Shown piece by piece: positions 1-64,000 of a stretch of DNA of 64,000 nucleotides. The stretch lies in the NCBI RefSeq assembly GCF_020181355.1, contig NZ_CP084004.1, positions 1-64,000 on the forward strand, in the 5' to 3' direction. Origin of the DNA: Collinsella aerofaciens (GTDB lineage: Bacteria > Actinomycetota > Coriobacteriia > Coriobacteriales > Coriobacteriaceae). The notes below the pieces were generated by a model. The model searched no databases. It had not been told where the DNA came from and worked only from the letters and a program-made list of their open reading frames with translations. Position 1 is the stretch's first letter. Each line of letters starts with the position of its first letter. Position numbers and translations under genes: made by a program.

Positions 1-106
1 AATCCGGCCCTCAGAATGGGACACATGGCCCACCCTAGCGAGCCGTCAACGCGTACAGTAAAAGCAGGTAATCCATGGGCGGTTACAGATCGAGGAGGAC
101 ACGACC

Positions 107-700
107 ATGAAAAAGAAGGCCTTTGCGATTCTCACCCTCTGCATCAGTCTCTTTGCCGCGGTTGCCCTGGTGGGCTGTGGCGGAAGCGGCGGCGCTACCG
201 GCAGTGGCGGTGGCGGCGGAGCAGAAAAGCCAGCCGTGGATATGAGGACCGACTTCATTTGGTTTAAGGTCGAGGTCCCCGAGGGCGTTGAGATCACCGA
301 TGTTGCCGGCGACACGGCCGACAGGGCCCAGTTTAAGTTCACCGAGAGCGAGCACGCCAGCGACCGCTTCATCCCCGTCTTCGATCCTGACAAGAACGCC
401 GACGAGCTGTTCGACTACGAGGCAAAGTGGAATGCCAGCTTTGAGTGGACCGAGAATGACCCCGTCAAGTACAACGGCAAGACTTGGCGCAACGCTTCCT
501 ATACACACTCGGGCGGCGTGACGACTGAGTACTTCACCGAAGCAGGCGGCGGCAGCGTCTACGTGCGCATCGACAATGTCGAGGAGCACAAGGATGCCGT
601 CGAAACCATGATGAAGTCTCTGGAATTTGCCGATGACATCGCCGAGGCAAAAACCGAGGCCATGGACGTTAAGCTCGACGATATCGAGATCAAGCGCTAA
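107..700 (+). CDS. putative secreted lipoprotein
   Basis: A 197-residue protein with a classical lipoprotein signal: basic MKKK start, hydrophobic stretch, and lipobox LVGC ending at Cys24, so it should be lipidated and anchored outside the membrane. A Gly/Ser-rich linker (about residues 25-40) precedes an acidic soluble domain of about 155 residues with no family I recognise. A GAGGAGG ribosome site lies at 92-98, 8 bases before ATG. The gene stands alone and is closed by a strong hairpin terminator. The function is unknown; the domain size suggests a small beta-rich surface module, which is inference only. Confidence 0.85.
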   Translation: MKKKAFAILTLCISLFAAVALVGCGGSGGATGSGGGGGAEKPAVDMRTDFIWFKVEVPEGVEITDVAGDTADRAQFKFTESEHASDRFIPVFDPDKNADELFDYEAKWNASFEWTENDPVKYNGKTWRNASYTHSGGVTTEYFTEAGGGSVYVRIDNVEEHKDAVETMMKSLEFADDIAEAKTEAMDVKLDDIEIKR

Positions 701-735
701 AGCTCCAACGGCATGCAGCAGCGCCGTTTTAGCTC

Positions 736-777
736 AGCCGGGATGCAAGGTGTGACTCCTTGCATCCCGGCTTTTTG
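736..777 (+). terminator. rho-independent terminator of the lipoprotein gene
   Basis: Fifteen-base perfect arms (736-750 and 758-772) around a 7-base loop, followed by a run of five T (772-776). It lies 36 bases after the lipoprotein stop codon. Confidence 0.92.
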
Positions 778-794
778 TGTTCGAAAGCGCCCGG

Positions 795-1109
795 TCACAT
801 CACCATATTGAGCACGTTGACGAATTCCTGAGCCCGGGAGCGGCTGCTCAGGCAAAAGACACAGGCAGTCAACAACCTGTTGCGCAGAAAAACATTGCGG
901 CCCTTGATCCTGTTAACGCCCGTGATGTCCTTAAGGTAGACAATCTCGATATGCTTGCCGCCGAAAGTGCCCTTCTTGAGCACCTCGATGCGGTTGGGGT
1001 AGATCCTGACGTCTTTAAACCCGCCCGAACCTTTGTCCTGGAACAGCAAGGTGTTGTTGTCCATGCGCGTCACCCCCATGGGGTTCGTTAAAACTGTCTC
1101 TATGGCCAC
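795..1109 (-). CDS. small conserved hypothetical protein, PH-like
   Basis: A 104-residue soluble protein with no signal peptide. The first half alternates short beta-strand patterns (NTLLFQD, DVRIYPNRIEVL, HIEIVYLKDI) and it ends in a helix (SRAQEFVNVLNMV). This is the layout of small bacterial pleckstrin-homology-like domains, but the match is by pattern only. GTG at 1109 is chosen because GAGGTGG stands 7 bases upstream; an internal ATG at 1064 would give 89 residues. It is convergent with the lipoprotein gene. No function is proposed. Confidence 0.7.
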   Translation of the reverse strand: MAIETVLTNPMGVTRMDNNTLLFQDKGSGGFKDVRIYPNRIEVLKKGTFGGKHIEIVYLKDITGVNRIKGRNVFLRNRLLTACVFCLSSRSRAQEFVNVLNMVM

Positions 1110-1228
1110 ATTTTAACCACCTCAAGGCCCCATGCGAAGATGTCAGACAGCACAGCAATTCGTGTCCGCGCGAGGCTTTAAACTAAATGCGATAAAGATG
1201 CATTCCACAAGAGGAAAGTGGGGCGACA

Positions 1229-2281
1229 GTGATGGGCGAACTGGTAAACCGTGGAGAATCGGCAATCGTGCCCGAAGGTTTTTACAAGCAGGTTTCCTCG
1301 ATTCTCAACGCCGCTCGCGACAAGGCCTATACCGCCGTTAACTTTGCGATGGTTGAGGCATATTGGGAAATCGGCAAGAGTATTGTTGATGAACAGGGTG
1401 GAGAGGAGCGCGCAGCATATGGAGAGGCATTGATTGCGGGCCTCTCCAGAAGGCTTACAGCGGATTTCGGAAGAGGCTTTGGCATCGCAAACCTTCGCAA
1501 TATGCGTCAGTTCTTTCTTGCGTTTCCAATTCGCGACGCACTGCGTAGCGAATTGAGCTGGACTCATTACCGCAGGCTGATGCGCATTCCCGACCCCGAA
1601 GCTCGCGCCTGGTACATGAACGAATGCGCTGACTCTCGCTGGAGCACGCGTCAGCTCGAGCGCCAGATCAACACCATGTTCCGCGAGCGCCTGCTTGCCA
1701 GCAAGGACAAGGAGGCCGCCGCCCAAGAAATCCAGAAGAGCGCCCCGGCTCGTCGCCCCGAGGATATCATCCGCGACCCATATGTACTGGAGTTTTTAGG
1801 TTTCTCGGACGATACTGCGTTTCGCGAGAGCGATCTAGAGCAGGCGCTCATCACACATCTTCAGAAGTTCCTACTGGAGCTTGGCCGTGGCTTCGCTTTC
1901 GAGGCGCGCCAAAAGCGCATCACCTTTGATGGGCGCCATTTCTATATTGACCTTGTGTTTTACAACTATCTGATGCGCTGCTTCGTGCTTATCGACCTTA
2001 AGACGGACGATCTTACGCACCAGGACTTGGGCCAGATGCAAATGTATGTGAACTACTACACGCGCGAGCTCATGAACGAAGGCGACAATCCGCCCATAGG
2101 CATCGTGCTCTGCGCGGACAAAAGCGATTCGACTGTCGAGTACACGCTGCCCGAAGACAACGACCAAGCGTTTGCCGCCAAATACCTGCCGTATCTTCCA
2201 AGTAAGGAAGAGCTGGCGCGCGAGCTGAGTGCCGAGTACCGCGCCATCAACGAAGCGACTAATGGCGAAGCACAAGGATAG
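1229..2281 (+). CDS. DUF1016 / YhcG-family PD-(D/E)XK nuclease-domain protein
   Basis: About 350 residues, the usual size for the YhcG (DUF1016) family. The N-terminal part carries the family helical domain (YWEIGKSIVDEQ, then LSRRLTADFGRGF, then MRQFF). The C-terminal part has the PD-(D/E)XK-like core: FEARQKRITFDGRHFYIDLVFY, where D-L-V-F-Y supplies the acidic residue, followed by FVLIDLKT (D-x-K) and DLGQMQMYVNYY. Family members are found beside restriction systems and mobile elements, but none is visible here. GTG 1229 and ATG 1232 are both possible starts behind GAGGAAAG (1211-1218). The ADP-ribosylglycohydrolase gene follows after 63 bases. DNA as substrate is inferred. Confidence 0.85.
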   Translation: MMGELVNRGESAIVPEGFYKQVSSILNAARDKAYTAVNFAMVEAYWEIGKSIVDEQGGEERAAYGEALIAGLSRRLTADFGRGFGIANLRNMRQFFLAFPIRDALRSELSWTHYRRLMRIPDPEARAWYMNECADSRWSTRQLERQINTMFRERLLASKDKEAAAQEIQKSAPARRPEDIIRDPYVLEFLGFSDDTAFRESDLEQALITHLQKFLLELGRGFAFEARQKRITFDGRHFYIDLVFYNYLMRCFVLIDLKTDDLTHQDLGQMQMYVNYYTRELMNEGDNPPIGIVLCADKSDSTVEYTLPEDNDQAFAAKYLPYLPSKEELARELSAEYRAINEATNGEAQG

Positions 2282-2344
2282 CAATACGTTGCGACCGACA
2301 CCACCGATGGCGCTCCACATCACCTGGGATAAGAGGAGCTTTCC

Positions 2345-3133
2345 ATGACAGACAGACCGAAAACAACACTGCGCGACTGCATCTATGGGCTCGCCGTCGG
2401 CGACGCACTGGGCGTTCCTTACGAGTTTAGGCCCCGCGGCACGTTCAAATGCACGGACATGATCGGCTACGGCACGCATGGGCAGCCCGCCGGCACCTGG
2501 AGCGATGACACGTCCATGACGCTTGCTACCTGTGACTCGATTAGGGAGCTCGGGCACATCGACACCGCAGACATGCGCGACAAGTTCGTACGCTGGATTG
2601 CCCGTGGCGAGTATACGATCGACGGCGTTTTCGATTACGGCGGCACGACCGCCCGCGCTTTGCACACCGGCAAAGGAGGCTCCGGCGAGCGCGACAACGG
2701 CAACGGATCGCTCATGCGCATCGCTCCCCTAGCGTTCACCGATGCGACGGACAACGAGATCCGCGAGGTCTCGGCAATCACGCACGCCCACAGAACATCA
2801 ACCGATGCATGCATCATATTTGTTGAGCTGATGAGGAATGTGATGAACGGCGCGCTCCCCTCGCGGGCACTCCATCTGAAAGGCGTGCCTGAGCAGGAAA
2901 TCAGGTCAGGTGGCTTCGTGCGCGACACGCTTAAGGCAGCCACCTGGTGCTTCGTCAACACTACCAGCTACGAAGATTGCGTGCTTGTCGCCGTCAACCT
3001 GGGCGACGACACCGATACCACCGCAGCCGTTGCCGGCGCCCTCGCCGGCACGGTATACGGCATCGACGCAATTCCGCAGGAGTGGACCGACGCCTTGCGC
3101 GGTAAAGAGCTGATAGAGCAGTGTTTGTTTTAG
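2345..3133 (+). CDS. ADP-ribosylglycohydrolase family protein (DraG-like)
   Basis: A 262-residue all-alpha protein of the ADP-ribosyl-(dinitrogen reductase) hydrolase superfamily, which removes ADP-ribose from proteins or small molecules using two Mg2+ ions. Visible signatures in order: GLAVGDALGVPYEF near the N-terminus, the metal motif WSDDTSMT (about residues 57-64), the NGSLMRIAPL segment, ITHAHRTS, and the second metal motif GDDTDTTAAVAG near residue 220. All metal-binding Asp residues are present, so activity is expected. AGAGGAG lies just upstream of the ATG. Its neighbour is a DUF1016 nuclease; a joint role in a defence or stress module is possible but unproven. Confidence 0.92.
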   Translation: MTDRPKTTLRDCIYGLAVGDALGVPYEFRPRGTFKCTDMIGYGTHGQPAGTWSDDTSMTLATCDSIRELGHIDTADMRDKFVRWIARGEYTIDGVFDYGGTTARALHTGKGGSGERDNGNGSLMRIAPLAFTDATDNEIREVSAITHAHRTSTDACIIFVELMRNVMNGALPSRALHLKGVPEQEIRSGGFVRDTLKAATWCFVNTTSYEDCVLVAVNLGDDTDTTAAVAGALAGTVYGIDAIPQEWTDALRGKELIEQCLF

Positions 3134-3168
3134 GGCGCACTTACGATAGAAACTGACCAGGAGGCACC

Positions 3169-3390
3169 ACGGAAAGAAAGATCGCAAATATAGACGAGTT
3201 CCAAGTGGACGAAAACGGGATTCCGCTATTTCCAGCAGGACTGAAGGAAGAAGCCAACCTCTATGTTCTCCCCGACGGGCGTTACCTCCCCTGCGGGGTC
3301 TACCGAACCGAAGATGGCGGCTCACTCATTTATGAGCCATCCGGGCTCAGCTTCTTCGGGCAGATGCTTGCTCAATTCAAAGAGTGCTAG
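3169..3390 (+). CDS. small hypothetical protein, probable ACG start
   Basis: The frame opens after a TGA at 3154-3156 and has no ATG, TTG or GTG before GTG 3205. A near-perfect AGGAGG (about 3159-3164) stands four bases before ACG 3169, whereas GTG 3205 has no ribosome site. Starting at ACG gives 73 residues, reading (M)ERKIANIDEFQVDENG and then a short domain with VLPDGRYLPCGVYR. From GTG it would be 61 residues. It follows the ADP-ribosylglycohydrolase by 35 bases and is probably cotranscribed. No family is recognised. The sequence after the first 36 bases is supported by either start. Confidence 0.6.
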   Translation, partial: TERKIANIDEFQVDENGIPLFPAGLKEEANLYVLPDGRYLPCGVYRTEDGGSLIYEPSGLSFFGQMLAQFKEC

Positions 3391-3533
3391 GGGTTTGATT
3401 GCCCGTTAGATCGACACCGTTCCAAACCATGGAATGGGCAGGATGTCTCCCACCGCGGCCTGTGAGGTAAAATCTTGACTGCCGCGGAATCCGTCTGCGG
3501 GCAACGCTCCGATCTCCGATTGGGGTGAAGCCT

Positions 3534-3626
3534 ATGAACTTGTTTCTTGAAATCCTGCGCCTCTCGATGTATGTGACCGGCATTGCCCGGAACCTCTACT
3601 CGATCTGGCGGGAATATAAGCAGTAA
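3534..3626 (+). CDS. candidate 30-residue membrane-associated peptide
   Basis: A short frame of 30 codons beginning MNLFLEILRLSMYVTGIARN: an amphipathic or membrane-inserting helix followed by a polar, basic tail ending WREYKQ. GGGGTGAAG lies immediately upstream at a workable distance and a hairpin terminator follows 22 bases after the stop, so it is laid out like a complete transcription unit. A TTGACT hexamer near 3475 could be a -35 element but no good -10 was found. It could be a small membrane or toxin-like peptide. The rest of 3391-3894 holds no other gene I can support. Confidence 0.45.
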   Translation: MNLFLEILRLSMYVTGIARNLYSIWREYKQ

Positions 3627-3647
3627 CGGATAGCGAAGGGAGTCATA

Positions 3648-3675
3648 AAAAGGGCCGGTTGCAGCCGGCCCTTTA
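3648..3675 (+). terminator. hairpin terminator after the 30-codon frame
   Basis: Ten-base arms AAAGGGCCGG (3649-3658) and its complement (3665-3674) with a 6-base loop. The T tract is only the three T of the stem end, so strength is moderate. Confidence 0.65.
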
Positions 3676-3894
3676 GACGATAATACCTGCGTTGCCCGCG
3701 CTTCCGAAGTGTGACTAGCTGAGGAGCGGGTTCCGCAGCACATCCTGATTTTACCCAGCGAGACGGCTCTTTTGCAGCCGCTCCACCGATTATTTACATC
3801 TGGCACCCTCAAACAATCAGACGACAGTCCGCACTCCTGCGAGCTGCCCCGTTCCTCTAGCTATCGGATCGCAGCGCCGACCGGCACTACTCCC

Positions 3895-5232
3895 CTACTT
3901 CCCAAAGATCGCAGCGAGCAAGCCCTTGCGTTTGGGCTTTTCTTCTCGGTAGGAACCCTCGGCAACCGCTGCCACCTGACGCGGCTGTTCGCCGTCTCCA
4001 CGACGCACGATCTGGTATAGGAAGGGCGATTTAACGTATTTGACCTCGATGGGCGTGGCATGTACGGTACTTTCGTTCGATAGATGCAGGCTCGGGTTGA
4101 GCGGCGCCACCACATGCGTCTCACGCTTGTCGCTAAACACCACCGCGGCCGCGCGGCCCGTCTGGCCGTTTACGGCAATGCGCACCTGCTCGCCATCGCG
4201 GCTGTCCGTCGCTGGGCGATCGACAAAGTAGACCGGTACCATCACCAGGCCGTCCTTATGCTTGCGAGCCTTGCGCGCCCAGGTGCGGATGCTCTTTTTA
4301 TTGAGCCCCAGCACCGCCTCGGCATCGTTGCCGGCAATGTCGAGCGCCAGCTTATCAATGACCACCTGGTCCTTGGTAGACGCATCGACGGAGACAACGC
4401 GGAAGTCGCCTTCCTGCATGGCGGGATCGAACGGGCCGACCTTGGCAAAGTCCCACGGTTCCAAAATGCCCATGAGGCGAACGTCCAGGTAGTTTGCCCG
4501 CGGATATGCCCAGTCAAGCACCTCGTAGTACACCAAGGTCTCCTTGCTCATGCCCTTGCCCGGGAAGGACGCCATCATGCGCAAATCCGCGAGCGCCATG
4601 GGGAAGTAGAAGAGCATCATGTCGTTTTGGATCGCATCTTCCACGTCGTGCCCGGCAAAGGCGTCGGGGTACTGGCGCACCAGCTGCAGTGCGTTGGCAC
4701 GTGCCTGCTGCGGCGAGATTTCGCAGGGAATACCCTGCCCAGGTAAATACTCCGCACCAACGCCCAAGGTCAGGCGCTTGCTAAACGTCCCCGGCTTGAG
4801 CAGGTCGGCAATGCCGATCTTGTTGCCGCAGGACGGGCACTCAAACACACGCTGCGTTGACTCGCCCTCAAAGGACGCTCCACAGAAGGGGCAGGGAATG
4901 CTCACGTGCGTGGCTTCTTGGAACTCCTGCGCCGTGCCGCGGTCCTCCCACAGCAGATGCTCCAGAACCGACTGATTGCGCCAGTGTGAATTAAAGAAAT
5001 ACCAGTCCGGGTCCTCCGGGCGCTCGAGTTGCGACACATGGGTGAGCTTAAGCAGCCCATCGACAACCGTCAGCGGCGTATGGCGAATGCCCAGGGCGCT
5101 CTTGGGCTCCCCCGCATCGGCCTGCCACGGAACGACCGTGCCGCAATAGGCGCACTCAAAACTGCGTTTAGCCTGGTGTGAGTACATAGGGCCGCCGCAG
5201 TTTTGGCATTTAATGGCAAACATCTCGTCCAT
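3895..5232 (-). CDS. TFIIB-type zinc-ribbon protein of unknown function
   Basis: 445 residues with two zinc ribbons close to the N-terminus: KCQNCGG ... ECAYCGT (about residues 8-34) and PCPFCGA ... ECPSCGN (about 110-140). A large alpha/beta domain rich in aromatic residues follows (PMALADLRMMASFPGKGMS, DWAYPRANYLDVRLMGILEP, VMVPVYFVDRP). The C-terminus is strongly basic (KPKRKG) then LLAAIFGK. There is no membrane segment. AAGGAGG stands 8 bases before the ATG. Proteins of this layout are widespread in gut Gram-positives and usually annotated only by the zinc ribbon. It is a single-gene unit, convergent with the small frame at 3.5 kb and divergent from the CDF gene. Confidence 0.8.
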   Translation of the reverse strand: MDEMFAIKCQNCGGPMYSHQAKRSFECAYCGTVVPWQADAGEPKSALGIRHTPLTVVDGLLKLTHVSQLERPEDPDWYFFNSHWRNQSVLEHLLWEDRGTAQEFQEATHVSIPCPFCGASFEGESTQRVFECPSCGNKIGIADLLKPGTFSKRLTLGVGAEYLPGQGIPCEISPQQARANALQLVRQYPDAFAGHDVEDAIQNDMMLFYFPMALADLRMMASFPGKGMSKETLVYYEVLDWAYPRANYLDVRLMGILEPWDFAKVGPFDPAMQEGDFRVVSVDASTKDQVVIDKLALDIAGNDAEAVLGLNKKSIRTWARKARKHKDGLVMVPVYFVDRPATDSRDGEQVRIAVNGQTGRAAAVVFSDKRETHVVAPLNPSLHLSNESTVHATPIEVKYVKSPFLYQIVRRGDGEQPRQVAAVAEGSYREEKPKRKGLLAAIFGK

Positions 5233-5450
5233 GGATACATCCTCCTTTGCGCAGGGGCTGTCGACATTAAGTATGTCGGGCAGGCAAGCACATGACCATA
5301 CCCATGTGGCCCAAAATGGAGCACCTGGTCGGACAAGAAGGGCCGCTCGTTAGCTCCAGCAGACCATTGCTGCATTTTCTGAGCATCGGCGCACGGTGCG
5401 CCCATGCGAGCTACACTATCCCCTTAACCATGATTGTGAGGACGATCGTC

Positions 5451-6632
5451 ATGCTATTTGTAAATCGGCTGGTACATACGCTTGTTCCCGGCGACGAGGG
5501 CAAGCCGGTCGATACAACTTGTCGCACCAACGCGGGCTTTGCCGCAAGCCTCATTTGCATTTGCCTCAACATTGCTCTGTGCCTAGCCAAGGGTATCGCG
5601 GGTCTGCTCGCCGGCTCTGTCTCGCTTATCGCCGATGCCTCCAACAACCTCTCCGATGCGTCGAGCAACATCGTGAGCCTACTCGGATTCCGCCTTGCCA
5701 GCCGCCCGGCAGACGAAGGCCACCCCTATGGCCACGGCCGCTACGAATACCTCGCCGGCCTGTTTGTCGCCGTCCTCGTTTGTGCCGTCGGCATCAACCT
5801 AGTGCTCGAGTCCGTTACCAAGATCATCAAGCCCTCCCCCACCGCTTACACGCTCGTTTCCCTTGCGGCACTGGCCACGTCCATGCTCGTTAAGCTCTGG
5901 ATGGCCGCGTTCAACCGCACGCTGGGGAATCGCATCGACTCCGAGACGCTCATCGCCACAGCGCAGGACTCCAAGAATGACGTCATCACCTCGGGCTCGG
6001 TCTTGGTGGCGGCGCTTATTTCGCAGACGACTAGCTTTGACCTCGATGGCTGGGCAGGCCTGGGTGTGGGCATCTTCATCTGCTTCAGCGGCATGGCCCT
6101 GGTGCGCGACGCCATCAGCCCGTTGCTGGGGCAAGCGCCCGACCCCAAGCTCGTCCAGGAAATCCGCGACAGGATCATGTCGTACCCCCAGGTCCTGGGC
6201 ACGCACGACCTCATGGTGCACGACTACGGCCCGGGCCGCCAGTTTGCCAGCGCACACGTCGAAATGCCCGGCGAGGGCGATGCCTTTGAGCACCACGAGA
6301 TCCTGGACACCATCGAACACGATATCAAGCGCCAGATGGGCATTGGCATTACGCTGCACTGCGACCCCATTGCAACAACCGGTGACGACCTGCGCGGCTG
6401 GGTCAAGCGCGGCGTAGCGCAGATCGACCCTGCGCTCTCCATCCACGACTTGCATGAACACGACGACTTTGTTTCGTTTGACCTGGTGCGTCCCGACGGC
6501 TTTGACATATCCGACGAGGAGCTGCTGGAGCTCGTCACGCGCATCGTGCACGAGCGCAGGCCCGATACATCATGCGTCGTCACATTTGACTCGGGCTTTA
6601 GCTCGCCCGACCGTCCGGCAGAGCAGCTGTAG
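5451..6632 (+). CDS. cation diffusion facilitator (CDF) transporter
   Basis: 393 residues from ATG 5451, chosen for the TGAGGA site upstream; an in-frame ATG at 5430 has none. CDF proteins export divalent metals (Zn, Fe, Mn, Cd) in exchange for protons. About six membrane helices fill the first 210 residues. TM2 carries ADASNNLSDASSNI, where the usual His of the site is Asn, followed by the family loop HPYGHGRYEYLAG (about 91-103). TM5 carries DSKNDVITS. The cytoplasmic C-terminal domain (HDLMVHDYGPG...ASAHVEMP) fits the metallochaperone-like fold, with an extra C-terminal section of about 80 residues. The Asn substitution suggests Mn or Fe rather than Zn, as an inference. Confidence 0.9.
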   Translation: MLFVNRLVHTLVPGDEGKPVDTTCRTNAGFAASLICICLNIALCLAKGIAGLLAGSVSLIADASNNLSDASSNIVSLLGFRLASRPADEGHPYGHGRYEYLAGLFVAVLVCAVGINLVLESVTKIIKPSPTAYTLVSLAALATSMLVKLWMAAFNRTLGNRIDSETLIATAQDSKNDVITSGSVLVAALISQTTSFDLDGWAGLGVGIFICFSGMALVRDAISPLLGQAPDPKLVQEIRDRIMSYPQVLGTHDLMVHDYGPGRQFASAHVEMPGEGDAFEHHEILDTIEHDIKRQMGIGITLHCDPIATTGDDLRGWVKRGVAQIDPALSIHDLHEHDDFVSFDLVRPDGFDISDEELLELVTRIVHERRPDTSCVVTFDSGFSSPDRPAEQL

Positions 6633-6650
6633 CCCCGCTCCGCTCGGCCG

Positions 6651-7661
6651 CTAGTTTCCCTGTGCGCCCGAAATGCCGTTTTGTAGGGCGTTCCAGGCAT
6701 CCGTCGCCATGTCTCCCAAGTTCTGCGCGGTATCGCCCAGGTTTTGTGTCGTATCGCCCAGCTCTTGCGCCTTGTCTCCCAATTCCTGCGCCTTGTTGCT
6801 CAGGTCCTCCAGCATGTTGGAGCTCGAGCTGTCCGTGGCGCCTTGATCACCGGACGCATTGCCCGACGAGCCGTCCTTGCGCGTGAGCTGAATCTCGAGG
6901 TTACCGTTGTCGTTGTAGTAGGCAGATGTGACGACCCAGTTGGCATCAACGACGGGCGTCGAGCCGTCGTCGGTCAGAATCACGGCATTCGAAAGATCGG
7001 CCCCGCGCGACTTGAGGAGTTTTTTGGCGTTGGACCAATACTGTCCCGGGATATCGCCCAGCTCTACTGCACCTGCCTGGTCGACCTCTGTCTGCTCGGC
7101 CGTCGTGCTGGTTGTAGCACCTCGCTTGTTGAGCATGCCCGTCACAATGGCAAACACAATCGAGAGGGCAAAGAAGATCGCCAGCACAATGAGGATCTTC
7201 TTGATCACACTCGACGAACGCGACGGCGCCTCTTCCTCGTCCTCACCATACTGCGGAATCGACTTGGGATACTCGCGATAAGGCTGGCGCGCATACGGAT
7301 CGCGCGACTCATATCGAGGCTGGGCCTGTGCCGTGCGCGGCATATACGTCGTCTGCTGAGGCTGCGGAATGGGATTTTGCGGCAGGTTTTTATAGGGATT
7401 CGACGTCGAGGCGGAATAAGAATCCTGCGGCGCGTAATCAAACGGGTCCGGAGCTGCGTTGCCATAGGGGCCTTGCGAAGATGCAGCGTAAGAATCCTGC
7501 GCCGTGTCGCCATAGCCCATAACCCGGGTAGGCTCGGCAGAAGGCTGCGTCGCGGCGGGATCGGTATAACCGGGGCTGGGAACGACGCGGGTCGCATCGG
7601 CGCTGCCGCCAGCCTGCGCGGAACCATATCCGCCCATTACGGTCGTCTTATCCTGGTCCAT
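6651..7661 (-). CDS. single-pass membrane protein with Pro/Gln/Tyr-rich N-terminus
   Basis: 336 residues from ATG 7661, which has GGAAAGGAAA upstream. Residues 1 to about 150 are low-complexity and rich in Gln, Pro, Tyr and Ser. One membrane helix follows (KKILIVLAIFFALSIVFAIV). The outer part has a compact domain (PGQYWSNAKKLLKSRGADLS ... NWVVTSAYYNDNGNLEIQLT) resembling small PASTA-like or DUF-type extracellular modules, and ends in four near-identical heptads of the type AQELGDK / TQNLGDT that should form a coiled coil. The cytoplasmic tail could be a phosphorylation or interaction target. It is convergent with the CDF gene, 18 bases away. Function unknown. Confidence 0.75.
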   Translation of the reverse strand: MDQDKTTVMGGYGSAQAGGSADATRVVPSPGYTDPAATQPSAEPTRVMGYGDTAQDSYAASSQGPYGNAAPDPFDYAPQDSYSASTSNPYKNLPQNPIPQPQQTTYMPRTAQAQPRYESRDPYARQPYREYPKSIPQYGEDEEEAPSRSSSVIKKILIVLAIFFALSIVFAIVTGMLNKRGATTSTTAEQTEVDQAGAVELGDIPGQYWSNAKKLLKSRGADLSNAVILTDDGSTPVVDANWVVTSAYYNDNGNLEIQLTRKDGSSGNASGDQGATDSSSSNMLEDLSNKAQELGDKAQELGDTTQNLGDTAQNLGDMATDAWNALQNGISGAQGN

Positions 7662-7779
7662 GCAACGTTTCCTTTCCGTCGCCAGCAAGCATCAAGTTAT
7701 CCATGCATTCTACCCGCGCAAAAGCCTATGATGGGCAAAGCCCGCCGGTATCTACAAGACATGCGCGGGCCTAAGGATC

Positions 7780-7820
7780 AAAAAGCCCCGCCGGGCCTTG
7801 GTAGGCGCGACGGGGCGGGC
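7780..7820 (-). terminator. terminator downstream of fhs
   Basis: Read on the minus strand, a G+C-rich stem of about 13 bp (two imperfect pairs) closes with five T at 7781-7785 reversed. It lies 20 bases after the fhs stop. Confidence 0.7.
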
Positions 7821-7841
7821 AAGCGGCTATGAGCAGCAGGC

Positions 7842-9509
7842 TTAGAACAGGCCGGTGATGTTGCCGTCGTTGTCGACGTCGATGTTCTCGGCCGCGGGAA
7901 CCTTGGGCAGGCCGGGCATGGTCAGAACGCTGCCGGTCAGCGCGACCACAAAGTGGGCACCGGCGGAAACCTTGAGCTCGCGCACGGTGATGCGGAAGTT
8001 CTCGGGAGCACCCAGAGCCTTGGCGTTGTCGCTAAAGCTGTACTGCGTCTTGGCCACGCACACCGGCAGGTTGCCAAAGCCGTTCTCGCGCAGCTCGGCG
8101 AGCTGGCGCTTGGCAGCCGGCGTAAAGTCGACGCCGTCGGCGCGATAGACCTTGGTGGCAACAGCCTCCAGGGCGTCGGCCACATCGGCACCGTCCTCGT
8201 AGGCAAACTTGAGCTCGCTCGGCTGCTCGATCAGGCGCATAACCTCATCGGCCAGGTCGAGCGCGCCCTCGCCACCCTTAGCCCAAACCTCGGACAGCTT
8301 AACGTTAACGCCGAGCTTCTGGCACTCGGACTCGATGAGCGCAAGCTCTGCCTCGGTGTCCGTCGGGAAGCGGTTGATGGCGACCACGCAGGGCAGACCG
8401 TAGACATTCTGAATGTTGTCGACGTGGCGCAGTAGGTTGGGCATGCCGGCCTTGAGGGCCTCGAGGTTCTCGTCGTTGAGGTCGGCTTTGGCAACGCCGC
8501 CGTTGTACTTAAGCGCACGAGCGGTGGCGACGATCACGACAGCACTGGGGCGAACGCCCGTCATGCGGCACTTGATGTCGAGGAACTTCTCAGCACCCAG
8601 GTCGGCGCCAAAGCCTGCCTCGGTAATGGCGACATCGCCAAAGCGCATGGCCATACGCGTGGCCATGATGGAGTTACAGCCGTGGGCGATGTTGGCGAAG
8701 GGACCGCCGTGGACAAACGCGGGCGTACCCTCGAGCGTCTGCACCAGGTTGGGCTTGAGCGCATCCTTAAGCAGCGCAGCCATGGCGCCCTGAGCCTTGA
8801 GGTCGCGGGCGCGAACGGGCTCGCCAGCAAAGCTGTAGCCGACGACGATCTCGCCCAGGCGCTCCTTGAGGTCGTTGATGCTCGTGGACAGGCACAGGAT
8901 TGCCATGACCTCGGAGGCAACGGTGATATCGAAGCCGTCCTCGCGCGGCACGCCCTGAGCCTTGCCGCCAATGCCGTCGATAACATGGCGCAGCTGGCGG
9001 TCGTTCATGTCGACGACACGCTTCCAGGTGATGCGCTTGACGTCAATACCGAGCTGGTTGCCTTGCTGAATATGGTTGTCGAGCATGGCAGCCAGCAGGT
9101 TGTTGGCGGCACCAATAGCATGGAAGTCACCGGTAAAGTGCAGGTTGATGTCCTCCATGGGGATGACCTGCGCCCAGCCGCCGCCGGCGGCACCGCCCTT
9201 GACGCCAAAGACGGGGCCGAGCGAAGGCTCGCGCAGGGCCACAGCGCTCTTGACGCCGCGACGGCGCAGGCCATCGGCCAGGCCGATGGTCGTAGTGGTC
9301 TTGCCCTCGCCGGCGGGCGTGGGGTTGATGGCGGTCACGAGGACGAGCTTGGCCTGGTGATCGGTCGGCTCGTTGAGCAGCGAATAGTCGACCTTAGCCT
9401 TGTCGAAGCCGTACGGAATCAGGTGCTTTACGTCGACGCCGGCGTTCTTAGCCACCTCGGTAATGGGCAGCGGCGTGACGGAACGTGCGATTTCGATGTC
9501 AGTAGGCAT
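7842..9509 (-). CDS. fhs: formate-tetrahydrofolate ligase
   Basis: 555 residues, the normal family length (about 555-560). It ligates formate to tetrahydrofolate with ATP to give 10-formyl-THF for one-carbon metabolism; the cell may use formate for purine and Met-tRNA formylation or in a partial Wood-Ljungdahl route. Visible features are the P-loop [13 protein letters not shown] (about 64-76), [21 protein letters not shown], and [17 protein letters not shown] 9509 is preferred over upstream in-frame codons because AAAGGA stands upstream and the family start (MPTDIEIA) matches. It is a monocistronic unit with its own terminator. Identity is very secure. Confidence 0.98.
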
Positions 9510-9549
9510 GGGCGGTCCTTTCGTTACCGGATGAGAAAAAGACCAATTC

Positions 9550-9577
9550 AGCATAGCACGGGCACGCAATAGTAAAA
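9550..9577 (-). promoter_or_regulatory. possible fhs promoter
   Basis: On the minus strand TTTTAC (9572-9577) and TATGCT (9550-9555) are separated by 16 bp, about 40 bases before the fhs start. The -35 match is weak. Confidence 0.35.
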
Positions 9578-9655
9578 CACCCGTAACCGATGAATGGCGA
9601 TATGTTTATCCAATGCTCAGCGATAGCCTACAGACCAGCCAAAACAAACCCGTCT

Positions 9656-10726
9656 CTAAACGGCTGGCTCGATACCCAAATGCTCAAAGGTGCGAAGCGT
9701 TGCCTGGCGGCCCTGAGGCGTGCGAATCATCAAGCCGCACTGCAGCAGATAGGGTTCGTAGACATCCTCGAGCGTACCCGGGTCCTCGCCCACCGCGCTG
9801 GCAAGGGTCGTCAGGCCCACGGCACGTCCGGAGAACGTCTTGGCAAGCGTCTCTAAGATGCGAATGTCCATCCAGTCCAGACCAAGTTCATCAATCTCGA
9901 AGAACTCGAGCGCCTGACGACAAATATCAAGCTCAATAGGCCCGTTACCGCGTACCTGCGCATAGTCGCGCACACGCTTGAGCAGACGGTTTGCGAGGCG
10001 CGGCGTACCGCGCGAGCGCGAGCCGATCTCGAGCGCGCTCGGATGGTCTATCGTCACGCCCAAGATGGTCGCCGAGCGCGTCACGATCTGGGCAAGCTCC
10101 TCGACCGTGTAGTAATCCAGGCGATACGAAATGCCAAAGCGGTCGCGCAGCGGGCCGGTCAGCATGCCCGAGCGAGTCGTTGCCGCCACCAGCGTGAACT
10201 TAGGGATATCCAGGCGAATCGAGCGTGCAGCCGGACCCTTGCCGATCACAATATCGAGGGCAAAGTCCTCCATCGCAGGATACAGGACCTCCTCGACCGA
10301 GCGGTTGAGGCGGTGGATCTCGTCGATAAACAGCACGTCACCTGGCTGCAAGTTGGTAAGGATAGCCGCCAGGTCGCCGGTACGCGCGATGGCCGGGCCG
10401 CTCGTCGTCTTGATCTGAGCGCCCAGCTCGTTGGCGATAACGGTGGCCAGCGTGGTCTTGCCCAGACCCGGAGGGCCCGAAAAGATCACGTGGTCGAGCG
10501 TCTCGCCACGGCTCTGTGCCGCCTCGATCAGCACGCGCAGGCTCTGCTTGATATGCTCCTGACCGCAGTAGTCGTCCAGGCGCTGGGGACGCAGGGTACG
10601 GTCGACATCGAGGTCTTCGGGCGTCAGCTCCGAGCCCACCATGCGCTCACCGTGCGCCATAAATGCCGCCGGCGAGCTGCCGGGCGTCGCCCACAGGTCC
10701 TGAGAGTCATCGGCTTCCCACATCAC
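9656..10726 (-). CDS. ruvB: Holliday junction branch-migration ATPase RuvB
   Basis: 356 residues. The AAA+ hexameric motor drives branch migration of Holliday junctions together with RuvA. Visible are the family N-terminus [14 protein letters not shown], Walker [13 protein letters not shown], Walker [10 protein letters not shown], sensor [17 protein letters not shown], and the C-terminal winged helix [18 protein letters not shown] ... [10 protein letters not shown]. The start is GTG 10726 or ATG 10723, overlapping the ruvA stop, so the two are translationally coupled. It is the last gene of the ruvC-ruvA-ruvB operon under an SOS box. Confidence 0.98.
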
Positions 10727-11343
10727 GCATCCATTCCGAGTCGCTTAAGCGCCGCGCCGAGCAGGTCCTCGACACGCATATCCTGCCCATCATACCCGCT
10801 CAGGGCGACCTCGGTCTCCTGCGGGCTAAAGCCCATGGAAAGGAGCGCCGCGCGGGCGTCATCGATCGCCGAAGGAGCGGCGGCGGGGACCGGCATCGCA
10901 ACCTGACCGGGGATTACGTCGACCGGAACAAAGCCCTTGTCCTTGGCAAAGGTACTCTTGAGTTCCAAGATAAGGCGCTGGGCGGTCTTTTTGCCCACAC
11001 CGGGCACCTTGGCCATGCCCTTGTCGTCCTCGGCCATCACCAGGGAATACAGCTGTCCCACGGTATAGGTGGAAAGCACGGCAAGCGCCAGTCGCGGACC
11101 GACGCCCGAGACGGACACGAGCCGATCGAACATCGTGCGCTCGTCCTTGGAGGCAAAGCCAAAGAGCGTCATGGCGTCCTCGCGCACCTGCATACGGGTA
11201 TAAAGTCGAACCTCGCCGCCGGGCGTAGGCAGCGTGGCGGCAGTGCTGCCCGAAATACCGAGCTCAAAGCCCACGCCCGACACATCGACGACGGCCGAGC
11301 TCATCGTGGCCTCGATAAGCGTTCCATGGAGCTGGGAGATCAT
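10723..11343 (-). CDS. ruvA: Holliday junction-binding protein RuvA
   Basis: 206 residues. RuvA forms a tetramer that clamps the four-way junction and loads RuvB. The N-terminal OB domain ([20 protein letters not shown]), the two helix-hairpin-helix motifs ([16 protein letters not shown] and [20 protein letters not shown]) and the C-terminal RuvB-binding domain ([21 protein letters not shown]) are all present. ATG 11343 shares its first base with the ruvC stop (TGATG), and its own stop overlaps the ruvB start, giving a fully coupled operon. Confidence 0.98.
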
Positions 11344-11864
11344 CAGTATCCGGTTCCTCTCTGTTGATAGAACTCACCGCCGGTAAGCGCCCGGGTGCGG
11401 CTTAGGTTAACGTGACAGATGGCGCAGGCCAGGGCATCGGCGGCATGGTCTGGGTGAGGGTCGTGATCGAGCTGCGTGAGCGTGCGCACCATGTAGGCAA
11501 CCTGCCGTTTATCTGCGGCACCGGTGCCCACCACGGCCTGCTTGATCTGCATGGGCGTGTATTCGCCAATCTCGAGCGCGCACTCCGAAAGCGCCACGAG
11601 CGCGGCACCGCGGGCATGCGCCGTGGGGATGGCCGAGCGGACGTTAGCGCCAAAGTAGATGCTCTCGATAGCCGCGGTATCGGGACGGTAGCGTTCGACG
11701 ACGCCCTTGAGGTCGCGGGCGATATGCGACAGGCGCACCGCGAGCGGGCTGCCCGCGCTGGTCTCGATACAACCGTAGGCACGGCAGCGGACCTCGCCAC
11801 GCCGCTCCTCGATAATCCCCCAGCCCGTATGGGCCAAACCAGGGTCGATACCCAAGATAACCAA
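11343..11864 (-). CDS. ruvC: crossover junction endodeoxyribonuclease RuvC
   Basis: 173 residues from TTG 11864. RuvC resolves Holliday junctions by symmetric cleavage with four acidic residues: GIDPGLAHTGWG (first Asp), AIESIYFGANVRSA (Glu) and PDHAADALACAI (two Asp). All are present. The TTG start is chosen because GAGGGGAGG lies five bases before it and the family protein begins right at VILGIDPG; a GTG at 11894 would add ten atypical residues and bury the ribosome site. First gene of ruvCAB. Confidence 0.95.
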   Translation of the reverse strand: MVILGIDPGLAHTGWGIIEERRGEVRCRAYGCIETSAGSPLAVRLSHIARDLKGVVERYRPDTAAIESIYFGANVRSAIPTAHARGAALVALSECALEIGEYTPMQIKQAVVGTGAADKRQVAYMVRTLTQLDHDPHPDHAADALACAICHVNLSRTRALTGGEFYQQRGTGY

Positions 11865-11919
11865 GCCGACCTCCCCTCGTCTTTTGCCAAGCACAAGGCA
11901 AGGCCCCGCGCACTATTCA

Positions 11920-11932
11920 CGAACGTCTGTTC
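11920..11932 (-). promoter_or_regulatory. LexA (SOS) box upstream of ruvCAB
   Basis: CGAACGTCTGTTC is a perfect match to the Gram-positive/actinobacterial LexA operator CGAAC-N4-GTTC. It lies 56 bases before the ruvC start, where it would block transcription until RecA-driven LexA cleavage. That LexA controls ruv genes is established in several bacteria; its use here is inferred from the sequence. Confidence 0.82.
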
Positions 11933-12000
11933 TAGAATAACACAACGCTAGCCTTATAAGTCAGCCGAGATCGAATTGTAGGTTGAGCATACGCAAGCGA

Positions 12001-12098
12001 GCGCCCGCCAGAGCGAGCAAGGTGCCTTGAAAGAGGAGGGCATTGACCTGGCGGTCATGCCCGACGATTGAAAGGCAGATTGCCGCTCTGGCGGGCGC
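12001..12098. repeat. 98-bp element with 15-bp perfect terminal inverted repeats
   Basis: GCGCCCGCCAGAGCG (12001-12015) and its exact complement (12084-12098) flank 68 bp. The element fills most of the space between the NadE-like gene 3' end and the ruvC promoter. The inside keeps an open frame reading ...KEEGIDLAVMPDD then stop, with no convincing start. It may be a long terminator hairpin, a small non-autonomous element or a gene remnant. Confidence 0.6.
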
Positions 12099-12106
12099 GC
12101 AGCGGT

Positions 12107-14092
12107 CTAGTTCTGCGAGAAGAATGGGAACTGCCTCGGATCTATCGGCGGATGCGGCATCGGACCTCCCTGGGGCCCACCCTGCGGTCCGCCCTGGCCG
12201 CCCATCATCTTTTCGATGGCGTCCTGGACCTCACCCTCAAACTTTTTCATGCCCTCATGCAGACGACGCTGACCGTCCTCGGAGCGCAGCTCTTCCATCT
12301 GCTCGGGCGAAATACCCAACAGCTCGCCCAATATGCCCATCATCTCGCCGCGCATACGGTCACTCGTATCGTCGTCGGCAAAGCGGCGCACCTCGGCGCG
12401 TGCCAGAGAATCAACCGTCATGCGCTCCTTACCGTTGAGCCCCAGATCGGACCACGCAAGCATGTACGGCCAGGCGCGCTCGACAAACGAACGGGCCGAA
12501 ACGATCGGCGCCGTCGGTAGCATGCGACGGGCAGCCTCACCCTGGCGCACAAGCATCAGCAGCAGCGAGCAGGCCTCGGGCTTGGCGGCGGCCATCGGGA
12601 TGTCGTCAAAGGGACGGCTGCGGTCCACGTGCGACTCGAGCGCACCATCGACCTCGCCCGGCTCAAGCCCGCCCAGCAGCTGCGCCGCGCGATCGAGCAT
12701 ATCAACCGGGCCGGCGAGCATCGAGAGTGCCTGCGCCAGCACGCGATCCATGCAATCCTCTACCGCGTTGAGCGTCACGAGCTCTTGGGGCACCACGGCC
12801 GAAGCACGGTTGCGCACGCGTGCCACAAACTCGAGCGTCGACAGATACACATCCCCAAAGGGCGCAAAGTCGCCCTGGTAGCCGCCGGACAGCGCGGGCG
12901 CCGCCAGCGCGTACTCGGTCTTGGAAAGCGGGCTCAACGCCATGGCGCCCAGCTCGAGCGCCGTATCCTCGAGCATCAGGCCCAGCGCACGCGAACGCAG
13001 GCGTTCGGCATCGCCCGCCGACACGTCGCGGTCGAACACGCGCGCCGCATCTGGCGCATCGCGCTCGACGGTGCGAATGTGCAAGCGCTCGGCGATTGAG
13101 CGCACAGCAGAACAACGGGCGGCTTCGGCCTCCTCCTGCGCCGGCGTAAAGATGCGATTGCGCCCCAGCACCAGGCCAATCACATTACGCGGACCCAAGG
13201 CATCGACGGCAAGCGCCGCCAACAGGGACGACGGCAAATCGCCCTCGAGCGCCACCACGGCACGCGAGGCGCCGCGAGCGCGGGCATTGTCGCGTACGGC
13301 AAGCACCAGCGCCTGCCACAGCCACTCCTCGGAACGAAACTCGGGCAGCTCGTGGTCCTCCAGGGCATCGAGCATCACGCCGCGCTGAATCTCCTGAACC
13401 AGCAGGCTCTCCTCAAAGCACGGCGCCTGGGCCACCACGCGGCCGCAATCGTCGAGCACAAACGATCCGCCGGTATACACCGACTCGTCATAGGCACCAA
13501 TCGGCGCCATGCAGGCAAACCATACGCTGCGCTTGGACGCGATCTTGCGGTAGACACCGCTGCGCACGGCGGCAATGGCGGCTGTCTCGCGATCGGTCAT
13601 GTCAAACGCGTTGAACTGGAAATAGGCGATGAGGTCGACGCCGGTCGGCAGCATCTCGAGCTCGCGATCTAGGTCAAACACCACGGCGATGCGCACGCCG
13701 TCCACGTCAAACACCGGCGGTGCCCAACGCGCGTCGTTGCTCTCGCCACGCTGCAGGGCGATGCTTGCGCGCGCGGGCACCACGCGACCATCCTTAAGCA
13801 TCATGTAGTCGAGCAGAGGCTGGCCCTCAAACGAAACCGCAGAGGGCACGATGCAGATCATGTCGAGCTCTTGGATGCGCTCGGCAACGCCCGTCAAGCC
13901 CGTCAGCATATCGTGCTCAAAATCGGCAGCGCCCACCAGGCTGCCCGGCATGGCGCCCATAAAGAGCGGGGCCGGAACGCACAGCACGCGCGCGCCGCGC
14001 TCATGAGCCAGGCGAGCCTGGTCCTCGATGCGGCCGCAAATGCCCTCGATGTCACCCAGGCGCATATCGATCTGTGCAAGTGCGAGCTTCAT
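12107..14092 (-). CDS. NadE-like (glutamine-dependent NAD synthetase family) protein lacking catalytic residues
   Basis: 661 residues with the two-domain layout of glutamine-dependent NAD+ synthetase: an N-terminal nitrilase-like amidase (MKLALAQIDMRLGDIEG...) and a C-terminal synthetase domain. Catalytic positions look lost in both. The amidase Glu region reads LCVPAPLFMG instead of FPE; the Lys region reads ARASIALQ; the Cys region reads AVVFDLDRE instead of xCEDxW. The synthetase P-loop SGGxDS reads LEGDLPSS. Downstream similarity persists (SKTEYALA, GDFAPFGDVYLSTLEFVARVRN). An extra C-terminal part of about 130 residues ends in GGPQGG repeats. It is probably a pseudoenzyme with a binding or regulatory role; a diverged active enzyme is less likely. 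Confidence 0.75.
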   Translation of the reverse strand: MKLALAQIDMRLGDIEGICGRIEDQARLAHERGARVLCVPAPLFMGAMPGSLVGAADFEHDMLTGLTGVAERIQELDMICIVPSAVSFEGQPLLDYMMLKDGRVVPARASIALQRGESNDARWAPPVFDVDGVRIAVVFDLDRELEMLPTGVDLIAYFQFNAFDMTDRETAAIAAVRSGVYRKIASKRSVWFACMAPIGAYDESVYTGGSFVLDDCGRVVAQAPCFEESLLVQEIQRGVMLDALEDHELPEFRSEEWLWQALVLAVRDNARARGASRAVVALEGDLPSSLLAALAVDALGPRNVIGLVLGRNRIFTPAQEEAEAARCSAVRSIAERLHIRTVERDAPDAARVFDRDVSAGDAERLRSRALGLMLEDTALELGAMALSPLSKTEYALAAPALSGGYQGDFAPFGDVYLSTLEFVARVRNRASAVVPQELVTLNAVEDCMDRVLAQALSMLAGPVDMLDRAAQLLGGLEPGEVDGALESHVDRSRPFDDIPMAAAKPEACSLLLMLVRQGEAARRMLPTAPIVSARSFVERAWPYMLAWSDLGLNGKERMTVDSLARAEVRRFADDDTSDRMRGEMMGILGELLGISPEQMEELRSEDGQRRLHEGMKKFEGEVQDAIEKMMGGQGGPQGGPQGGPMPHPPIDPRQFPFFSQN

Positions 14093-14127
14093 GGCCCAGC
14101 CTTTCCGTCGTAAATCGTCGTTGCCGT

Positions 14128-14162
14128 AGTAAAAGCGCCGGCCGCATAATGCAGCCGGCGCT
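14128..14162 (-). terminator. terminator after the superoxide reductase gene
   Basis: Nine-base arms AGCGCCGGC (14134-14142 and complement 14154-14162), with further pairing in the loop and, on the minus strand, a TTTT tail at 14131-14134. It lies 47 bases after the upstream gene's stop. Confidence 0.8.
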
Positions 14163-14208
14163 CGCATGTGCATATGCTAGCTATGATACCCCGAGCGGGG
14201 GCGCGCTC

Positions 14209-14571
14209 CTAGAACGTCGCGGACCACAGCCCATGCAGGTTGCAGTAGGCATAGACGGTACCAGTCTTGGAGCCGCCAGCGAAAAACGTCGTGGGCTTCA
14301 TGCCGGGCTCAAGGTAATGGACCTCCAGGCGGCCCTCGGCCTCAAGCGCGATCCACTCGATGTAGTGCTCGGGCAGCATGGGGTGCTCCGTCGAGCCCAC
14401 GCGCGCGCGAATGACGTGGCCGTCGCGCTCGATCTCGACAACGGGCACATGCTTCTCGTGCGCCGCGTCCTCGGTGTTCGCCGTCAACTCCGTGCAGCCG
14501 GCAGGGGTCGCAACGTCGTCGCCAAGGGCAGCAACAAGCTTGCCATCGGAGTCCTTAAAGAATTTCGCCAT
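14209..14571 (-). CDS. superoxide reductase (desulfoferrodoxin family, centre II only)
   Basis: 120 residues. Superoxide reductases reduce superoxide to peroxide without making oxygen, typical of anaerobes. The catalytic Fe(His)4Cys ligands are visible: EKHVP (His41), STEHPM (His63), PEHYI (His69), and YCNLHG (Cys110 and His113). The N-terminal stretch aligns in length with a desulforedoxin domain but its four Cys are gone; only Cys26 remains. It therefore keeps the active site and lacks the rubredoxin-like iron. ATG 14571 has AAAGGAG six bases upstream. Electron donor not visible. Confidence 0.88.
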   Translation of the reverse strand: MAKFFKDSDGKLVAALGDDVATPAGCTELTANTEDAAHEKHVPVVEIERDGHVIRARVGSTEHPMLPEHYIEWIALEAEGRLEVHYLEPGMKPTTFFAGGSKTGTVYAYCNLHGLWSATF

Positions 14572-14674
14572 GATGTTCTCCTTTGCTGATGTGCCAATAT
14601 TCCTGATGCTTCTTATGCCCAAAGGCAGGCGAACCATCCATGGCATTGCAAATGAACACATAACGGGCGAGAAC

Positions 14675-14713
14675 GGTGGGGCGGCGCGTACTATCCGCCC
14701 TGGCGGCCCCACC
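14675..14713 (-). terminator. hairpin after the SNF2 helicase gene
   Basis: GGTGGGGC and its complement (14675-14682 and 14706-14713) close a G+C-rich loop nine bases after the helicase stop. There is no T run on the minus strand, so it may only protect the 3' end. Confidence 0.4.
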
Positions 14714-14721
14714 CGAGCGGG

Positions 14722-17700
14722 TTAGCGACCGTCGCCACCGAGCAGCGCCAGAACATCCTCGCGCGTGAACAGCGCCGATGAGATGCCGTCGCCGCCGAGC
14801 ACGCTGTTGACCAGATCGCGCTTGGACTCCTGCATCTGCATAATGCGTTCCTCGATCGTGTCCTTGGCGATGAGCTTGTACACGGTCACGGTGTGCTGCT
14901 GGCCAATGCGGTGGGCGCGGTCGGTCGCCTGGTCCTGCGCCGCCACGTTCCACCACGGGTCGTAGTGGATGACCACGTCGGCAGCCGTCAAATTAAGGCC
15001 CACGCCGCCCGCCTTGAGCGAAATCAAGAACACCGGCACCTCGCCCGCTTGGAACTGCGCAACCATCTTGGCGCGACTCTCCTTAGACGATGCGCCCGTA
15101 AGCTTAAGAAAGGCGATATCCTCCTTGACCAGGCGCTTGCCAATGATATCGAGCATGCCCGTAAACTGGCTGAACAGCAAGATGCGGTGACCGCCGTCAA
15201 GCGCGCCGTGAACGAGCTCCATGCACGTATCGAGCTTGGCGCTTCCCGCCTTGTAGTCCGCATAGTGCAGATGCGGGTCGCAGCAGATCTGACGCAGCTT
15301 GGTGAGCTCGGCAAGTACCTTGAGCTTGTCTTTCTTAAACTCCCCGGCCTCGCGGTGCTGCACTTGCTGGGCAATGCGGTCCTGGTTGGCCAGGTAGAGC
15401 TTGCGCTGCTCGCCGGTAAGCTGCGCCATCACCGTATCCTCGATCTTCTCGGGCAGATCGGCCACCACCTCTTCCTTGACGCGACGCAGCACAAACGGCG
15501 ATACGAGCGCCTGCAGACGAGCGGCACTATCGCCCTCAGCATGCTCGACGGGACTCTCAAAGCGCTTGGCAAATGAGTCGCGCGTGCCCAGAAGACCCGG
15601 CATCAAAAAGTCGAAGATACTCCAGAGCTCGGACAGGCGGTTTTCGATGGGCGTTCCCGTCAAGGCAAAGCGCACGCCGGCCGGCAGGCGCTTGGCGGCG
15701 CGCGCCACCTGGGTGAGCGGGTTTTTAATGTACTGGGCCTCGTCGAGCACCACGCGGGTAAAGTCCTGCTCGATGTATTCGTCGATGTCGCGGCGCATGA
15801 GGTCATACGACGTCACGACCACGTTGTGCTCGGCTGCGCCGGCAATTTGCACGCGACGCTGGGCTTTGGCGCCCACGATGGCGCACACATCAAGCGAGGG
15901 GGCAAAGCGCTCCAACTCGGCAGCCCAGTTGTACACGAGCGACGCGGGGCATACCACGAGCGTGGGCTTGGTATCCCCCGCCTCCACGCGCGCCAGGATA
16001 TGTGCGATCATCTGCAGCGTTTTGCCCAAGCCCATATCGTCGGCCAAGATGCCGCCGAGGCCCAAGTGCTCAAGCGAGCCGAGCCACTGATAGCCGTCGA
16101 CCTGGTAGCCACGCAGCGTAGCCTTGAGCGAGGCGGGCACCGTAAAGTCCATCTTGCCGAGCGTGTCCAGACGCTCGACGGTGCGGCGGAACGCGGCGTC
16201 GCGATCGGCCTCGAGCGCCGGCGTGCGCGCGAGCATGCTGTCGACAAAAAGGGTGCTCGAGGCGGGAAGCGACACGCCGTCGAGCAGGTCGACGGCATCG
16301 ACGCCCAGGTCCTCGGCAAGACCAAACGCGGCACGAGCGCCCTCGTCCAGGCGAACGATGTCGCCGGACGTAAGGCGCGCAAACGTCTGGTGGCGCTTAT
16401 ACGAATCGAGATAGATGGCAAGGTCAGCCGCTGAAAGCCCGCTCGCACCCAGCTCGACGTCGAGCAAGTTGCTCTTGACGGTCGCACGCACCGAAAGCTT
16501 GGGCGCAGGACGGACCGAGATCTGGCGCAGGCGATCGCTGAGCATGATCTCGCCCAGTTCGGACAGGGCAGACAGGCCCTCGGTCAGCAAGTGGAACAGG
16601 CGGGCGTCATCGCGCTCCTCAAATGCCAGGCCGCCCTCGTAGAAATCGAAGTACAGGGCAGCCGTGTCCATAACGCGAAACTCCGCCACCGTATCGCGGG
16701 GCGGAACGCCGGGGCGTTGTTCTTCGAAGGGACTGCCCGGAGCACCAAGACTAAAGAGATCTGCCGACCAATCGCCGTAGGTCACCGTAATCTTGCAGGT
16801 CACAAGACCATCGTCGACGCCGATCGCCATGGCAAAGCTCGGCTCGGGCGCCACGGCGTCGAGCGCGGCGGGAGCGGTCAGGTCGGTGTAGTCGCGCAAG
16901 ATAGGCAGCGCCATGCGGCAGAACTCGCCCACCTGGTCGGCGGCGATATGGACCGGCGTGCGGCAGGGCAACAAGTGCGATAGGAACGGTGCCGCATGCT
17001 GGGCAAACGCCGTGTCGCTACGGCGTGCGCGGCGCGTATCGACCAGATAGGCTGCGTCACCAGCGACAAAGCAATACGTATCGGCCGGCAGACGCAAGTC
17101 GTAGCTGCCTCCCGCCGCCGGTGCAATCTTGGCGGCAAGGAGCGGCGGGCGCTTGGCCGGGACTTCGCCCTCCCCCTGCGGCGACGGCTCGACCGCCACC
17201 TCGTAGGCGCGATGCGTCGTCGTCCCCCGCGACCAAGCAGGCTCAAAGGACAGGGTCCTGCCACGCAGCAGGTCCAGCACGGACACGACGGAATACTCGG
17301 ATACCGGCAACTGACGCTCGGCGACAAAGCCGCTGCGGGCAAAGTCGTACGATGCCGAGCGCGAGCTCGTAATATCACCTAGGTAGGCGACCGTCATTGC
17401 AACAAAGTCAAGCAGCTTTGTCGACACGTCATCGAATGCCTCGGGCACATGGACAAACGTAAGCTTCTTGCCATAGGAGAACGTACCGCCGCGCACATAG
17501 GCATCGGCCATGCCGTCGATATCCTTAACCACGTAGGACACCGAACCGCAGCGAATGCGAAACTCGAGTGCCCAGTTAAAACGATCGGCAAACAGCGGAT
17601 TGTAGTACGGCACCAGCGAGGGCTCCAGCACTGCCTTGGGCGCATCGGGGTCAATGGTGCTGGCGAACTTGCGACGCATAGCCACGAGCTCGTCCATGCG

Positions 17701-18195
17701 CGCGTCCGAAAGATCGGAAAGCGCCGCCACAAGGCTCGGGCTCGTGGGGACGGGTGCCGGGAAGGGAAAATTGGGGTTGACCGCAGATGCGGTGGGCGCG
17801 GGGTGTGTGGGCTGCTTTGACTGTGCGGGCGGTGCCGTAAACGTGCGGACCGGCGTACGCAAGCCCTCGACGGGCTCGGCGCCACTGGCATCCAGATACG
17901 CCAGCGCCGTGGCGATAGCGTGCTTGCACATGCCGGAATAGCGGAAGGCGGCGGGGCAATCGCAGTCGTAGTCGACAACCTCGTGCTCGTCCATGTCGAG
18001 CGCCACGTGCGTCTTGTACAGGTCGCCGCGCGAGCCGCGCACCGTGCCCTCAATAGTCACATTTTTGGAGAAGCGCGAGCCGGAGTCCTCAAACGACAGC
18101 ACGGCGCCGTTGAGCATGAGTGAGCGCCCCTTCATAAAGGTACTGCTGAGCGCCGCCTCCTTACGAAGCGCCTGCGCAAACGTCCCCTGCGCCAT
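14722..18195 (-). CDS. SNF2-family DEAD/DEAH-box helicase with SWIM zinc finger
   Basis: 1157 residues from ATG 18195 (GGAGG five bases upstream). The N-terminus has a SWIM finger, CDCPAAFRYSGMCKHAIATA (about residues 79-98), then a long family-specific middle region. The C-terminal half is a Swi2/Snf2 ATPase: LGGILADDMGLGKTLQM (Walker A, about 710-726), DEAQYIKN (about 815), LTGTPIENRLSELWS, RRVKEEVVADLPEK, and motifs V-VI near LISLKAGGVGLNLTAAD and DRAHRIGQ. Bacterial members remodel protein-DNA or transcription complexes; the exact partner is unknown. It follows dnaE after a repeat-rich gap and is probably transcribed separately. Confidence 0.93.
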   Translation of the reverse strand: MAQGTFAQALRKEAALSSTFMKGRSLMLNGAVLSFEDSGSRFSKNVTIEGTVRGSRGDLYKTHVALDMDEHEVVDYDCDCPAAFRYSGMCKHAIATALAYLDASGAEPVEGLRTPVRTFTAPPAQSKQPTHPAPTASAVNPNFPFPAPVPTSPSLVAALSDLSDARMDELVAMRRKFASTIDPDAPKAVLEPSLVPYYNPLFADRFNWALEFRIRCGSVSYVVKDIDGMADAYVRGGTFSYGKKLTFVHVPEAFDDVSTKLLDFVAMTVAYLGDITSSRSASYDFARSGFVAERQLPVSEYSVVSVLDLLRGRTLSFEPAWSRGTTTHRAYEVAVEPSPQGEGEVPAKRPPLLAAKIAPAAGGSYDLRLPADTYCFVAGDAAYLVDTRRARRSDTAFAQHAAPFLSHLLPCRTPVHIAADQVGEFCRMALPILRDYTDLTAPAALDAVAPEPSFAMAIGVDDGLVTCKITVTYGDWSADLFSLGAPGSPFEEQRPGVPPRDTVAEFRVMDTAALYFDFYEGGLAFEERDDARLFHLLTEGLSALSELGEIMLSDRLRQISVRPAPKLSVRATVKSNLLDVELGASGLSAADLAIYLDSYKRHQTFARLTSGDIVRLDEGARAAFGLAEDLGVDAVDLLDGVSLPASSTLFVDSMLARTPALEADRDAAFRRTVERLDTLGKMDFTVPASLKATLRGYQVDGYQWLGSLEHLGLGGILADDMGLGKTLQMIAHILARVEAGDTKPTLVVCPASLVYNWAAELERFAPSLDVCAIVGAKAQRRVQIAGAAEHNVVVTSYDLMRRDIDEYIEQDFTRVVLDEAQYIKNPLTQVARAAKRLPAGVRFALTGTPIENRLSELWSIFDFLMPGLLGTRDSFAKRFESPVEHAEGDSAARLQALVSPFVLRRVKEEVVADLPEKIEDTVMAQLTGEQRKLYLANQDRIAQQVQHREAGEFKKDKLKVLAELTKLRQICCDPHLHYADYKAGSAKLDTCMELVHGALDGGHRILLFSQFTGMLDIIGKRLVKEDIAFLKLTGASSKESRAKMVAQFQAGEVPVFLISLKAGGVGLNLTAADVVIHYDPWWNVAAQDQATDRAHRIGQQHTVTVYKLIAKDTIEERIMQMQESKRDLVNSVLGGDGISSALFTREDVLALLGGDGR

Positions 18196-18220
18196 CACTT
18201 CCTCCAATCTCGCATGCCAA

Positions 18221-18329
18221 ATGATTTTTCTGGGACGGGGATGAAAAAATCATTCCCGTCCCAGAAAGACTGGTCTTCCGCCACACGTCACCCAAAATGA
18301 TTTTTTAATCCCCGTCCCAGAAAAATCAT
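18221..18329. repeat. nested inverted-repeat element with 22-bp perfect arms
   Basis: A 22-bp arm (18221-18242, core CTGGGACGGGGAT) is repeated perfectly inverted at 18308-18329. Partial copies of the same words (AAAAAATCAT, CCCGTCCCAGAAA, AATGATTTTTT) sit inside at 18244-18306. It starts one base past the dnaE stop and may serve as its terminator. The inner text CCGTCCCAGAAAGACTGGT recurs almost exactly at 36922-36941. Confidence 0.85.
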
Positions 18330-18330
18330 C

Positions 18331-21300
18331 TTAGATCACCGTCACGCGGCCTTGATTGCCGACGATGGCCTTTGCCTCGGCCAACAGCGGAATCGAGCGT
18401 GCGTTGACCTTGGCCGGCACCTCGGCACGCAGCACACGCCCGTCCACCTGCTCGATAAAAATCTCCACGCGGTCGCCGCCCGGGTTGGCGGTAAGCACCG
18501 TGGCAAGACGCGCCATATTGCCCTGGCTAAAGCGGCTGTTGGGCACCATGACCTCAAACACCTTGGGCTTGTTGTTCTCCTCGTTGAGCTCCAGCGGCAC
18601 GATCTCCTGCGCGATGATCTGGTCGCCGCGGTCCGAGCGCTCGAGCTTGCCCTTAATGCGCACAAACGCATCGGACAGCTGCGCGCCGGTCTCGGGATCG
18701 ACCTCGCCGTACAGGTACCCCTCGGCCTCCTTGTAGGTCTTGGGGAACACCACGACCGTGGCCTCGCCTTCCATGTCCTCGAGCTGCACAATACCCATGG
18801 GGTCGCCGTTTTTGGTTACGCGCTTGGACACGCTCGAGACCATACCGGCCCACCACAGCGCCTTGCCCTCGGGAATCTCCTGGTTGATGGTACCGCCCGT
18901 GGGGTTTTGCACCTCGTAGCCGGTATCGATCTGCGAGAACGAGAAGTCGCGCGCCTTACTGAGCGCATACTCAAACGGGCGCAGCGGGTGGTCCGAGACA
19001 TAGATGCCCAGAACCTCCTTCTCCTGGCTCAGCTTAAGGTGGCGGTCCCACTCCTGGCCATCCGGATCGGGCACGCTCACCTCAAAGCCCGAGCCCTCAA
19101 CGTCGCCAAACATATCGAAGAACGACGTCTGACCGCTCGCACGATCCTTCTGGCGCTTCACAGCGGCATCGATGATGTTCTCGGGGTTGTTCTTGTCCAC
19201 AAAGTGCATCATCTGGCGACGCGGATACCCCGTGGAGTCGAAGGCGCCTGCCTTGATGAGCGATTCGATCACGCGACGGTTGGCCTGGCTCGAGTCCACG
19301 CGCTCGACAAAGTCGTGCAGTGTCTTAAACGGGCCGCCCGCCTCGCGCTCGGCGATAATCGCCTGCGCCACGCCGGTGCCCACGCCGCGAATGCCGGCCA
19401 AACCAAAACGCACGCCTTCCTTGGTAGCCGTGAACTCGGTACCGGACTCGTTGACATCTGGCGACAGCACGGGGATGCCGTCGTGACGGCACGCCGAGAC
19501 GTAGTGAACGATCTTGTCGGTCTTGCCCGTGTAGGACGTCAGAACGGCCGCCATGTACTCGTGCGGATAGTGCGCCTTAAGCCATGCCGTCTGCATAACC
19601 AGGATGGCGTAGCCGGCGGAGTGCGACTTGTTAAAGGCGTAAGATGCGAACTCGAGAACATCGTCCCAAATCTTCTGGGCGACCTCGCGCGTGTAGTTGT
19701 TCTTGATAGCGCCGTTCATCCAGTGGTCGTAGGTGGTCTCGTCCGAGCCATCCTCCCAGTGGAGCACCGTCGACGTGAGCAGCTTGATCTTTTTCTTAGC
19801 AACGGGCTTACGGATACGCGAGTCCGATTCGCCCTTGGAGAAGCCGCACATCTCGACGGAGATGAGCATAACCTGCTCCTGGTAGACCATGGTGCCGTAG
19901 GTTTCGCCCAGGATGTCGTCCAGACGGTCGTCATAGGAGACCGCCGGCTCCTTGCCGTTCATACGGTTGATGTAGGACGAAACCATGCCGGCGCCCAGTG
20001 GGCCCGGGCGGTACAGGGCGATCAATGCCACGACGTGCTTGTACTCGGTGGGCTTCATGTTCTTGATCGTGGCCGTCATGCCGGCGGACTCGACCTGGAA
20101 GACGCCGGCGGTGTGGCCGGAACCCATGAGCTTAAAGATCTCAGGATCGTCAAAGGGGATCTCTTCCTCTTTGATGTCGATGCCGAAGTTCTTTTTGATG
20201 TTTGCCTTGGCCTTGGAGATAACCGTCAGCGTGCGCAGGCCCAAGAAGTCCATCTTGAGCAGGCCCATGTCGGCAACGGTATGGCCCTCGTACTGGGTAA
20301 TCTCGACGCCGCCCTTGGTGTCGAGCTTGGTGGGCACATGCTCGTTGACGGGGTCGCGGCAGATCAGAACGGCGCACGCGTGCACGCCCTCGCCACGGGT
20401 AAGGCCCTCAATCGAGAGCGCCGTGTCGATGATGCGGCGGGCGTCGTCGTCCTTTTTATAGGCCTCGGCAAAGTCGGGGTTAAACAGATCCTCTTTGCCG
20501 GGTTGCTTTTCGAGCACCTGCTTGAGCTTGACCTTGGGGTCGCTCGAGACCATCTTGGACAGGCGCTGGCCCATGTAGACCGGGTAGTCCAGCACGCGCG
20601 CGGCGTCGTTGATGGCCTGCTTGGCCTTAATGGTCGAGTAGGTGATGACGTGGGTGACCTTCTCGGGACCGTAGAGCTGGCGAACGTGCTCCACGACCTC
20701 GAGGCGCCGCTCATCGTCGAAGTCCATATCGATATCGGGCATCTCGGTACGCTGCGGGGACAGGAACCTCTCGAACATCAGGCCGTTCTCGAGCGGGTCG
20801 AACGCGGTGATGTTCATGGCGTAGGCGACGATAGCGCCGGCGGCCGAGCCACGGCCGGGGCCGACGCCGATGCCGTTGTCCTTAGCCCATTGCACGTACT
20901 CGGCGACGATCAAAAAGTAGGCGGCAAAGCCCTTGTCGCAGATGACCTTGTATTCGTACTCAAAGCGCTCTTTGATGTTGACGCCGCCGATCTCGCGCGT
21001 GGCCCAGTCGTCACCGTAGTGCTGGCGCAGGCCTTTCTCGCACTCGCGGCGGAACTGGCTCTCGTGCGTCTCGCCGGGATCGAGCAACGGGAATCGCGGC
21101 AATATGATGGAGTCCCAGTCCAGCTCAACGTAGCACTTGTCAGCAATCTCGAGCGTGTTGTCGCAGGCCTCGGGGCAATACGGGAACATCGCCCGCATCT
21201 CCTCCTCGGTCTTCATGTAAAACTCCGAGCCGGTCATGCGCATGCGGTTGGGGTCGTCGACCTTGGCATTCATACCAATGCACATGATGACGTCCTGCAC

Positions 21301-22134
21301 GGGCGCATCCTCGCGGCGCAGGTAGTGGAAGTCGTTGGTGGCGATGACCTTGACGCCCACCTGCTTGGCGATGTCGATGAGCGTGCGGTCCATCTGCTCG
21401 TCAGTCAGGCCGTTGTCGGTGGTGATGCCGTGTTCCTGGATCTCGATGTAGAAGTCACCGGGCTCGAAGGTATCACGGAAGGTCTCGGCCCACTTGATGG
21501 CGCCTTCCATGTCGCCGCGGTCGATGTATTTGGGGATGATGCCCGCGATACAGGCGCTCGTGCAGATCATGCCCTTGGCATGGCGGCGCAGGTTGTCGAG
21601 CGTCACGCGCGGCTTGTAGTAAAAGCCCTGCACGGCGGCCTCGGAGACCGTCTGCATTAGGTTGACGTAGCCCTCCTGATCCTTGGCCAGAAGGATCATG
21701 TGGTAGAGCTCGGGCTTGTGGTCGCGGGCAAGGGTCTCGTCCGGCGTAAAGTAGACCTCGCAGCCAAAGATGGGCTTGATGACCAGGGGCGGTTTGAGCT
21801 CGTCGATGTTGCCCTTCTCGTCCCACATGGCCATGTCTTTGACGTACTGGGCATGCTCGCGCGGGTTTTCCTCGGGATCGGGCTCCACCAGCTCGTCGCG
21901 GCGGTCCTTTTCCAAGAAGGCCTTGTCGTGGCTCCAGGTTTTGTACTCGGGCGTGTTGTGATTGACGGCGTCGCAGGCCAGCGCCAGGTCGGGCACGCCA
22001 TACATGTAGCCGTGGTCGGTAATGGCCACGGCGGGCATGCCAAGTTCAACGGCACGATTGACCATATCCTGGATACGGGTTGCGCCGTCGAGCATGGAGA
22101 AAACAGTGTGATTGTGCAGATGGACGAATGCCAT
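18331..22134 (-). CDS. dnaE: DNA polymerase III alpha subunit
   Basis: 1267 residues, slightly longer than typical DnaE. It is the catalytic subunit of the replicative polymerase. The N-terminal PHP domain begins FVHLHNHTVFSMLDGA. The polymerase core carries GVGPGRGSAAGAIVAYA and the catalytic aspartates in PDIDMDFDDERR (about residue 470). The helix-hairpin-helix (FGLAGIRGVGTGVAQAI) and OB domains follow (GMVSSVSKRVTKNGDPMGIVQLED). A GGAG site precedes ATG 22134. It stands alone between two repeat elements. Confidence 0.97.
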   Translation of the reverse strand: MAFVHLHNHTVFSMLDGATRIQDMVNRAVELGMPAVAITDHGYMYGVPDLALACDAVNHNTPEYKTWSHDKAFLEKDRRDELVEPDPEENPREHAQYVKDMAMWDEKGNIDELKPPLVIKPIFGCEVYFTPDETLARDHKPELYHMILLAKDQEGYVNLMQTVSEAAVQGFYYKPRVTLDNLRRHAKGMICTSACIAGIIPKYIDRGDMEGAIKWAETFRDTFEPGDFYIEIQEHGITTDNGLTDEQMDRTLIDIAKQVGVKVIATNDFHYLRREDAPVQDVIMCIGMNAKVDDPNRMRMTGSEFYMKTEEEMRAMFPYCPEACDNTLEIADKCYVELDWDSIILPRFPLLDPGETHESQFRRECEKGLRQHYGDDWATREIGGVNIKERFEYEYKVICDKGFAAYFLIVAEYVQWAKDNGIGVGPGRGSAAGAIVAYAMNITAFDPLENGLMFERFLSPQRTEMPDIDMDFDDERRLEVVEHVRQLYGPEKVTHVITYSTIKAKQAINDAARVLDYPVYMGQRLSKMVSSDPKVKLKQVLEKQPGKEDLFNPDFAEAYKKDDDARRIIDTALSIEGLTRGEGVHACAVLICRDPVNEHVPTKLDTKGGVEITQYEGHTVADMGLLKMDFLGLRTLTVISKAKANIKKNFGIDIKEEEIPFDDPEIFKLMGSGHTAGVFQVESAGMTATIKNMKPTEYKHVVALIALYRPGPLGAGMVSSYINRMNGKEPAVSYDDRLDDILGETYGTMVYQEQVMLISVEMCGFSKGESDSRIRKPVAKKKIKLLTSTVLHWEDGSDETTYDHWMNGAIKNNYTREVAQKIWDDVLEFASYAFNKSHSAGYAILVMQTAWLKAHYPHEYMAAVLTSYTGKTDKIVHYVSACRHDGIPVLSPDVNESGTEFTATKEGVRFGLAGIRGVGTGVAQAIIAEREAGGPFKTLHDFVERVDSSQANRRVIESLIKAGAFDSTGYPRRQMMHFVDKNNPENIIDAAVKRQKDRASGQTSFFDMFGDVEGSGFEVSVPDPDGQEWDRHLKLSQEKEVLGIYVSDHPLRPFEYALSKARDFSFSQIDTGYEVQNPTGGTINQEIPEGKALWWAGMVSSVSKRVTKNGDPMGIVQLEDMEGEATVVVFPKTYKEAEGYLYGEVDPETGAQLSDAFVRIKGKLERSDRGDQIIAQEIVPLELNEENNKPKVFEVMVPNSRFSQGNMARLATVLTANPGGDRVEIFIEQVDGRVLRAEVPAKVNARSIPLLAEAKAIVGNQGRVTVI

Positions 22135-22234
22135 GTGATGAGCTCCGATGCGGGTTCGTGTTCTGACTGAACGATTTTACCGCACGGCACGGACAGCACC
22201 CGAACCTAGCCAAACCAACACGGCTCCTCTTGCA

Positions 22235-22298
22235 GTTGCGGTGAAATAGTTCCCGCTTGGGCCACCTGGGCCGCAATACAGGAACTATTCCACCGCAA
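22235..22298. repeat. TTGCGGTGAAATA palindromic element, copy 1
   Basis: GTTGCGGTGAAATAGTTCC (22235-22253) pairs with GGAACTATTCCACCGCAA (22281-22298), with one small bulge. It lies 12 bases past the addA stop. Three more copies are at 33274, 61997 and 62358. Confidence 0.88.
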
Positions 22299-22310
22299 GT
22301 TATCTGAGGA

Positions 22311-25300
22311 CTAGAGGTTGTAGGTGACCACCTGAGGCTCGGCGGGTTCGACGAAGATGGTTGGATTCGCCTGCTCCACGCGGACAAACTTGACGGTCAC
22401 GGCCCCAAAACCCGCCTTGTGCAGAACGTCGGCGTAAACGCGCGCCTGCAAGGCGTGTTTCTCGAGCAGCTGCTCCGGCGTCTCGTCCGGCGTGCCACCC
22501 GTCTTGTAGTCGATGACCAGTGCGCACGACGGATCGGCCGGGTCGGTGGCCAGTGCATCGATGGCGCCCTCGGCATATGCACCGTAGCGGGCGATATCCT
22601 CGTCCTCGCAGCCCAGCGAGAAGAACGGCACCTCGGCACGGATGCACGGCCACGCGAGCAGCTCGGCACGAACCGACGACTTGAGCCAGCGATCCAGAGC
22701 GACATCGAAGCGCTCGCGCTGTTCCGGCGTCAGGCGCCACAAGCGAGCCAGGGCGTCGGCACGCTCAACGGGCAGCGCATCGGCACCCATCTCGATGAGC
22801 CACTGGCAAGCGGCGTGGAAGGCCGAGCCCAGCGCCATGGGGTTGCCGGCGGGCTCGACAGCAGCCACGTCCGCATCGGCCATCTCCGAGCCATCCGACT
22901 CCGCATCATCGCCGGACTCGTCCATGGGAACAAGCGCCTCGGCGGCACGGTCCTCGGACTCGGCATGCAGCGCCACGGCAATTGACGAGTAGCTATACGA
23001 GTCACGCACCGGGAACGGACAGATGCCCATGCGCACGCCCACTGCCTGGGGATACACGAGCTCAAACGCATCGGGCTTGGGGTCGGCAGGACCGGGCACA
23101 GTTGAGTGCGCAGCATTATCAGCGACATCGACATCGCCGCGAACGAGCCTGCCCTCGGCATCCAGCGAAGCGTTAGCCTCAAACGCCTGCTCACCAAACG
23201 TAAAGTCCGCCAGCGAGATGAGCTCGTAGTCGCCCGGCTGGGAGTTGTCGAACACCAGACGGTCGCTATCGAGCTGCGGCATGTCCAGACTATCGGTCGG
23301 CAGGATGCGGCGCAGCACGTCGTAGGTCAGATCCGTCTCGACATCGAAGGTCGGCGCCATCACCTTGCCGCGGCTCACACCGGCATCCATCGCCAAGATC
23401 ACCAGCTCGCCCGCTCGCGTCATGGCAACATAGAGCAAGCGGGCCCGCTCCTCGAGCGAAAGCTGCAGGTCGTCGTTGCGCAGGCGAGCAAATGCCTCGG
23501 CGGGAGAACCCGTCGCACAGACGTCCTCCATGAGCTCCGGCGGCAGCCACAGCGACGTGCCCTTGCCCTTAAACGCATGCTCAAACTGCTTTTTGACGTC
23601 ATCGCCCTTCACAAAGGTCCCATCGGCAAGCTTAACGCCATCAAAACGAGCTGGCAGTGCCACGACCTGCGCTCCGCCCTCGACACGCCCCATCTGAGCC
23701 GCACCGGACGGCTTGCGCACGCCAAAACACTCGGCAACCGCTACGACCGGATACTCCAGACCCTTGGACGCATGCACGGTCATGATGCGCACCGCGCCGT
23801 CGCCCTCCTCGTTGAGGGCACCCGGGGCCTCCTTGCCCGCCAAGAAGCGGTCGAAGGCCAGCGCGATGGAACGCGGCGAGTTGCCGAACTCGGCCTCCTC
23901 CTCGGCCACGGCGTCGAGCGCCTTGAGCACGTTGGCGGCGATGGCCTTGCCCTCGGGGCCGCGCTGCGCCAGGCGCACGAACCAGCCGGAGGCATTGACC
24001 GCGTCGCGCGCGATGGCGGCGAACGAATCACGCCCCACGCGACGCAGTGCGTAGCGCAGCACCTCGCGGGCACGCGTCACAAGCGGCAAGCCCTGCAAGC
24101 CCGGCACATCGGAATCGCTCATGATGCCCATGTCGATATTCCGGCGCGAGGTCTCCCCCGTCTCGCCATCGAGCTTGGTCGCCAGCGCCAGGAACTCCTG
24201 GGCGCCGAGCGCAAACATCGGCGAGGCGAGCAGCGGCATAAGGCCCTGCGCCGTATCGGCCGGATTGGCGAGCGCGCAGACCAGGGCACGCACCGTCTGC
24301 ACCTCGGCTGCCTGGGCAAAGACCGAGCCGCCTGCGATGACGCAGTCGAGCCCCTGATCGCGGAAGGCCTGGGCGTAGACATCGGCGTTGGTCATGCGGC
24401 CCAGCAGCAGTACCATGCCGCCCTGGGGCTGGCCGGCATCGGCAAGCGCGCGGAAGCGCTCGGCGATCGCGCGGGCCTTGGCCTGTGTGCGCTCCTGCAT
24501 ACTGCCGCCGGCAACAAAGAGGGCCTGGCGGCGCGAGGCGTCCGCCACCAGCGTGTCCTTGCGGCCGTCGCTCGCCTCAAGATCCAAAAAGCCCTGCATC
24601 AGGCCGCCGTCATCGCCGTCGAAGACGCGTGCCACGTAACGCAGCACCTCGTCATGGCTGCGGAAGTTGCGCACGAGTTTGACGAGTTCGCCGGCAGGGG
24701 CATCGGCCACGGCAGTCGCCTCGGGCGCGGCAGACGAGCCCACCTTGCGTTCCTGACGACGGAACACCTCGACCTCGGCGCCACGGAAGCGATAGATGGA
24801 CTGCTGCGCATCGCCCACGGTGCACAGCGCGCGCTCCCCCGCACCCGTCAGGTAGCGTATCAGATCGACCTGCATCTGGTCGGTATCCTGAAACTCATCG
24901 ATCATGACCATCTTAAAGCGGCCCTCGTACGCAGCACGGATGGCAGGGTAATCGCGCAGGGCCTCGTAGGCCATACGCAGCAGGTCGTTATTATCGAGGG
25001 CGGACTGGGCAGCCTTCAGCGCGCGATACTCAGCCTCCACGGAACGGGCCAGGCCCACCAGCGCATCGAGCGCCGGGCCACCGCAGGCAAGCACGATATT
25101 GATAAACGCATCGGCGGCCTCGGCCTTGAGCAGCTCGACCTGCTCCTTAGGGAATGCCTTGCTCGCGCGCGGCATGGTGCACGACATCATGAGTCGCGCC
25201 GCATCCTCCATGGTTTTGCCACTCGCCTCGAACGCGTCAATGGCGTCGAGTGCCATCTGCGCCTTCTCGGTCGCGGCCTTGCTTGCGCCCAGCGCCGCGC

Positions 25301-25937
25301 GATAGGCATCGGCGAGTGCCGAGGTATCGGCCTGCCCGCGCGCCACGCACACGTCGTCCATACCGCCCGGCAACTGGCTCGACAGCTCCAGCAGGTCGCG
25401 CACCAGGCCCTTGATGGTCGCGCCAGCGCCAAAGGAACCGCCCTCGCCCGCCATGGGATACCAGGCATAGAGGGCCTTGAGCGATGCCGCGAGCTCGGGG
25501 GCGGCATCGGGCGCCGTCGCGCGGGCCAACACATGCTCAACAGCCTGGTCCATAAGCTCGTCGGTATCGGTGAGCACCGTGAACTCGGGGTCGATGCCCA
25601 GCTCCAGCGCATGCGCGCGCAGGATACGCGAGCACATGCCGTGAATGGTCGAGATCCACGCGTCGTCGACGGTCAGTGCTTCCTCGTCCATGCCCTCGTC
25701 GATAAGCGCACGGCGCACGCGGTCACGGATCTCGGCCGCGGCATCTTTGGTAAAGGTAATGGCGAGCACCTGGTCAAGATGTTCAACGAACGGACCGGAT
25801 TCAGGCGAGAGCGCGTAGACGATGCGACGCGTGAGGGTAAAGGTCTTGCCCGAACCGGCGCCCGCCGAGACAAACAGCGGACGGTCGAGCGTTTTGACAA
25901 TCTGCAGCTGTTGCGGCATCAAAGTCGAAAGATCCAT
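22311..25937 (-). CDS. addA: ATP-dependent helicase/nuclease, AddA (UvrD/RecB-like)
   Basis: 1208 residues. AddA is the 3'-5' helicase and nuclease of the AddAB complex that processes double-strand ends for RecA. Visible are Walker A SAGAGSGKTFTLTRR (about 24-38), LAITFTKDAAAEIRDRV, the Walker B segment MIDEFQDTDQMQ, IYRFRGAE, IMTVHASKGLEYPVV, and RLLYVAMTRA. A C-terminal PD-(D/E)XK nuclease follows (GSAFHAACQ, then ALVIDYKTGG near residue 1140). It begins three bases after the addB stop, and its AAGGAGG lies inside the end of addB, so the pair is coupled. Confidence 0.93.
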   Translation of the reverse strand: MDLSTLMPQQLQIVKTLDRPLFVSAGAGSGKTFTLTRRIVYALSPESGPFVEHLDQVLAITFTKDAAAEIRDRVRRALIDEGMDEEALTVDDAWISTIHGMCSRILRAHALELGIDPEFTVLTDTDELMDQAVEHVLARATAPDAAPELAASLKALYAWYPMAGEGGSFGAGATIKGLVRDLLELSSQLPGGMDDVCVARGQADTSALADAYRAALGASKAATEKAQMALDAIDAFEASGKTMEDAARLMMSCTMPRASKAFPKEQVELLKAEAADAFINIVLACGGPALDALVGLARSVEAEYRALKAAQSALDNNDLLRMAYEALRDYPAIRAAYEGRFKMVMIDEFQDTDQMQVDLIRYLTGAGERALCTVGDAQQSIYRFRGAEVEVFRRQERKVGSSAAPEATAVADAPAGELVKLVRNFRSHDEVLRYVARVFDGDDGGLMQGFLDLEASDGRKDTLVADASRRQALFVAGGSMQERTQAKARAIAERFRALADAGQPQGGMVLLLGRMTNADVYAQAFRDQGLDCVIAGGSVFAQAAEVQTVRALVCALANPADTAQGLMPLLASPMFALGAQEFLALATKLDGETGETSRRNIDMGIMSDSDVPGLQGLPLVTRAREVLRYALRRVGRDSFAAIARDAVNASGWFVRLAQRGPEGKAIAANVLKALDAVAEEEAEFGNSPRSIALAFDRFLAGKEAPGALNEEGDGAVRIMTVHASKGLEYPVVAVAECFGVRKPSGAAQMGRVEGGAQVVALPARFDGVKLADGTFVKGDDVKKQFEHAFKGKGTSLWLPPELMEDVCATGSPAEAFARLRNDDLQLSLEERARLLYVAMTRAGELVILAMDAGVSRGKVMAPTFDVETDLTYDVLRRILPTDSLDMPQLDSDRLVFDNSQPGDYELISLADFTFGEQAFEANASLDAEGRLVRGDVDVADNAAHSTVPGPADPKPDAFELVYPQAVGVRMGICPFPVRDSYSYSSIAVALHAESEDRAAEALVPMDESGDDAESDGSEMADADVAAVEPAGNPMALGSAFHAACQWLIEMGADALPVERADALARLWRLTPEQRERFDVALDRWLKSSVRAELLAWPCIRAEVPFFSLGCEDEDIARYGAYAEGAIDALATDPADPSCALVIDYKTGGTPDETPEQLLEKHALQARVYADVLHKAGFGAVTVKFVRVEQANPTIFVEPAEPQVVTYNL

Positions 25938-25940
25938 GGT

Positions 25941-28900
25941 CTACACGTTCCTCCTTACAAACGTTCCTTCGTGGTTATACGAGCAGCGCGCATGCGCGGC
26001 CTGAGCCGACGTCGGGTCGACGGCGGCAACGTTGCCTGCCTCGAGCTCGCGCAGGCGCTCGGCGATGCCGGCCTCAACGCGATCGAGCAGGGCGTCGAAG
26101 TCCATGCTGCCACCCTCGCCGGGGAAACCTTTCTTAAGGCCCGGGATGCGACCGTCGCCGCGCTCTTCCTCGAGCAGCTCGGCGCTCGCGGCACCGCGCA
26201 ACGCCGGCTTGCCGCCCTTGGTCGAAAAGTAGAGCGCCGCGCGGGTGTCCAAATCCAGCGCCCGGCGCATGGCCTGGGCGTAGATGAGCGTTTGGGTATG
26301 TGGTGGCAACCAGCGCGGATCGTCGATGGGCGCCGTGCCCGATTCCTCGTCGCGCACCGTGGGGTCGGCGAGCTTAAACTCCTCAACGCCCGTGCGATGC
26401 TTGTAGTCGAGCACCACGGCACGATTCTCGGCGTCCACGTCCACGCGGTCGATGCGCCCGCCAAGCGGCCAACCGGCATACTCGACCTTGAGCTCGTTGA
26501 AGGCGAACTCCAGGTAGCGCGGGGCAAAGGGGGCAAGTGCCTCGGACTCGTAGGCAAGCACACCCTCCAGCTGCGGCAAGATCTCGGCCACCTGGCGTTC
26601 CTCCACCGCAGAGAGCGGCACCAGCGGGCCCTCCGTGCCGCGCTTGCCGGCGTGCTCGGCCAACGTCTCGTCAAAGACCTCGTGCAGTAGCTCCTGTGCG
26701 CGCGGCAGATTCTCGGGCGTCACGCGCTCCATGCCCTCTTGGGGCAGACGGGCATGCAGATGCTCCAGCACGTCGTGGACAAAGTTGCCCTTTTCCATGT
26801 TGCCAAAGCCCGCGTCGATCGACTGGGGCTTCACGCGGTACGAGACGAACCAGCATAGCGGGCAGGTCGAATAGGCCTCGATCTGCGAGGCGGACGTCAG
26901 ACGCGGCACGAGCGGCGCGTCCTCACCCTCGCCATCGCGACGGCGCAGGACCAAATACGGCACGGCCTCGGCACTCAGATGCTGAGGGGCTTCACAGGTC
27001 ACACGCTCGCGCTTGAGGCCTTCACCTGTCGCGGGATCAAAGTCGGCGATGATATCGCCCTCGCCCACGCGCATGGGCTTGGCAGCGCCAGCGGCCTCGG
27101 CATGTGCCCACAGCTCGGTCCATACGGCTGCCGGGTAGCACTCGCGTGCCTGGCGATCGTGCGTCACACGGGCGAGCGCGACCGGACCGCTCGCCGCCTG
27201 CATCGCACGGCCAAAGCGCACGCGCAGCAGGGCAGCGGGCTCCAAAGACACGCCGTCGCGGCGCAGCTCGGCTGTCAACGTGGCAAGCGGGCCCTCTTCG
27301 TGCGAAAGCGGATAGCTGTCCAGGTCGACATCGGCAAACAGCACGGCATCGTAGCTGCCAGGGCGAAGAACCGACGCATCGGCAAGCGACGCGAAGCGCA
27401 CTTGTGCTCGTGGTGTGCGATCGACCTCATAGGTCTCGTAATCGTAGGCGGTACTGCGCTTGTCCACCTTGGTTCGAACGCCGTCGAGAACCGGCACGGT
27501 CGCGGCCTGCGACACGTCGAGCGCGCGAGCATCGTTCATAAGGATGTCGATGGCATGGCGCAGCAAAGCCGTCTCTGCCTGGCGACGGGCCTGGCCGTCA
27601 AGGCCGCCTAGAGCGCGATCGGGCAACGCCTCGGCAACGGCAAGCATGGCCTTAAGCGCCGTCACGGGCTTGTCACGCCACAGCGCCTGGAACACGTCCG
27701 AGACCACACACGGTACGTTCTTAAACCAGTTATCGTCGCTCGTCGCCTTGCGCGCGCCCCTCACCTGGCCCTGAACGCTCTGCAGCAGGCTCTTGACGCC
27801 CGCGGTAGTCTTGCTGCGCGAGAGACGCATATTCTTATCGAAGGTACGGGCATTGACGGCATCAGCGCCCGAAAGCGGACTGTAGATCCAGTCGGTAAGC
27901 TCCGGCGCGGGCCACCACTCAGTCTTGGAAGCGGTGCCCTCGTCGGCGGCTTTCATACGCTCGATCAGGTTGGCGAGCGCCGTAAACTGCCTGCCCGCGA
28001 TGGACTGGGAAAACGCCGTGAACTCAGTCGTCTCGGCCGCAATGTGACGCGCCGCCAAACGGGCGGCGAGCTCGCCGAACAGCTGGGGTGCCCGGGCAGA
28101 AACGACGAGCACGCGCACGGGGTCGGCGGGCGTTGCAGTAGCTTTATCGGCCTTGGACTCCTTGTGCGCTTTCACCAACTTATCGATGGCGTCCGCATAG
28201 ACATGAGCACGGGCATGGGGGCCGGCGACCTCAATAAAGGCAGGCTGAGCGGCGGCCCCGCAAGCGACATCAGACGCGACGGCGTCCTCCCCCAGCGACG
28301 CGATCTCAAACAGCACACCGCGGGCATCAAATGCCGTGGCAAGCTCCTCGCGCATCGCCGCCTGCTCGCGGGCAAGCAGCGCGACGACCTCTCCCCCATT
28401 GTTCGCCACGGCAGACAGCAGCTCGAGTAGACCGTGCGTAAACGACGTGGTACCGCGCACGCATACGGCGCGGGCGCACGCCGGCAGGCTATCGGCCAGG
28501 GCACCGGCCATAATGTCGGCTGCCTCGCAGGGCTCGACCATATCTCGACGGTCCAAACCGCCCGCGTAGGCACGCAAAAGCTCAAACACACGAGCCTCGG
28601 CATCGCTTTTTGGCTCAGGCTGGCAATTGTTGCCACCGCATCGCTCGGCCGTCGTCCCCGCCACACCCGGCAGCACATCGCGGGCCATGCGCGCGAGCAT
28701 GCGCACCGTGCCCTGGCTACGCGAAAGCGGCTGCAGGTCGGCATCGTCGCGGCGGGCAATCATATCCGAAAACAGCATCTGACGTTGCAGGTTGTCGACG
28801 AAACCGCGCCCGTCGCCCAAAAGCTCCCAAAGCGAGCGAAGCCACGATGCGGGTGTCTTGTAGTCGATACCCAGCGAAATGCCGGCTTCCGCCGCATCAT

Positions 28901-29039
28901 GACGGCACAGATCGAGCTCGGCAAACGTTGGTGCCAGCAACACGGCACGCCCGTGACGGGCAATAAGGTCGGCAAGCAGCGCCGACTCGGCATCGCTCAA
29001 ATCCGTGCCGGCATTGGTGGTATAGATTCGAACAGGCAT
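25941..29039 (-). CDS. addB: AddB-like PD-(D/E)XK nuclease subunit
   Basis: 1032 residues. It partners AddA; AddB-type subunits carry a second nuclease domain and an inactive helicase core. The C-terminus shows the nuclease core GGRIDRVDVDAENRAVVLDYKHRTG (about 850-885), preceded by ASQIEAYSTCPLCWFVSYRVKP and followed by HARCSYNHEG. These Cys fit the iron-sulfur staple of AddB. The N-terminal region (RIYTTNAGTDLSDAESALL, then AVLLAPTFAELD) is diverged and lacks a Walker A lysine, as expected. It heads the addB-addA pair. Confidence 0.87.
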   Translation of the reverse strand: MPVRIYTTNAGTDLSDAESALLADLIARHGRAVLLAPTFAELDLCRHDAAEAGISLGIDYKTPASWLRSLWELLGDGRGFVDNLQRQMLFSDMIARRDDADLQPLSRSQGTVRMLARMARDVLPGVAGTTAERCGGNNCQPEPKSDAEARVFELLRAYAGGLDRRDMVEPCEAADIMAGALADSLPACARAVCVRGTTSFTHGLLELLSAVANNGGEVVALLAREQAAMREELATAFDARGVLFEIASLGEDAVASDVACGAAAQPAFIEVAGPHARAHVYADAIDKLVKAHKESKADKATATPADPVRVLVVSARAPQLFGELAARLAARHIAAETTEFTAFSQSIAGRQFTALANLIERMKAADEGTASKTEWWPAPELTDWIYSPLSGADAVNARTFDKNMRLSRSKTTAGVKSLLQSVQGQVRGARKATSDDNWFKNVPCVVSDVFQALWRDKPVTALKAMLAVAEALPDRALGGLDGQARRQAETALLRHAIDILMNDARALDVSQAATVPVLDGVRTKVDKRSTAYDYETYEVDRTPRAQVRFASLADASVLRPGSYDAVLFADVDLDSYPLSHEEGPLATLTAELRRDGVSLEPAALLRVRFGRAMQAASGPVALARVTHDRQARECYPAAVWTELWAHAEAAGAAKPMRVGEGDIIADFDPATGEGLKRERVTCEAPQHLSAEAVPYLVLRRRDGEGEDAPLVPRLTSASQIEAYSTCPLCWFVSYRVKPQSIDAGFGNMEKGNFVHDVLEHLHARLPQEGMERVTPENLPRAQELLHEVFDETLAEHAGKRGTEGPLVPLSAVEERQVAEILPQLEGVLAYESEALAPFAPRYLEFAFNELKVEYAGWPLGGRIDRVDVDAENRAVVLDYKHRTGVEEFKLADPTVRDEESGTAPIDDPRWLPPHTQTLIYAQAMRRALDLDTRAALYFSTKGGKPALRGAASAELLEEERGDGRIPGLKKGFPGEGGSMDFDALLDRVEAGIAERLRELEAGNVAAVDPTSAQAAHARCSYNHEGTFVRRNV

Positions 29040-29171
29040 GGTCCTCCGCTCAAACCGTTCGCAATAATCAATGCATCCATCCTACCCGCCCAAGCGGACA
29101 CATTGCCACCGCAGTTCCATCTTTTGGTACAAAGCAACCTGAACCCAACGCACCAGCCGATTGCAGGCATA

Positions 29172-29198
29172 TAAAAACCGCCCCCGGAGGGACGGTTC
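29172..29198 (-). terminator. terminator of the YerC-like gene
   Basis: Minus-strand stem AACCGTCCC / GGGGGCGGTT (29177-29198) followed by TTTTTAT. It lies 26 bases after the stop. Confidence 0.85.
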
Positions 29199-29223
29199 TT
29201 CGTAATTCAATGTTGTCGCTGGC

Positions 29224-29523
29224 CTACTCGCCATCCTCCAACTTAATGAGGATCTTGCGGTAGCCACCGTACTCGCCGTTCAGCGCCTTTGAAACGCGGC
29301 TCACCGTGGTGGACGAAGCGCCGGTACGGGCCTGAACCTCAACATAAGGCTCGCCCTCGTCCAAATAGCGCGCAACCTGCAAACGCTGAGAAAGGTCGCA
29401 AATCTCGCGCGGCGTGCAGATATCGGTCAAAAACGCTTGGATATCCTTCTCGTCGTCCAAAAGGCTAAATGCGTGGACCAGCTGCTTGACATCAGGCTTG
29501 TCAAACATGTTCTCGATATTCAT
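29224..29523 (-). CDS. YerC/YecD family TrpR-related DNA-binding protein
   Basis: 99 residues with the Trp-repressor-like fold: LLDDEKDIQAFLTDICTPREICDLSQRLQVARYL, then the helix-turn-helix VQARTGASSTTVSRVSKAL. This is the YerC/YecD family, which is mostly uncharacterised. The ribosome site is weak (GGTGAT). It is a monocistronic unit with its own terminator, divergent from the holin-like gene. The 324 bases between them must hold both promoters; no convincing -35/-10 pair was found there beyond a TACACT near 29630 on the minus strand. Confidence 0.92.
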   Translation of the reverse strand: MNIENMFDKPDVKQLVHAFSLLDDEKDIQAFLTDICTPREICDLSQRLQVARYLDEGEPYVEVQARTGASSTTVSRVSKALNGEYGGYRKILIKLEDGE

Positions 29524-29847
29524 CGATCACCGCCAAACCCGCCAAAAGGCATCGAAGTTGATACTGACATCGGGCATCGTTCACCCGTTCTATGCAATAG
29601 GGCAACGCCTGTGGCTTTTGCCCGTAGCAGTGTAGCACACCACCAAACTAAAGCGACAAGACTCTCTGCCAGCGGCGCGTTTTTCAGGACGAACGCCGTT
29701 TAGAAACCATATGCGCACGTAAGCTCCACGAATATTTGAGACAATGGGCGCCCAAACACCGCGGCGCGCCCGCGCAACCATCCAGGTCGCCGCCGTAAGC
29801 CGCTTCACGCGACGCCAGCAATCCCGGCGCAAGAAAGGATTCACGCC

Positions 29848-30213
29848 ATGCGCTTTATGCTTAACTGGCTCTTCACCTCGATCGCCATCGCGATCGCCAC
29901 GTTCCTCGTCCCCGGTATCCAACCCTTCGGCTTTGCCGAGACCTGGGTCTGCTTTGCCTTTGTGGGACTGTTCCTGAACATTGTCGATTCGTTCGTCAAA
30001 CCGTTCCTCACGGTCATCTCGCTGCCGCTCACGATCATTACGCTGGGCATTTTCCAGCTTGTCGTCAACAGCTTTATGCTTGAGCTCGCGAGTTACCTGT
30101 CGGTCAACCTGCTGGGCGTCGGCATCTCCATCGCCAGCTTTGGATCGGCCTTTATGGGCAGCATCCTGGTGTCCATCACGCGCAGCATCCTCGACAGCAT
30201 CGCCGAGGACTAA
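29848..30213 (+). CDS. phage holin family 4 membrane protein
   Basis: 121 residues with four hydrophobic helices (LFTSIAIAIATFLVP; WVCFAFVGLFLNIVD; FLTVISLPLTIITLGIFQLVV; LGVGISIASFGSAFMGSILV). The conserved motif NIVDSFVKPFLTVISLPLTIITLG is typical of the superfamily IV holin-like proteins (Pfam Phage_holin_4_2) that are common on actinobacterial chromosomes. It is not evidence of a prophage: no phage genes are nearby. AAAGGA precedes the ATG and a strong hairpin follows the stop. The cellular role is unknown. Confidence 0.9.
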   Translation: MRFMLNWLFTSIAIAIATFLVPGIQPFGFAETWVCFAFVGLFLNIVDSFVKPFLTVISLPLTIITLGIFQLVVNSFMLELASYLSVNLLGVGISIASFGSAFMGSILVSITRSILDSIAED

Positions 30214-30253
30214 AACGGCCATTCCGGCCGTGTCCGTCTCAACAGCCCAAAAC

Positions 30254-30290
30254 GAAGGCCGCCCATCGCAAAAATGGGCGGCCTTCTTAT
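30254..30290 (+). terminator. bidirectional terminator between the holin-like and Rrf2 genes
   Basis: Thirteen-base arms GAAGGCCGCCCAT (30254-30266) and complement (30273-30285) around a CGCAAA loop. A weak T-rich tail (TTATTTG) follows on the plus strand. Confidence 0.8.
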
Positions 30291-30354
30291 TTGCCAAGTC
30301 TCAAAGGGCGAGAAAATCTACCATTTCCACCCCGTCCCCAAATGCAGGTGTGGG

Positions 30355-30783
30355 TTAGATGACGTAGTCGTAGCCATGGTTGGGAGCGACAAGTTGATCG
30401 AGCGTCACACCGTCGAGGTAGTCGTTGATGAGCTTGTCCAGGTTCTTCCACACGTCGAGCGTGGGGCACTCATCCGAACGCGAGCAGCCCTTGCAGTCGC
30501 CATCCAGGCAGGCGACCGGCGCCAGACTGCCCTCGGTCAGGCGCAAGATCTCGCCCACCGTGTATTGCTCGGGCGGGCGCGTGAGCACATAGCCGCCGCC
30601 CTTGCCGCGCATGCCCGAGAGCATGTTGGCGCGCACGAGCGTAGCCAAAATGTTCTCGAGATATTTCTCGGAAATCCCCTGTCGTGCCGCGATCTCTTTG
30701 AGCGGGATGCGACCGGCTGCCTGGTGCTCGGCCAGATCGACCATAACGCGCAGGGCATATCTGCCCTTAGTAGAAACCAACAT
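30355..30783 (-). CDS. Rrf2 family transcriptional regulator, IscR-type cysteines
   Basis: 142 residues. The N-terminal winged helix is typical (MLVSTKGRYALRVMVDLA ... GISEKYLENILATLVRANMLSGMRGKGGGY). The cluster region has Cys92, Cys97, Cys100 and Cys106 (ACLDGDCKGC then DECPTLDVW), close to the IscR spacing (92, 98, 104), so it probably senses through an iron-sulfur cluster. Cys-free CymR-type regulators of the same family control cysteine synthesis. It is divergent from cysK with 253 bases between, so control of cysteine or Fe-S supply is a reasonable inference. Confidence 0.93.
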   Translation of the reverse strand: MLVSTKGRYALRVMVDLAEHQAAGRIPLKEIAARQGISEKYLENILATLVRANMLSGMRGKGGGYVLTRPPEQYTVGEILRLTEGSLAPVACLDGDCKGCSRSDECPTLDVWKNLDKLINDYLDGVTLDQLVAPNHGYDYVI

Positions 30784-30900
30784 GTATAGTGCTGCCTTTC
30801 GGTCATTTAGTCCGTAGAAATTCTAGCCGAAATATTGGTTTTGAAAATACCCGTTCCGGTCAAGATGGTTAATCGACTCGTAATAATCTTCTATTTCCTA

Positions 30901-30929
30901 TTGCGTTACTAGGCTTTACTGTCTACTAT
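30901..30929 (+). promoter_or_regulatory. cysK promoter
   Basis: TTGCGT (30901-30906), a 17-bp spacer, and TACTAT (30924-30929). It gives a leader of about 100 bases containing an imperfect AACCCATAA/GTGGGTTT hairpin (30951-30972). The Rrf2 regulator could bind the A+T-rich block just upstream. Confidence 0.65.
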
Positions 30930-31036
30930 GCTTGCCAACAGCAAAACGAACAACCCATAAGGTTTGTGGGTTTCGCTGCTACACACACCGTAAAACCACA
31001 CGGTATCCAGTCATTTGAACACTTTGGAGGTTCACC

Positions 31037-31975
31037 ATGAGCAATGTTTACACGTCCATCGATCAGCTTATCGGCCACACTCCGCTTCTGGAGCTCACTC
31101 ACTTTGAGGCCGATGAGGACCTCAAGGCCCGCGTGCTCGTCAAGCTGGAATACTTCAACCCCGCCGGCTCCGTCAAAGACCGCGTCGCCAAGAACATGAT
31201 CGACGAGGCCGAGAAGGCCGGCAAGCTCGTGCGCGGCGGCGACTACACCATCATCGAGCCCACGAGTGGCAACACCGGCGTCGGCATCGCCTCGGTGGCG
31301 GCGGCTCGCGGCTACAAGGTGATCATCACCATGCCCGAGACTATGTCCGTCGAACGCCGCAAGCTTATGCAGGCATATGGCGCACAGCTCGTGCTCACCG
31401 ACGGTTCCAGGGGCATGAAGGGCGCCATCGCCAAGGCCGAGGAACTGCAGAAGGAGACGCCCAACAGCATCATCGCCGGCCAGTTTGTGAACCCCGCCAA
31501 CCCCGCCATCCACAAGGCCACGACCGGCCCCGAGATCTGGGATGACACCGACGGCAAGGTCGACATCTTCGTCGCCGGCGTTGGCACCGGCGGCACTGTG
31601 ACCGGCGTGGGCGAGTTCCTCAAGGAGCAGAACCCCGAGATTCAGATCGTCGCCGTCGAGCCCGCTACCTCCCCAGTGCTCTCCAAGGGCCAGGCCGGCC
31701 CGCACAAGATCCAAGGTATCGGCGCCGGCTTTGTGCCCGACGTCCTCGACACCCAGGTCTATGACGAGATCATCCCCGTCGAGAACGACGACGCCTTTGC
31801 GACCGGCCGTGCCGTGGGCCACAAGGAGGGCGTGCTCGTGGGCATTTCGTCCGGCGCCGCCGTGTGGGCCGCGCTGCAGCTGGCCAAGCGCCCCGAGAAC
31901 GAGGGCAAGACCATCGTGGCCCTGCTCGCCGACACCGGCGAGCGCTACCTGTCCACGGCACTCTTCCAGGACTAA
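31037..31975 (+). CDS. cysK: cysteine synthase (O-acetylserine sulfhydrylase)
   Basis: 312 residues, normal length. It makes cysteine from O-acetylserine and sulfide with PLP. The PLP lysine is Lys47 in NPAGSVKDR, the substrate loop is EPTSGNTG (about 75-82), the phosphate loop is [12 protein letters not shown], and [14 protein letters not shown] lies near the C-terminus. TTGGAGG precedes the ATG. It is divergent from the Rrf2 regulator and separated from mnmA by a terminator. Confidence 0.97.
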
Positions 31976-32086
31976 GGCCTGTCGCCCATAGGTTGAGCCC
32001 AGGACGAACCGGTCTCCTCTCTCCCGGCAGTCTGAGCCCATCCCATCAGGGCGCCCCACGAGTCGTCCGAACTTGCTACAATGTCT

Positions 32087-32125
32087 GCGGCGCGGAACCA
32101 GCCTCCCGCGCCGCTTTTCTTTTTT
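32087..32125 (+). terminator. terminator between cysK and mnmA
   Basis: Nine-base arms GCGGCGCGG (32087-32095) and complement (32106-32114) followed by TTTTCTTTTTT. A TACAAT (32077-32082) just before it could be the -10 of mnmA, which would place this hairpin in the mnmA leader as a possible attenuator. Confidence 0.85.
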
Positions 32126-32154
32126 GGCCACATGCCACCAAGGAGAACCTCCCC

Positions 32155-33255
32155 ATGCACAACAAGCGCGTGCTCGTCGCCATGAGCGGCGGCGTCGATT
32201 CCAGCGTGACTGCCTATCTGCTCAAGCGCCAGGGCTACGAATGCGTTGGCGCCACCATGCGCCTCACCTGCCCCGCGCCCGATCCTGTCACGGGCATGAG
32301 TAAGGTCGACCGCGATATCGCCGATGCAAAGGCCGTCGCCGAGCGCCTGGGGATACCCCACCATGTGCTCGACCTGCAGCAGACGTTCGACCGCAACGTT
32401 ATCGAGCGCTTCGTGAACGCCTACCAGGAAGGACTGACGCCCAACCCGTGCATCATCTGCAACCGCCACATTAAGTTTGGCGCGTTGTTGAATGCTGCGC
32501 TGGACATGGACTGCGACTACATCGCCACAGGTCACTACGCCAAAACAAGTCAGGCGCCCGACGGCACCTGGCAGCTGCATCGCGGCGAGGACCCCAAGAA
32601 GGACCAGAGCTACTTTTTGTATTCGCTCACGCAGGAGCGGCTGTCGCGCACAATCTTTCCGCTGGCCGGGCTGGACAAAGAGCGCGACGTGCGCCGCATT
32701 GCCACCGAGCAGGGCTTTATCAACGCCCAGAAGGCCGAAAGCGAGGACATCTGCTTTATTCCAGACGGTGACTACGCGGGCCATATCGAGCGCCGCTGCG
32801 GACATCCCGCTGCACCGGGCGACATTGTGTGGCGCGACGGCAGCGTGGTCGGGCGCCACAACGGTGCGCTGCGCTACACCATCGGTCAGCGCAAAGGCCT
32901 GGGCGTCGCGATGGCGCATCCCGTGTACGTAACGGGCGTCGACACCGCCAACAACACCGTGCATCTGGGCGAGGCCGAGGACCTAACGGCCACAGCACTC
33001 ACGGCCGACGACTGGATCTGGAGCGCCCCTGCCGACCGCATGGAGGCAGAACTCGATGCCGGCGGCATTCGCGTGGGCGCCAAGTACCGCTACCGTCAGA
33101 AAGACCAGGCAGCAACCCTTACGCGCGGCGAAGACGGGCAAATGCTGCTAACTTTTGACGAGCCGCAGCGCGCCATCGCCCCCGGCCAGGCTGTCGTCGT
33201 CTACCGCGGCGACGTCGTCCTCGGCGGCGGCACCGTGACCGGCGCACTTAAGTAG
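32155..33255 (+). CDS. mnmA: tRNA-specific 2-thiouridylase MnmA
   Basis: 366 residues from ATG 32155 with AAGGAG upstream. MnmA adds sulfur to U34 of Lys, Glu and Gln tRNAs using ATP. Visible are the PP-loop MSGGVDSSVTAYLL (about 10-23), the first catalytic Cys in NPCIICNRHIKFG, GHYAKT, KDQSYFLYSL, the second Cys in SEDICFIPDGDY, and IGQRKGLGVA. The gene lies after cysK, the source of the sulfur donor cysteine, which is a sensible metabolic neighbour. Confidence 0.97.
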   Translation: MHNKRVLVAMSGGVDSSVTAYLLKRQGYECVGATMRLTCPAPDPVTGMSKVDRDIADAKAVAERLGIPHHVLDLQQTFDRNVIERFVNAYQEGLTPNPCIICNRHIKFGALLNAALDMDCDYIATGHYAKTSQAPDGTWQLHRGEDPKKDQSYFLYSLTQERLSRTIFPLAGLDKERDVRRIATEQGFINAQKAESEDICFIPDGDYAGHIERRCGHPAAPGDIVWRDGSVVGRHNGALRYTIGQRKGLGVAMAHPVYVTGVDTANNTVHLGEAEDLTATALTADDWIWSAPADRMEAELDAGGIRVGAKYRYRQKDQAATLTRGEDGQMLLTFDEPQRAIAPGQAVVVYRGDVVLGGGTVTGALK

Positions 33256-33273
33256 CCCCATCCCCTTCATAAA

Positions 33274-33336
33274 TTGCGGTGAAATAGGGACTGTTTAAGC
33301 GTTTAAAACCGCCAAACAGTCCCTATTTCACCGCAA
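33274..33336. repeat. TTGCGGTGAAATA palindromic element, copy 2
   Basis: A perfect 23-bp inverted repeat (33274-33296 and 33314-33336) with a 17-base loop, between the convergent mnmA and M42 peptidase genes. It begins 18 bases after the mnmA stop and can act as its terminator. Confidence 0.92.
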
Positions 33337-33347
33337 CTTAGAGAGGA

Positions 33348-33383
33348 CGGCCTCGGTCGGTACTGCCGTATCAGCCGAGGCCG
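33348..33383 (-). terminator. hairpin after the M42 peptidase gene
   Basis: CGGCCTCGG (33348-33356) pairs with CCGAGGCCG (33375-33383), nine bases past the peptidase stop. No T run follows. Confidence 0.5.
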
Positions 33384-33391
33384 CTGCATCG

Positions 33392-34420
33392 CTAGCGCTG
33401 TACGTAGGCGCGGACGAGCTCGAAGGTGTTGCGCACGCCGTCCATGTGGCTACGCTCGTAGTTGTGGCTCGCATACACGCCGGGGCCGATCAGACCATGG
33501 CGAATGTCGTAGCCGGCAGAGAGCGTGGCTTCGACGTCCGAACCGTAATGCGGATACACGTCGATAGCGTAATCGAGCTCAAGCTCGCGCGCGATATTGG
33601 ACAGCGCCGTCACCAGGTCGTAGTTGTACGGACCGCCCGAATCCTTGGCGCAGATCGACACCATGTGCTCGGTGCAGCCTAGGTCGTCGCCCACGCAGCC
33701 CATGTCAACGCTGATCATCTCGCGCGTGTCGGCCGGCACGAAGGCGCCGCCGTGGCCCACCTCCTCGTACACGGTAAAGAGCAGCGAAACCTTACGCGAA
33801 AGCGTCACCTCGCCAGCGGCGACGGCACGCGCCAAGCCCAACAAAATGGCGGCCGATAGCTTGTCATCCAGGAAGCGGCTCTTAATGTAGCCGCTCTCCG
33901 TCACCGTCGTGCGAGGATCCATAGCGATGATGTCGCCGGTCTGAATACCCAGCTCGAGCACATCGTCCTTGCTGTCGACGTTCTCGTCGAGCAAGATCTC
34001 CATGTTCTTCTCGATGGTCTTGACCGGCTCGTCGGCCACGTGCGCCGAAGGCTCGGTGTTAAGAACCACGCCCGTGTAGACATTGCCGTCGCGCGTGTAG
34101 ACGGTGCAGTTCTCGCCATCGGCCGTAGACCACTGATGCCCACCGAGCGTCGTGGGGCGCAGGCGGCCATTGTCCTTAATGGAACGCACCATGGCGCCTA
34201 GGGTATCGACATGGCTCGCCAGTACGAGCGGCTCGCCCTCGCCGCCAAGCTCAACGAGCACGTTACCCTTATTAGAACGCTCAGGCCCAAACCCCATATC
34301 GCGCAATGTTTCCATTAGATAATCAGTCGCCGCACGGGTATAGCCGGTAGGCGAAGCAATCGAGGTAAGCGCCTTCAGCTGGTCAGTAATATAGGAGAGC
34401 ATAGAATCCATCTTGGACAC
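33392..34420 (-). CDS. M42 family metallopeptidase
   Basis: 342 residues from GTG 34420, which has AAAGGGTG upstream; ATG 34411 is the alternative. M42 enzymes are cobalt/zinc aminopeptidases (or deblocking enzymes) that form large tetrahedral particles in the cytoplasm. Metal and catalytic residues are visible: LASHVDTLGAMV (His, Asp), SRFLDDKLSAA (bridging Asp), FTVYEEVGHGGA (Glu-Glu) and the final His in YASHNYERSH. Single-gene unit between two large hairpins. Confidence 0.93.
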   Translation of the reverse strand: MSKMDSMLSYITDQLKALTSIASPTGYTRAATDYLMETLRDMGFGPERSNKGNVLVELGGEGEPLVLASHVDTLGAMVRSIKDNGRLRPTTLGGHQWSTADGENCTVYTRDGNVYTGVVLNTEPSAHVADEPVKTIEKNMEILLDENVDSKDDVLELGIQTGDIIAMDPRTTVTESGYIKSRFLDDKLSAAILLGLARAVAAGEVTLSRKVSLLFTVYEEVGHGGAFVPADTREMISVDMGCVGDDLGCTEHMVSICAKDSGGPYNYDLVTALSNIARELELDYAIDVYPHYGSDVEATLSAGYDIRHGLIGPGVYASHNYERSHMDGVRNTFELVRAYVQR

Positions 34421-34545
34421 CAAAGTCACCCTTTCATATCGAATTAAACCCACAGCAACAATACCACCACGCACAATTATTTACCTAGCGAGACAACCCA
34501 TCGAGCTTCTCAGAGCAGCGCCCGTCACGATAACGAGCCGGCGGC

Positions 34546-34661
34546 CCCCTGCCCGTTAGCCCCAGAATCTTTCCGCAGGACAGAAGGAGGCCCCGCCGCA
34601 CGTAGTGCGCAACGGGGCCTCCGACATGTCCGAGGACGATTCTGGGGCTAACGGGCAGGGG
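34546..34661. repeat. 116-bp cruciform-like element with 24-bp perfect arms
   Basis: The arms (34546-34569 and 34638-34661, core GCCCGTTAGCCCCAGAATC) are exact complements. A second hairpin is nested inside (GGAGGCCCCG near 34587 against its complement near 34613). It lies 14 bases after the alcohol dehydrogenase stop. It may act as a 3' stabiliser or terminator, but lacks a T run. Confidence 0.88.
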
Positions 34662-34675
34662 CCCGCCGAACCAAG

Positions 34676-35842
34676 TTAGGCAGCCGGGCAGATCTTCTTG
34701 AAGAGCTCGATGACGTCGTCGAGCGTTGCCTCGCGCGGGTTACCCGGGAAGCAGGCGTCGGCCATGGCGTCCTTGGCCAGGACCTCGATCTCGTCGGCCT
34801 TCATGGCCTCGCAGACGTGCGGGATGTTCACGTCGGCGGAGAGCTGCTTAACAGCGGCGATGGCAGCGTCGGCGGCCTCATCGGTGCTCATGCCCGTGGT
34901 GTCAACGCCCATGGCGACGGCGACCTTGGCCAGGCGCTCGGCGCAAACCGGCTTGTTGAACTCCATGGCAATCGGCAGCAGCATGGCGCAAGCGACGCCG
35001 TGCGGGGTGTCGTAGTGAGCGGACAGGGTATGAGCCATGGCGTGGTCGATGCCCAGGCCGACATTGGAGAAGCCCATGCCGGCGACATACTGACCAAGAG
35101 CCATGCCCTCACGGCCGGAGCCGGGCTGGCCGGACTTGGCCTCGGCAACGGAGTCGCGCAGGTTCTCGCTGATCAGCTTAATGGCCTCAAAGTGGAACAT
35201 GTCGGAAAGCTCCCAGGCGCCCTTGGTGGTGTAGCCCTCGATGGCGTGGGTCAGTGCGTCCATGCCGGTGGAAGCGGTCAGGCCGGCAGGCATGGAGGCC
35301 ATCATGTCGGGATCGACGACGGCGACCTCGGGAGCGTCGTTGGTGTCGACGCACACGAACTTGCGGACCTTCTCGGGGTCGGTGATGACGTAGTTGATGG
35401 TCACCTCAGCAGCGGTACCGGCGGTCGTCGGCACAGCGATGGTGAACACGGCGTGGTTCTTAGTCGGAGCAACGCCCTCGAGGCTGCGGACATCGGCGAA
35501 CTCGGGGTTGTTGATGATGATGCCGATAGCCTTGGCGGTGTCCATGGAGGAGCCGCCACCGATGGTCACGATAGCGTCAGCCTCGGCGGCCTTGAAGGCC
35601 TCGACGCCGTCCTTGACGTTCTGGATAGTGGGGTTGGGCTTGATCTCGGAGTAGAGGCTCCAAGCGATGCCGGCAGCGTCGAGCTCGTCGGTCACCTTGG
35701 CGGTAACGCCAAACTTGACCAGATCAGGATCGGAGCAGACGAAGATCTTCTTATAGCCACGGCGCTGGAGCTCGCCGGGGATCTCCTTGATGGCGCCGGA
35801 ACCATGATAAGAAATGGTGTTGAGAACGAAACGATTAGCCAT
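34676..35842 (-). CDS. iron-containing alcohol dehydrogenase
   Basis: 388 residues of the group III (Fe-dependent) alcohol dehydrogenases, NAD(P)-linked cytoplasmic enzymes of fermentation. Visible are the nucleotide loop GGGSSMDTAKAIG (about 97-109), TTAGTAAEVT, and the metal ligands in DALTHAIEGY and GIDHAMAHTLSAHYDTPHG. GGGAGGC stands six bases before ATG 35842. The substrate cannot be read from sequence; lactaldehyde/propanediol, butanol or ethanol are candidates. Confidence 0.93.
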   Translation of the reverse strand: MANRFVLNTISYHGSGAIKEIPGELQRRGYKKIFVCSDPDLVKFGVTAKVTDELDAAGIAWSLYSEIKPNPTIQNVKDGVEAFKAAEADAIVTIGGGSSMDTAKAIGIIINNPEFADVRSLEGVAPTKNHAVFTIAVPTTAGTAAEVTINYVITDPEKVRKFVCVDTNDAPEVAVVDPDMMASMPAGLTASTGMDALTHAIEGYTTKGAWELSDMFHFEAIKLISENLRDSVAEAKSGQPGSGREGMALGQYVAGMGFSNVGLGIDHAMAHTLSAHYDTPHGVACAMLLPIAMEFNKPVCAERLAKVAVAMGVDTTGMSTDEAADAAIAAVKQLSADVNIPHVCEAMKADEIEVLAKDAMADACFPGNPREATLDDVIELFKKICPAA

Positions 35843-35908
35843 TGATAGCCTCCCATCGTGTGCGGGGCACCTATTACGCCCCACGCTATGAGTCCCATCC
35901 TAACGCTT

Positions 35909-35956
35909 TTGAAACGAAAGGTGCGTGAGAACGTCAAATTATTTAAAGCGTTTCAA
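35909..35956. promoter_or_regulatory. possible operator upstream of the alcohol dehydrogenase
   Basis: TTGAAACG (35909-35916) and its complement CGTTTCAA (35949-35956) are separated by 32 bp in an A+T-rich stretch 67 bases upstream of the start. The half-sites resemble LacI/GalR-type words; the spacing would need looping. Confidence 0.25.
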
Positions 35957-36008
35957 CAGATGATGAAAAAATAATGCGGCAAAGGGACAGCCCCTTTACC
36001 GCATTCGG

Positions 36009-36725
36009 TTACTTTCGACAGCCCTCTTTCCAAGCCTCGGCCGCAACCTTCCAGCGTAAGCGCAAGTCTCGCTCGCGGTCGATGAACATGATGGCAAACG
36101 CGACAAACAGCAGCAAGCTCGCCACGACGATGGCGTGCAGGCCCATGCGCTCAATACACCAGTTGCCCAACACGGCGCCAAACACAAAGGTAAAGATCAC
36201 GCCAAAGTACAGCAGGCCGTTTTCCAAAAAGCCGCGCCTGTGGGTGATGATGTAATCGTCCACGTTTTGCAGCGCGTTGCGCAAGTTGCCGATGCACATG
36301 GTCGTAGCGATGCCGTGACCGTGGATCTTGCGGAAGCTCTCGACCTGCATGCCGCAGGCAAACGAGGTGAGGCAGTTGGCGAGCAGGTTGAAATTGCCGC
36401 CCGGGATAAAGCTCACGCCCAGTAAGATGACGGCTTCAAAGAACACCGTCACCTGACGCCAGTGGATCACGCTGCCAAACCGCTCGTGTACCAGATCGGC
36501 AAGCATAATACCCACGGCAAACGACACCACAGGGAAGAAGTAGCGCTCCGCAAGTGCCCAGTTGCCCTCCGAGATGCTCACGCCCACGAGCAGGATGTTG
36601 CCTGTCTGCGCGTTGGCGAAAACATGGTCGCGCCCAATGTACGAATAAACGTCCATAAAACCACCGGCGAGCGCCAAGATGATGCCCAGTTCAATGGACT
36701 CCGATATCTGTTTGGCACGCTGCAT
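36009..36725 (-). CDS. YoaK family (DUF1275) membrane protein
   Basis: 238 residues from ATG 36725, with AAGGAGG ten bases upstream; longer in-frame extensions have no such site. About six membrane helices. The family signature is clear: LALAGGFMDVYSYIGRDHVFANAQTGNILLVG near the N-terminus and FACGMQVESFRKIHGHGIATTMCIGNLRN in the middle. DUF1275 proteins are common inner-membrane proteins of unknown transport or sensing function. It is divergent from the YgiQ gene. Confidence 0.93.
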   Translation of the reverse strand: MQRAKQISESIELGIILALAGGFMDVYSYIGRDHVFANAQTGNILLVGVSISEGNWALAERYFFPVVSFAVGIMLADLVHERFGSVIHWRQVTVFFEAVILLGVSFIPGGNFNLLANCLTSFACGMQVESFRKIHGHGIATTMCIGNLRNALQNVDDYIITHRRGFLENGLLYFGVIFTFVFGAVLGNWCIERMGLHAIVVASLLLFVAFAIMFIDRERDLRLRWKVAAEAWKEGCRK

Positions 36726-36906
36726 CGTCGTGCATCCTCCTTGTTGACGACTTTCTCGTGCGTTGGCTGACATATAGCCGCCGTTCATACTGTAACCCAT
36801 TGACAACATGGCGTGCGCGCGAGACGACCCCTTCGACACGGGGATACACAGTCTGGAAACAAACGACATCCGCATCGACGCGCCAATCCGCCAGCTCATG
36901 TACTCC

Positions 36907-36941
36907 ACCAGTCTTTTTAGCCCCGTCCCAAAAAGACTGGT
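36907..36941. repeat. 35-bp palindrome related to the 18.2-kb element
   Basis: ACCAGTCTTTTT (36907-36918) and its perfect complement (36930-36941) with an 11-base loop containing CCCCGTCCC. It lies 37 bases before the ygiQ start and shares CCGTCCCA-AAAGACTGGT with 18256-18274. No gene was found in 36726-36978. Confidence 0.8.
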
Positions 36942-36978
36942 TACAATTACGTGCAGCATACTAACAACGGGAGGAATC

Positions 36979-39120
36979 GTGGCAAAAAAGCCCCAGGACG
37001 CTCAGCACAACCAGCACGGCAAACACGGCCAGCAGCAAAAGCGCGGCGGCAAGACGCAGGCCACGGCCTCCCGAGCCGCTCACGGCAAGCATCCCCAGGC
37101 GACGCCCGCCCGCCCTTGGCGACCGGGTCGCAATAAGTTCCTCCCCGTCAGCCGCGCCGACATGGATGCACGCGGCTGGGACCAGTGCGACTTTGTCTAC
37201 ATCTGCGGCGACGCCTACGTGGACCACCCCAGCTTTGGTATGGCCATCATCAGCCGCGTCCTCGATGCACACGGTTACAAGGTGGGCATTATCTGCCAGC
37301 CCGACTGGACCGACCCCGCCAGCATCACCGTGCTCGGCGAGCCGCGGCTGGGCTTTCTCGTCAGCGCCGGCAACATGGACTCCATGGTCAACCACTATTC
37401 GGTAACCAAGCACCGCCGCCACACCGACGCCTATACCCCCGGTGGCGAGGAGGGGCGCCGTCCCAATCGCGCCGTCACGGTCTACGGCAACCTCATCCGC
37501 CAGACCTTCAAGGATGCCCCCATCATTATCGGCGGTATCGAGGCAAGCCTGCGTCGCCTGGCCCACTACGACTACTGGCAGGACAAACTCAAGCGCTCGG
37601 TACTGCTCGACTCGGGCGCCGACATCCTCATCTACGGCATGGGCGAGCACGCGATCGTCGAGATCGCCGACGCGCTCGACGCGGGACTGCCCGTCGATCA
37701 GATTACCTATATCAACGGCACCGTCTACCGCACCAGCTCGCTCGACGAGGTCTACGACTACGACCTGCTGCCCAGCTGGGATGACCTTGCCGCCGACAAG
37801 CTCAACTACGCGCGCAGCTTTAACGTGCAGCAGCAGAATATGGACCCCATCACCGGGCATCGCCTGGTAGAGCCATATCCCAACAGCGTGTACGTGGTGC
37901 AGAACCCGCCGTCGGCAACACTCACCACCGACGAGATGGACGAGGTTGCCGAACTCCCCTACGCACGCGATTGGCATCCCGACTACGACGCGGCAGGCGG
38001 CGTGCCGGCCTTTGCTGAGATCAAGTTTTCCATTAGCTCCAACCGCGGCTGTTTTGGCGAGTGCTCGTTTTGCGCGCTCACCTTCCACCAGGGCCGCGTG
38101 TTGCAGATGCGCAGCCACGACTCGATCATGCGCGAGGCCGAGCTGCTCACGCGAGATCCCGAGTTTAAGGGCTACATCAACGACGTGGGTGGACCAACGG
38201 CCAACTTTAGCCGCCCCGCCTGCGACAAGCAGCTCAAGCACGGTGTGTGCAAGAACAAGCGCTGTCTGTGGCCGAGCGTATGCAAGAACATGGTGGTCGA
38301 CGAAAGCGGCTACACGCAGCTGTTGCGCGACCTGCGCCAGCTGCCGGGCGTCAAAAAGGTCTTCGTGCGCAGCGGCATCCGTTTTGACTACACCATGGCC
38401 GATGCCTCGGACGAGTTTTTACGCGAGCTGCTGGAACACCATGTCTCGGGCCAGCTGCGCGTAGCGCCCGAGCACGTGAGCGACGCGGTGCTGTCCGTGA
38501 TGGGCAAGCCGAGCCGAGCTGTCTACGACGCATTCTGCCGTAAATTTGAACGCTTGAATCGCGAATACGGACTCAAGCAGTACGTGGTGCCGTATCTGAT
38601 CTCGAGCCACCCCGGTTCAACCATGAAGGAAGCCGTGGACCTTGCCGAAGCCGTGCGCGACATGGGCTACATGCCCGAGCAGGTACAGGACTTCTACCCC
38701 ACCCCGTCCACCATGTCGACCTGCATGTACTACACCGGTGTAGATCCGCGCACCATGCAGCCGATCTACGTGGCGCGCGACCCGCATGAGAAGGCCATGC
38801 AGCGCGCGCTCATCCAGTATCGCAAGCCCGAGAACTACAAGCTGGTGCGCGAGGCGCTAGAGAAGGCCGGGCGTCGTGACCTGATCGGCTATACCAAGCA
38901 TTGCCTGATCCGCCCCGTGCCGCCACGCCCGGGCGAGACGTCTGCCGGCGGTGGGCATGGCACCGGCAAGAAGGGCGGCAAGGCCCACGGTGGCGCTGGA
39001 GCCAAGGGGGCCAAGGGCAACAAGGGGCACGGCGGCATGTCGCGCGCGCAGAACACCGCAGGCCGCAACCGCGCCGCCCAGGGACGGCAGGGCGCCAACG
39101 GCGGCGGCAGGCGCAACTAG
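36979..39120 (+). CDS. YgiQ family radical SAM protein
   Basis: 713 residues from GTG 36979, which follows GGGAGGAATC. The order is: a basic Gln/Lys-rich N-terminus (about 1-50); the YgiQ N-terminal domain (CDFVYICGDAYVDHPSFGMAIISRVL, then FLVSAGNMDSMVNHY); a radical SAM core with the [4Fe-4S] motif CFGECSFC; and a C-terminal domain (YYTGVDPRTMQPIYVARD). The last 60 residues are Gly/Lys/Asn-rich. YgiQ proteins are widespread but their substrate is unknown. Confidence 0.95.
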   Translation: MAKKPQDAQHNQHGKHGQQQKRGGKTQATASRAAHGKHPQATPARPWRPGRNKFLPVSRADMDARGWDQCDFVYICGDAYVDHPSFGMAIISRVLDAHGYKVGIICQPDWTDPASITVLGEPRLGFLVSAGNMDSMVNHYSVTKHRRHTDAYTPGGEEGRRPNRAVTVYGNLIRQTFKDAPIIIGGIEASLRRLAHYDYWQDKLKRSVLLDSGADILIYGMGEHAIVEIADALDAGLPVDQITYINGTVYRTSSLDEVYDYDLLPSWDDLAADKLNYARSFNVQQQNMDPITGHRLVEPYPNSVYVVQNPPSATLTTDEMDEVAELPYARDWHPDYDAAGGVPAFAEIKFSISSNRGCFGECSFCALTFHQGRVLQMRSHDSIMREAELLTRDPEFKGYINDVGGPTANFSRPACDKQLKHGVCKNKRCLWPSVCKNMVVDESGYTQLLRDLRQLPGVKKVFVRSGIRFDYTMADASDEFLRELLEHHVSGQLRVAPEHVSDAVLSVMGKPSRAVYDAFCRKFERLNREYGLKQYVVPYLISSHPGSTMKEAVDLAEAVRDMGYMPEQVQDFYPTPSTMSTCMYYTGVDPRTMQPIYVARDPHEKAMQRALIQYRKPENYKLVREALEKAGRRDLIGYTKHCLIRPVPPRPGETSAGGGHGTGKKGGKAHGGAGAKGAKGNKGHGGMSRAQNTAGRNRAAQGRQGANGGGRRN

Positions 39121-39127
39121 CGTGGCG

Positions 39128-39324
39128 AGGGCCAGCCGACGTCTCTTGGCCAGCCGACGTCTCCTCATCGCCCAAGCGTGTTTTCCCTAGGGGGAACACG
39201 CTTGGGCTGTCTCCAGTCGTGATTTCCCTAGGGGGAACACGCTCAGACACGCCTAGCCGTGTTTTCCTTAAGGGAATCACAGCAGATTTGTTTTTATCCA
39301 CGTTGGCCCTTAAGGGAATCACGC
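39128..39324. repeat. direct repeat plus array of CGTG..TTTCC..GGAA..CACG palindromes
   Basis: GGCCAGCCGACGTCTC occurs twice at about 39129-39163. Then follow palindromes built on one unit: 39171-39206 (a 36-bp hairpin, CCCAAGCGTGTT arms), 39218-39241, 39258-39281, and a half unit near 39304-39324. The array lies between the convergent YgiQ and CPBP genes, and the last half unit contains the CPBP stop codon. Confidence 0.85.
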
Positions 39325-40227
39325 TTGCTGGTAGGGACGATCCGTCTGGCAGGCCTGCCTGAGCGACCGCATCGCCTCTACCAGCACAAAGCCGGCGATG
39401 GCAACCGTGACCACCACGTCGAGCGGCGTGTTCACAAACCACAGCAGGCCCATGAGGTATGACCCGGCGTTAAAGGCAAAGTGCAACAGGATCGTGTAGC
39501 GAAGCTTTCCGGTCGTCACGAGCACCCAGCCAAAAATGAGACCGGCAGCGCCCGCATAGCAGCCCTGCACCCAGTTCATGTGCATAAAGCCGAAGACCGC
39601 CGCCTGCAGTACGATTGCCGCGGCGACGCCCCAGGTACTCGGAGCCACCCAGGGCACCATGACGCCGTCTTGCGGTCGCACGTGACGTCGGAGCTTCCAA
39701 AGTGGGCGGCACCGCGGGTTAAACGCTCGGAGCGAAAACTCAAAAATGATGCCGCGCACCAGCAACTCCTCACAAAACGGAGCGCCGAGCACCGTGGTCA
39801 GGACGGCCAGGTAGCTCGTGTCGCCCATGCCCGTTTCCTCGACAAGTTCACTGTAATCGGCCGCGACCTCGGGCAACAATGACAGTACGGCGTCGGTCAC
39901 GTAGCCAACGACCACCTGCAGGGCAAAGCCGATCACGATAACGCAGGCAATGCGCTTCCACACGCTACGCAATCCCCCGCCAAGCGGGCGCACGCCCTGC
40001 CAGCGCGCCATAAACGAGCGCGGCCACAGATAACGCCACCAAAGCAGCGCCATCAAAAACGACGCCGTCTGAGCGGCAGCCTGGAACCATTGGATATCGA
40101 GGTTGTCGACCGGGAAACCCGTCAGCGCCGACACGATGTCTAGCACGGAGAACAGAACCATACTCAGGGCAATATCGGCAGCGACGACGCCAAAACAGGC
40201 AAGCGCCCAAACCAGCGCATTGAGCAT
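39319..40227 (-). CDS. CPBP family intramembrane glutamic protease
   Basis: 302 residues from ATG 40227 (GAGGAGG just upstream). About eight membrane helices. The three ABI/CAAX-protease motifs are present: APFCEELLVRGIIFEF (motif 1 Glu-Glu), FGFMHMN (motif 2 His) and HFAFNAGSYLMG (motif 3). Family members cleave membrane-embedded substrates or confer bacteriocin self-immunity. The TGA stop lies inside a palindromic repeat. Upstream is the orphan RelB gene. Confidence 0.92.
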   Translation of the reverse strand: MLNALVWALACFGVVAADIALSMVLFSVLDIVSALTGFPVDNLDIQWFQAAAQTASFLMALLWWRYLWPRSFMARWQGVRPLGGGLRSVWKRIACVIVIGFALQVVVGYVTDAVLSLLPEVAADYSELVEETGMGDTSYLAVLTTVLGAPFCEELLVRGIIFEFSLRAFNPRCRPLWKLRRHVRPQDGVMVPWVAPSTWGVAAAIVLQAAVFGFMHMNWVQGCYAGAAGLIFGWVLVTTGKLRYTILLHFAFNAGSYLMGLLWFVNTPLDVVVTVAIAGFVLVEAMRSLRQACQTDRPYQQA

Positions 40228-40244
40228 GCCAACCTCCTCAAAAC

Positions 40245-40302
40245 CCGGCACTTAGGGACGTTCCTTAACTGTCGGCAGAAAAGGAACGTCCCCAAGTGCC
40301 GG
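40245..40302. repeat. 58-bp palindromic element (GGCACTTAGGGACGTTCCTT type)
   Basis: 22-base arms (40245-40266 and 40281-40302) with one mismatch that would be a G-U pair in RNA. It lies 14 bases after the relB stop. Its left half recurs at 51766-51785. Confidence 0.82.
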
Positions 40303-40315
40303 CAGTTTGGGACAG

Positions 40316-40519
40316 TCATTGTTGATGAGAATCGGGCGCAATGCCAAAAGCCCCGTTGGGCGAGATGTCGAACGGAAAGGTGCCACAACGATTAAACGCG
40401 GCGATAAACATGCGAATGGCGTTGGACGGCGTGGTGCCCACGAGCTGAGTTGCCGCCGCGAAGGCTGCCTTTTCTTCGGGCAAGACCTTCGCGACAACCG
40501 GGGTCATGTGTTCTGCCAT
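40316..40519 (-). CDS. RelB/DinJ family antitoxin, no toxin alongside
   Basis: 67 residues from ATG 40519 (AAAGGAAG upstream). The ribbon-helix-helix pattern is typical of the RelB/DinJ family: VVAKVLPEEKAAFAAATQLVGTTPSNAIRMFIAAFNR, followed by a short tail. DinJ-type antitoxins neutralise YafQ/RelE mRNA interferases usually encoded directly downstream. Here the next downstream item is a palindromic repeat, then the CPBP gene, so the toxin is missing. It may be a remnant or an orphan autoregulator. Confidence 0.82.
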   Translation of the reverse strand: MAEHMTPVVAKVLPEEKAAFAAATQLVGTTPSNAIRMFIAAFNRCGTFPFDISPNGAFGIAPDSHQQ

Positions 40520-40638
40520 GGCGCTTCCTTTTTGAAACGACGGTGGTGCGGATAGATGCGGGCCACGCGGCTGGGCGACGGGCTGTGAAGGCAACCCGAT
40601 TGGCCCGCATCCGGAGTATGTTTCTGCGGCGTTGGTAT

Positions 40639-40657
40639 TACTTAGTATTCTTAAGTA
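40639..40657. promoter_or_regulatory. possible operator of the RelB gene
   Basis: TACTTA (40639-40644) and TAAGTA (40652-40657) form a short palindrome in an A+T-rich patch 120 bases upstream of relB. It would suit a ribbon-helix-helix protein, but this is pattern only. The rest of 40520-40731 shows no gene. Confidence 0.3.
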
Positions 40658-40731
40658 TTACCCCGCAGATAGAATACCACATCTGACCCCATGGGAACGG
40701 AAAACAGGTCATTTTGTTGCTGAGTAAGTAT

Positions 40732-42108
40732 TTAGAGCGTGATGACGTCCGAGATATCGAGCGCCTGAGCGTCGATGGGGTCATGTGTGGCGAGCAGGAG
40801 CGTTCGGCCATCGAGCAGCTCGAGCACGACGCCGGCCGTCGCATCACGCGCAGCGACATCCAAGCCGGTAAAGGGCTCATCCAGAATGACGGCGCAACCG
40901 CCGCACAGCAGGGCTCGGGCAATCTCGACGCGACGGCGCTGCCCGCCCGAGAGCTCGGCCACACGAGCATGTACATCGACCCCCGGCACCAGCAGGCGCA
41001 ACAGGGCTGCGGCACTCGAGGCGTCCACGCGCGCATCGGCACACACCAGCACGTTATCCAGCGCCGAGGCGGACTCGACCAAGCGCGCGCCCTGAAACAC
41101 CATCGAACACGGCACGCATTCCCCCGCCGCCAGGGCGAGCAACGTCGACTTGCCCACGCCCGAAGCGCCCATCACGCAAACACGCCCGCCCGCGGGTACG
41201 TTGAGCACCAGACCGTCGAGCGCCGGTGCCCAGGGCGCACGATCGCCCACGGCAAGCGCAAGCACCGCCGCAGCGCCGGCGCCAGCAGAGGCCGCACGCC
41301 CGCGAGCACCGCGCCCACGCGCCCGCACGGCCACACGCCATGCCGCGGGCCCCGAAGCCCGCAGCAACCACACCAGCACACGCTCGCATGCCCACGATGC
41401 CGCCACGACCAACACGGTCCACGCCAGCAGATCCGCTGTCTCGATAAGCAGCTTTGCCTGATAGATACGCTCGCCCACGGTGCCCGTCGCCATGCCGATC
41501 AGCTCCGCCGCCACGCCGGCCTTCCAGCTCATGCCAATCACGGCCCGGGCGCACGAAAGCACAAACGGCAGGACCTCGCGCCAGGTATGGGCGCAAAACA
41601 GACGCCAACCCCGCACACCATGCAGACGAAACATCTGCTCCAGCGGCTTATCCACTTGTGCCAAACCCTCGACCAGCGAAAAATACACGCCCGGCAGTGC
41701 CATCAAAAAGACCGCTGCAATGCTCACGCGCGCCGACCCCAGCCAAATGAGCAGCAGAACCACCACGCAGGCAACCGGCGTCGCCTTTACAAACGAAAGC
41801 GCCGGCGCCACCAGACGGGCAAACGTCCGCGACCGCACCGAGACTCCCGCCAGTACACCGCCGCAGATCGCGGCAAGCGCCAGTCCGCCCAAGATTCGTG
41901 CGCCTGAGCCCACCAGAATCGCCCACGTGTTGGCATCGCACACCAGCCGCAGCAACGCCACCACAACAGCGCCCGGCCCCGGCAAAATCAGCGGCTGTGC
42001 CACCAGCGCCGCCGCGAAAGCCCACACGGCAAGCCAAAAGGCGGCAACGGCACCTGCTGCCGCCACCGCCTTCATACGCTTTGTCATGTGTCGAGCAAAC
42101 GCACGCAC
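40732..42108 (-). CDS. ABC transporter permease fused to its ATPase
   Basis: 458 residues combining two normally separate subunits. Residues about 10-255 are an SsuC/TauC-like permease: several helices and an EAA-type loop (WKAGVAAELIGMATGTVGERIYQAKLL, about 195-221). After an Arg/Gly/Ala-rich linker (about 255-285) comes an ATPase with Walker A GASGVGKST (314-322), Q-loop VFQGARLVE, signature LSGGQRRR (386-393), Walker B CAVILDEP (405-412) and ATHDPIDA (H-loop). A GTG start with GGAG overlaps the preceding gene's end. Together with the upstream binding lipoprotein it forms a complete importer. Substrate unknown. Confidence 0.88.
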   Translation of the reverse strand: MRAFARHMTKRMKAVAAAGAVAAFWLAVWAFAAALVAQPLILPGPGAVVVALLRLVCDANTWAILVGSGARILGGLALAAICGGVLAGVSVRSRTFARLVAPALSFVKATPVACVVVLLLIWLGSARVSIAAVFLMALPGVYFSLVEGLAQVDKPLEQMFRLHGVRGWRLFCAHTWREVLPFVLSCARAVIGMSWKAGVAAELIGMATGTVGERIYQAKLLIETADLLAWTVLVVAASWACERVLVWLLRASGPAAWRVAVRARGRGARGRAASAGAGAAAVLALAVGDRAPWAPALDGLVLNVPAGGRVCVMGASGVGKSTLLALAAGECVPCSMVFQGARLVESASALDNVLVCADARVDASSAAALLRLLVPGVDVHARVAELSGGQRRRVEIARALLCGGCAVILDEPFTGLDVAARDATAGVVLELLDGRTLLLATHDPIDAQALDISDVITL

Positions 42109-42111
42109 GGG

Positions 42112-43170
42112 CTACTCCATGTAGTAGAAATCATCAGCCGGGAGCTTGCCGCCCACGGCGCTTGCATCCGCATCGGCCAGCACCTGCAGGTACCCACCGA
42201 GCGCCGCCTTCATATCTTTCCCCGTCTGGCATACAAGCATGCACCCGGGAATCGCCTTTTCGGCAATCGCGGCGTTATCGACGATACCCGCATCGACCAC
42301 GGCCTGCGCCCAGTCCGCCGGTATCGCATTGACGGCCTTCACGCTCGCCGCATGGCAGCGCAAGAACTCTGCCACAGCCTCGGGATGCTCCTCGGCAAAC
42401 GCGCGACGAACCACGGTCACACCCGTCAGCATACGCGAACCCGTGTCACCCGCCAGCTCATCCCACACATCGGTCAGGCTTACCGGCGCCGACAGCTTGC
42501 CCTCGCTCTTGGCGATGGCCGCGGTCTTGAACGGCTCCGGCAGCACGCCCACGGCAGACGGGTCGGCAAGCAGGGCCGACAGCACCTCGGTGGGCTCGCT
42601 CTTGAACTCGAGCGTCACCTGGCCGGTCAGGCCCGCGCGCTCCAGCAGATAGTTCATGACGTACTCCGGCGTGGTGCCCTTGCCCGTCATGTAGACGGTA
42701 CGACCCGCCAGATCGCCAAAAGAGGCCACGCTCGCGTCGCCCGTCACCACGTTCAGCACGCCCAGCGTGTTGATATCGATGACCTGGACCGCACCCTCGG
42801 TCTTGTTGTAAAGAACGCTCGCCACGTTGGCGGGCACCAGGGCAATATCGACATCGCCCTGAATGACCTTGGGCACGACCTCGTCGGCCGCGGCGCTGAT
42901 CGCAAAGTCGAACTCGTTATCCGTGGCACCCTCGTCTGCCTGGTCCATAAACTGCACCAGACCGATCGACGTCGGACCCTTGAGCGAGGCGACGTGTACC
43001 TCAACCGGCTCGACAGCGGCACCGTCGGCGGCAGACCCGGCAGCCGAGCCCGCAGCAGACCCGGCCACGACAGACCCGCCACCACAGCCAACCAGCGCAA
43101 GCGACAACGCACCCGCGGCAAGCGCCGAGGCAAACCCCCGGCGCGTCATCTCAACATTAAACGCGCGCAT
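42112..43170 (-). CDS. ABC transporter substrate-binding lipoprotein (SsuA/NMT1-like)
   Basis: 352 residues. The N-terminus has a twin-arginine motif (MTRRGFASALAAGALSLALVGC), with a lipobox ending at Cys, so a Tat-exported lipoprotein is likely. A Ser/Gly/Ala linker follows. The mature part is a two-lobe binding protein (VHVASLKGPTSIGLVQFMDQ, GDVDIALVPANVASVLYNK, GKGTTPEYVMNYLLERAGL) of the nitrate/sulfonate/taurine-like class. It starts two bases after the hydrogenase stop and is followed by the fused permease-ATPase after three bases, so it is part of the same operon. Confidence 0.92.
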   Translation of the reverse strand: MRAFNVEMTRRGFASALAAGALSLALVGCGGGSVVAGSAAGSAAGSAADGAAVEPVEVHVASLKGPTSIGLVQFMDQADEGATDNEFDFAISAAADEVVPKVIQGDVDIALVPANVASVLYNKTEGAVQVIDINTLGVLNVVTGDASVASFGDLAGRTVYMTGKGTTPEYVMNYLLERAGLTGQVTLEFKSEPTEVLSALLADPSAVGVLPEPFKTAAIAKSEGKLSAPVSLTDVWDELAGDTGSRMLTGVTVVRRAFAEEHPEAVAEFLRCHAASVKAVNAIPADWAQAVVDAGIVDNAAIAEKAIPGCMLVCQTGKDMKAALGGYLQVLADADASAVGGKLPADDFYYME

Positions 43171-43172
43171 CG

Positions 43173-44981
43173 CTAGCACGCCCCCTCATTGGGCATCGAC
43201 CAGGCGTGATGGTCGGTATGCAGCAGCTCCTCGGCCAGCGGCGAGAGCGGCGCGCCCAAAAACTCGCGGTAGCACGCCTGGACATCGGGATTCTCGTGCG
43301 AGAAGCGAATATCGGCGTTCGCATCGAGCCCCCACAGCACCTGGCCGCGCTCGGCTGCCAGCTCGCAGCCGTCGTGGATGGGCTGACCGCCGCCACCGAC
43401 GCAGCCGCCCGGGCATGCCATGACCTCAACGAAGTCATAGTTCACGCGGCCGTCGCGAATCGCGTCGAGCAGGCGGGCGGCGTTGCCCAACCCGTGCGCC
43501 ACGGCGACGCGCACCTTGGTGCCATCGATATCGGCCACAGCTTCCTTCCAGCCGTCGAGTCCGCGCACGTCGGTAAAGAAATCCGCATCCGGGTTCTTGC
43601 CCGTCACCAGGTAATAGGCCGAGCGCACGGCAGCCTCCATCACGCCGCCCGTGGCGCCAAAGATCACGCCCGCGCCCGTGCCAAAGCCCAGCGGCGTATC
43701 GAGCGGCTCCTCGACCAGCGTGTCCACGCTCACGTGGCTTGCGCGGATCATGCGCACCATCTCGCGCACCGTCAGTGCAACGTCCACATCGGGCGCACCG
43801 CCCTCGCCCACCATGTTCGGCAGCGCGCACTCGGCCTTCTTGGCTGTGCACGGCATCACGGACACCACGAACAGGTGCTCGGGCTCCACGCCCAGCACCT
43901 TGGCGTAGTACGTCTTGGCGATGGCGCCAAACATCTGCTGCGGCGACTTGGACGTAGACAGGCTGTCGACAAACTCCGGATAGCGCGCCTTCACAAAGCG
44001 CACCCAGCCCGGGCAGCAGCTCGTAAACATGGGCCAGCCGCGGCTGTCGCCCTCGCCCTTGGCGGCGCCCAGGCGCTCGAGCAGCTCGGAGCCCTCCTCC
44101 ATGATGGTGAGGTCGGCCGAGAAATCAGTATCGAACACGTACTCAAAGCCAACGCGGCGCAGCGCGCAGGCCAGGCGCTCAACGGTTGCCTCCTCGCGCG
44201 AAATGCCGAGTTCCTCGCCCCAGGCGCTACGCACGGCCGGCGCAATCTGCACCAGCACGATCTTGTCGGGATCGGCGATGGCGTCAAACACGGTCTCGGT
44301 GTCGTCGCGCTCGCGCAGCGCGCCCGTCGGGCAATGCGTGATGCACTGGCCGCACGCGACGCAATCGGTCTTGCCGATCGGCACGCGCCCGCGGGTGCCC
44401 ACGGCGGTATGCGTGGCGCGGTTGGTCAGGTCCCAAATCCCTAGGCCCTGTACGCTCTCGCACACCTTGATGCAGCGCATGCATTTAATGCACTTGTCGT
44501 TTTCGCGGATGATGGGGAAATCGAAATCCCAGCCCTCGCCCGCCAAATGCCTTTGATACGGCAGATAGAAAATGCCCAGGTCGTTGGCAATGGTCTGCAG
44601 GTTGCAGTTACCGCTGCGCACACAGCTCGTGCAGCGTGAATCGTGCTGCGAAAGCAGCAGCTGCACGTTGGTGCGGCGCGCCTCGCGGGCCTTGGGGCTG
44701 TTGGTGTGGACCACCATGCCATCGAGCACGTAGTTGTTGCAGGCGGCAACCAGCTGGTCGCAGCCCTCAACCTCGACCACGCACACGCGGCAGCCGCCGA
44801 TCTCGTTCAGATCGCGCAGGTAGCACAGGGTGGGAATCTGGATGCCGACGGACTTGGCCGCGTCCAGGATCGTGGTGTGCTCGGGCACCACGACCTCGCA
44901 ATTATCGATAGTGAGCTTGACCATATTGAGTGCTCCGCTTTCGGTGTTATCGCTGACAGTGGGGTTGTTGAGCTCTACCAT
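43173..44981 (-). CDS. [FeFe] hydrogenase catalytic subunit
   Basis: 602 residues from ATG 44981, overlapping the stop of the upstream gene; ATG 44924 (583 residues) also has a fair GGAG site. It makes or uses H2. The N-terminal [2Fe-2S] domain (CYLRDLNEIGGCRVC) is followed by the His-Cys3 cluster (HDSRCTSCVRSGNC), two [4Fe-4S] sites (CIKCMRCIKVC, CVACGQCITHCP) and the H-cluster motifs L1 TSCCPGW, L2 MPCTAKKAE and L3 MACPGGCVGGGGQP. All are intact. Maturation genes are not in the window. The partner is probably the flavoprotein encoded just upstream. Confidence 0.95.
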   Translation of the reverse strand: MVELNNPTVSDNTESGALNMVKLTIDNCEVVVPEHTTILDAAKSVGIQIPTLCYLRDLNEIGGCRVCVVEVEGCDQLVAACNNYVLDGMVVHTNSPKAREARRTNVQLLLSQHDSRCTSCVRSGNCNLQTIANDLGIFYLPYQRHLAGEGWDFDFPIIRENDKCIKCMRCIKVCESVQGLGIWDLTNRATHTAVGTRGRVPIGKTDCVACGQCITHCPTGALRERDDTETVFDAIADPDKIVLVQIAPAVRSAWGEELGISREEATVERLACALRRVGFEYVFDTDFSADLTIMEEGSELLERLGAAKGEGDSRGWPMFTSCCPGWVRFVKARYPEFVDSLSTSKSPQQMFGAIAKTYYAKVLGVEPEHLFVVSVMPCTAKKAECALPNMVGEGGAPDVDVALTVREMVRMIRASHVSVDTLVEEPLDTPLGFGTGAGVIFGATGGVMEAAVRSAYYLVTGKNPDADFFTDVRGLDGWKEAVADIDGTKVRVAVAHGLGNAARLLDAIRDGRVNYDFVEVMACPGGCVGGGGQPIHDGCELAAERGQVLWGLDANADIRFSHENPDVQACYREFLGAPLSPLAEELLHTDHHAWSMPNEGAC

Positions 44982-46807
44982 TCCAGGTTCCTCCCTCCGC
45001 GGAACGCGCCAAAACCAAAGTGGTCGCAACGCAGGCAGCGGCTTGCCTCCTGGCGCGCCTCCTCCTCGGTAAGGCCCTGCTCGACCAGATTCCAATCGTG
45101 AATACGCTCGCCGGCCTCGCGCTCACCCAGCTCGCAGCGGCCGCACTCGTGCTTGCCCTTAAACTGAACGGTCGGCAGCTCCACGTCGAGCTTGATCTTG
45201 TGGTCAAAGCCCAGGTAGCGGTCGATATTTGCCGAAGCAACGCGGCCGGCGTTGATGGCCCGGATGACGGTGGCGGGACCGGTCTGGCAGTCACCGCCGC
45301 TAAAGAGGCCATCGAAGTTAGGCACGGCGCCATCCGAATCGGTGACCACGCAGCCCCACTTGCAGGCGATGCCCATGTCCTCAAACGGCTTGGAATCGAT
45401 GTCCTGGCCAATGGCCACAAACACGCGCTCGCAGGGAATGACGCGCTCGGGCGTGGCGGCGGCACGCGGGGCCGGACGCCCACGACGGGGCTCGCCGATA
45501 ATCTGTGGCTGCACGCGCAGGCCGCTCACGCGACCCTCCTCACCCGTCTCGATAGCGAGCGGTGCGGTGAGCTCCAGAACCTCGCAGCCCTCGGCCTGAG
45601 CGCCGGCAATCTCGGCATCCTGGGCCGTCATGTCGCAGATGCGACGGCGGTAGACGATGCTTACCTTTTCGGCACCGCAGCGCACGGCAGAGCGTGCCAC
45701 GTCCATGGCCACATTGCCGCCGCCGATGACGCACACGCGCTGGCCGCTCAGGTCGGGCAGCTCGTCGTCGCCGATGGCGCGCAGCATCTTGACGGCCGAC
45801 TCCACGCCGAGCGCCTCTTCGCCCGGAAGGCCGAGCTTCTTATCGCTGTGGGCACCAATGGCCAGGTAGACGGCATCGAACTCGTCGCGCAGGCGGGCAA
45901 GTTCCTCGCCATTGACGGAGTGGTCGAGCTCCACGTCGATGCCGGCACTCAAGATCCAGTCAATCTCGGCCTGCAGGCGCTCGCGCGGCAGACGGTAGCT
46001 GGGAATGCCATAGCGCAGCATGCCGCCCAAGTGGTGACGCTGCTCAAAAATGGTCACCTTGTGGCCCATCACGGCCAAGTAATAGGCACAGGAAAGGCCG
46101 GCCGGGCCGCCGCCGATCACGGCGACGTGCTTACCGGTGTTGTCCACCACATGCGGCTTGTGGTCGTTGAGGTCACTGTGCTCAACGGCAAAACGCTTGA
46201 GGGCAAGGATGTTCATGGGATCGTCGACCATGCCGCGACGGCAGTGCATCTCACAGGGATGCTCGCACACCAGGCCGCAAACGAGCGGCAGCGGGTTGTT
46301 CTTGCGGATGACCTTGACGGCATCGGCATAGCGGCCGGCCTCGACCAGCGAAATGTAACCGGGAATGTCGACGTGCGCCGGGCAGCCCGAGACGCACGGG
46401 ACGCGGGCCTCGCGGTCAAAGCCACAGGAGTGCTCGCGGATGTGGTGCTCAAAGTCGTCGCGGAAACCGCGGATAGCCGTAAGCGCCATGGCGCCGGCCT
46501 CGTAACCGATGGCGCAGTCGCTCGAAAGATAGATGGTGCGGGCGGTGCGCTCAATCAAGTTGAGCGTGGACTCGTCGGCGCGGCCCTCGAGCACATCGGC
46601 GAGCAGGTCGCTCAGCGCGCTCAGGCCCACGCGGCAGGGCGTGCACTTGCCGCAGCTCTGGGTGGAGCACAGGTTGACGAGCGCCGCCGTAAACTCGACG
46701 GGGCACGGGGCGAGCGAACTCACCGCCAGACGACGTCCGAGTGCATCGTGCAGGTCGTCCATGACGGCCTGAGCGTGGCTGCGTTCCATTACGTGCAGTC
46801 GAGCCAT
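44975..46807 (-). CDS. NuoF-tail / GltD-like fusion flavoprotein, hydrogenase partner
   Basis: 610 residues from ATG 46807 (AGAGGGGA upstream). The first about 125 residues correspond to the C-terminal iron-sulfur part of NuoF (STQSCGKCTPCRVGLSAL ... FRDDFEHHI), without the NADH/FMN domain. Then comes a GltD/NfnB-like part: CPAHVDIPGYISLVEAGRY with four Cys for Fe-S, the FAD site VIGGGPAGLSCAYYLA, the NAD(P) site VIGGGNVAMDVARSAVR, and FSGGDCQTGPATVIRAI. A C-terminal CGRCELGE and ASRCLRCDHFG suggest further clusters. It likely passes electrons between NAD(P)H and hydrogenase. It heads the operon. Confidence 0.9.
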   Translation of the reverse strand: MARLHVMERSHAQAVMDDLHDALGRRLAVSSLAPCPVEFTAALVNLCSTQSCGKCTPCRVGLSALSDLLADVLEGRADESTLNLIERTARTIYLSSDCAIGYEAGAMALTAIRGFRDDFEHHIREHSCGFDREARVPCVSGCPAHVDIPGYISLVEAGRYADAVKVIRKNNPLPLVCGLVCEHPCEMHCRRGMVDDPMNILALKRFAVEHSDLNDHKPHVVDNTGKHVAVIGGGPAGLSCAYYLAVMGHKVTIFEQRHHLGGMLRYGIPSYRLPRERLQAEIDWILSAGIDVELDHSVNGEELARLRDEFDAVYLAIGAHSDKKLGLPGEEALGVESAVKMLRAIGDDELPDLSGQRVCVIGGGNVAMDVARSAVRCGAEKVSIVYRRRICDMTAQDAEIAGAQAEGCEVLELTAPLAIETGEEGRVSGLRVQPQIIGEPRRGRPAPRAAATPERVIPCERVFVAIGQDIDSKPFEDMGIACKWGCVVTDSDGAVPNFDGLFSGGDCQTGPATVIRAINAGRVASANIDRYLGFDHKIKLDVELPTVQFKGKHECGRCELGEREAGERIHDWNLVEQGLTEEEARQEASRCLRCDHFGFGAFRGGRNLEW

Positions 46808-46934
46808 AAGGTCCCCTCTCACATGGCAGCCCGGAGGCGAGGCCGGGCGAAATTGCTACACGCACAACACTGACCTAAAAAGTTGTGAGGTCTCCATACG
46901 GTTCGGCAGGCGGTATAAAATGTCACCCTCAGCG

Positions 46935-46957
46935 GTGAAATAGAACATTACCGCAGA
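46935..46957. repeat. short GCGGTGAAATA palindrome
   Basis: GCGGTGAAATAGAACATTACCGC has GCGGT/ACCGC ends and shares GCGGTGAAATAG with the four larger palindromes. It may be a decayed copy, 128 bases upstream of the NuoF/GltD start. Confidence 0.35.
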
Positions 46958-46994
46958 TAAATGCCATATTTGATAAAACGCGTTACCAAACGAC

Positions 46995-47030
46995 AATGCC
47001 CCGCCCACGCAATCACGTGGACGGGGCATT
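46995..47030 (-). terminator. hairpin terminator of the GH4/PTS operon
   Basis: Fifteen-base arms (46995-47009 and 47016-47030) with one mismatch, 33 bases past the GH4 stop. The T tail on the minus strand is weak. Confidence 0.65.
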
Positions 47031-47063
47031 GATCATGGTATGCGGCCAGCGACCCTGCTGCTT

Positions 47064-48446
47064 TTATTTAAGCTCAGGCCAGTAACCCTTGTTGGCCTCG
47101 ATCATGTCGTCGAGAACTTCCTTGGCGACCTTCATCGAAGGTACGGTCTTGTTCAGCGTAAAGGCCTTGAGCGCCTTCTCATACGAACCCTCGATCGTAG
47201 CCTCGACCACGAGCTTCTCGGAGTTCAGCTGCTGCATCATGAGGCCCTGCTGGAACAGAGGAATGTTGTCGCGGCTGATGACCTCGGGGCCGTTCTTGCC
47301 AATGTAGGCAGGCAGCTCGACCATAGCGTCGTAGGGCATGTTGGGGATAGCGCCCTTGTTCTCGCAAATGACCAGGAAGCGCTGCTTGGTGTCGTTCTTC
47401 AGAGCGATAGCCAGGTCGGCAATCCAGTCGCCGTGGCTGCCCGCATAGAACGTGCTCTCGTCGATCTCGCCCGTCTTCTCGTAGTGATCGATGCCGTCGA
47501 AGAGGTTCTTCTCGCGCGTCTCCTCAACCTCGTTAGCACGGGTGCGCTCGGGGTTGGAATGCTCGACGAATTCCTTCTGCTGCAGGTAGTAGTTCAGATA
47601 CGTGTTGGGCAGGTACTCCGGGAAGCACTCCATAATCTCGTACTCGCCCTTCCAGACGTAGTACCAGCTGCCCTTGGTGTGACGGTTCTGCTCGGGATGC
47701 TCGTCGGTGGCCTCCTCGGGCTTCTTTGCCATGAGCGAGCCCATGCCCTTGAGGTAGGAGTCGGGCAGCAGGATCTGGTGCTCCTTGATGTACTCGCGCA
47801 GCTGCGGGAGCACCTCCTCGCCCTTGTGGCGGATCGAGGTGAACCAACCAAAGTGGTTGAGGCCAAAGTAATCGTACTCGACATCCTTCTTGTCGATATC
47901 GAGCGCGGCGCAAACCACGTCGATGATCGCGATCGGCATGTCGCAGATGTTGATGATGCGAGCGTTGGGACGCAGCACACGGCAGCCCTCGGAGACGATG
48001 GCAGCAGGGTTGGAGTAGTTGAGAATCCAGTAATCCTTCTTGGCGTACTTCTCAACGTCATCGATCAGCTCGACCATGGGGAAGATGGTGCGCATGCCGT
48101 AGGCAAGGCCGCCGCAACCGCAAGTCTCCTGGCCCACGCAGCCGTGACGCAGCGGAATCTTCTCGTCCTGCTCGCGCATGGCGTAGCCGCCCACGCGCAT
48201 CTGGGCAAACACGAAGCTCGCGTCGGTAAAAGCCGTCTTTTTGTCGGTGGTCACCGTGAGCTTGATGTCCAGGCCGAGGTCCTCGTGCAAAATCCAGTCC
48301 ACGAGCACGCCGACCTTGCGCTGGCGCTCCTCGTTGATGTCGTACAGACGAATCTCGTCAACGTCGAGCTCGTCCTTGCGCAGGGCGATGGACTTGACGA
48401 TGCCGGGGGTAAAGGTGGATCCGCCACCACACAGAGTAATGATCAT
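47064..48446 (-). CDS. glvA: GH4 6-phospho-alpha-glucosidase
   Basis: 460 residues. GH4 enzymes use NAD+ and Mn2+ to hydrolyse phosphorylated disaccharides by an oxidation-elimination route. Visible are the NAD site ITLCGGGSTFTPGIVKSI, GCVGQETCGCGGLAYGMRTI, and NYSNPAAIVSEG. The diagnostic ICDMPIAI (the CDMP motif marks alpha-glucosidases; beta types have CNxP) is followed by GLNHFGWFTSI with the metal His. AAGGAGC precedes the ATG. It lies three bases after the EIICB gene, so it hydrolyses the sugar-6-phosphate delivered by that permease. Confidence 0.94.
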   Translation of the reverse strand: MIITLCGGGSTFTPGIVKSIALRKDELDVDEIRLYDINEERQRKVGVLVDWILHEDLGLDIKLTVTTDKKTAFTDASFVFAQMRVGGYAMREQDEKIPLRHGCVGQETCGCGGLAYGMRTIFPMVELIDDVEKYAKKDYWILNYSNPAAIVSEGCRVLRPNARIINICDMPIAIIDVVCAALDIDKKDVEYDYFGLNHFGWFTSIRHKGEEVLPQLREYIKEHQILLPDSYLKGMGSLMAKKPEEATDEHPEQNRHTKGSWYYVWKGEYEIMECFPEYLPNTYLNYYLQQKEFVEHSNPERTRANEVEETREKNLFDGIDHYEKTGEIDESTFYAGSHGDWIADLAIALKNDTKQRFLVICENKGAIPNMPYDAMVELPAYIGKNGPEVISRDNIPLFQQGLMMQQLNSEKLVVEATIEGSYEKALKAFTLNKTVPSMKVAKEVLDDMIEANKGYWPELK

Positions 48447-48449
48447 TGT

Positions 48450-50066
48450 TTACTGCTCCTTCTCAATTGCGTTTTCGACCTTGTCGCGCATCTCGGCGAC
48501 CTTCATGCCAAAGATGATCTGGATATTATTGCCGTTGCGGTTGATGCCGCTGTTGGGCACGTGGTTGATGAGGTCCTCATTGATGAGGTCCGGGTTCTTA
48601 ACGTTCACGCGGAGACGCGTAAAGCAGTTCTCGAGCTCCTCGATGTTGTCCTTGCCGCCAAGACCTGCGACCAGGTCGGCAATACCTGCATCGACGCCCT
48701 CTGCGGGAGCCGCGGCAACGGCGCCCTGCTTCACCGCGACAGATGCGGCGGCCTCGCCCTCGGCAACGGACTCGGCGAGCTCGGACTCCTCCTCGCGACC
48801 AGGCGTGTGGAGGTTGAGCTTCTTAATAAGGAAGGTGAAGAGGAAGAAGTACAGAGCGGCGTTAACGACTCCAAGCACCAGCATAACCGGCCAGTTGGTC
48901 TTGTCGACACCGAGGACCAGGTTGGAAACCACGATGTTGATGATGCCGCCTGCAGTCGAAGCGGGCACGGAGAGGACCTTGAGCAGAACCAGGAAGATGC
49001 CGGAAAGAACCGAGTGAACGACAAAGAGCACGGGAGCGGCAAAGACAAAGAGGAAGTCCATGGGCTCGGTCACGCAGGAGAGCACGGCGGTGATGATCAG
49101 CGGGATGATAACGGCCTTGGTCTTATCCTTGTTCCCCTTGTAGGCGGTGACGATAAAGGCGAGGCCGATGCCGATGTAGGGCCACAGATTGTTGAAGGTG
49201 TAGCTGTTGAAGTAGGTGCTATCGGAGAAGGGCTGGCCCGTCATTGCCATCTCGGCAACACGGATGGGATAGGCGCCGGCGATAACCTGATCACCCAGCG
49301 TCAGGGTGCCACCCACATCGGAGAACTGGAACGGGGTGTAGATGAGGTGGTGCAGACCGGTGGGAACGAGCAGCTTGTTGAGCATGCCGTAGATAAACAG
49401 ACCGATGTTGCCCGACTCCTTAATGATGCCGGCAACGGAGGAGATGGCACCCTGAACCGGAGGCCAAACGATGCAGAACCCAGCGCCCATGATCCAGGAA
49501 ATGATGATCATGATCAGGAACGGGAAGCGAACGCCCGAGAACATCGAAAGGGCAATGGAGAACTGCTTGTTCGAGTACTTGTTGAACACGGCACCGGTGA
49601 TGCAACCGAGAATAATGCCGCCGAACACGCCGGTATCGAGCACCTGAATGCCCATAACGGTGGCCTGGCCGGTTCCGGTAAGACCGAGCATGCCGCTCGC
49701 ATCGGCAAGAGAGCCGGTGGCGTTGAGCACGATGTTGTTAGCCTGCAGGAACAGGAAGAACGACATCAGGGCAATCAGCGAAGCATGGCCCTTGTTCTTC
49801 TTTGCCATGGCGCCGGCGATGCCCACGCAGAACAGAATCGAGAGGTTGTTGATGATAAACATCAGCGACTGATAGACAACGGCGCCCACAAGCTGGAACG
49901 GACCGGAGCCCAGTACGGGGACCAAAGCGCAGATGGTCTTGTTGGTCAGAATGATGCCCACGATGAGCAGGATGCCGGCAACCGAGAGATACATCATCGG
50001 CTGGACGATCGACTTCGCAAACACCTCCAACGGCGCTTTGAAATTGAACTTCTTTTTTGCGGTCAT
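48450..50066 (-). CDS. glvC: PTS alpha-glucoside/maltose-type EIICB permease
   Basis: 538 residues from ATG 50066 (GGGGAG upstream). The IIC domain has about ten helices (MYLSVAGILLIVGIILTN; FCVGIAGAMAKKNKGHASLIAL; GLHHLIYTPFQF; CVTEPMDFLFVFAAPVLFVVH). An acidic Ala-rich linker joins it to the IIB domain with the phosphorylated Cys in LENCFTRLRVNVKN. It takes up and phosphorylates an alpha-glucoside such as maltose; EIIA is encoded upstream in the operon and the GH4 hydrolase downstream. Confidence 0.93.
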   Translation of the reverse strand: MTAKKKFNFKAPLEVFAKSIVQPMMYLSVAGILLIVGIILTNKTICALVPVLGSGPFQLVGAVVYQSLMFIINNLSILFCVGIAGAMAKKNKGHASLIALMSFFLFLQANNIVLNATGSLADASGMLGLTGTGQATVMGIQVLDTGVFGGIILGCITGAVFNKYSNKQFSIALSMFSGVRFPFLIMIIISWIMGAGFCIVWPPVQGAISSVAGIIKESGNIGLFIYGMLNKLLVPTGLHHLIYTPFQFSDVGGTLTLGDQVIAGAYPIRVAEMAMTGQPFSDSTYFNSYTFNNLWPYIGIGLAFIVTAYKGNKDKTKAVIIPLIITAVLSCVTEPMDFLFVFAAPVLFVVHSVLSGIFLVLLKVLSVPASTAGGIINIVVSNLVLGVDKTNWPVMLVLGVVNAALYFFLFTFLIKKLNLHTPGREEESELAESVAEGEAAASVAVKQGAVAAAPAEGVDAGIADLVAGLGGKDNIEELENCFTRLRVNVKNPDLINEDLINHVPNSGINRNGNNIQIIFGMKVAEMRDKVENAIEKEQ

Positions 50067-50165
50067 AGCGGTACTCCCCTTCCTTTTCCGCAAATTAAGA
50101 CAGATGTGCCCTAGACAAGACCGTGAGCCTTGCCTTATATCAATCGATGTGTGGGCACGTTATGC

Positions 50166-50792
50166 CTAGAGACCAGGTTCTCCAAGCAGGTTAACAATGT
50201 GATATGCGAGATAGCTCTTCTCGGCATCGGTAACGACAACGTTATAGGTAGACGACAAGTGGGCGGCTATGGCATCCGCACACGAGAATGCACACGGATA
50301 CGCCGTTTCATCGATTCGGAGCAGCGCGTCTCCGTTGATTTGCCCGGCCGTAGGATCGAGCGCTCGCTGTGCGAAAAACTGCAGGTGACGAACGAAACGT
50401 TCGTAAGGCAGCGAGGTGTCATCGAGGGTCGTGGCATAGCGCTCGGAAACAATCGCGAGCACGTCGCGAACAAGCTGGACCGAAACAATCAGACGGTCAG
50501 AGCGCTGCGGCATGGTGGCGTTGACGATATGCAAGGTAATGAAACCCTGCTCTTCTTCGCTCATCTGGATGCCCATATACTCCTTGATAATCTGCAGCGC
50601 ACGGCCCGCAAGCGCATACTCCTTGCGATAGAACTGCTGGATCTCGAGCAGCAACGGGTTCTCGCAGGGAACGCCTTTGCGCTCACGCTCCAAAGCAAGG
50701 CTGATATGGTCTGCGAGAGCAATGAGGATCTTATCGTTGATGTCGGCATTGAGCTCTCGGCGAAGCATCTGAACAATTTCCTCGGAAATCAC
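50166..50792 (-). CDS. LicT/BglG-type antiterminator, PRD1-PRD2 part (frameshifted from the RNA-binding part)
   Basis: 208 residues with both PTS-regulation domains. All four phosphorylatable His are present in context: ADHISLALER and FITLHIVNA (PRD1), ERFVRHLQFF and YLAYHIVNLL (PRD2). In a normal LicT this is continuous with an N-terminal RNA-binding domain, which is encoded here in another frame at 50789-51031. The frames meet at a run of six G (50802-50807, six C in the mRNA). One extra C would restore ...ESIPPVNLVISEEIV. The GTG start at 50792 has no good ribosome site. See the finding on the split. Confidence 0.85.
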   Translation of the reverse strand: MISEEIVQMLRRELNADINDKILIALADHISLALERERKGVPCENPLLLEIQQFYRKEYALAGRALQIIKEYMGIQMSEEEQGFITLHIVNATMPQRSDRLIVSVQLVRDVLAIVSERYATTLDDTSLPYERFVRHLQFFAQRALDPTAGQINGDALLRIDETAYPCAFSCADAIAAHLSSTYNVVVTDAEKSYLAYHIVNLLGEPGL

Positions 50793-51031
50793 GAGGTTGA
50801 CGGGGGGATGGACTCCAAAAGATGTGCCAAGCGGTCAATCGTACGCGAGTCCTGAGAAGTTCCCTCCTGCAACGCGTAGGTCTTTTCGACTGACGCCTCG
50901 TCGATGGCATCGCCGGCATGACGGCCAAAGCAGAGGCCTCGACCGATGACGATGAGCTCGGAGCCATCGTCCGAAGTGACCATTGCGACGTTGTTGTTAA
51001 AAACTCGCTTGATAACCACGGTACCCACCAC
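50789..51031 (-). CDS. LicT/BglG-type antiterminator, CAT RNA-binding part (frameshifted)
   Basis: 80 residues. The first about 55 form the co-antiterminator (CAT) domain: VIKRVFNNNVAMVTSDDGSELIVIGRGLCFGRHAGDAI. The rest (TIDRLAHLLESIPP) is the linker to PRD1, then the frame runs into STS and stop. It starts six bases after the EIIA gene, with GTG 51031, 51028 or 51019 possible. Alone it could bind RNA without PTS control, as isolated CAT domains of LicT do. With the frame restored it would be a normal protein of about 280 residues that relieves termination in the sugar operon. Confidence 0.85.
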   Translation of the reverse strand: MVGTVVIKRVFNNNVAMVTSDDGSELIVIGRGLCFGRHAGDAIDEASVEKTYALQEGTSQDSRTIDRLAHLLESIPPSTS

Positions 51032-51037
51032 AAGAAT

Positions 51038-51550
51038 TTACTCGGAAAGCCAGACGACAGGCTCTTTAACAGCAACAGGGCCGGAAGCATGCTCACGAAG
51101 AGTCGAGTTCTCCGAACGCTCGCACACGATAACGAAGACCGTGGGATCAAAGCCGGCAGCGCGAACCACGTCGAAATCGACCTCGACGAGGGGCTGGCCC
51201 GCGTCGACATGGTCACCCTGGACAACAAGCGCATGGAAGCCCTTGCCCTCAAGCTTAACAGTGTCGATTCCGATGTGCAGCATCACCTGAGCAGAGCTGT
51301 CGTCGGACATGATGCCCAGCGCGTGCTCAGTCGGAAACAGTGCCGCGACAGTACCGGAAACAGGAGCGCACACCGTTCCCTCTTGGGGAACCACGGCAAC
51401 GCCATCGCCCACTGCACGACTGCTAAAAGCGGGGTCATTGGTTTTTTCTAGATTAACAAGCTCGCCGGAAACAGGGGCGAGGATTTCGAACTCGGAAGCT
51501 GCAGTCGTCTGCTTATCCGAGCCGCCCATAAGGCGAGAAAAGAAACCCAT
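51038..51550 (-). CDS. PTS glucose-family EIIA component
   Basis: 170 residues from ATG 51550 (AAGGGA upstream); a further ATG at 51568 lacks a ribosome site. The Crr-type EIIA fold is clear: ILAPVSGELVNLEKTNDPAFSSRAVGDGVAV, the helper His in FPTEHALGIMSDD, and the phosphorylated His in VMLHIGIDTVKLEGKGFHALV. It passes phosphate from HPr to the EIICB protein of this operon, and its state can signal to the antiterminator. First gene of the operon. Confidence 0.95.
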   Translation of the reverse strand: MGFFSRLMGGSDKQTTAASEFEILAPVSGELVNLEKTNDPAFSSRAVGDGVAVVPQEGTVCAPVSGTVAALFPTEHALGIMSDDSSAQVMLHIGIDTVKLEGKGFHALVVQGDHVDAGQPLVEVDFDVVRAAGFDPTVFVIVCERSENSTLREHASGPVAVKEPVVWLSE

Positions 51551-51630
51551 GATGGCATGTCCCTTCATAAATATAGCCCAACCAAAATCAATCGAATGCG
51601 CCCGTTGAGACGCTCGCGATCAAAGACTTT

Positions 51631-51663
51631 GGTTAGGCCCACGTCCGAGGGGACTCGGTAACC
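51631..51663 (-). promoter_or_regulatory. possible antiterminator-binding (RAT-like) hairpin in the PTS leader
   Basis: In the mRNA, GGTTA (from 51663) pairs with TAACC (to 51631), enclosing a second CCGAG/CTCGG hairpin. It lies about 80 bases upstream of EIIA, between a promoter and an imperfect T-followed stem (about 51595-51625), the arrangement of LicT/BglG antitermination leaders. The match to the canonical RAT word is only partial. Confidence 0.4.
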
Positions 51664-51688
51664 TTCCGCATTTCTTTTTACGGGGGTT

Positions 51689-51694
51689 ATTGTA
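51689..51694 (-). promoter_or_regulatory. -10 element of the PTS operon
   Basis: TACAAT on the minus strand, about 140 bases before EIIA. No strong -35 at 17 bp. Confidence 0.45.
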
Positions 51695-51765
51695 GGCAAC
51701 AACAAAGCCAGAATAGTCATTATGACCGGTGAGCGGGTTTTTTTCTTCGATAAACGGTATTTAAG

Positions 51766-51883
51766 CGGCACTTAGGGACGTTCCTTTTCTGCCGGCACTC
51801 GGGGACACTCCTCACTCTGGTGCATTGGGGACAGGTTTGTTTGCACCAGGTTGGCGCAGATTAACCTGGCCCCATTGCACCAA
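51766..51883. repeat. two intergenic repeat pieces: GGCACTTAGGGACG half element and TGGTGCATTGGGGACAGG palindrome
   Basis: 51766-51785 repeats the left half of the 40,245 element and is followed by a diverged second piece (CGGCACTCGGGGAC). 51818-51883 is a palindrome (TGGTGCATTGGGGACAGG against CCTGGCCCCATTGCACCA, one G-U pair). Its interior GCGCAGATTAACCTG matches 62811-62823. It lies 12 bases past the stop of the EFR1-type gene. Confidence 0.85.
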
Positions 51884-51894
51884 TTTCGTATGCG

Positions 51895-52656
51895 CTAGAT
51901 AAAGAGCTCGCATTCCTTCCGCACGACGCAAACCTTGCTCAGCATCTGGGAAACAGCGGATAGCTTGTTGGGATCAAGCTTGCGAGCGCCTCGCGGACAT
52001 ACGGCAATGCAGCGCATGCAGGAGATGCACGCCTCGCCAGCTGCTCGTTTGGGGTCACCCTTGTCGATAGCACAAACGGGGCACGCCGCGGCGCATGCAC
52101 CGCAGGAGACGCAATCCTCTGTTGCCTCGGGTGCCATGCGGTGGCCTCCGGCTTGTTTATAAGGACGGTTGCCGGGAATAGAGGGCTCGGACGCATCCTC
52201 AGCCAACAGCTTTTGCTGAATTTGCTGCGCAAACTCTGCGAGCTGCGCCTCATCCTGCGCATCCGGACGACCGGCAGCAAACTGTCGCGCAATGGAATGT
52301 TCTGCAATGGCCGCAACTGCCGCGATCACCCGGAATCCCGCATGCTTCGCAACGTCCTCCAGCTCTACGAGCGTGTCCTCAAACGCGCGGTTTCCGTATA
52401 CACAAACCAAAACAGCCCGAGCCCCGTTGCCGCGCACCATGCCCAACCGGTCAGCCACCACAGCCGGGATTCTACCGGCATACGCCGGCACAGAGATTAC
52501 GGCCACGTCGTCCTCAGTCATCGAGACAGCGCTGAAATCTAGCCCGCTATCGGTCAGATCGACGGTAACGGTATTCTTGCCCAGTGCCCCGGCCACAAGG
52601 CCAGACACCTTCCGCGTTCCACCCGTCGGACTAAACACAATTTCGAATACGCTCAT
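51895..52656 (-). CDS. EFR1-type flavodoxin-ferredoxin fusion protein
   Basis: 253 residues from ATG 52656 (GGGGAGGG upstream). The first about 150 residues are flavodoxin-like with the FMN phosphate loop FSPTGGTRKVSG, ISVPAYAGRIP and VCVYGNRAFEDTL. The C-terminal part has two [4Fe-4S] sites (CVSCGACAAACPVCAID and CISCMRCIAVCPRGARKL). This is the EFR1 family common in anaerobes, thought to act in electron transfer; the partner is unknown. It is a single-gene unit followed by palindromic repeats. Confidence 0.92.
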   Translation of the reverse strand: MSVFEIVFSPTGGTRKVSGLVAGALGKNTVTVDLTDSGLDFSAVSMTEDDVAVISVPAYAGRIPAVVADRLGMVRGNGARAVLVCVYGNRAFEDTLVELEDVAKHAGFRVIAAVAAIAEHSIARQFAAGRPDAQDEAQLAEFAQQIQQKLLAEDASEPSIPGNRPYKQAGGHRMAPEATEDCVSCGACAAACPVCAIDKGDPKRAAGEACISCMRCIAVCPRGARKLDPNKLSAVSQMLSKVCVVRKECELFI

Positions 52657-53207
52657 CGAGACACCCTCCCCTACGCCTGGCAACGCGTCAAGCCGCTTTC
52701 ACATTCAGACAGAGTATACGGCGCATGGGGGGAGCTCCCCGTTTTGGTGCGCTAGGCAGCCCGATACACCAACCCATACTGCCCGCCTTTTCGGTTTGCA
52801 TAATTCCCGGTACAGATTGCATATATTTACTGGATACCGCCGCGTTCTCCTGAGGTACCCCATCCTGGCCCGTGCAAAAAACGGAGTATTCTGCAACGTG
52901 ACCGCGCCAGCACCGCCGCGGGTGGGCAAAACTGTAGGGCGCCGTATCATTTTAAGTCCCGACATGGCGAGAATGACGCGCCCCTGCTCCGGAAAACGGC
53001 GAAATCTGACTCGGAACGCTCGCTAGGGATATCCGAAGGCCACCGTTGGCGACGTCGAATCATATGCAGACAACTCGAACTGCAGAATACTCCAAAAAAT
53101 GCACGGCGCACCCCATAGGACCCATTGCTGCATGGCGGAAAATAGGTCCTCAGCATCCCCCAGATGCATTCCCGAGAACATCACGTTTGAATTAGCGATG
53201 GACACGG
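52657..53207. other. 550-bp stretch without a convincing gene
   Basis: No frame here has both a ribosome site and protein-like composition. It contains an A+T-rich patch (about 52,795-52,850) that may carry the promoter of the EFR1-type gene, and a 13-bp perfect inverted repeat GGAGTATTCTGCA (52883-52895) / complement (53081-53093), 185 bp apart. A second imperfect pair AGGACC / GGTCCT lies at about 53117-53150. Confidence 0.6.
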
Positions 53208-53245
53208 CAAACAAAAGGGCCCGAGCGTTATTTGCTCGGGCCCTT
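53208..53245 (-). terminator. terminator of the DEAD-box helicase gene
   Basis: Twelve-base perfect arms AAGGGCCCGAGC (53215-53226 and complement 53234-53245) followed on the minus strand by TTTTGTTTG. It lies 33 bases past the stop. Confidence 0.92.
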
Positions 53246-53277
53246 AGCTTGTCTCACGCTAGCGCGCGATGCGCATC

Positions 53278-55527
53278 TTACTTGCGCTTGCCGCCGCCGT
53301 CGCCGGGGCGACGGGAGCTGCCACCGCGCTTGCCGCCACGGCTGTTGCCGTAGCTGCCACGGTTATCGCGACCGCCGGCACGGCCGCCACGGGAGCCGGC
53401 CTGGTTGCCGCCACGACCACCACGATAGCCGCCGCGACGCTCTTCGCGGGTATCGTCGTAGTTGCGCCAGTCATCGCGACGATCACGGCTGGCACGCGGG
53501 TCACGACGATCGCGCGACTCGTTAGAACGACCAGCGCCGCCGCGGCCGCCATTGCCGCGAGCACCCTCGCGACGCTCGCCGCCGCGGCTACCGCGCTCTT
53601 CAAAGCGCTTGCCGCCACGGGACTCACCGCCACGGGCACCTCGCTCACCGCGACCCTCGCCGCCGCGACGCTCATCACGGCCACCGCGCTCGTCATCACG
53701 ACCGGAACGACGGCGGTCGCCCGCACCGCGCTTGCCACCGCGCGAACCGCGGCCCTCGTCCTCGCGCTCGACACGACGACGGCCGCCACGGTCCTCGTCC
53801 TCACGACGACGGCGGTGTGCCTCGCCCTGGAACTGCTTGGCACGGCGCTCGGCACGGTTGCCGCGCGGGGCCTGCTCAACGACACCAGCACCGCCGCGCT
53901 CCTCGGCAGCCACCTCGCGGGCCACGCTCTCCACAGCCTCGTCCACGCGAGCCTGAACGCCCTCGCGCACGCGGGTCTTGCCGCCGCGCTTGGGACGGCT
54001 CGGACGCTCACCGTCGCCGCGACGCTCGTCTCGACCGCGGTTGGAACGACCGGCCACATCACCGTAATCGTCGCCGTTGCGTTTGCCGTCGCGACGCGCC
54101 TGCTCAAGCTTCTTCTTGCTCTTGGACTTGCCGCGCTTGGTCTTCTTCTTCACCTTAAAGGCCGCAGGATCGCGCTCGGGGTCAACCGCGGGCGGATTGG
54201 GGCCCACATGCAGGTCGCCGGCCTCGTAGATGTCGGCGGTCTTGTCCATGAGCTTCTCGATCTCGTAGAACTCATCGACGTCCTGCTCGGTCACAAACGT
54301 AATGGCCCAGCCCAGCTCGCCGGCGCGGCCCGTACGGCCAATACGGTGGATGTAGTCGGTCGGCTCGGCCGGCACGTCAAAGTTCACGACGTAGCGCACG
54401 TCGCTGATGTCGATGCCGCGGGCGAGCACGTCGGTTGCCACCAACACGTCGACGGTACCGTCGCGGAAGGCCGAAAGGGCACGCTCGCGCTGGGCCTGGC
54501 TGCGGTTGCCGTGAATCGCGGCGGCCTTGATGCCCTTGCGCTCCAGACGACGGCAGCAGCTGTCGGCGCGGTGCTTGGTGCGCATAAAGACGATGGTGCG
54601 CTCCGGGCCCTCCTTCTTGAGGAACTCGGGCAGCAGGTTGTTTTTGGCCTCGATGGACACCGGGAACACAAACTGGTCGACGGTGTCGGCGGTCGACGTG
54701 GCAGGTGTGATCTCCACGCGAGCCGGGTCGCTCACCAGGTCGGTGATCTCGCCCACGGCCTCCTCGTCGAGGGTCGCCGAGAACAGCAGCGTCTGACGCT
54801 CGGCCGGCGTCTCGCGCACAATGCGCCGGACGGCGGGCAAAAAGCCCATATCGAGCATGCGGTCGGCCTCGTCGAGTACCAGCACTTTGACCTCGTCCAG
54901 GTGGCAGGCGCCCTGCTCGATCAGATCGACCAGACGGCCCGGCGTTGCGACCAGGATGTCGCAGCCGTACTTAAGTGCCGCGGTCTGCGGCTTGTAGCTC
55001 ACGCCGCCCACGACGGTCACGGCAACATGGCCGGTGACGTCGGCGATTTTGCTTGCGACCTCGTCGATCTGCTGGGCGAGCTCGCGCGTGGGGGTGATGA
55101 CGAGCATCACGGGGCCGCGGCCGTTGCCCTCGGGCTTTTTAACACCGCGACGGCGGTTGCGGCCGCCGCGCTCGCGCACGGGTTTGGGAGGAGCGATGTG
55201 CTCCAGATTGTTCATGGTCGGTAGCAAAAAGGCAGCCGTCTTGCCGGTGCCGGTCTGAGCGGCGGCAAGCAGGTCACGGCCCTCGAGCACTACGGGGATC
55301 GAGCCGGCCTGCACGGGCGTGGGCGCCGTGTAGCCCAGGTTCTCGATAGCACGAAGCATCTCGTCGGAGAGGCCCAGCTCGTCAAAGGCGGGCAGGCTCT
55401 CGGTAGCGGACTCGACGGCCTGGGCGGCATTGGCCTCATCGGCGGCATCGAAGGCAGCCTGGGTCATGGCCTCGCGGGTCTCGTCCAGAATCTCGGCGTC
55501 GGTGACGTCAGATACAGAATTACGCAT
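53278..55527 (-). CDS. DEAD-box RNA helicase with long RGG-type tail
   Basis: 749 residues from ATG 55527. The core holds the Q motif (FDELGLSDEMLRAIENLGYTAPTPVQ), Walker A AAQTGTGKTAAF, PTRELAQQ, DEAD as VLDEADRMLDMGF, SAT, and HRIGRTGRAG. A basic insert of about 22 residues (RERGGRNRRRG...) follows motif I. The tail of about 290 residues from about 460 is extremely rich in Arg, Gly, Asp and Glu (RGG and RGGR repeats) and should bind RNA nonspecifically. Such CsdA/RhlE-like helicases act in ribosome assembly and cold or stress RNA remodelling. It has its own strong terminator. Confidence 0.95.
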   Translation of the reverse strand: MRNSVSDVTDAEILDETREAMTQAAFDAADEANAAQAVESATESLPAFDELGLSDEMLRAIENLGYTAPTPVQAGSIPVVLEGRDLLAAAQTGTGKTAAFLLPTMNNLEHIAPPKPVRERGGRNRRRGVKKPEGNGRGPVMLVITPTRELAQQIDEVASKIADVTGHVAVTVVGGVSYKPQTAALKYGCDILVATPGRLVDLIEQGACHLDEVKVLVLDEADRMLDMGFLPAVRRIVRETPAERQTLLFSATLDEEAVGEITDLVSDPARVEITPATSTADTVDQFVFPVSIEAKNNLLPEFLKKEGPERTIVFMRTKHRADSCCRRLERKGIKAAAIHGNRSQAQRERALSAFRDGTVDVLVATDVLARGIDISDVRYVVNFDVPAEPTDYIHRIGRTGRAGELGWAITFVTEQDVDEFYEIEKLMDKTADIYEAGDLHVGPNPPAVDPERDPAAFKVKKKTKRGKSKSKKKLEQARRDGKRNGDDYGDVAGRSNRGRDERRGDGERPSRPKRGGKTRVREGVQARVDEAVESVAREVAAEERGGAGVVEQAPRGNRAERRAKQFQGEAHRRRREDEDRGGRRRVEREDEGRGSRGGKRGAGDRRRSGRDDERGGRDERRGGEGRGERGARGGESRGGKRFEERGSRGGERREGARGNGGRGGAGRSNESRDRRDPRASRDRRDDWRNYDDTREERRGGYRGGRGGNQAGSRGGRAGGRDNRGSYGNSRGGKRGGSSRRPGDGGGKRK

Positions 55528-55797
55528 ATGTTGTTGTTCCTTATCTGCACGCGCAATGGGCACGGCATGCGGCCGCGCGGGCGTGCTTGGTAGTGCGCTA
55601 ATACATACAAAAACAGGTGCGCACAGAGAGGACGTTGCTCAGCACGCTGGCGATCGCTTTGGCAGCCCTATCACGCGCCGTCCAGACGCAGCAGCTCTAA
55701 GCGATGGAGCAGATTCGCCGCCGGTTAGTATACCCGCACTCCGTATGCCCCCACGTAAACCACAGATGACGAGGCGGACGGGGCGGGCCTGGCCGAT

Positions 55798-55856
55798 TGT
55801 CTCAATCTGTAACAGATGCAGGGCAAAACCGGGTCCAAATGTTACAGAACAAGACA
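55798..55856. repeat. 59-bp TGTCTC palindromic element, isolated copy
   Basis: TGTCTCAATCTGTAAC at 55798 pairs with GTTACAGAACAAGACA ending at 55856, 59 bases end to end. It lies between the divergent DEAD-box and FHA genes, 65 bp upstream of the FHA gene's -10. Three tandem copies of the same length lie at 59294-59513. The remainder of 55528-56034 holds no gene. Confidence 0.88.
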
Positions 55857-55898
55857 GAGGGGGATTTCCGTCCAGTCCAAACCAAATCTCTCAGTCTT

Positions 55899-55927
55899 CC
55901 TGCAATTTCGAACATGTGGCCTATAAT
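55899..55927 (+). promoter_or_regulatory. promoter of the FHA gene
   Basis: A perfect TATAAT (55922-55927) with CCTGCA at the -35 position (55899-55904, 17-bp spacer). The -35 is poor. The leader is about 100 bases. Confidence 0.6.
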
Positions 55928-56034
55928 GTTGCTTTGGTTACGCTGTATATTGCGCAGCCATTTAATACGTCGCCCACCGGGAGCCATTAATTCCTATCGC
56001 CATATTGGCTAGGAAGCAATCAAAGGAGGTATCC

Positions 56035-56997
56035 GTGGCAGCAGAGACGCCTTGCTCGGTCCTCTATAACGATATTCGCTCGTTCGGCGGTCTTAAACAT
56101 CTCGAGATCGCCCGAATGCTCATCAATGGAAACTCTTATCTCGGCAGTACCCTGCTCGAGAAATGCTCTTCCAACCGCTCGTATCTCACCCGTTACATCG
56201 TCCATCGCAAGCCTGACCAGTGCGCGCCCGCCATCTACAGCGACTTTACCGTCACCACGCTCAACCTTTCCGCGGCAATCTGCAGCAAGCTCGGCGGCGG
56301 CGAGTCCGCCTATCGGGCAATCGCCGAGCACTATCGCGGTCCGGCCGCCAACGAAATGATGTCGGCTCTCGCCAGCTACAAGCTGGACAGCCGCCTATAT
56401 GCAAATGCCCTCAATCGCATCGACAACTTTGACGGCAATGCCGTGCGTGAGAAAAGCACGCTTTACCTTATGCTCTTTGTGGCAACGGGGGCGCTCGCCG
56501 ATCCCGTTCAGGGCGTGGCCACCGTCGAGCGCTTTTGCGACAGCAAGACAGGCGGGCACTTTGGCACCACCGAAACTACCGTAGGACGTGGCTTTATGAG
56601 CAGCCTGGGGCAGCCACGCACCGTCGCCCCTAACCTCGGTCTGCTCAGAACCCATGCCGACAACTGCGCCGACATGCAAATCCATCCCCTCACACGCGAT
56701 CCGCGCGGCACTGTGATTGGTTCTTTGCCCAAAACCTCGCCCAGCATCACCGATGTAGGCGCCGACGCCTCGCGCGAGCATCTTCGTATTTGGCTCGAGG
56801 GTGAGCACTGGTACGCCCAGGGCCTTGGATCGACCAACGGCACAGTGCTCGAATCGGGCGCGGGTGACGGCGATACCGTAATCGAGCCGCCCCGCGACCA
56901 ACGAGAGCCCGGCAAAGTCTATCCCCCAGTGGAAATCGAAAACAGCGACAGGCTCCATCTGGGTCTCTACACGACATTCCTTGTCATTGTGGACTAG
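56035..56997 (+). CDS. FHA-domain protein with novel N-terminal region
   Basis: 320 residues from GTG 56035, which follows a perfect AAAGGAGG. Residues about 220-318 form a forkhead-associated (phosphothreonine-binding) domain: GTVIGS, ASREHLRIWLEGEHWYAQGLGSTNGTVLESG; the conserved Ser, His and Asn are present. Residues 1 to about 175 are an alpha-helical region (SYLGSTLLEKCSSNRSYLTRYIVHRKPDQCA) of no family I know. Between them, GTTETTVGRGF resembles the ETT phosphorylation site of mycobacterial GarA. A Ser/Thr kinase gene follows, but a terminator lies between. It may be the kinase's target. Confidence 0.85.
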   Translation: MAAETPCSVLYNDIRSFGGLKHLEIARMLINGNSYLGSTLLEKCSSNRSYLTRYIVHRKPDQCAPAIYSDFTVTTLNLSAAICSKLGGGESAYRAIAEHYRGPAANEMMSALASYKLDSRLYANALNRIDNFDGNAVREKSTLYLMLFVATGALADPVQGVATVERFCDSKTGGHFGTTETTVGRGFMSSLGQPRTVAPNLGLLRTHADNCADMQIHPLTRDPRGTVIGSLPKTSPSITDVGADASREHLRIWLEGEHWYAQGLGSTNGTVLESGAGDGDTVIEPPRDQREPGKVYPPVEIENSDRLHLGLYTTFLVIVD

Positions 56998-56998
56998 C

Positions 56999-57040
56999 AC
57001 GGACGGCGATCGGAAGACGGTCGCCGTCCGTCTTTCGTCT
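56999..57040 (+). terminator. terminator between the FHA and kinase genes
   Basis: Eleven-base perfect arms ACGGACGGCGA (56999-57009) and complement (57021-57031), then CTTTCGTCTTCT. A TATCAT at 57096-57101 could be the kinase gene's own -10. Confidence 0.8.
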
Positions 57041-57168
57041 TCTACCTTCTGCGTCGTAAACGACAATACTCAGCGGCATACGTGGGCAGTGCGGCTATCA
57101 TGGTTCTTTACCGATATCCGCACTGCTCACGTATACGTGCGGCAACCCATGCCAGACAAAGGAACGCC

Positions 57169-58344
57169 ATGGATACTACCGATAGCGCCTATGGCGACAA
57201 ACTCATCCGTCTTGACACGTTCGACACCGCCGTGGCGGTCGACCCCAACGCCGAGGACGAGGCCAAGCGTCGGTTTATGACGCTTATTCTCCAGACGGCC
57301 CACCGCAACAACGGCAACATCGGGCACGTGCTGCGCGCGACCAACACGAGCGGCGAGGTCTTTGCCGTCAAGCTACTCAAGGACAACGCCATCCTTTCCG
57401 GCCAAGCCCCCGACCGCTCCGCCGAGCAATCGGCAGCGCACCTGGCCAACACCGCCGCGCTGTTCGAGGAGTACCGTCATCTGTGTACCGTCTCGCACCT
57501 GCGCGGATTTCCACGCGTCTATGGCTACGGATCGTGCGAGGATGACCCGCTCATCCTCATGGAGTGGGTCGAGGGCACCTCACTCAAGCAGGCGCTACCT
57601 CTGCTTCCGCACGACGCCTCGGGCGGGCTGACCACCCAGATGGTCGCCGCCGTCGGAAACGCCGTGCTTCGTGCGCTCTTGATGACCCAAGGCCTCGTGA
57701 ATCCGGTCGTCCATCGCGACCTGTCGCCTGCCAATATCATGTTCCGCACCACCAGCCGAACACTCGAGCAGCAGATTGCCGATTGTTCCTTTGACCCCTG
57801 CCTCATCGACATGGGCTCCGCGACCATGGCTCTCGGCGACGACACGATCACCCGGCGCGCCGACATCTGGCGCTTTGCCACACCCGCATACGCCGCGCCC
57901 GAGATGCTCACGCAGGATATCGAAGGCATCGCGGCTCTTCGCCGTTCGCCGGCAATCGATGTCTACGCGCTTTCGAGCATTCTGTACCAGCTCTACAGCG
58001 GTCGCAAACCGTTTGACTTTGAGTCGACGGACGCCACTGCAACCGGCTCGTTCTATCTCGTAAAGACCAAGACCAAGCCGGCGCCGCTCGAGCTGCGCTG
58101 CGAGGGCGATGAAGCGCTCGTCCAAATCATCATGAAGGGTCTCTCAGTCGAGCAGTGCGATCGTCCCACCGAGCAGCAGATGCTCGAGGTGCTCTCGGCA
58201 TACCTCACTGATGCCGAATCCGAGGGCCGCGAAGGCACAGGAGACGAGGCCGCGATTGATATCGATTCTGGCACGCACCTTAAGGTCGACGTCGCCGGCG
58301 AGCGCGCACGAGAGATCCTGAATCAGGCCGCCACGATGCCATGA
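57169..58344 (+). CDS. Ser/Thr protein kinase (Hanks-type)
   Basis: 391 residues from ATG 57169 (AAAGGA six bases upstream). The kinase fold is complete: the ATP lysine Lys68 in VFAVKLLKD, a helix-C Glu near 100 in LFEEYRHL, the catalytic loop VHRDLSPANIMF (Asp184, Asn189), a metal-binding DMG variant of DFG (214-216), and APEM (243-246). There is no membrane helix or PASTA domain, so it is cytoplasmic. The last about 90 residues are acidic. Its stop overlaps the start of the DUF6273 gene by four bases (ATGA), so the two are coupled. The FHA protein is a likely partner. Confidence 0.9.
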   Translation: MDTTDSAYGDKLIRLDTFDTAVAVDPNAEDEAKRRFMTLILQTAHRNNGNIGHVLRATNTSGEVFAVKLLKDNAILSGQAPDRSAEQSAAHLANTAALFEEYRHLCTVSHLRGFPRVYGYGSCEDDPLILMEWVEGTSLKQALPLLPHDASGGLTTQMVAAVGNAVLRALLMTQGLVNPVVHRDLSPANIMFRTTSRTLEQQIADCSFDPCLIDMGSATMALGDDTITRRADIWRFATPAYAAPEMLTQDIEGIAALRRSPAIDVYALSSILYQLYSGRKPFDFESTDATATGSFYLVKTKTKPAPLELRCEGDEALVQIIMKGLSVEQCDRPTEQQMLEVLSAYLTDAESEGREGTGDEAAIDIDSGTHLKVDVAGERAREILNQAATMP

Positions 58345-59252
58345 CCCGCCGCCGCTTTATTATCGGCGGCGCTATCGCAGCCGTTGCGGGGCTCAGCGTT
58401 ATCGGGGCGGCAACCCATGGCTTTGGCATCCCCGACTACCTTGACGGCATCCGCGGTTCACTTGACGACTACACCTGGGATCAGCTGCAGGAGATTTCGC
58501 TCAAGATTAAGGCCGCCGAGACCCGTAGCGAGGCACGCGAGATTGCCAAGCGTTACCACCTGCTCGACGCTGATGGGCATATCCCCTATCCGTGCACCAA
58601 GCGTGTCACGCTCACCAACGGGCTGGAGGTCGGCGCGCAGCTTGTGGGCATCCGTCACGATGAGCTTCTGGACGGTACGGGCAAGGCCGGGCTGACGTTT
58701 ATGTTCGACGCGGGTATTGCCGAGCGCAACGCTGCGGCTGAACCGCCGAGCGCCGGCTGGGCAGATTGCGAGCTGCGGGAATGGCTCAACGGCGACGGCC
58801 TTAAGCTGCTGCCCAACGAGTTGCGCACACTCATTAAAGGGGTCAAGAAGGTCTCGAACAATGTGGGCGCCGCCAACAGCGCATCGTGCCTGAGCGAGTT
58901 GCCCGCAACCCTTTGGCTGCCCGCCATGGTCGAGCTGTGCGGTACGCAACCGCCCGATTCGTTTACCGAGGGCTATCACTACCTGGCAGACATCTACAAC
59001 GGCGAGGGCAGGGAGTATCAGCTCTTCCGCGAGCTCAAGGTGAGCCCGTATTCCACGAACGAGACGATGGTCCGCCAGTGGAAGGGCAAGGACACCTGTT
59101 GGTGGGAGCGCACGGTGAGCCCCGACACATCGGAGAGCGAAGGCACGCTCTATATGAACCGCGTGGGGCACGACGGCGACGTCTTTACGTACGCAACGCC
59201 TGCGGAAAAGCCAAGCAAGCTAACCTGTGTGATCCCCGGGTTCTGTATCTAG
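58341..59252 (+). CDS. Tat-exported DUF6273-like protein
   Basis: 303 residues starting MTRRRFIIGGAIAAVAGLSVIGAA, a twin-arginine signal or signal anchor. The body matches the DUF6273 layout: VGIRHDELLDGTGKAGLTFMFD, then SAGWADCELREWLNG, LPNELRTLIKGVKKVSNN, LWLPAMVELCG and KDTCWWERTVSP. Such domains occur in surface and sulfatase-modifying-factor-like proteins of gut Firmicutes and Actinobacteria; the activity is unknown. Translational coupling with the kinase suggests that intracellular phosphorylation and this surface protein work together. Confidence 0.8.
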   Translation: MTRRRFIIGGAIAAVAGLSVIGAATHGFGIPDYLDGIRGSLDDYTWDQLQEISLKIKAAETRSEAREIAKRYHLLDADGHIPYPCTKRVTLTNGLEVGAQLVGIRHDELLDGTGKAGLTFMFDAGIAERNAAAEPPSAGWADCELREWLNGDGLKLLPNELRTLIKGVKKVSNNVGAANSASCLSELPATLWLPAMVELCGTQPPDSFTEGYHYLADIYNGEGREYQLFRELKVSPYSTNETMVRQWKGKDTCWWERTVSPDTSESEGTLYMNRVGHDGDVFTYATPAEKPSKLTCVIPGFCI

Positions 59253-59293
59253 GCGGCGGGCGTCTTGCCGTGACGGGACCCCTCCCCGGCAAT

Positions 59294-59513
59294 TGTCTCG
59301 ATCTGTAACAGTAAGGGGTCAAAAACCTCTCTAGATGTTACAAATCAAGACATTTGAGTTGACCGCGGACGGTTTGTCTCGATCTGTAACATCTAGCAGG
59401 AAAAACGGTCCTTAGGCGTTACAGGTTGAGACGTTAAGTTGTGGCTCGATGTAATGTCTCGATCTGTAACAGTTACTCGACAAAAACGGGTCTAGTTGTT
59501 ACAGATTGAGACA
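59294..59513. repeat. tandem array of three 59-bp TGTCTC palindromic elements
   Basis: Copies at 59294-59352, 59375-59433 and 59455-59513, each exactly 59 bases, with 22- and 21-base spacers (period 80-81). Ends are TGTCTCGATCTGTAAC and a complement such as GTTACAGATTGAGACA, giving about 16-bp stems that tolerate G-U pairs. The 27-base middles differ but share an AAAAAC-like centre. The array begins 41 bases after the DUF6273 stop. Confidence 0.93.
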
Positions 59514-59587
59514 TTAGACCGGCTACGGTCCGCCGACCTGGCTATCACCTCGACCAATACCAGAATGTCATACATTTCAATCTCCAC

Positions 59588-59618
59588 TGGACACCCCCAG
59601 GGGGTATGGGTGTATAGT
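59588..59618 (+). promoter_or_regulatory. copA promoter with CsoR-type operator
   Basis: TGGACA (59588-59593), a 19-bp spacer, and TATAGT (59613-59618). The spacer contains ACACCCCCAGGGGGTATG, a G/C-rich palindrome of the kind bound by CsoR copper repressors. csoR lies 2.9 kb downstream. Confidence 0.7.
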
Positions 59619-59665
59619 ATCGGATGGTTAACATTTCCGACACTACGCCACAGAAAGGAGAAGCC

Positions 59666-62011
59666 ATGGCTCAAGATAAGTTCGATGTGGGCGGCATGAC
59701 GTGCGCCGCCTGCCAGGCGCACGTGGACCGTGCCGTGAGCAAGCTCGACGGCGTCCAAAGCGTCGCGGTCAACCTGCTCGCCGGCTCCATGCTGGTCGAC
59801 TACGACCCCGCGCAGGTCTCCCCCGACGACATCTGTACCGCCGTCGATCGCGCGGGTTATTCGGCCTCGCCCGTTAGCACGGGCACCGATGCCGCCAACT
59901 CAAACGGCAACGCGCAAGCCAGGTCCGGCGCCGCCCATATGGAGTCGCCGACCAAAAAGTTGGAGGCCGCCGCCTCTGCCATGCGCACCCGCCTCATCAT
60001 CTCGATCATCTTCCTCATCCCACTGTTCTACATAGGCATGGGGCACATGCTCGGTTGGCCACTGCCCGGCGTCTTCACCGACCACACCCACAACATGACG
60101 CTCGCGCTCACCGAGCTCGTCCTGCTCATTCCCATCGTCTACGTCAACGACGCATACTTTATCAACGGGTTTAAATCGCTTACGCACGGCGCGCCTACCA
60201 TGGACGCCCTTATTGCCGTGGGCGCCACTGCTTCCATCGCCTGGTCGCTCTACGCCATGTTCATCATGGCCGACCAGCTAGCCGCGGGTCAGGTCCACGA
60301 GGCCATGATGACAAGCATGGACAACCTGTATTTTGAGAGCGCCGGCACAATCCTGTCGCTCGTCACCGTGGGCAAATATCTCGAGACACGCAGCAAATCC
60401 AAGACCGGCGGCGCCATCGAGGCGCTCATCGACTTGGCGCCCAAGACCGCGACCGTCGTGGCAGAGGACGGCACCGAAACCACCGTCGATGTCGACGCCA
60501 TCCTTCCCGGCCAGGTCCTGCGCGTGCGCCCCGGCGAGTCCATCCCCGTCGATGGCGTGGTGCTCGAGGGCAGCTCGGCCGTGGACGAGAGCGCGCTCAC
60601 CGGCGAGTCCATCCCCGTGGAGAAGACCGCCGGCGACACTGTCAATGCGGCCACGGTCAACCGCACGGGCTCGTTTACCTTCCGCGCCACGCGTGTGGGC
60701 GCCGACACGTCGCTCGCCAAGATTATCCAGCTCGTCGAGGACGCCAACGCCACCAAGGCGCCCATCGCCCGCATGGCCGACAAGGTCGCCGGCGTGTTCG
60801 TGCCCGTAGTATTCGCGATCTCGGCCGTGACCTTTGTGGCGTGGATGGTGCTGACCGGAAGCGTCAACGAAGCGCTTACCTCCGCCGTCGCCGTGCTGGT
60901 GATCAGCTGCCCGTGCGCGCTGGGCCTGGCCACGCCAGTCGCCATTATGGTCGGCACCGGCAAGGGCGCCGAGATGGGCATTCTCTTTAAGAGCGCCGAG
61001 GCGCTGGAGAACCTGCGCAGCGTGGGCACCGTGGTGCTCGATAAGACGGGCACGGTCACCCGCGGCAAGCCTGCCGTGACCGATATCGTGGTAGCCACGC
61101 GCGCTGACGGCTCGCCCGCCATGAGCGAAAAGGCGCTGCTCAAGTTGGCCGCCGCGCTGGAACGCTCAAGCGAGCACCCGCTGGCCGAGGCGATTATGGT
61201 CGAATGCGAGACACGCGGAATCGTCGCGCGCATGGTCGAGGACTTTACCGCCGTGCCCGGTCGCGGCGTCACAGCACGCGAGGGGCAAAACGCCATCGCC
61301 GCCGGCAACATACGCCTGATGGACGAGCTGGGCGTTACCGTGCCCGCGGGTCTTGCCGAGCAATTTGCCGCCGAGGGCAAGACGCCGCTGTTCTTTGCCA
61401 AGAACGGTGAGCTTGCCGGCACCATTGCCGTAGCTGACGAGGTCAAGGAGACGAGCGCCGAGGCCATCGCCGCATTGCGCTCGCTTGGCGTCGACGTGCG
61501 CATGCTCACCGGCGACAACCGCGTCACTGCCGAAGCAATCGCCCGCCGCGTGGGACTGAGCAGCGAGCAAGTCATCGCCGACGTCCTCCCCGCCGACAAG
61601 GAACGCCATGTGCGCGAACTGCAGGACGCGGGCGGCAAGGTCGCCATGGTGGGCGACGGCATCAACGACTCCCCCGCCCTGGCGCGCGCCGACGTGGGCC
61701 TTGCCATCGGCACCGGCGCAGACATCGCCAAAGAAGGGGCTGATGTGGTGCTCATGCGCAGTGACCTCATGGATGTCGCCCGCGCCATCGAGCTTTCGCG
61801 CGCCACGATCCGCAACATCAAGCAGGACCTGTTCTGGGCGCTGTTCTACAACGGCATCGGCATTCCGCTGGCGGCGGGCGTGTTCTTCCCGCTCACCGGG
61901 TGGCAGCTCTCGCCAATGTTTGGCGCCGCGGCCATGAGCCTGTCGAGCGTCTGCGTTGTGAGCAATGCGCTGCGCCTGCGAACCTTTAAGCCATCAGTTG
62001 CGGTGAAATAA
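59666..62011 (+). CDS. copA: copper-translocating P1B-type ATPase
   Basis: 781 residues from ATG 59666 (GAAAGGAG upstream). It exports Cu(I) from the cytoplasm. One N-terminal heavy-metal domain ([11 protein letters not shown], Cys13 and Cys16) is followed by membrane helices, the TGES actuator loop ([11 protein letters not shown]), the CPC metal site [12 protein letters not shown] (about 413-424), the phosphorylation site [11 protein letters not shown] (about 458), SSEHPLAEA, and [10 protein letters not shown] (about 664). The last residues VAVK and the stop are encoded by a palindromic repeat. Likely repressed by CsoR. Confidence 0.97.
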
Positions 62012-62061
62012 GGCGTAACATGCTTAGCTAAACCGCTATTTAGTCCGTATTCCACCGCAAC
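61997..62061. repeat. TTGCGGTGAAATA palindromic element, copy 3
   Basis: GTTGCGGTGAAATA (61997-62010) pairs with TATTCCACCGCAAC (62048-62061) with one bulge. It overlaps the copA stop codon (62009-62011), so copA's last four codons lie inside the element. Confidence 0.88.
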
Positions 62062-62090
62062 TTTAGGTACTCAACGAAAAGGAGATAATC

Positions 62091-62312
62091 ATGAACTACA
62101 TCGTTAAAACGTCTGGCCTTATGTGCGGCCACTGCGACGCTACTGTCGAGACCGCGCTGCTCAACGTAGCCGGCGTGACCGATGCCGATGCCGATCACGA
62201 GACCCAGACCGTCCAGGTGGAGTGCGCCGACACCGTGACCGCCGAGCAGCTCGCCGCTGCCGTCGAGGGCGCCGGCGAGAAGTTCCACGCCCTGTCCGTG
62301 ACCGCCGCGTAG
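62091..62312 (+). CDS. copZ: copper chaperone (heavy-metal-associated domain)
   Basis: 73 residues forming a single HMA domain with the Cu(I) site GLMCGHCDATVETAL (Cys12, Cys15); the rest follows the beta-alpha-beta-beta-alpha-beta pattern. An AAAAGGAG site precedes the ATG. It sits between copA and csoR and probably shuttles copper to CopA or CsoR. It is flanked by two copies of the same palindromic repeat. Confidence 0.92.
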   Translation: MNYIVKTSGLMCGHCDATVETALLNVAGVTDADADHETQTVQVECADTVTAEQLAAAVEGAGEKFHALSVTAA

Positions 62313-62357
62313 CAGCTGCGCACCAACAGACACCGCTGCCCAACCAGCCCCTCAGAA

Positions 62358-62422
62358 GTTGCGGTGAAATAGTTCCGGTTTAAACGCTTTAAGCCTTCAA
62401 TCAGGAACTATTTCACCGCAAC
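62358..62422. repeat. TTGCGGTGAAATA palindromic element, copy 4
   Basis: GTTGCGGTGAAATAGTTCC (62358-62376) and its perfect complement (62404-62422), 45 bases past the copZ stop and 43 bases before csoR. Confidence 0.92.
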
Positions 62423-62465
62423 TGACGGGGGCATTTGAAGGATTGACCAGAAACGAGGACTCGCC

Positions 62466-62738
62466 ATGATGGCAGACCACAAATCGGTGACCCGCATGCT
62501 CAAGACGGCACGCGGCCAGATCGACGGCATCTTGCGGATGGTCGAGGAGGACCGTTACTGCGTCGATATTTCCACGCAGCTTATGGCCACGCAGGCGCTC
62601 ATCGCCCGCATCAACGCCGATGTGCTGAAGGCACACATCGAGGGCTGCGTCGCCTCGGCCATCGAATCGGGCGACGAGGAGCTCAAAGCCGCCAAGCTCG
62701 CCGAGATAGAGCGCGTCGTCGATAAGCTCGCCAAGTAA
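62466..62738 (+). CDS. csoR: CsoR-family copper-sensing repressor
   Basis: 90 residues of the four-helix CsoR/RcnR family, a DNA-binding tetramer released by Cu(I). The copper triad Cys-His-Cys is present as Cys32 (DRYCVDIST), His57 and Cys61 (KAHIEGCV). The start is ATG 62466 or 62469 behind GAGGAC. It should bind the palindrome in the copA promoter. The stop is directly followed by another palindromic element. Confidence 0.94.
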   Translation: MMADHKSVTRMLKTARGQIDGILRMVEEDRYCVDISTQLMATQALIARINADVLKAHIEGCVASAIESGDEELKAAKLAEIERVVDKLAK

Positions 62739-62839
62739 TTGGTGCATTGGGGACAGGCTTCTTTGCACCGTCTTGGTGTTCCGGGGACAGGTACGTTTGC
62801 ACCACCTTGGTGCAGATTAACCTGTCCCCAATGCACCAA
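62739..62839. repeat. 101-bp palindromic element (TTGGTGCATTGGGGACAGG type)
   Basis: Nineteen-base perfect arms (62739-62757 and 62821-62839). A second inverted pair (TTGCACCA/TTGGTGCA) and a diverged internal copy of the arm (TTGGTGTTCCGGGGACAGG at 62773) lie inside. It begins at the base after the csoR stop. A shorter relative is at 51818-51883. Confidence 0.9.
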
Positions 62840-62884
62840 AAGGGGTATAAAGGCGTGCAGCATATCGAATGAAAGGCAGTGTGC

Positions 62885-63358
62885 ATGAATGACTTTATGA
62901 AGGGTCGCAACGGCGCCGATGAACTCACCGTCGTGTTGGGCTTCGCAGGCATTATCATCGCGATGATCGGATCGATGGCCCGCATCCAGTGGCTCAGCTG
63001 GATCGCCATCGCCGTAATCGTACTCGGCGTGCTGCGCGGCCTGTCCAAAAACATCGACGCCCGCCGCAAGGAGAACGATGCTTTTGTCACGGCGACCGCA
63101 AACGTCCCCGGCCTAGGCAAGTTCGTCGCCAGCTTGGGCGGTGGAACAGCAGCGGCCAGCACCTCGCGCGCAGCTGGAACGAGCAAGGAAGACTTTGAGC
63201 GTGCCAAGCGTACGGCCAAGAAGATGTGGAAGGGCCGCAAGACCACGGCCTATCTCAAGTGCCCCAACTGCGGCCAGATGCTCTCCGTCCCCAAGGGCAA
63301 GGGCAAGATCCGCGTCACCTGCCCCAAGTGCCACGCCAAGATGGAGACGCGCTCCTAG
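62885..63358 (+). CDS. small membrane protein with C-terminal zinc ribbon
   Basis: 157 residues from ATG 62885 (AAAGGCA upstream; GTG 62879 is also possible). Two close hydrophobic segments (ELTVVLGFAGIIIAMIGSM and WLSWIAIAVIVLGVLRGL) form a hairpin in the membrane. A basic linker follows, with an Ala/Ser-rich stretch, ending in a zinc ribbon: YLKCPNCGQMLSVPKGKGKIRVTCPKCHAKM. Similar small proteins are common in Coriobacteriia; the function is not known. Confidence 0.85.
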   Translation: MNDFMKGRNGADELTVVLGFAGIIIAMIGSMARIQWLSWIAIAVIVLGVLRGLSKNIDARRKENDAFVTATANVPGLGKFVASLGGGTAAASTSRAAGTSKEDFERAKRTAKKMWKGRKTTAYLKCPNCGQMLSVPKGKGKIRVTCPKCHAKMETRS

Positions 63359-63383
63359 CCGCCATACCATGGGACAAATAAAA

Positions 63384-63416
63384 GCCGAGGCCTCGCACTG
63401 AGACCTCGGCATTTTT
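63384..63416 (+). terminator. terminator of the zinc-ribbon membrane protein gene
   Basis: Eleven-base arms with one mismatch (63384-63394 and 63400-63410), then ATTTTTG. Confidence 0.88.
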
Positions 63417-63421
63417 GATTA

Positions 63422-63446
63422 TGACAAAGGGATTGCCCCTTTGTCA
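63422..63446 (-). terminator. hairpin after the amidohydrolase gene
   Basis: TGACAAAGGG (63422-63431) and its perfect complement (63437-63446), three bases past the stop. On the minus strand no long T run follows. Confidence 0.6.
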
Positions 63447-63449
63447 CAC

Positions 63450-64000
63450 CTATGCCACGCCGTCGCGGGCGAGCTCCTCGGCCAGTGCCTCGGACGGCAT
63501 GGCCATAATCGTGTCGAGCTCGGCGTCCACCTCGGGAATACGCTTCACCTTGAGTTTGCGCACCAGATCACCACGGCACATCACGTACGCCGGCTCACGC
63601 AGCGCGCACAGGTCATCGAGCGGGTTCTTGCGCGTCACCAGGATATCGGCGGCCTTGCCGCACTCGATTGTGCCGGTCTCGCCGCCCAGCCCCAGCAGCT
63701 CGGCATTGACCTGCGTGGCCGTATGCAGCGCGAAGGCGTTACTCACACCCACGTACTTGGCAAAATAGGCCACCTCACGCCACATGTCGTACTGCGTCAC
63801 GAACGGGCAGCTCGAGTCCGTGCCAAGGCCCACCTTAACGCCAGCTTCCAGTGCGGCACGGGCGCTCTCGATGATGCCCGAGCACACGATGTCGCCGTTC
63901 TTCTTTTGTGTATCGGTCGAATGGGTCTTTTCCGGGTCGAGCAATACAAACGGCAGCGCCGGGCTGATAGTGCAGGTAACGCAGGGCGCACGCCCCTCGA
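63450..64000 (-). CDS. amidohydrolase family protein (C-terminal part, cut by the window edge)
   Basis: The frame is open to the window edge; the N-terminal part lies beyond 64000. About 183 residues are seen. The C-terminal part of a metal-dependent amidohydrolase is clear: AGVKVGLGTDSSCPFVTQYDMWRE holds the catalytic Asp, followed by HTATQVNAELLGLGGETGTIECGKAADILVTRKNPLDDL, the usual end strand of the composite domain. Such enzymes hydrolyse C-N bonds (deaminases, imidazolonepropionase-like, peptidases). Substrate not assignable. Confidence 0.88.
   Translation of the reverse strand, partial: EGRAPCVTCTISPALPFVLLDPEKTHSTDTQKKNGDIVCSGIIESARAALEAGVKVGLGTDSSCPFVTQYDMWREVAYFAKYVGVSNAFALHTATQVNAELLGLGGETGTIECGKAADILVTRKNPLDDLCALREPAYVMCRGDLVRKLKVKRIPEVDAELDTIMAMPSEALAEELARDGVA

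Follow-up and report, generated by a model that had tools for sequence, protein, structure and literature searches.

A fixed-length 59-bp intergenic palindrome in Collinsella aerofaciens as a candidate paired-site DNA element

Palindromic intergenic repeats are usually taken to be RNA hairpins or RAYT-driven products. The window analysed here, a 64,000-bp stretch of the Collinsella aerofaciens genome, contains four such palindromes around genes for an FHA-domain protein, a protein kinase and a DUF6273 protein.

The palindromes at the locus and in the genus

The four palindromes recorded in the first-pass annotation were recovered at exactly the same positions. Each is exactly 59 bp long and has the AAAAAC-like centre described there. 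A single copy (55798..55856; 63.3 bits, E 5.5e-14 with model R1) was found upstream of the FHA gene. The other three form an array downstream of the DUF6273 gene, with units at 59294..59352 (64.0 bits), 59375..59433 (58.1 bits) and 59455..59513 (71.1 bits), separated by gaps of 22 bp (59353..59374) and 21 bp (59434..59454); start-to-start distances are 81 and 80 bp, in agreement with the annotated tandem spacing. All four units are on the minus strand, the strand of a unit being defined as the one bearing the central TTT, and the arms of the last unit matched the degenerate consensus with no mismatches. When up to three mismatches were allowed, the end motif TGTCTCRATCTGTAAC had nine matches in the window, namely the eight arms and one unrelated site (82-97, 3 mismatches). 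In comparison, the expectation was 0.40 matches, and all of 100 dinucleotide shuffles stayed below nine.

The FHA gene (56035..56997, plus strand; Pfam FHA 5.7e-06) and the protein kinase gene (57169..58344, plus strand; Pfam Pkinase 1.1e-18) are located between the two arrays, with starts as given by the scripted gene call. They are followed by the DUF6273 gene (58341..59252, plus strand, scripted gene call; Pfam DUF6273 7.8e-08), which ends 41 bp before the three-unit array. A DEAD/DEAH-box helicase gene (53278..55527, minus strand; Pfam DEAD 1.6e-46, annotation in NZ_OY725717.1) lies to the left of the single copy, and a heavy-metal P-type ATPase gene (59666..62011, plus strand) to the right of the three-unit array.

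A search of the whole genome and of other Collinsella genomes, as the first-pass annotation had proposed, showed that the palindrome is a family and not a scatter of thousands of random, unconserved sites. When 150 of 471 first-look candidates were scored, the 2.28-Mb genome held 49 units, all of them in 22 arrays. By scripted gene calls every array is intergenic, with 9 between co-directional, 8 between convergent and 5 between divergent genes. The family was found in quantity in only 22 of the 43 genomes of the genus compared, with approximately 27-64 units per copy-rich genome, these counts being lower bounds for genomes that reached 128 strand matches, as many as were scored; 16 genomes of the genus gave no match. 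For each of the 22 arrays flanking homology was found in three or more fetched loci. The array positions are common to other genomes, and the arrays change by whole units. The match of model R1 in genome G018 was an unrelated palindrome, and a candidate related family, TGTCGCATCTGACAC, had just two copies, in one of the 43 genomes. The sole match in a plasmid record was to the 899,693-bp 'plasmid 6' of C. aerofaciens TSDC17.2-1.1, which by its genes is probably a chromosome. No description of a 59-bp Collinsella family was present among the literature matches listed.

The geometry was nearly invariant. Across 134 sources, 438 of 442 units were 59 bp long and 260 of 270 gaps within arrays measured 21-22 bp. 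The spacers between successive arms are alternately 25 bp and 21-22 bp. Units were included at up to six arm mismatches, and decayed units are thus missed by these counts; among units included regardless of whether they themselves matched the sampling pattern the length was 59 in 330 of 334. The oriented profile has unit ends YRTCTC/GAGAYR. The units of one array differ in centre sequence, and the orientation of the central TTT varies within arrays. We dropped the idea that the unit has A/T steps phased at helical pitch, as might be seen in wrapped DNA: phased A/T steps had no peak near 10.5 bp, the peaks being at 15 and 7.5, and the periodicity power was reached by 1815-2420 of 5000 permutations.

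Base and length constraint at orthologous loci

In the 17-bp ends conservation applies to the individual bases. Apart from the TTT at the dyad the 25-bp centre is variable, and its length is kept although the neighbouring DNA gains indels. In 203 kept alignments the flanks showed 143 indel events per 1492 substitutions, a ratio that predicts approximately 60 indel differences for the centres of 251 ortholog pairs. These pairs were restricted to 59-bp units, and the observed side of the comparison is therefore the 4 odd lengths among 442.

Our initial count of conservation between orthologs was biased, as the pattern used to sample the loci already specified the arm positions being counted, but a sampling-independent recount had the same outcome. 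In its 234 ortholog pairs, constrained arm positions showed 0.033 differences per site, the arm positions 7/53 showed 0.26 and the two outermost bases at either end 0.21. The centre showed 0.12 as compared to 0.016 for the central TTT; pairing required a centre identity of at least 17/25, which lowers the apparent rate of the centre, TTT included. Fixed arm positions adjoin free ones, a pattern that is unlikely to result from conversion tracts. Copies at shared positions are still constrained and not drifting.

RNA, mobile DNA and recombination as explanations

Three readings had been offered in the first-pass annotation: a REP/BIME-like element, protein-binding RNA hairpins and a cassette boundary. 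The first is the closest in layout, since the units are extragenic, have inverted conserved ends and form regular tandem arrays. However, REP identity was rejected by the tests made, as the size is wrong, the conserved tag is absent and no RAYT gene lies beside the units.

REPINs of Pseudomonas fluorescens are, according to PMC3116915, REP doublets that form hairpins, with two conserved inverted ends, a variable spacer whose length matters, and tandem clusters. The Collinsella units resemble REPINs as described there in their two inverted conserved ends of ~16-17 bp, the variable spacer of preserved length, the extragenic location, the tandem clusters and the decayed singlets. They differ from them in that the copies examined have no adjoining RAYT, compensatory changes are absent, the centres differ among units of one array, positions are common between genomes, and the genome holds 49 units instead of hundreds. 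According to PMC2817692, REPs usually exceed 100 per genome, a copy number that the 49 units do not reach, and enterobacterial BIMEs bind gyrase and IHF. With BIMEs as given there the arrays share alternating orientation, regular spacing, variable unit number and location between genes, whereas the unit sequence is unrelated and the arm itself forms no evident stem-loop. GTAG/CGTC-tagged REPs, according to PMC3733652, are 20-40 bp palindromes. The 59-bp units are likewise palindromic, intergenic and often downstream of genes, but they are longer, and neither GTAG nor CGTC is conserved in them as an unpaired tag. With C at position 1 in 25% of units, CGTC is confined to a minority, in which it belongs to the arm.

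The arm sequence and fixed length are, to our knowledge, unlike those of integron attC.

The layout shared with REPINs (PMC3116915) also speaks for a selfish non-autonomous REPIN or MITE, whose ends would be recognised by a transposase acting in trans and whose present copies would be mostly immobile descendants. We regard this as possible, but the less probable account. Solitary and truncated copies do occur, one of them interrupted by an IS21-like insertion, and the family is confined to part of one genus. Sister-genus genomes carry lookalike 55-bp palindromes with TGTCTC ends and other inner arms (two in G207, one in G058). However, none of 25 Y1-transposase loci (5 from the same genome, two of them IS200-like, and 20 fetched from genomes of the genus) had an arm pair, one having a lone arm with three mismatches, and RAYT as the cognate enzyme was thus not supported. 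RAYT-like genes are also found in genomes without the 59-bp element. The two flanking bases, the only ones compared, were A/T-rich on both sides and gave no sign of target duplication (121 identical vs 122.7 expected). Viral contigs contained no match to the strict pattern and phage records no blastn match. The constraint on resident copies at shared positions also argues against mere immobile remnants.

In an RNA reading, hairpins at operon 3' ends would make mRNA more stable, act as terminators or bind a protein. The four window copies do fold well on both strands (z -3.9 to -7.7). All nine co-directional arrays are closer to the upstream gene's 3' end than to the start of the next gene, and the eight convergent arrays would also suit such a role, in contrast to the five of 22 between divergent genes. 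The annotated tendency of stem changes to keep G-U pairing did not hold up: on the plus strand the 68 arm pairs of the four copies included 4 G-U, 5 A-C and 1 other mismatch, and 21 co-directional copies, read on the sense strand, had 20 G-U vs 19 A-C. RNA-type covariation is absent. Covarying stem positions were not found across paralogs, where 71.9% of cells were paired vs 74.8% in shuffles and the arms vary independently; pair 7-53, for example, was GC in 15, GU in 13, AC in 10 and AU in 9. The test for compensatory changes between orthologs was also negative. The T-tract is placed at the loop instead of following the stem, and its orientation is mixed within arrays. One terminator-like site was detected at 59000-59800 as compared to 0.5 in shuffles, and a search of 55500-59700 up to E 5 gave no Rfam match. 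These data lend no support to protein-binding RNA hairpins, and we consider the RNA reading improbable.

It is similarly doubtful that the arrays are recombination boundaries of exchangeable blocks and promote the loss or gain of intervening DNA. The annotated cassette boundary is clearly exemplified once, by locus L116, in which the ~3.4-kb FHA-kinase-DUF6273 block is missing and a two-unit array joins the flanks. As a general property it is weak. Non-collinearity was found in 73 of 147 array comparisons, as compared to 21 of 101 intergenic and 6 of 65 gene-midpoint controls; after post hoc removal of the arrays with IS21 insertions and the paralogous 411/416-kb arrays, it was 30 of 98 vs 21 of 101 and not significant (p = 0.14). 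A 263-bp stretch of G183 starts at a unit and is 96% identical to an array flank of the genome analysed here. Homology with the clpB region of the latter genome starts at a unit also in G237 and G204, a case confounded by an IS21-like element on the other side of the clpB-region array. The two arrays of the window are mostly collinear (6/8 and 5/7 informative loci). An invertible centre was not supported, with 251 matches between genomes in the same orientation vs 4 inverted-only, and plain homologous recombination between repeats suffices without a dedicated enzyme. IS21 as a dedicated palindrome-targeting element was also rejected: one IS21-like element has six copies, of which two lie in units and four outside.

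A proposed paired-site DNA element

The genome comparison suggests that a protein reads both DNA ends of the unit, rather than that a folded RNA acts. We put at about even the chance that the 59-bp unit is a clade-limited REPIN/BIME-like element working as duplex DNA, with its ends as putative paired protein-binding sites. Two 17-bp recognition sequences, YRTCTCRATCTGTAACA, would face each other across the short T-tract at the dyad, their centres 42 bp apart; with 10.5 bp per turn this amounts to four turns of the helix. One protein complex may occupy both arms at once. With units stacked at 80-81 bp, a bound array would make a regular nucleoprotein patch between transcription units. We infer protein binding, arm bridging and an architectural role, in topology or insulation between genes, rather than the regulation of single genes.

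This proposal would account for the kept bases of the ends, for a centre that changes bases but hardly length, and for the tolerance of each end, independent of the other, for the same few substitutions. However, a transposase recognising single-stranded DNA would also fix ends and length. A second palindrome family of the same genome, TTGCGGTGAAATA, is 63 bp long in 18 of 19 copies, and fixed length may thus be a by-product of repeat spread. Similarly to the 59-bp units, the TTGCGGTGAAATA palindromes have a fixed length, are intergenic and occur in the same genomes, but their arms are unrelated and their stem changes complementary, and no 80-bp tandem arrays were present among the matches listed. 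A common 63-bp footprint of the two families was dropped, as the arms of the TTGCGGTGAAATA family extend to 67-73 bp.

More tentatively, the paired-site element might be a clade-specific chromosome architecture of the C. aerofaciens group. A putative complex would bridge the two 17-bp sites 42 bp apart, span the central T-tract and stack at 80-81 bp on ~20 intergenic arrays, with selection keeping nearly every copy. The unrelated fixed-length palindromes of sister lineages would then be parallel versions with other recognition sequences.

The Collinsella 59-bp family separates the conservation of bases from the conservation of length, as the letters of the centre are free while its length is nearly fixed, and its stem shows no sign of selection for pairing. 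It thereby offers, in common gut bacteria, a testable case of a repeat that may be kept for paired protein binding to DNA.

The 59-bp palindrome family and its geometry

The first-pass annotation had placed four 59-bp palindromes around the FHA-kinase-DUF6273 genes, and its positions (55798-55856, 59294-59352, 59375-59433 and 59455-59513) were exact. Their 16-base end motif gave nine matches in the window at up to three mismatches, as compared to 0.40 in shuffles, and eight of these nine were arms of the four copies. The kinase and DUF6273 genes (57169-59252) form separate reading frames that share positions 58341-58344; the matching stretch of NZ_OY725717.1 is annotated as a single 2085-bp gene.

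In the whole genome, at up to two mismatches, the 17-base arm was matched 50 times on the forward and 41 times on the reverse strand, and the reversed control had no match. Scanning of the fetched regions identified 49 units, all of 59 bp, also with 50-69 bp allowed. The genome-wide search that had been proposed used R1, a covariance model derived from 47 of the 49 units; with 150 of 471 first-look candidates scored it gave 98 strand matches at the same 49 places. The units are grouped into 22 arrays of 1-4 units, with gaps of 21-22 bp (23 bp once), and at least two lone arms without partners lie near 416496 and 910001. In the consensus of units oriented by their centres, the arm YRTCTCRATCTGTAACA (17 bp) and its mirrored counterpart enclose 25 bp of centre, in which TTT occupies the dyad and a TAG/CTA pair is less pronounced. 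Orientation of the units scored 586 vs 78-100 in ten sets with shuffled centres. Mean pairwise identity was higher for arms (86%) than for centres (49%).

Geometry was determined on the window, 13 loci of the same genome and 120 loci from a pattern scan of genome contigs. Unit length was 59 bp in 438 of 442 units (50-69 bp allowed), and 260 of 270 gaps were 21 or 22 bp. As the loci had been sampled with an exact pattern, we recounted the 334 of 393 units from other genomes whose locus would be sampled without them: 330 were 59 bp long, and 198 do not match the sampling pattern. Ortholog flanks (203 alignments, at least 70% identity) held 143 indel events per 1492 substitutions; at that ratio the approximately 622 substitutions in the centres of 251 ortholog pairs would bring about 60 indel differences, the pairs being restricted to 59-bp units and the observed side being the four odd lengths among 442. 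Sequence of the centre is free, but its length is held. Measured centre to centre, arms are spaced 42 bp within and 38-39 bp between units.

Among 234 sampling-independent ortholog pairs, differences per site were 0.033 at constrained arm positions, 0.26 at positions 7 and 53 inside the same arms, 0.21 at the outer two bases of each unit end, 0.12 in the centre and 0.016 in the central TTT, which is outside the sampling pattern and unit detection and makes up three of the 25 centre bases used for ortholog pairing (at least 17 of 25 needed). Only units with at most six arm mismatches were counted, and these rates describe the constraint on copies that can still be recognised. Fixed and free arm positions are adjacent, which points to putative base-specific recognition of the arms rather than to gene conversion.

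Distribution and array dynamics

Among 297 genomes of the order, 23 carried the exact sampling pattern; all 23 belong to the window's genus, and named contigs matching the pattern were all Collinsella among the matches listed. The array region of the window also showed 100% identity over 251 bases to a C. aerofaciens record, pointing to a Collinsella genome. With R1, 22 of 43 genus genomes had 54-128 strand matches (approximately 27-64 units; a lower bound for two genomes at 128 or more, 128 being the number scored), five had one or two and sixteen had none. Of these five, the R1 match in genome G018 was rejected as an unrelated palindrome, and the units of G066 were shortened. One genome (G183) carries a single unit next to 263 bp that share 96% identity with an array flank of the window's genome; two others (G237 and G204) have one unit each upstream of clpB, a site where the window's genome has an array. 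Weak matches were found in four of 28 genomes from other genera. In two of these (G207 and G058) they include 55-bp palindromes with TGTCTC ends whose inner arms differ and whose centre is a run of T or A; a search of 14 genomes for this pattern found it in these 2.

Scripted gene calls place every one of the 22 arrays of the window's genome in an intergenic region, between 8 convergent, 9 co-directional and 5 divergent gene pairs; in all nine co-directional settings the array was closer to the 3' end of the upstream gene. The genome is free of arrays at 1.72-2.25 Mb, and a DnaA-like match near 752 kb was below the family cut-off. Locus L035 (C1 408600-419500, C1 marking coordinates of this genome) holds two consecutive PTS/family-1 glycosidase operons, with an array and then a convergent regulator gene behind each.

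Flanking homology was found for all 22 arrays in at least three fetched loci each, with 1 to 8 units, and in three aligned arrays whole units were gained or lost and centres replaced. The exact pattern gave no match in viral contigs, blastn gave none in phage records, and the one match in plasmid records was to a record that is probably chromosome. That the unit is a selfish mobile element without a host role is possible, though we consider it less likely than the reading preferred below.

Tests of RNA pairing and of block boundaries

Selection on an RNA hairpin had been suggested because stem changes seemed often to keep G-U pairing. All four window copies do fold well as RNA, as palindromes must, but their 68 arm pairs (plus strand) hold four G-U, five A-C and one other mismatch, against that impression of G-U pairing. 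Nor did stem positions covary: in 47 paralogs 71.9% of cells were paired vs 74.8% in shuffles, with all 500 shuffles pairing as high or higher, and the most variable inner arm pair was GC 15, GU 13, AC 10 and AU 9. None of the centre registers tested paired above expectation beyond z 1.9, and the dyad register paired below it (z -4.3). On the sense strand, 21 copies between co-directional genes held 309 Watson-Crick, 20 G-U, 19 A-C and 9 other pairs. Arm changes between orthologs, a biased sample owing to the exact pattern, were one-sided in 404 cases and two-sided in 58, with 40 of the 58 keeping a pair. These alignments do not support an RNA stem, and an RNA hairpin is very unlikely.

A dedicated recombination boundary is likewise very unlikely: in L116 (uncultured Collinsella) the FHA-kinase-DUF6273 block is missing and a two-unit array joins the DNA of 55856 and 59564, and for all arrays 73 of 147 comparisons were non-collinear vs 21 of 101 for intergenic controls and 6 of 65 for controls at gene midpoints, but of the informative loci at the window's two arrays 6 of 8 and 5 of 7, respectively, were collinear, and the excess fell to 30 of 98 vs 21 of 101 (p = 0.14) after post hoc removal of two arrays among paralogous PTS/glycosidase operons and of four that coincide with or adjoin IS21-like insertions. 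Six copies of the IS21-like element (ends TGTTAGCGCCGG) occur in the genome, half of them 2.4 kb and half 4.6 kb long; those at C1 75776-78151 and 910040-914685 interrupt 59-bp units and have 4-bp target repeats, CTGT and GGCT.

Other palindromes were also seen. Hairpins of 98-124 bp form three groups with a common inner core within each, e.g. TTCCGCAGGAC...ATGTCCGAGGAC, while their outer arms (14-28 nt) are fully complementary and vary between loci (window 34546-34661 and 12001-12098; elsewhere in the same genome L238 15705, L239 5303 and 17359, L243 2015 and 16064, L249 13460, L237 2728). The window examples had no Rfam gathering match; the hairpins resemble a case of wholesale covariation, or else of an insertion site duplicated in inverted orientation. 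A second palindrome family, TTGCGGTGAAATA, had a length of exactly 63 bp in all but one of the 19 copies found (window 22236-22298, 33274-33336, 61998-62060 and 62359-62421; C1 79211), with complementary stem changes by eye (GGGA/TCCC, GTTCC/GGAAC, CGGA/TCCG). Collinsella-1 RNA (RF01700) lies at window 3652-3848 on the minus strand (212 bits).

Relation to REP-type elements

The proposal of a REP/BIME-like element held for layout, which matches that of REPINs and BIMEs as given in PMC3116915 and PMC2817692, respectively, and failed for REP size, REP tag and the link to RAYT, the transposase tied to REPINs. REP membership was rejected on size and tag, by the criteria of PMC3733652. Of the five Y1 transposase genes in the genome, two are IS200-like and three RAYT-like (split by length and score). 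The RAYT link was rejected, as Y1 matches occur in 37 of 43 genus genomes, some of them without the element, and no pair of unit arms was found at the 25 Y1 loci examined. In three of these 25 (L217, L229 and L231) GGGGACAG motifs flank the gene on both sides, resembling the TIR-flanked tyrosine transposases of PMC3733652. A 95-bp palindrome with GACGGGGCTATTTTAGCTACCC arms was seen beside a 276-aa RAYT-like gene (L046 965-1059; L222 2831-2925), and a related 49-bp palindrome at L236 7300.

No description of the 59-bp family was found among the matches listed for open-access papers. Palindromic candidate RNAs of human microbiomes are given in the supplementary tables of PMC8040213. The reading we prefer, with about even confidence, is that the 59-bp unit is a REPIN/BIME-like element acting as duplex DNA, with paired, putatively protein-binding ends.
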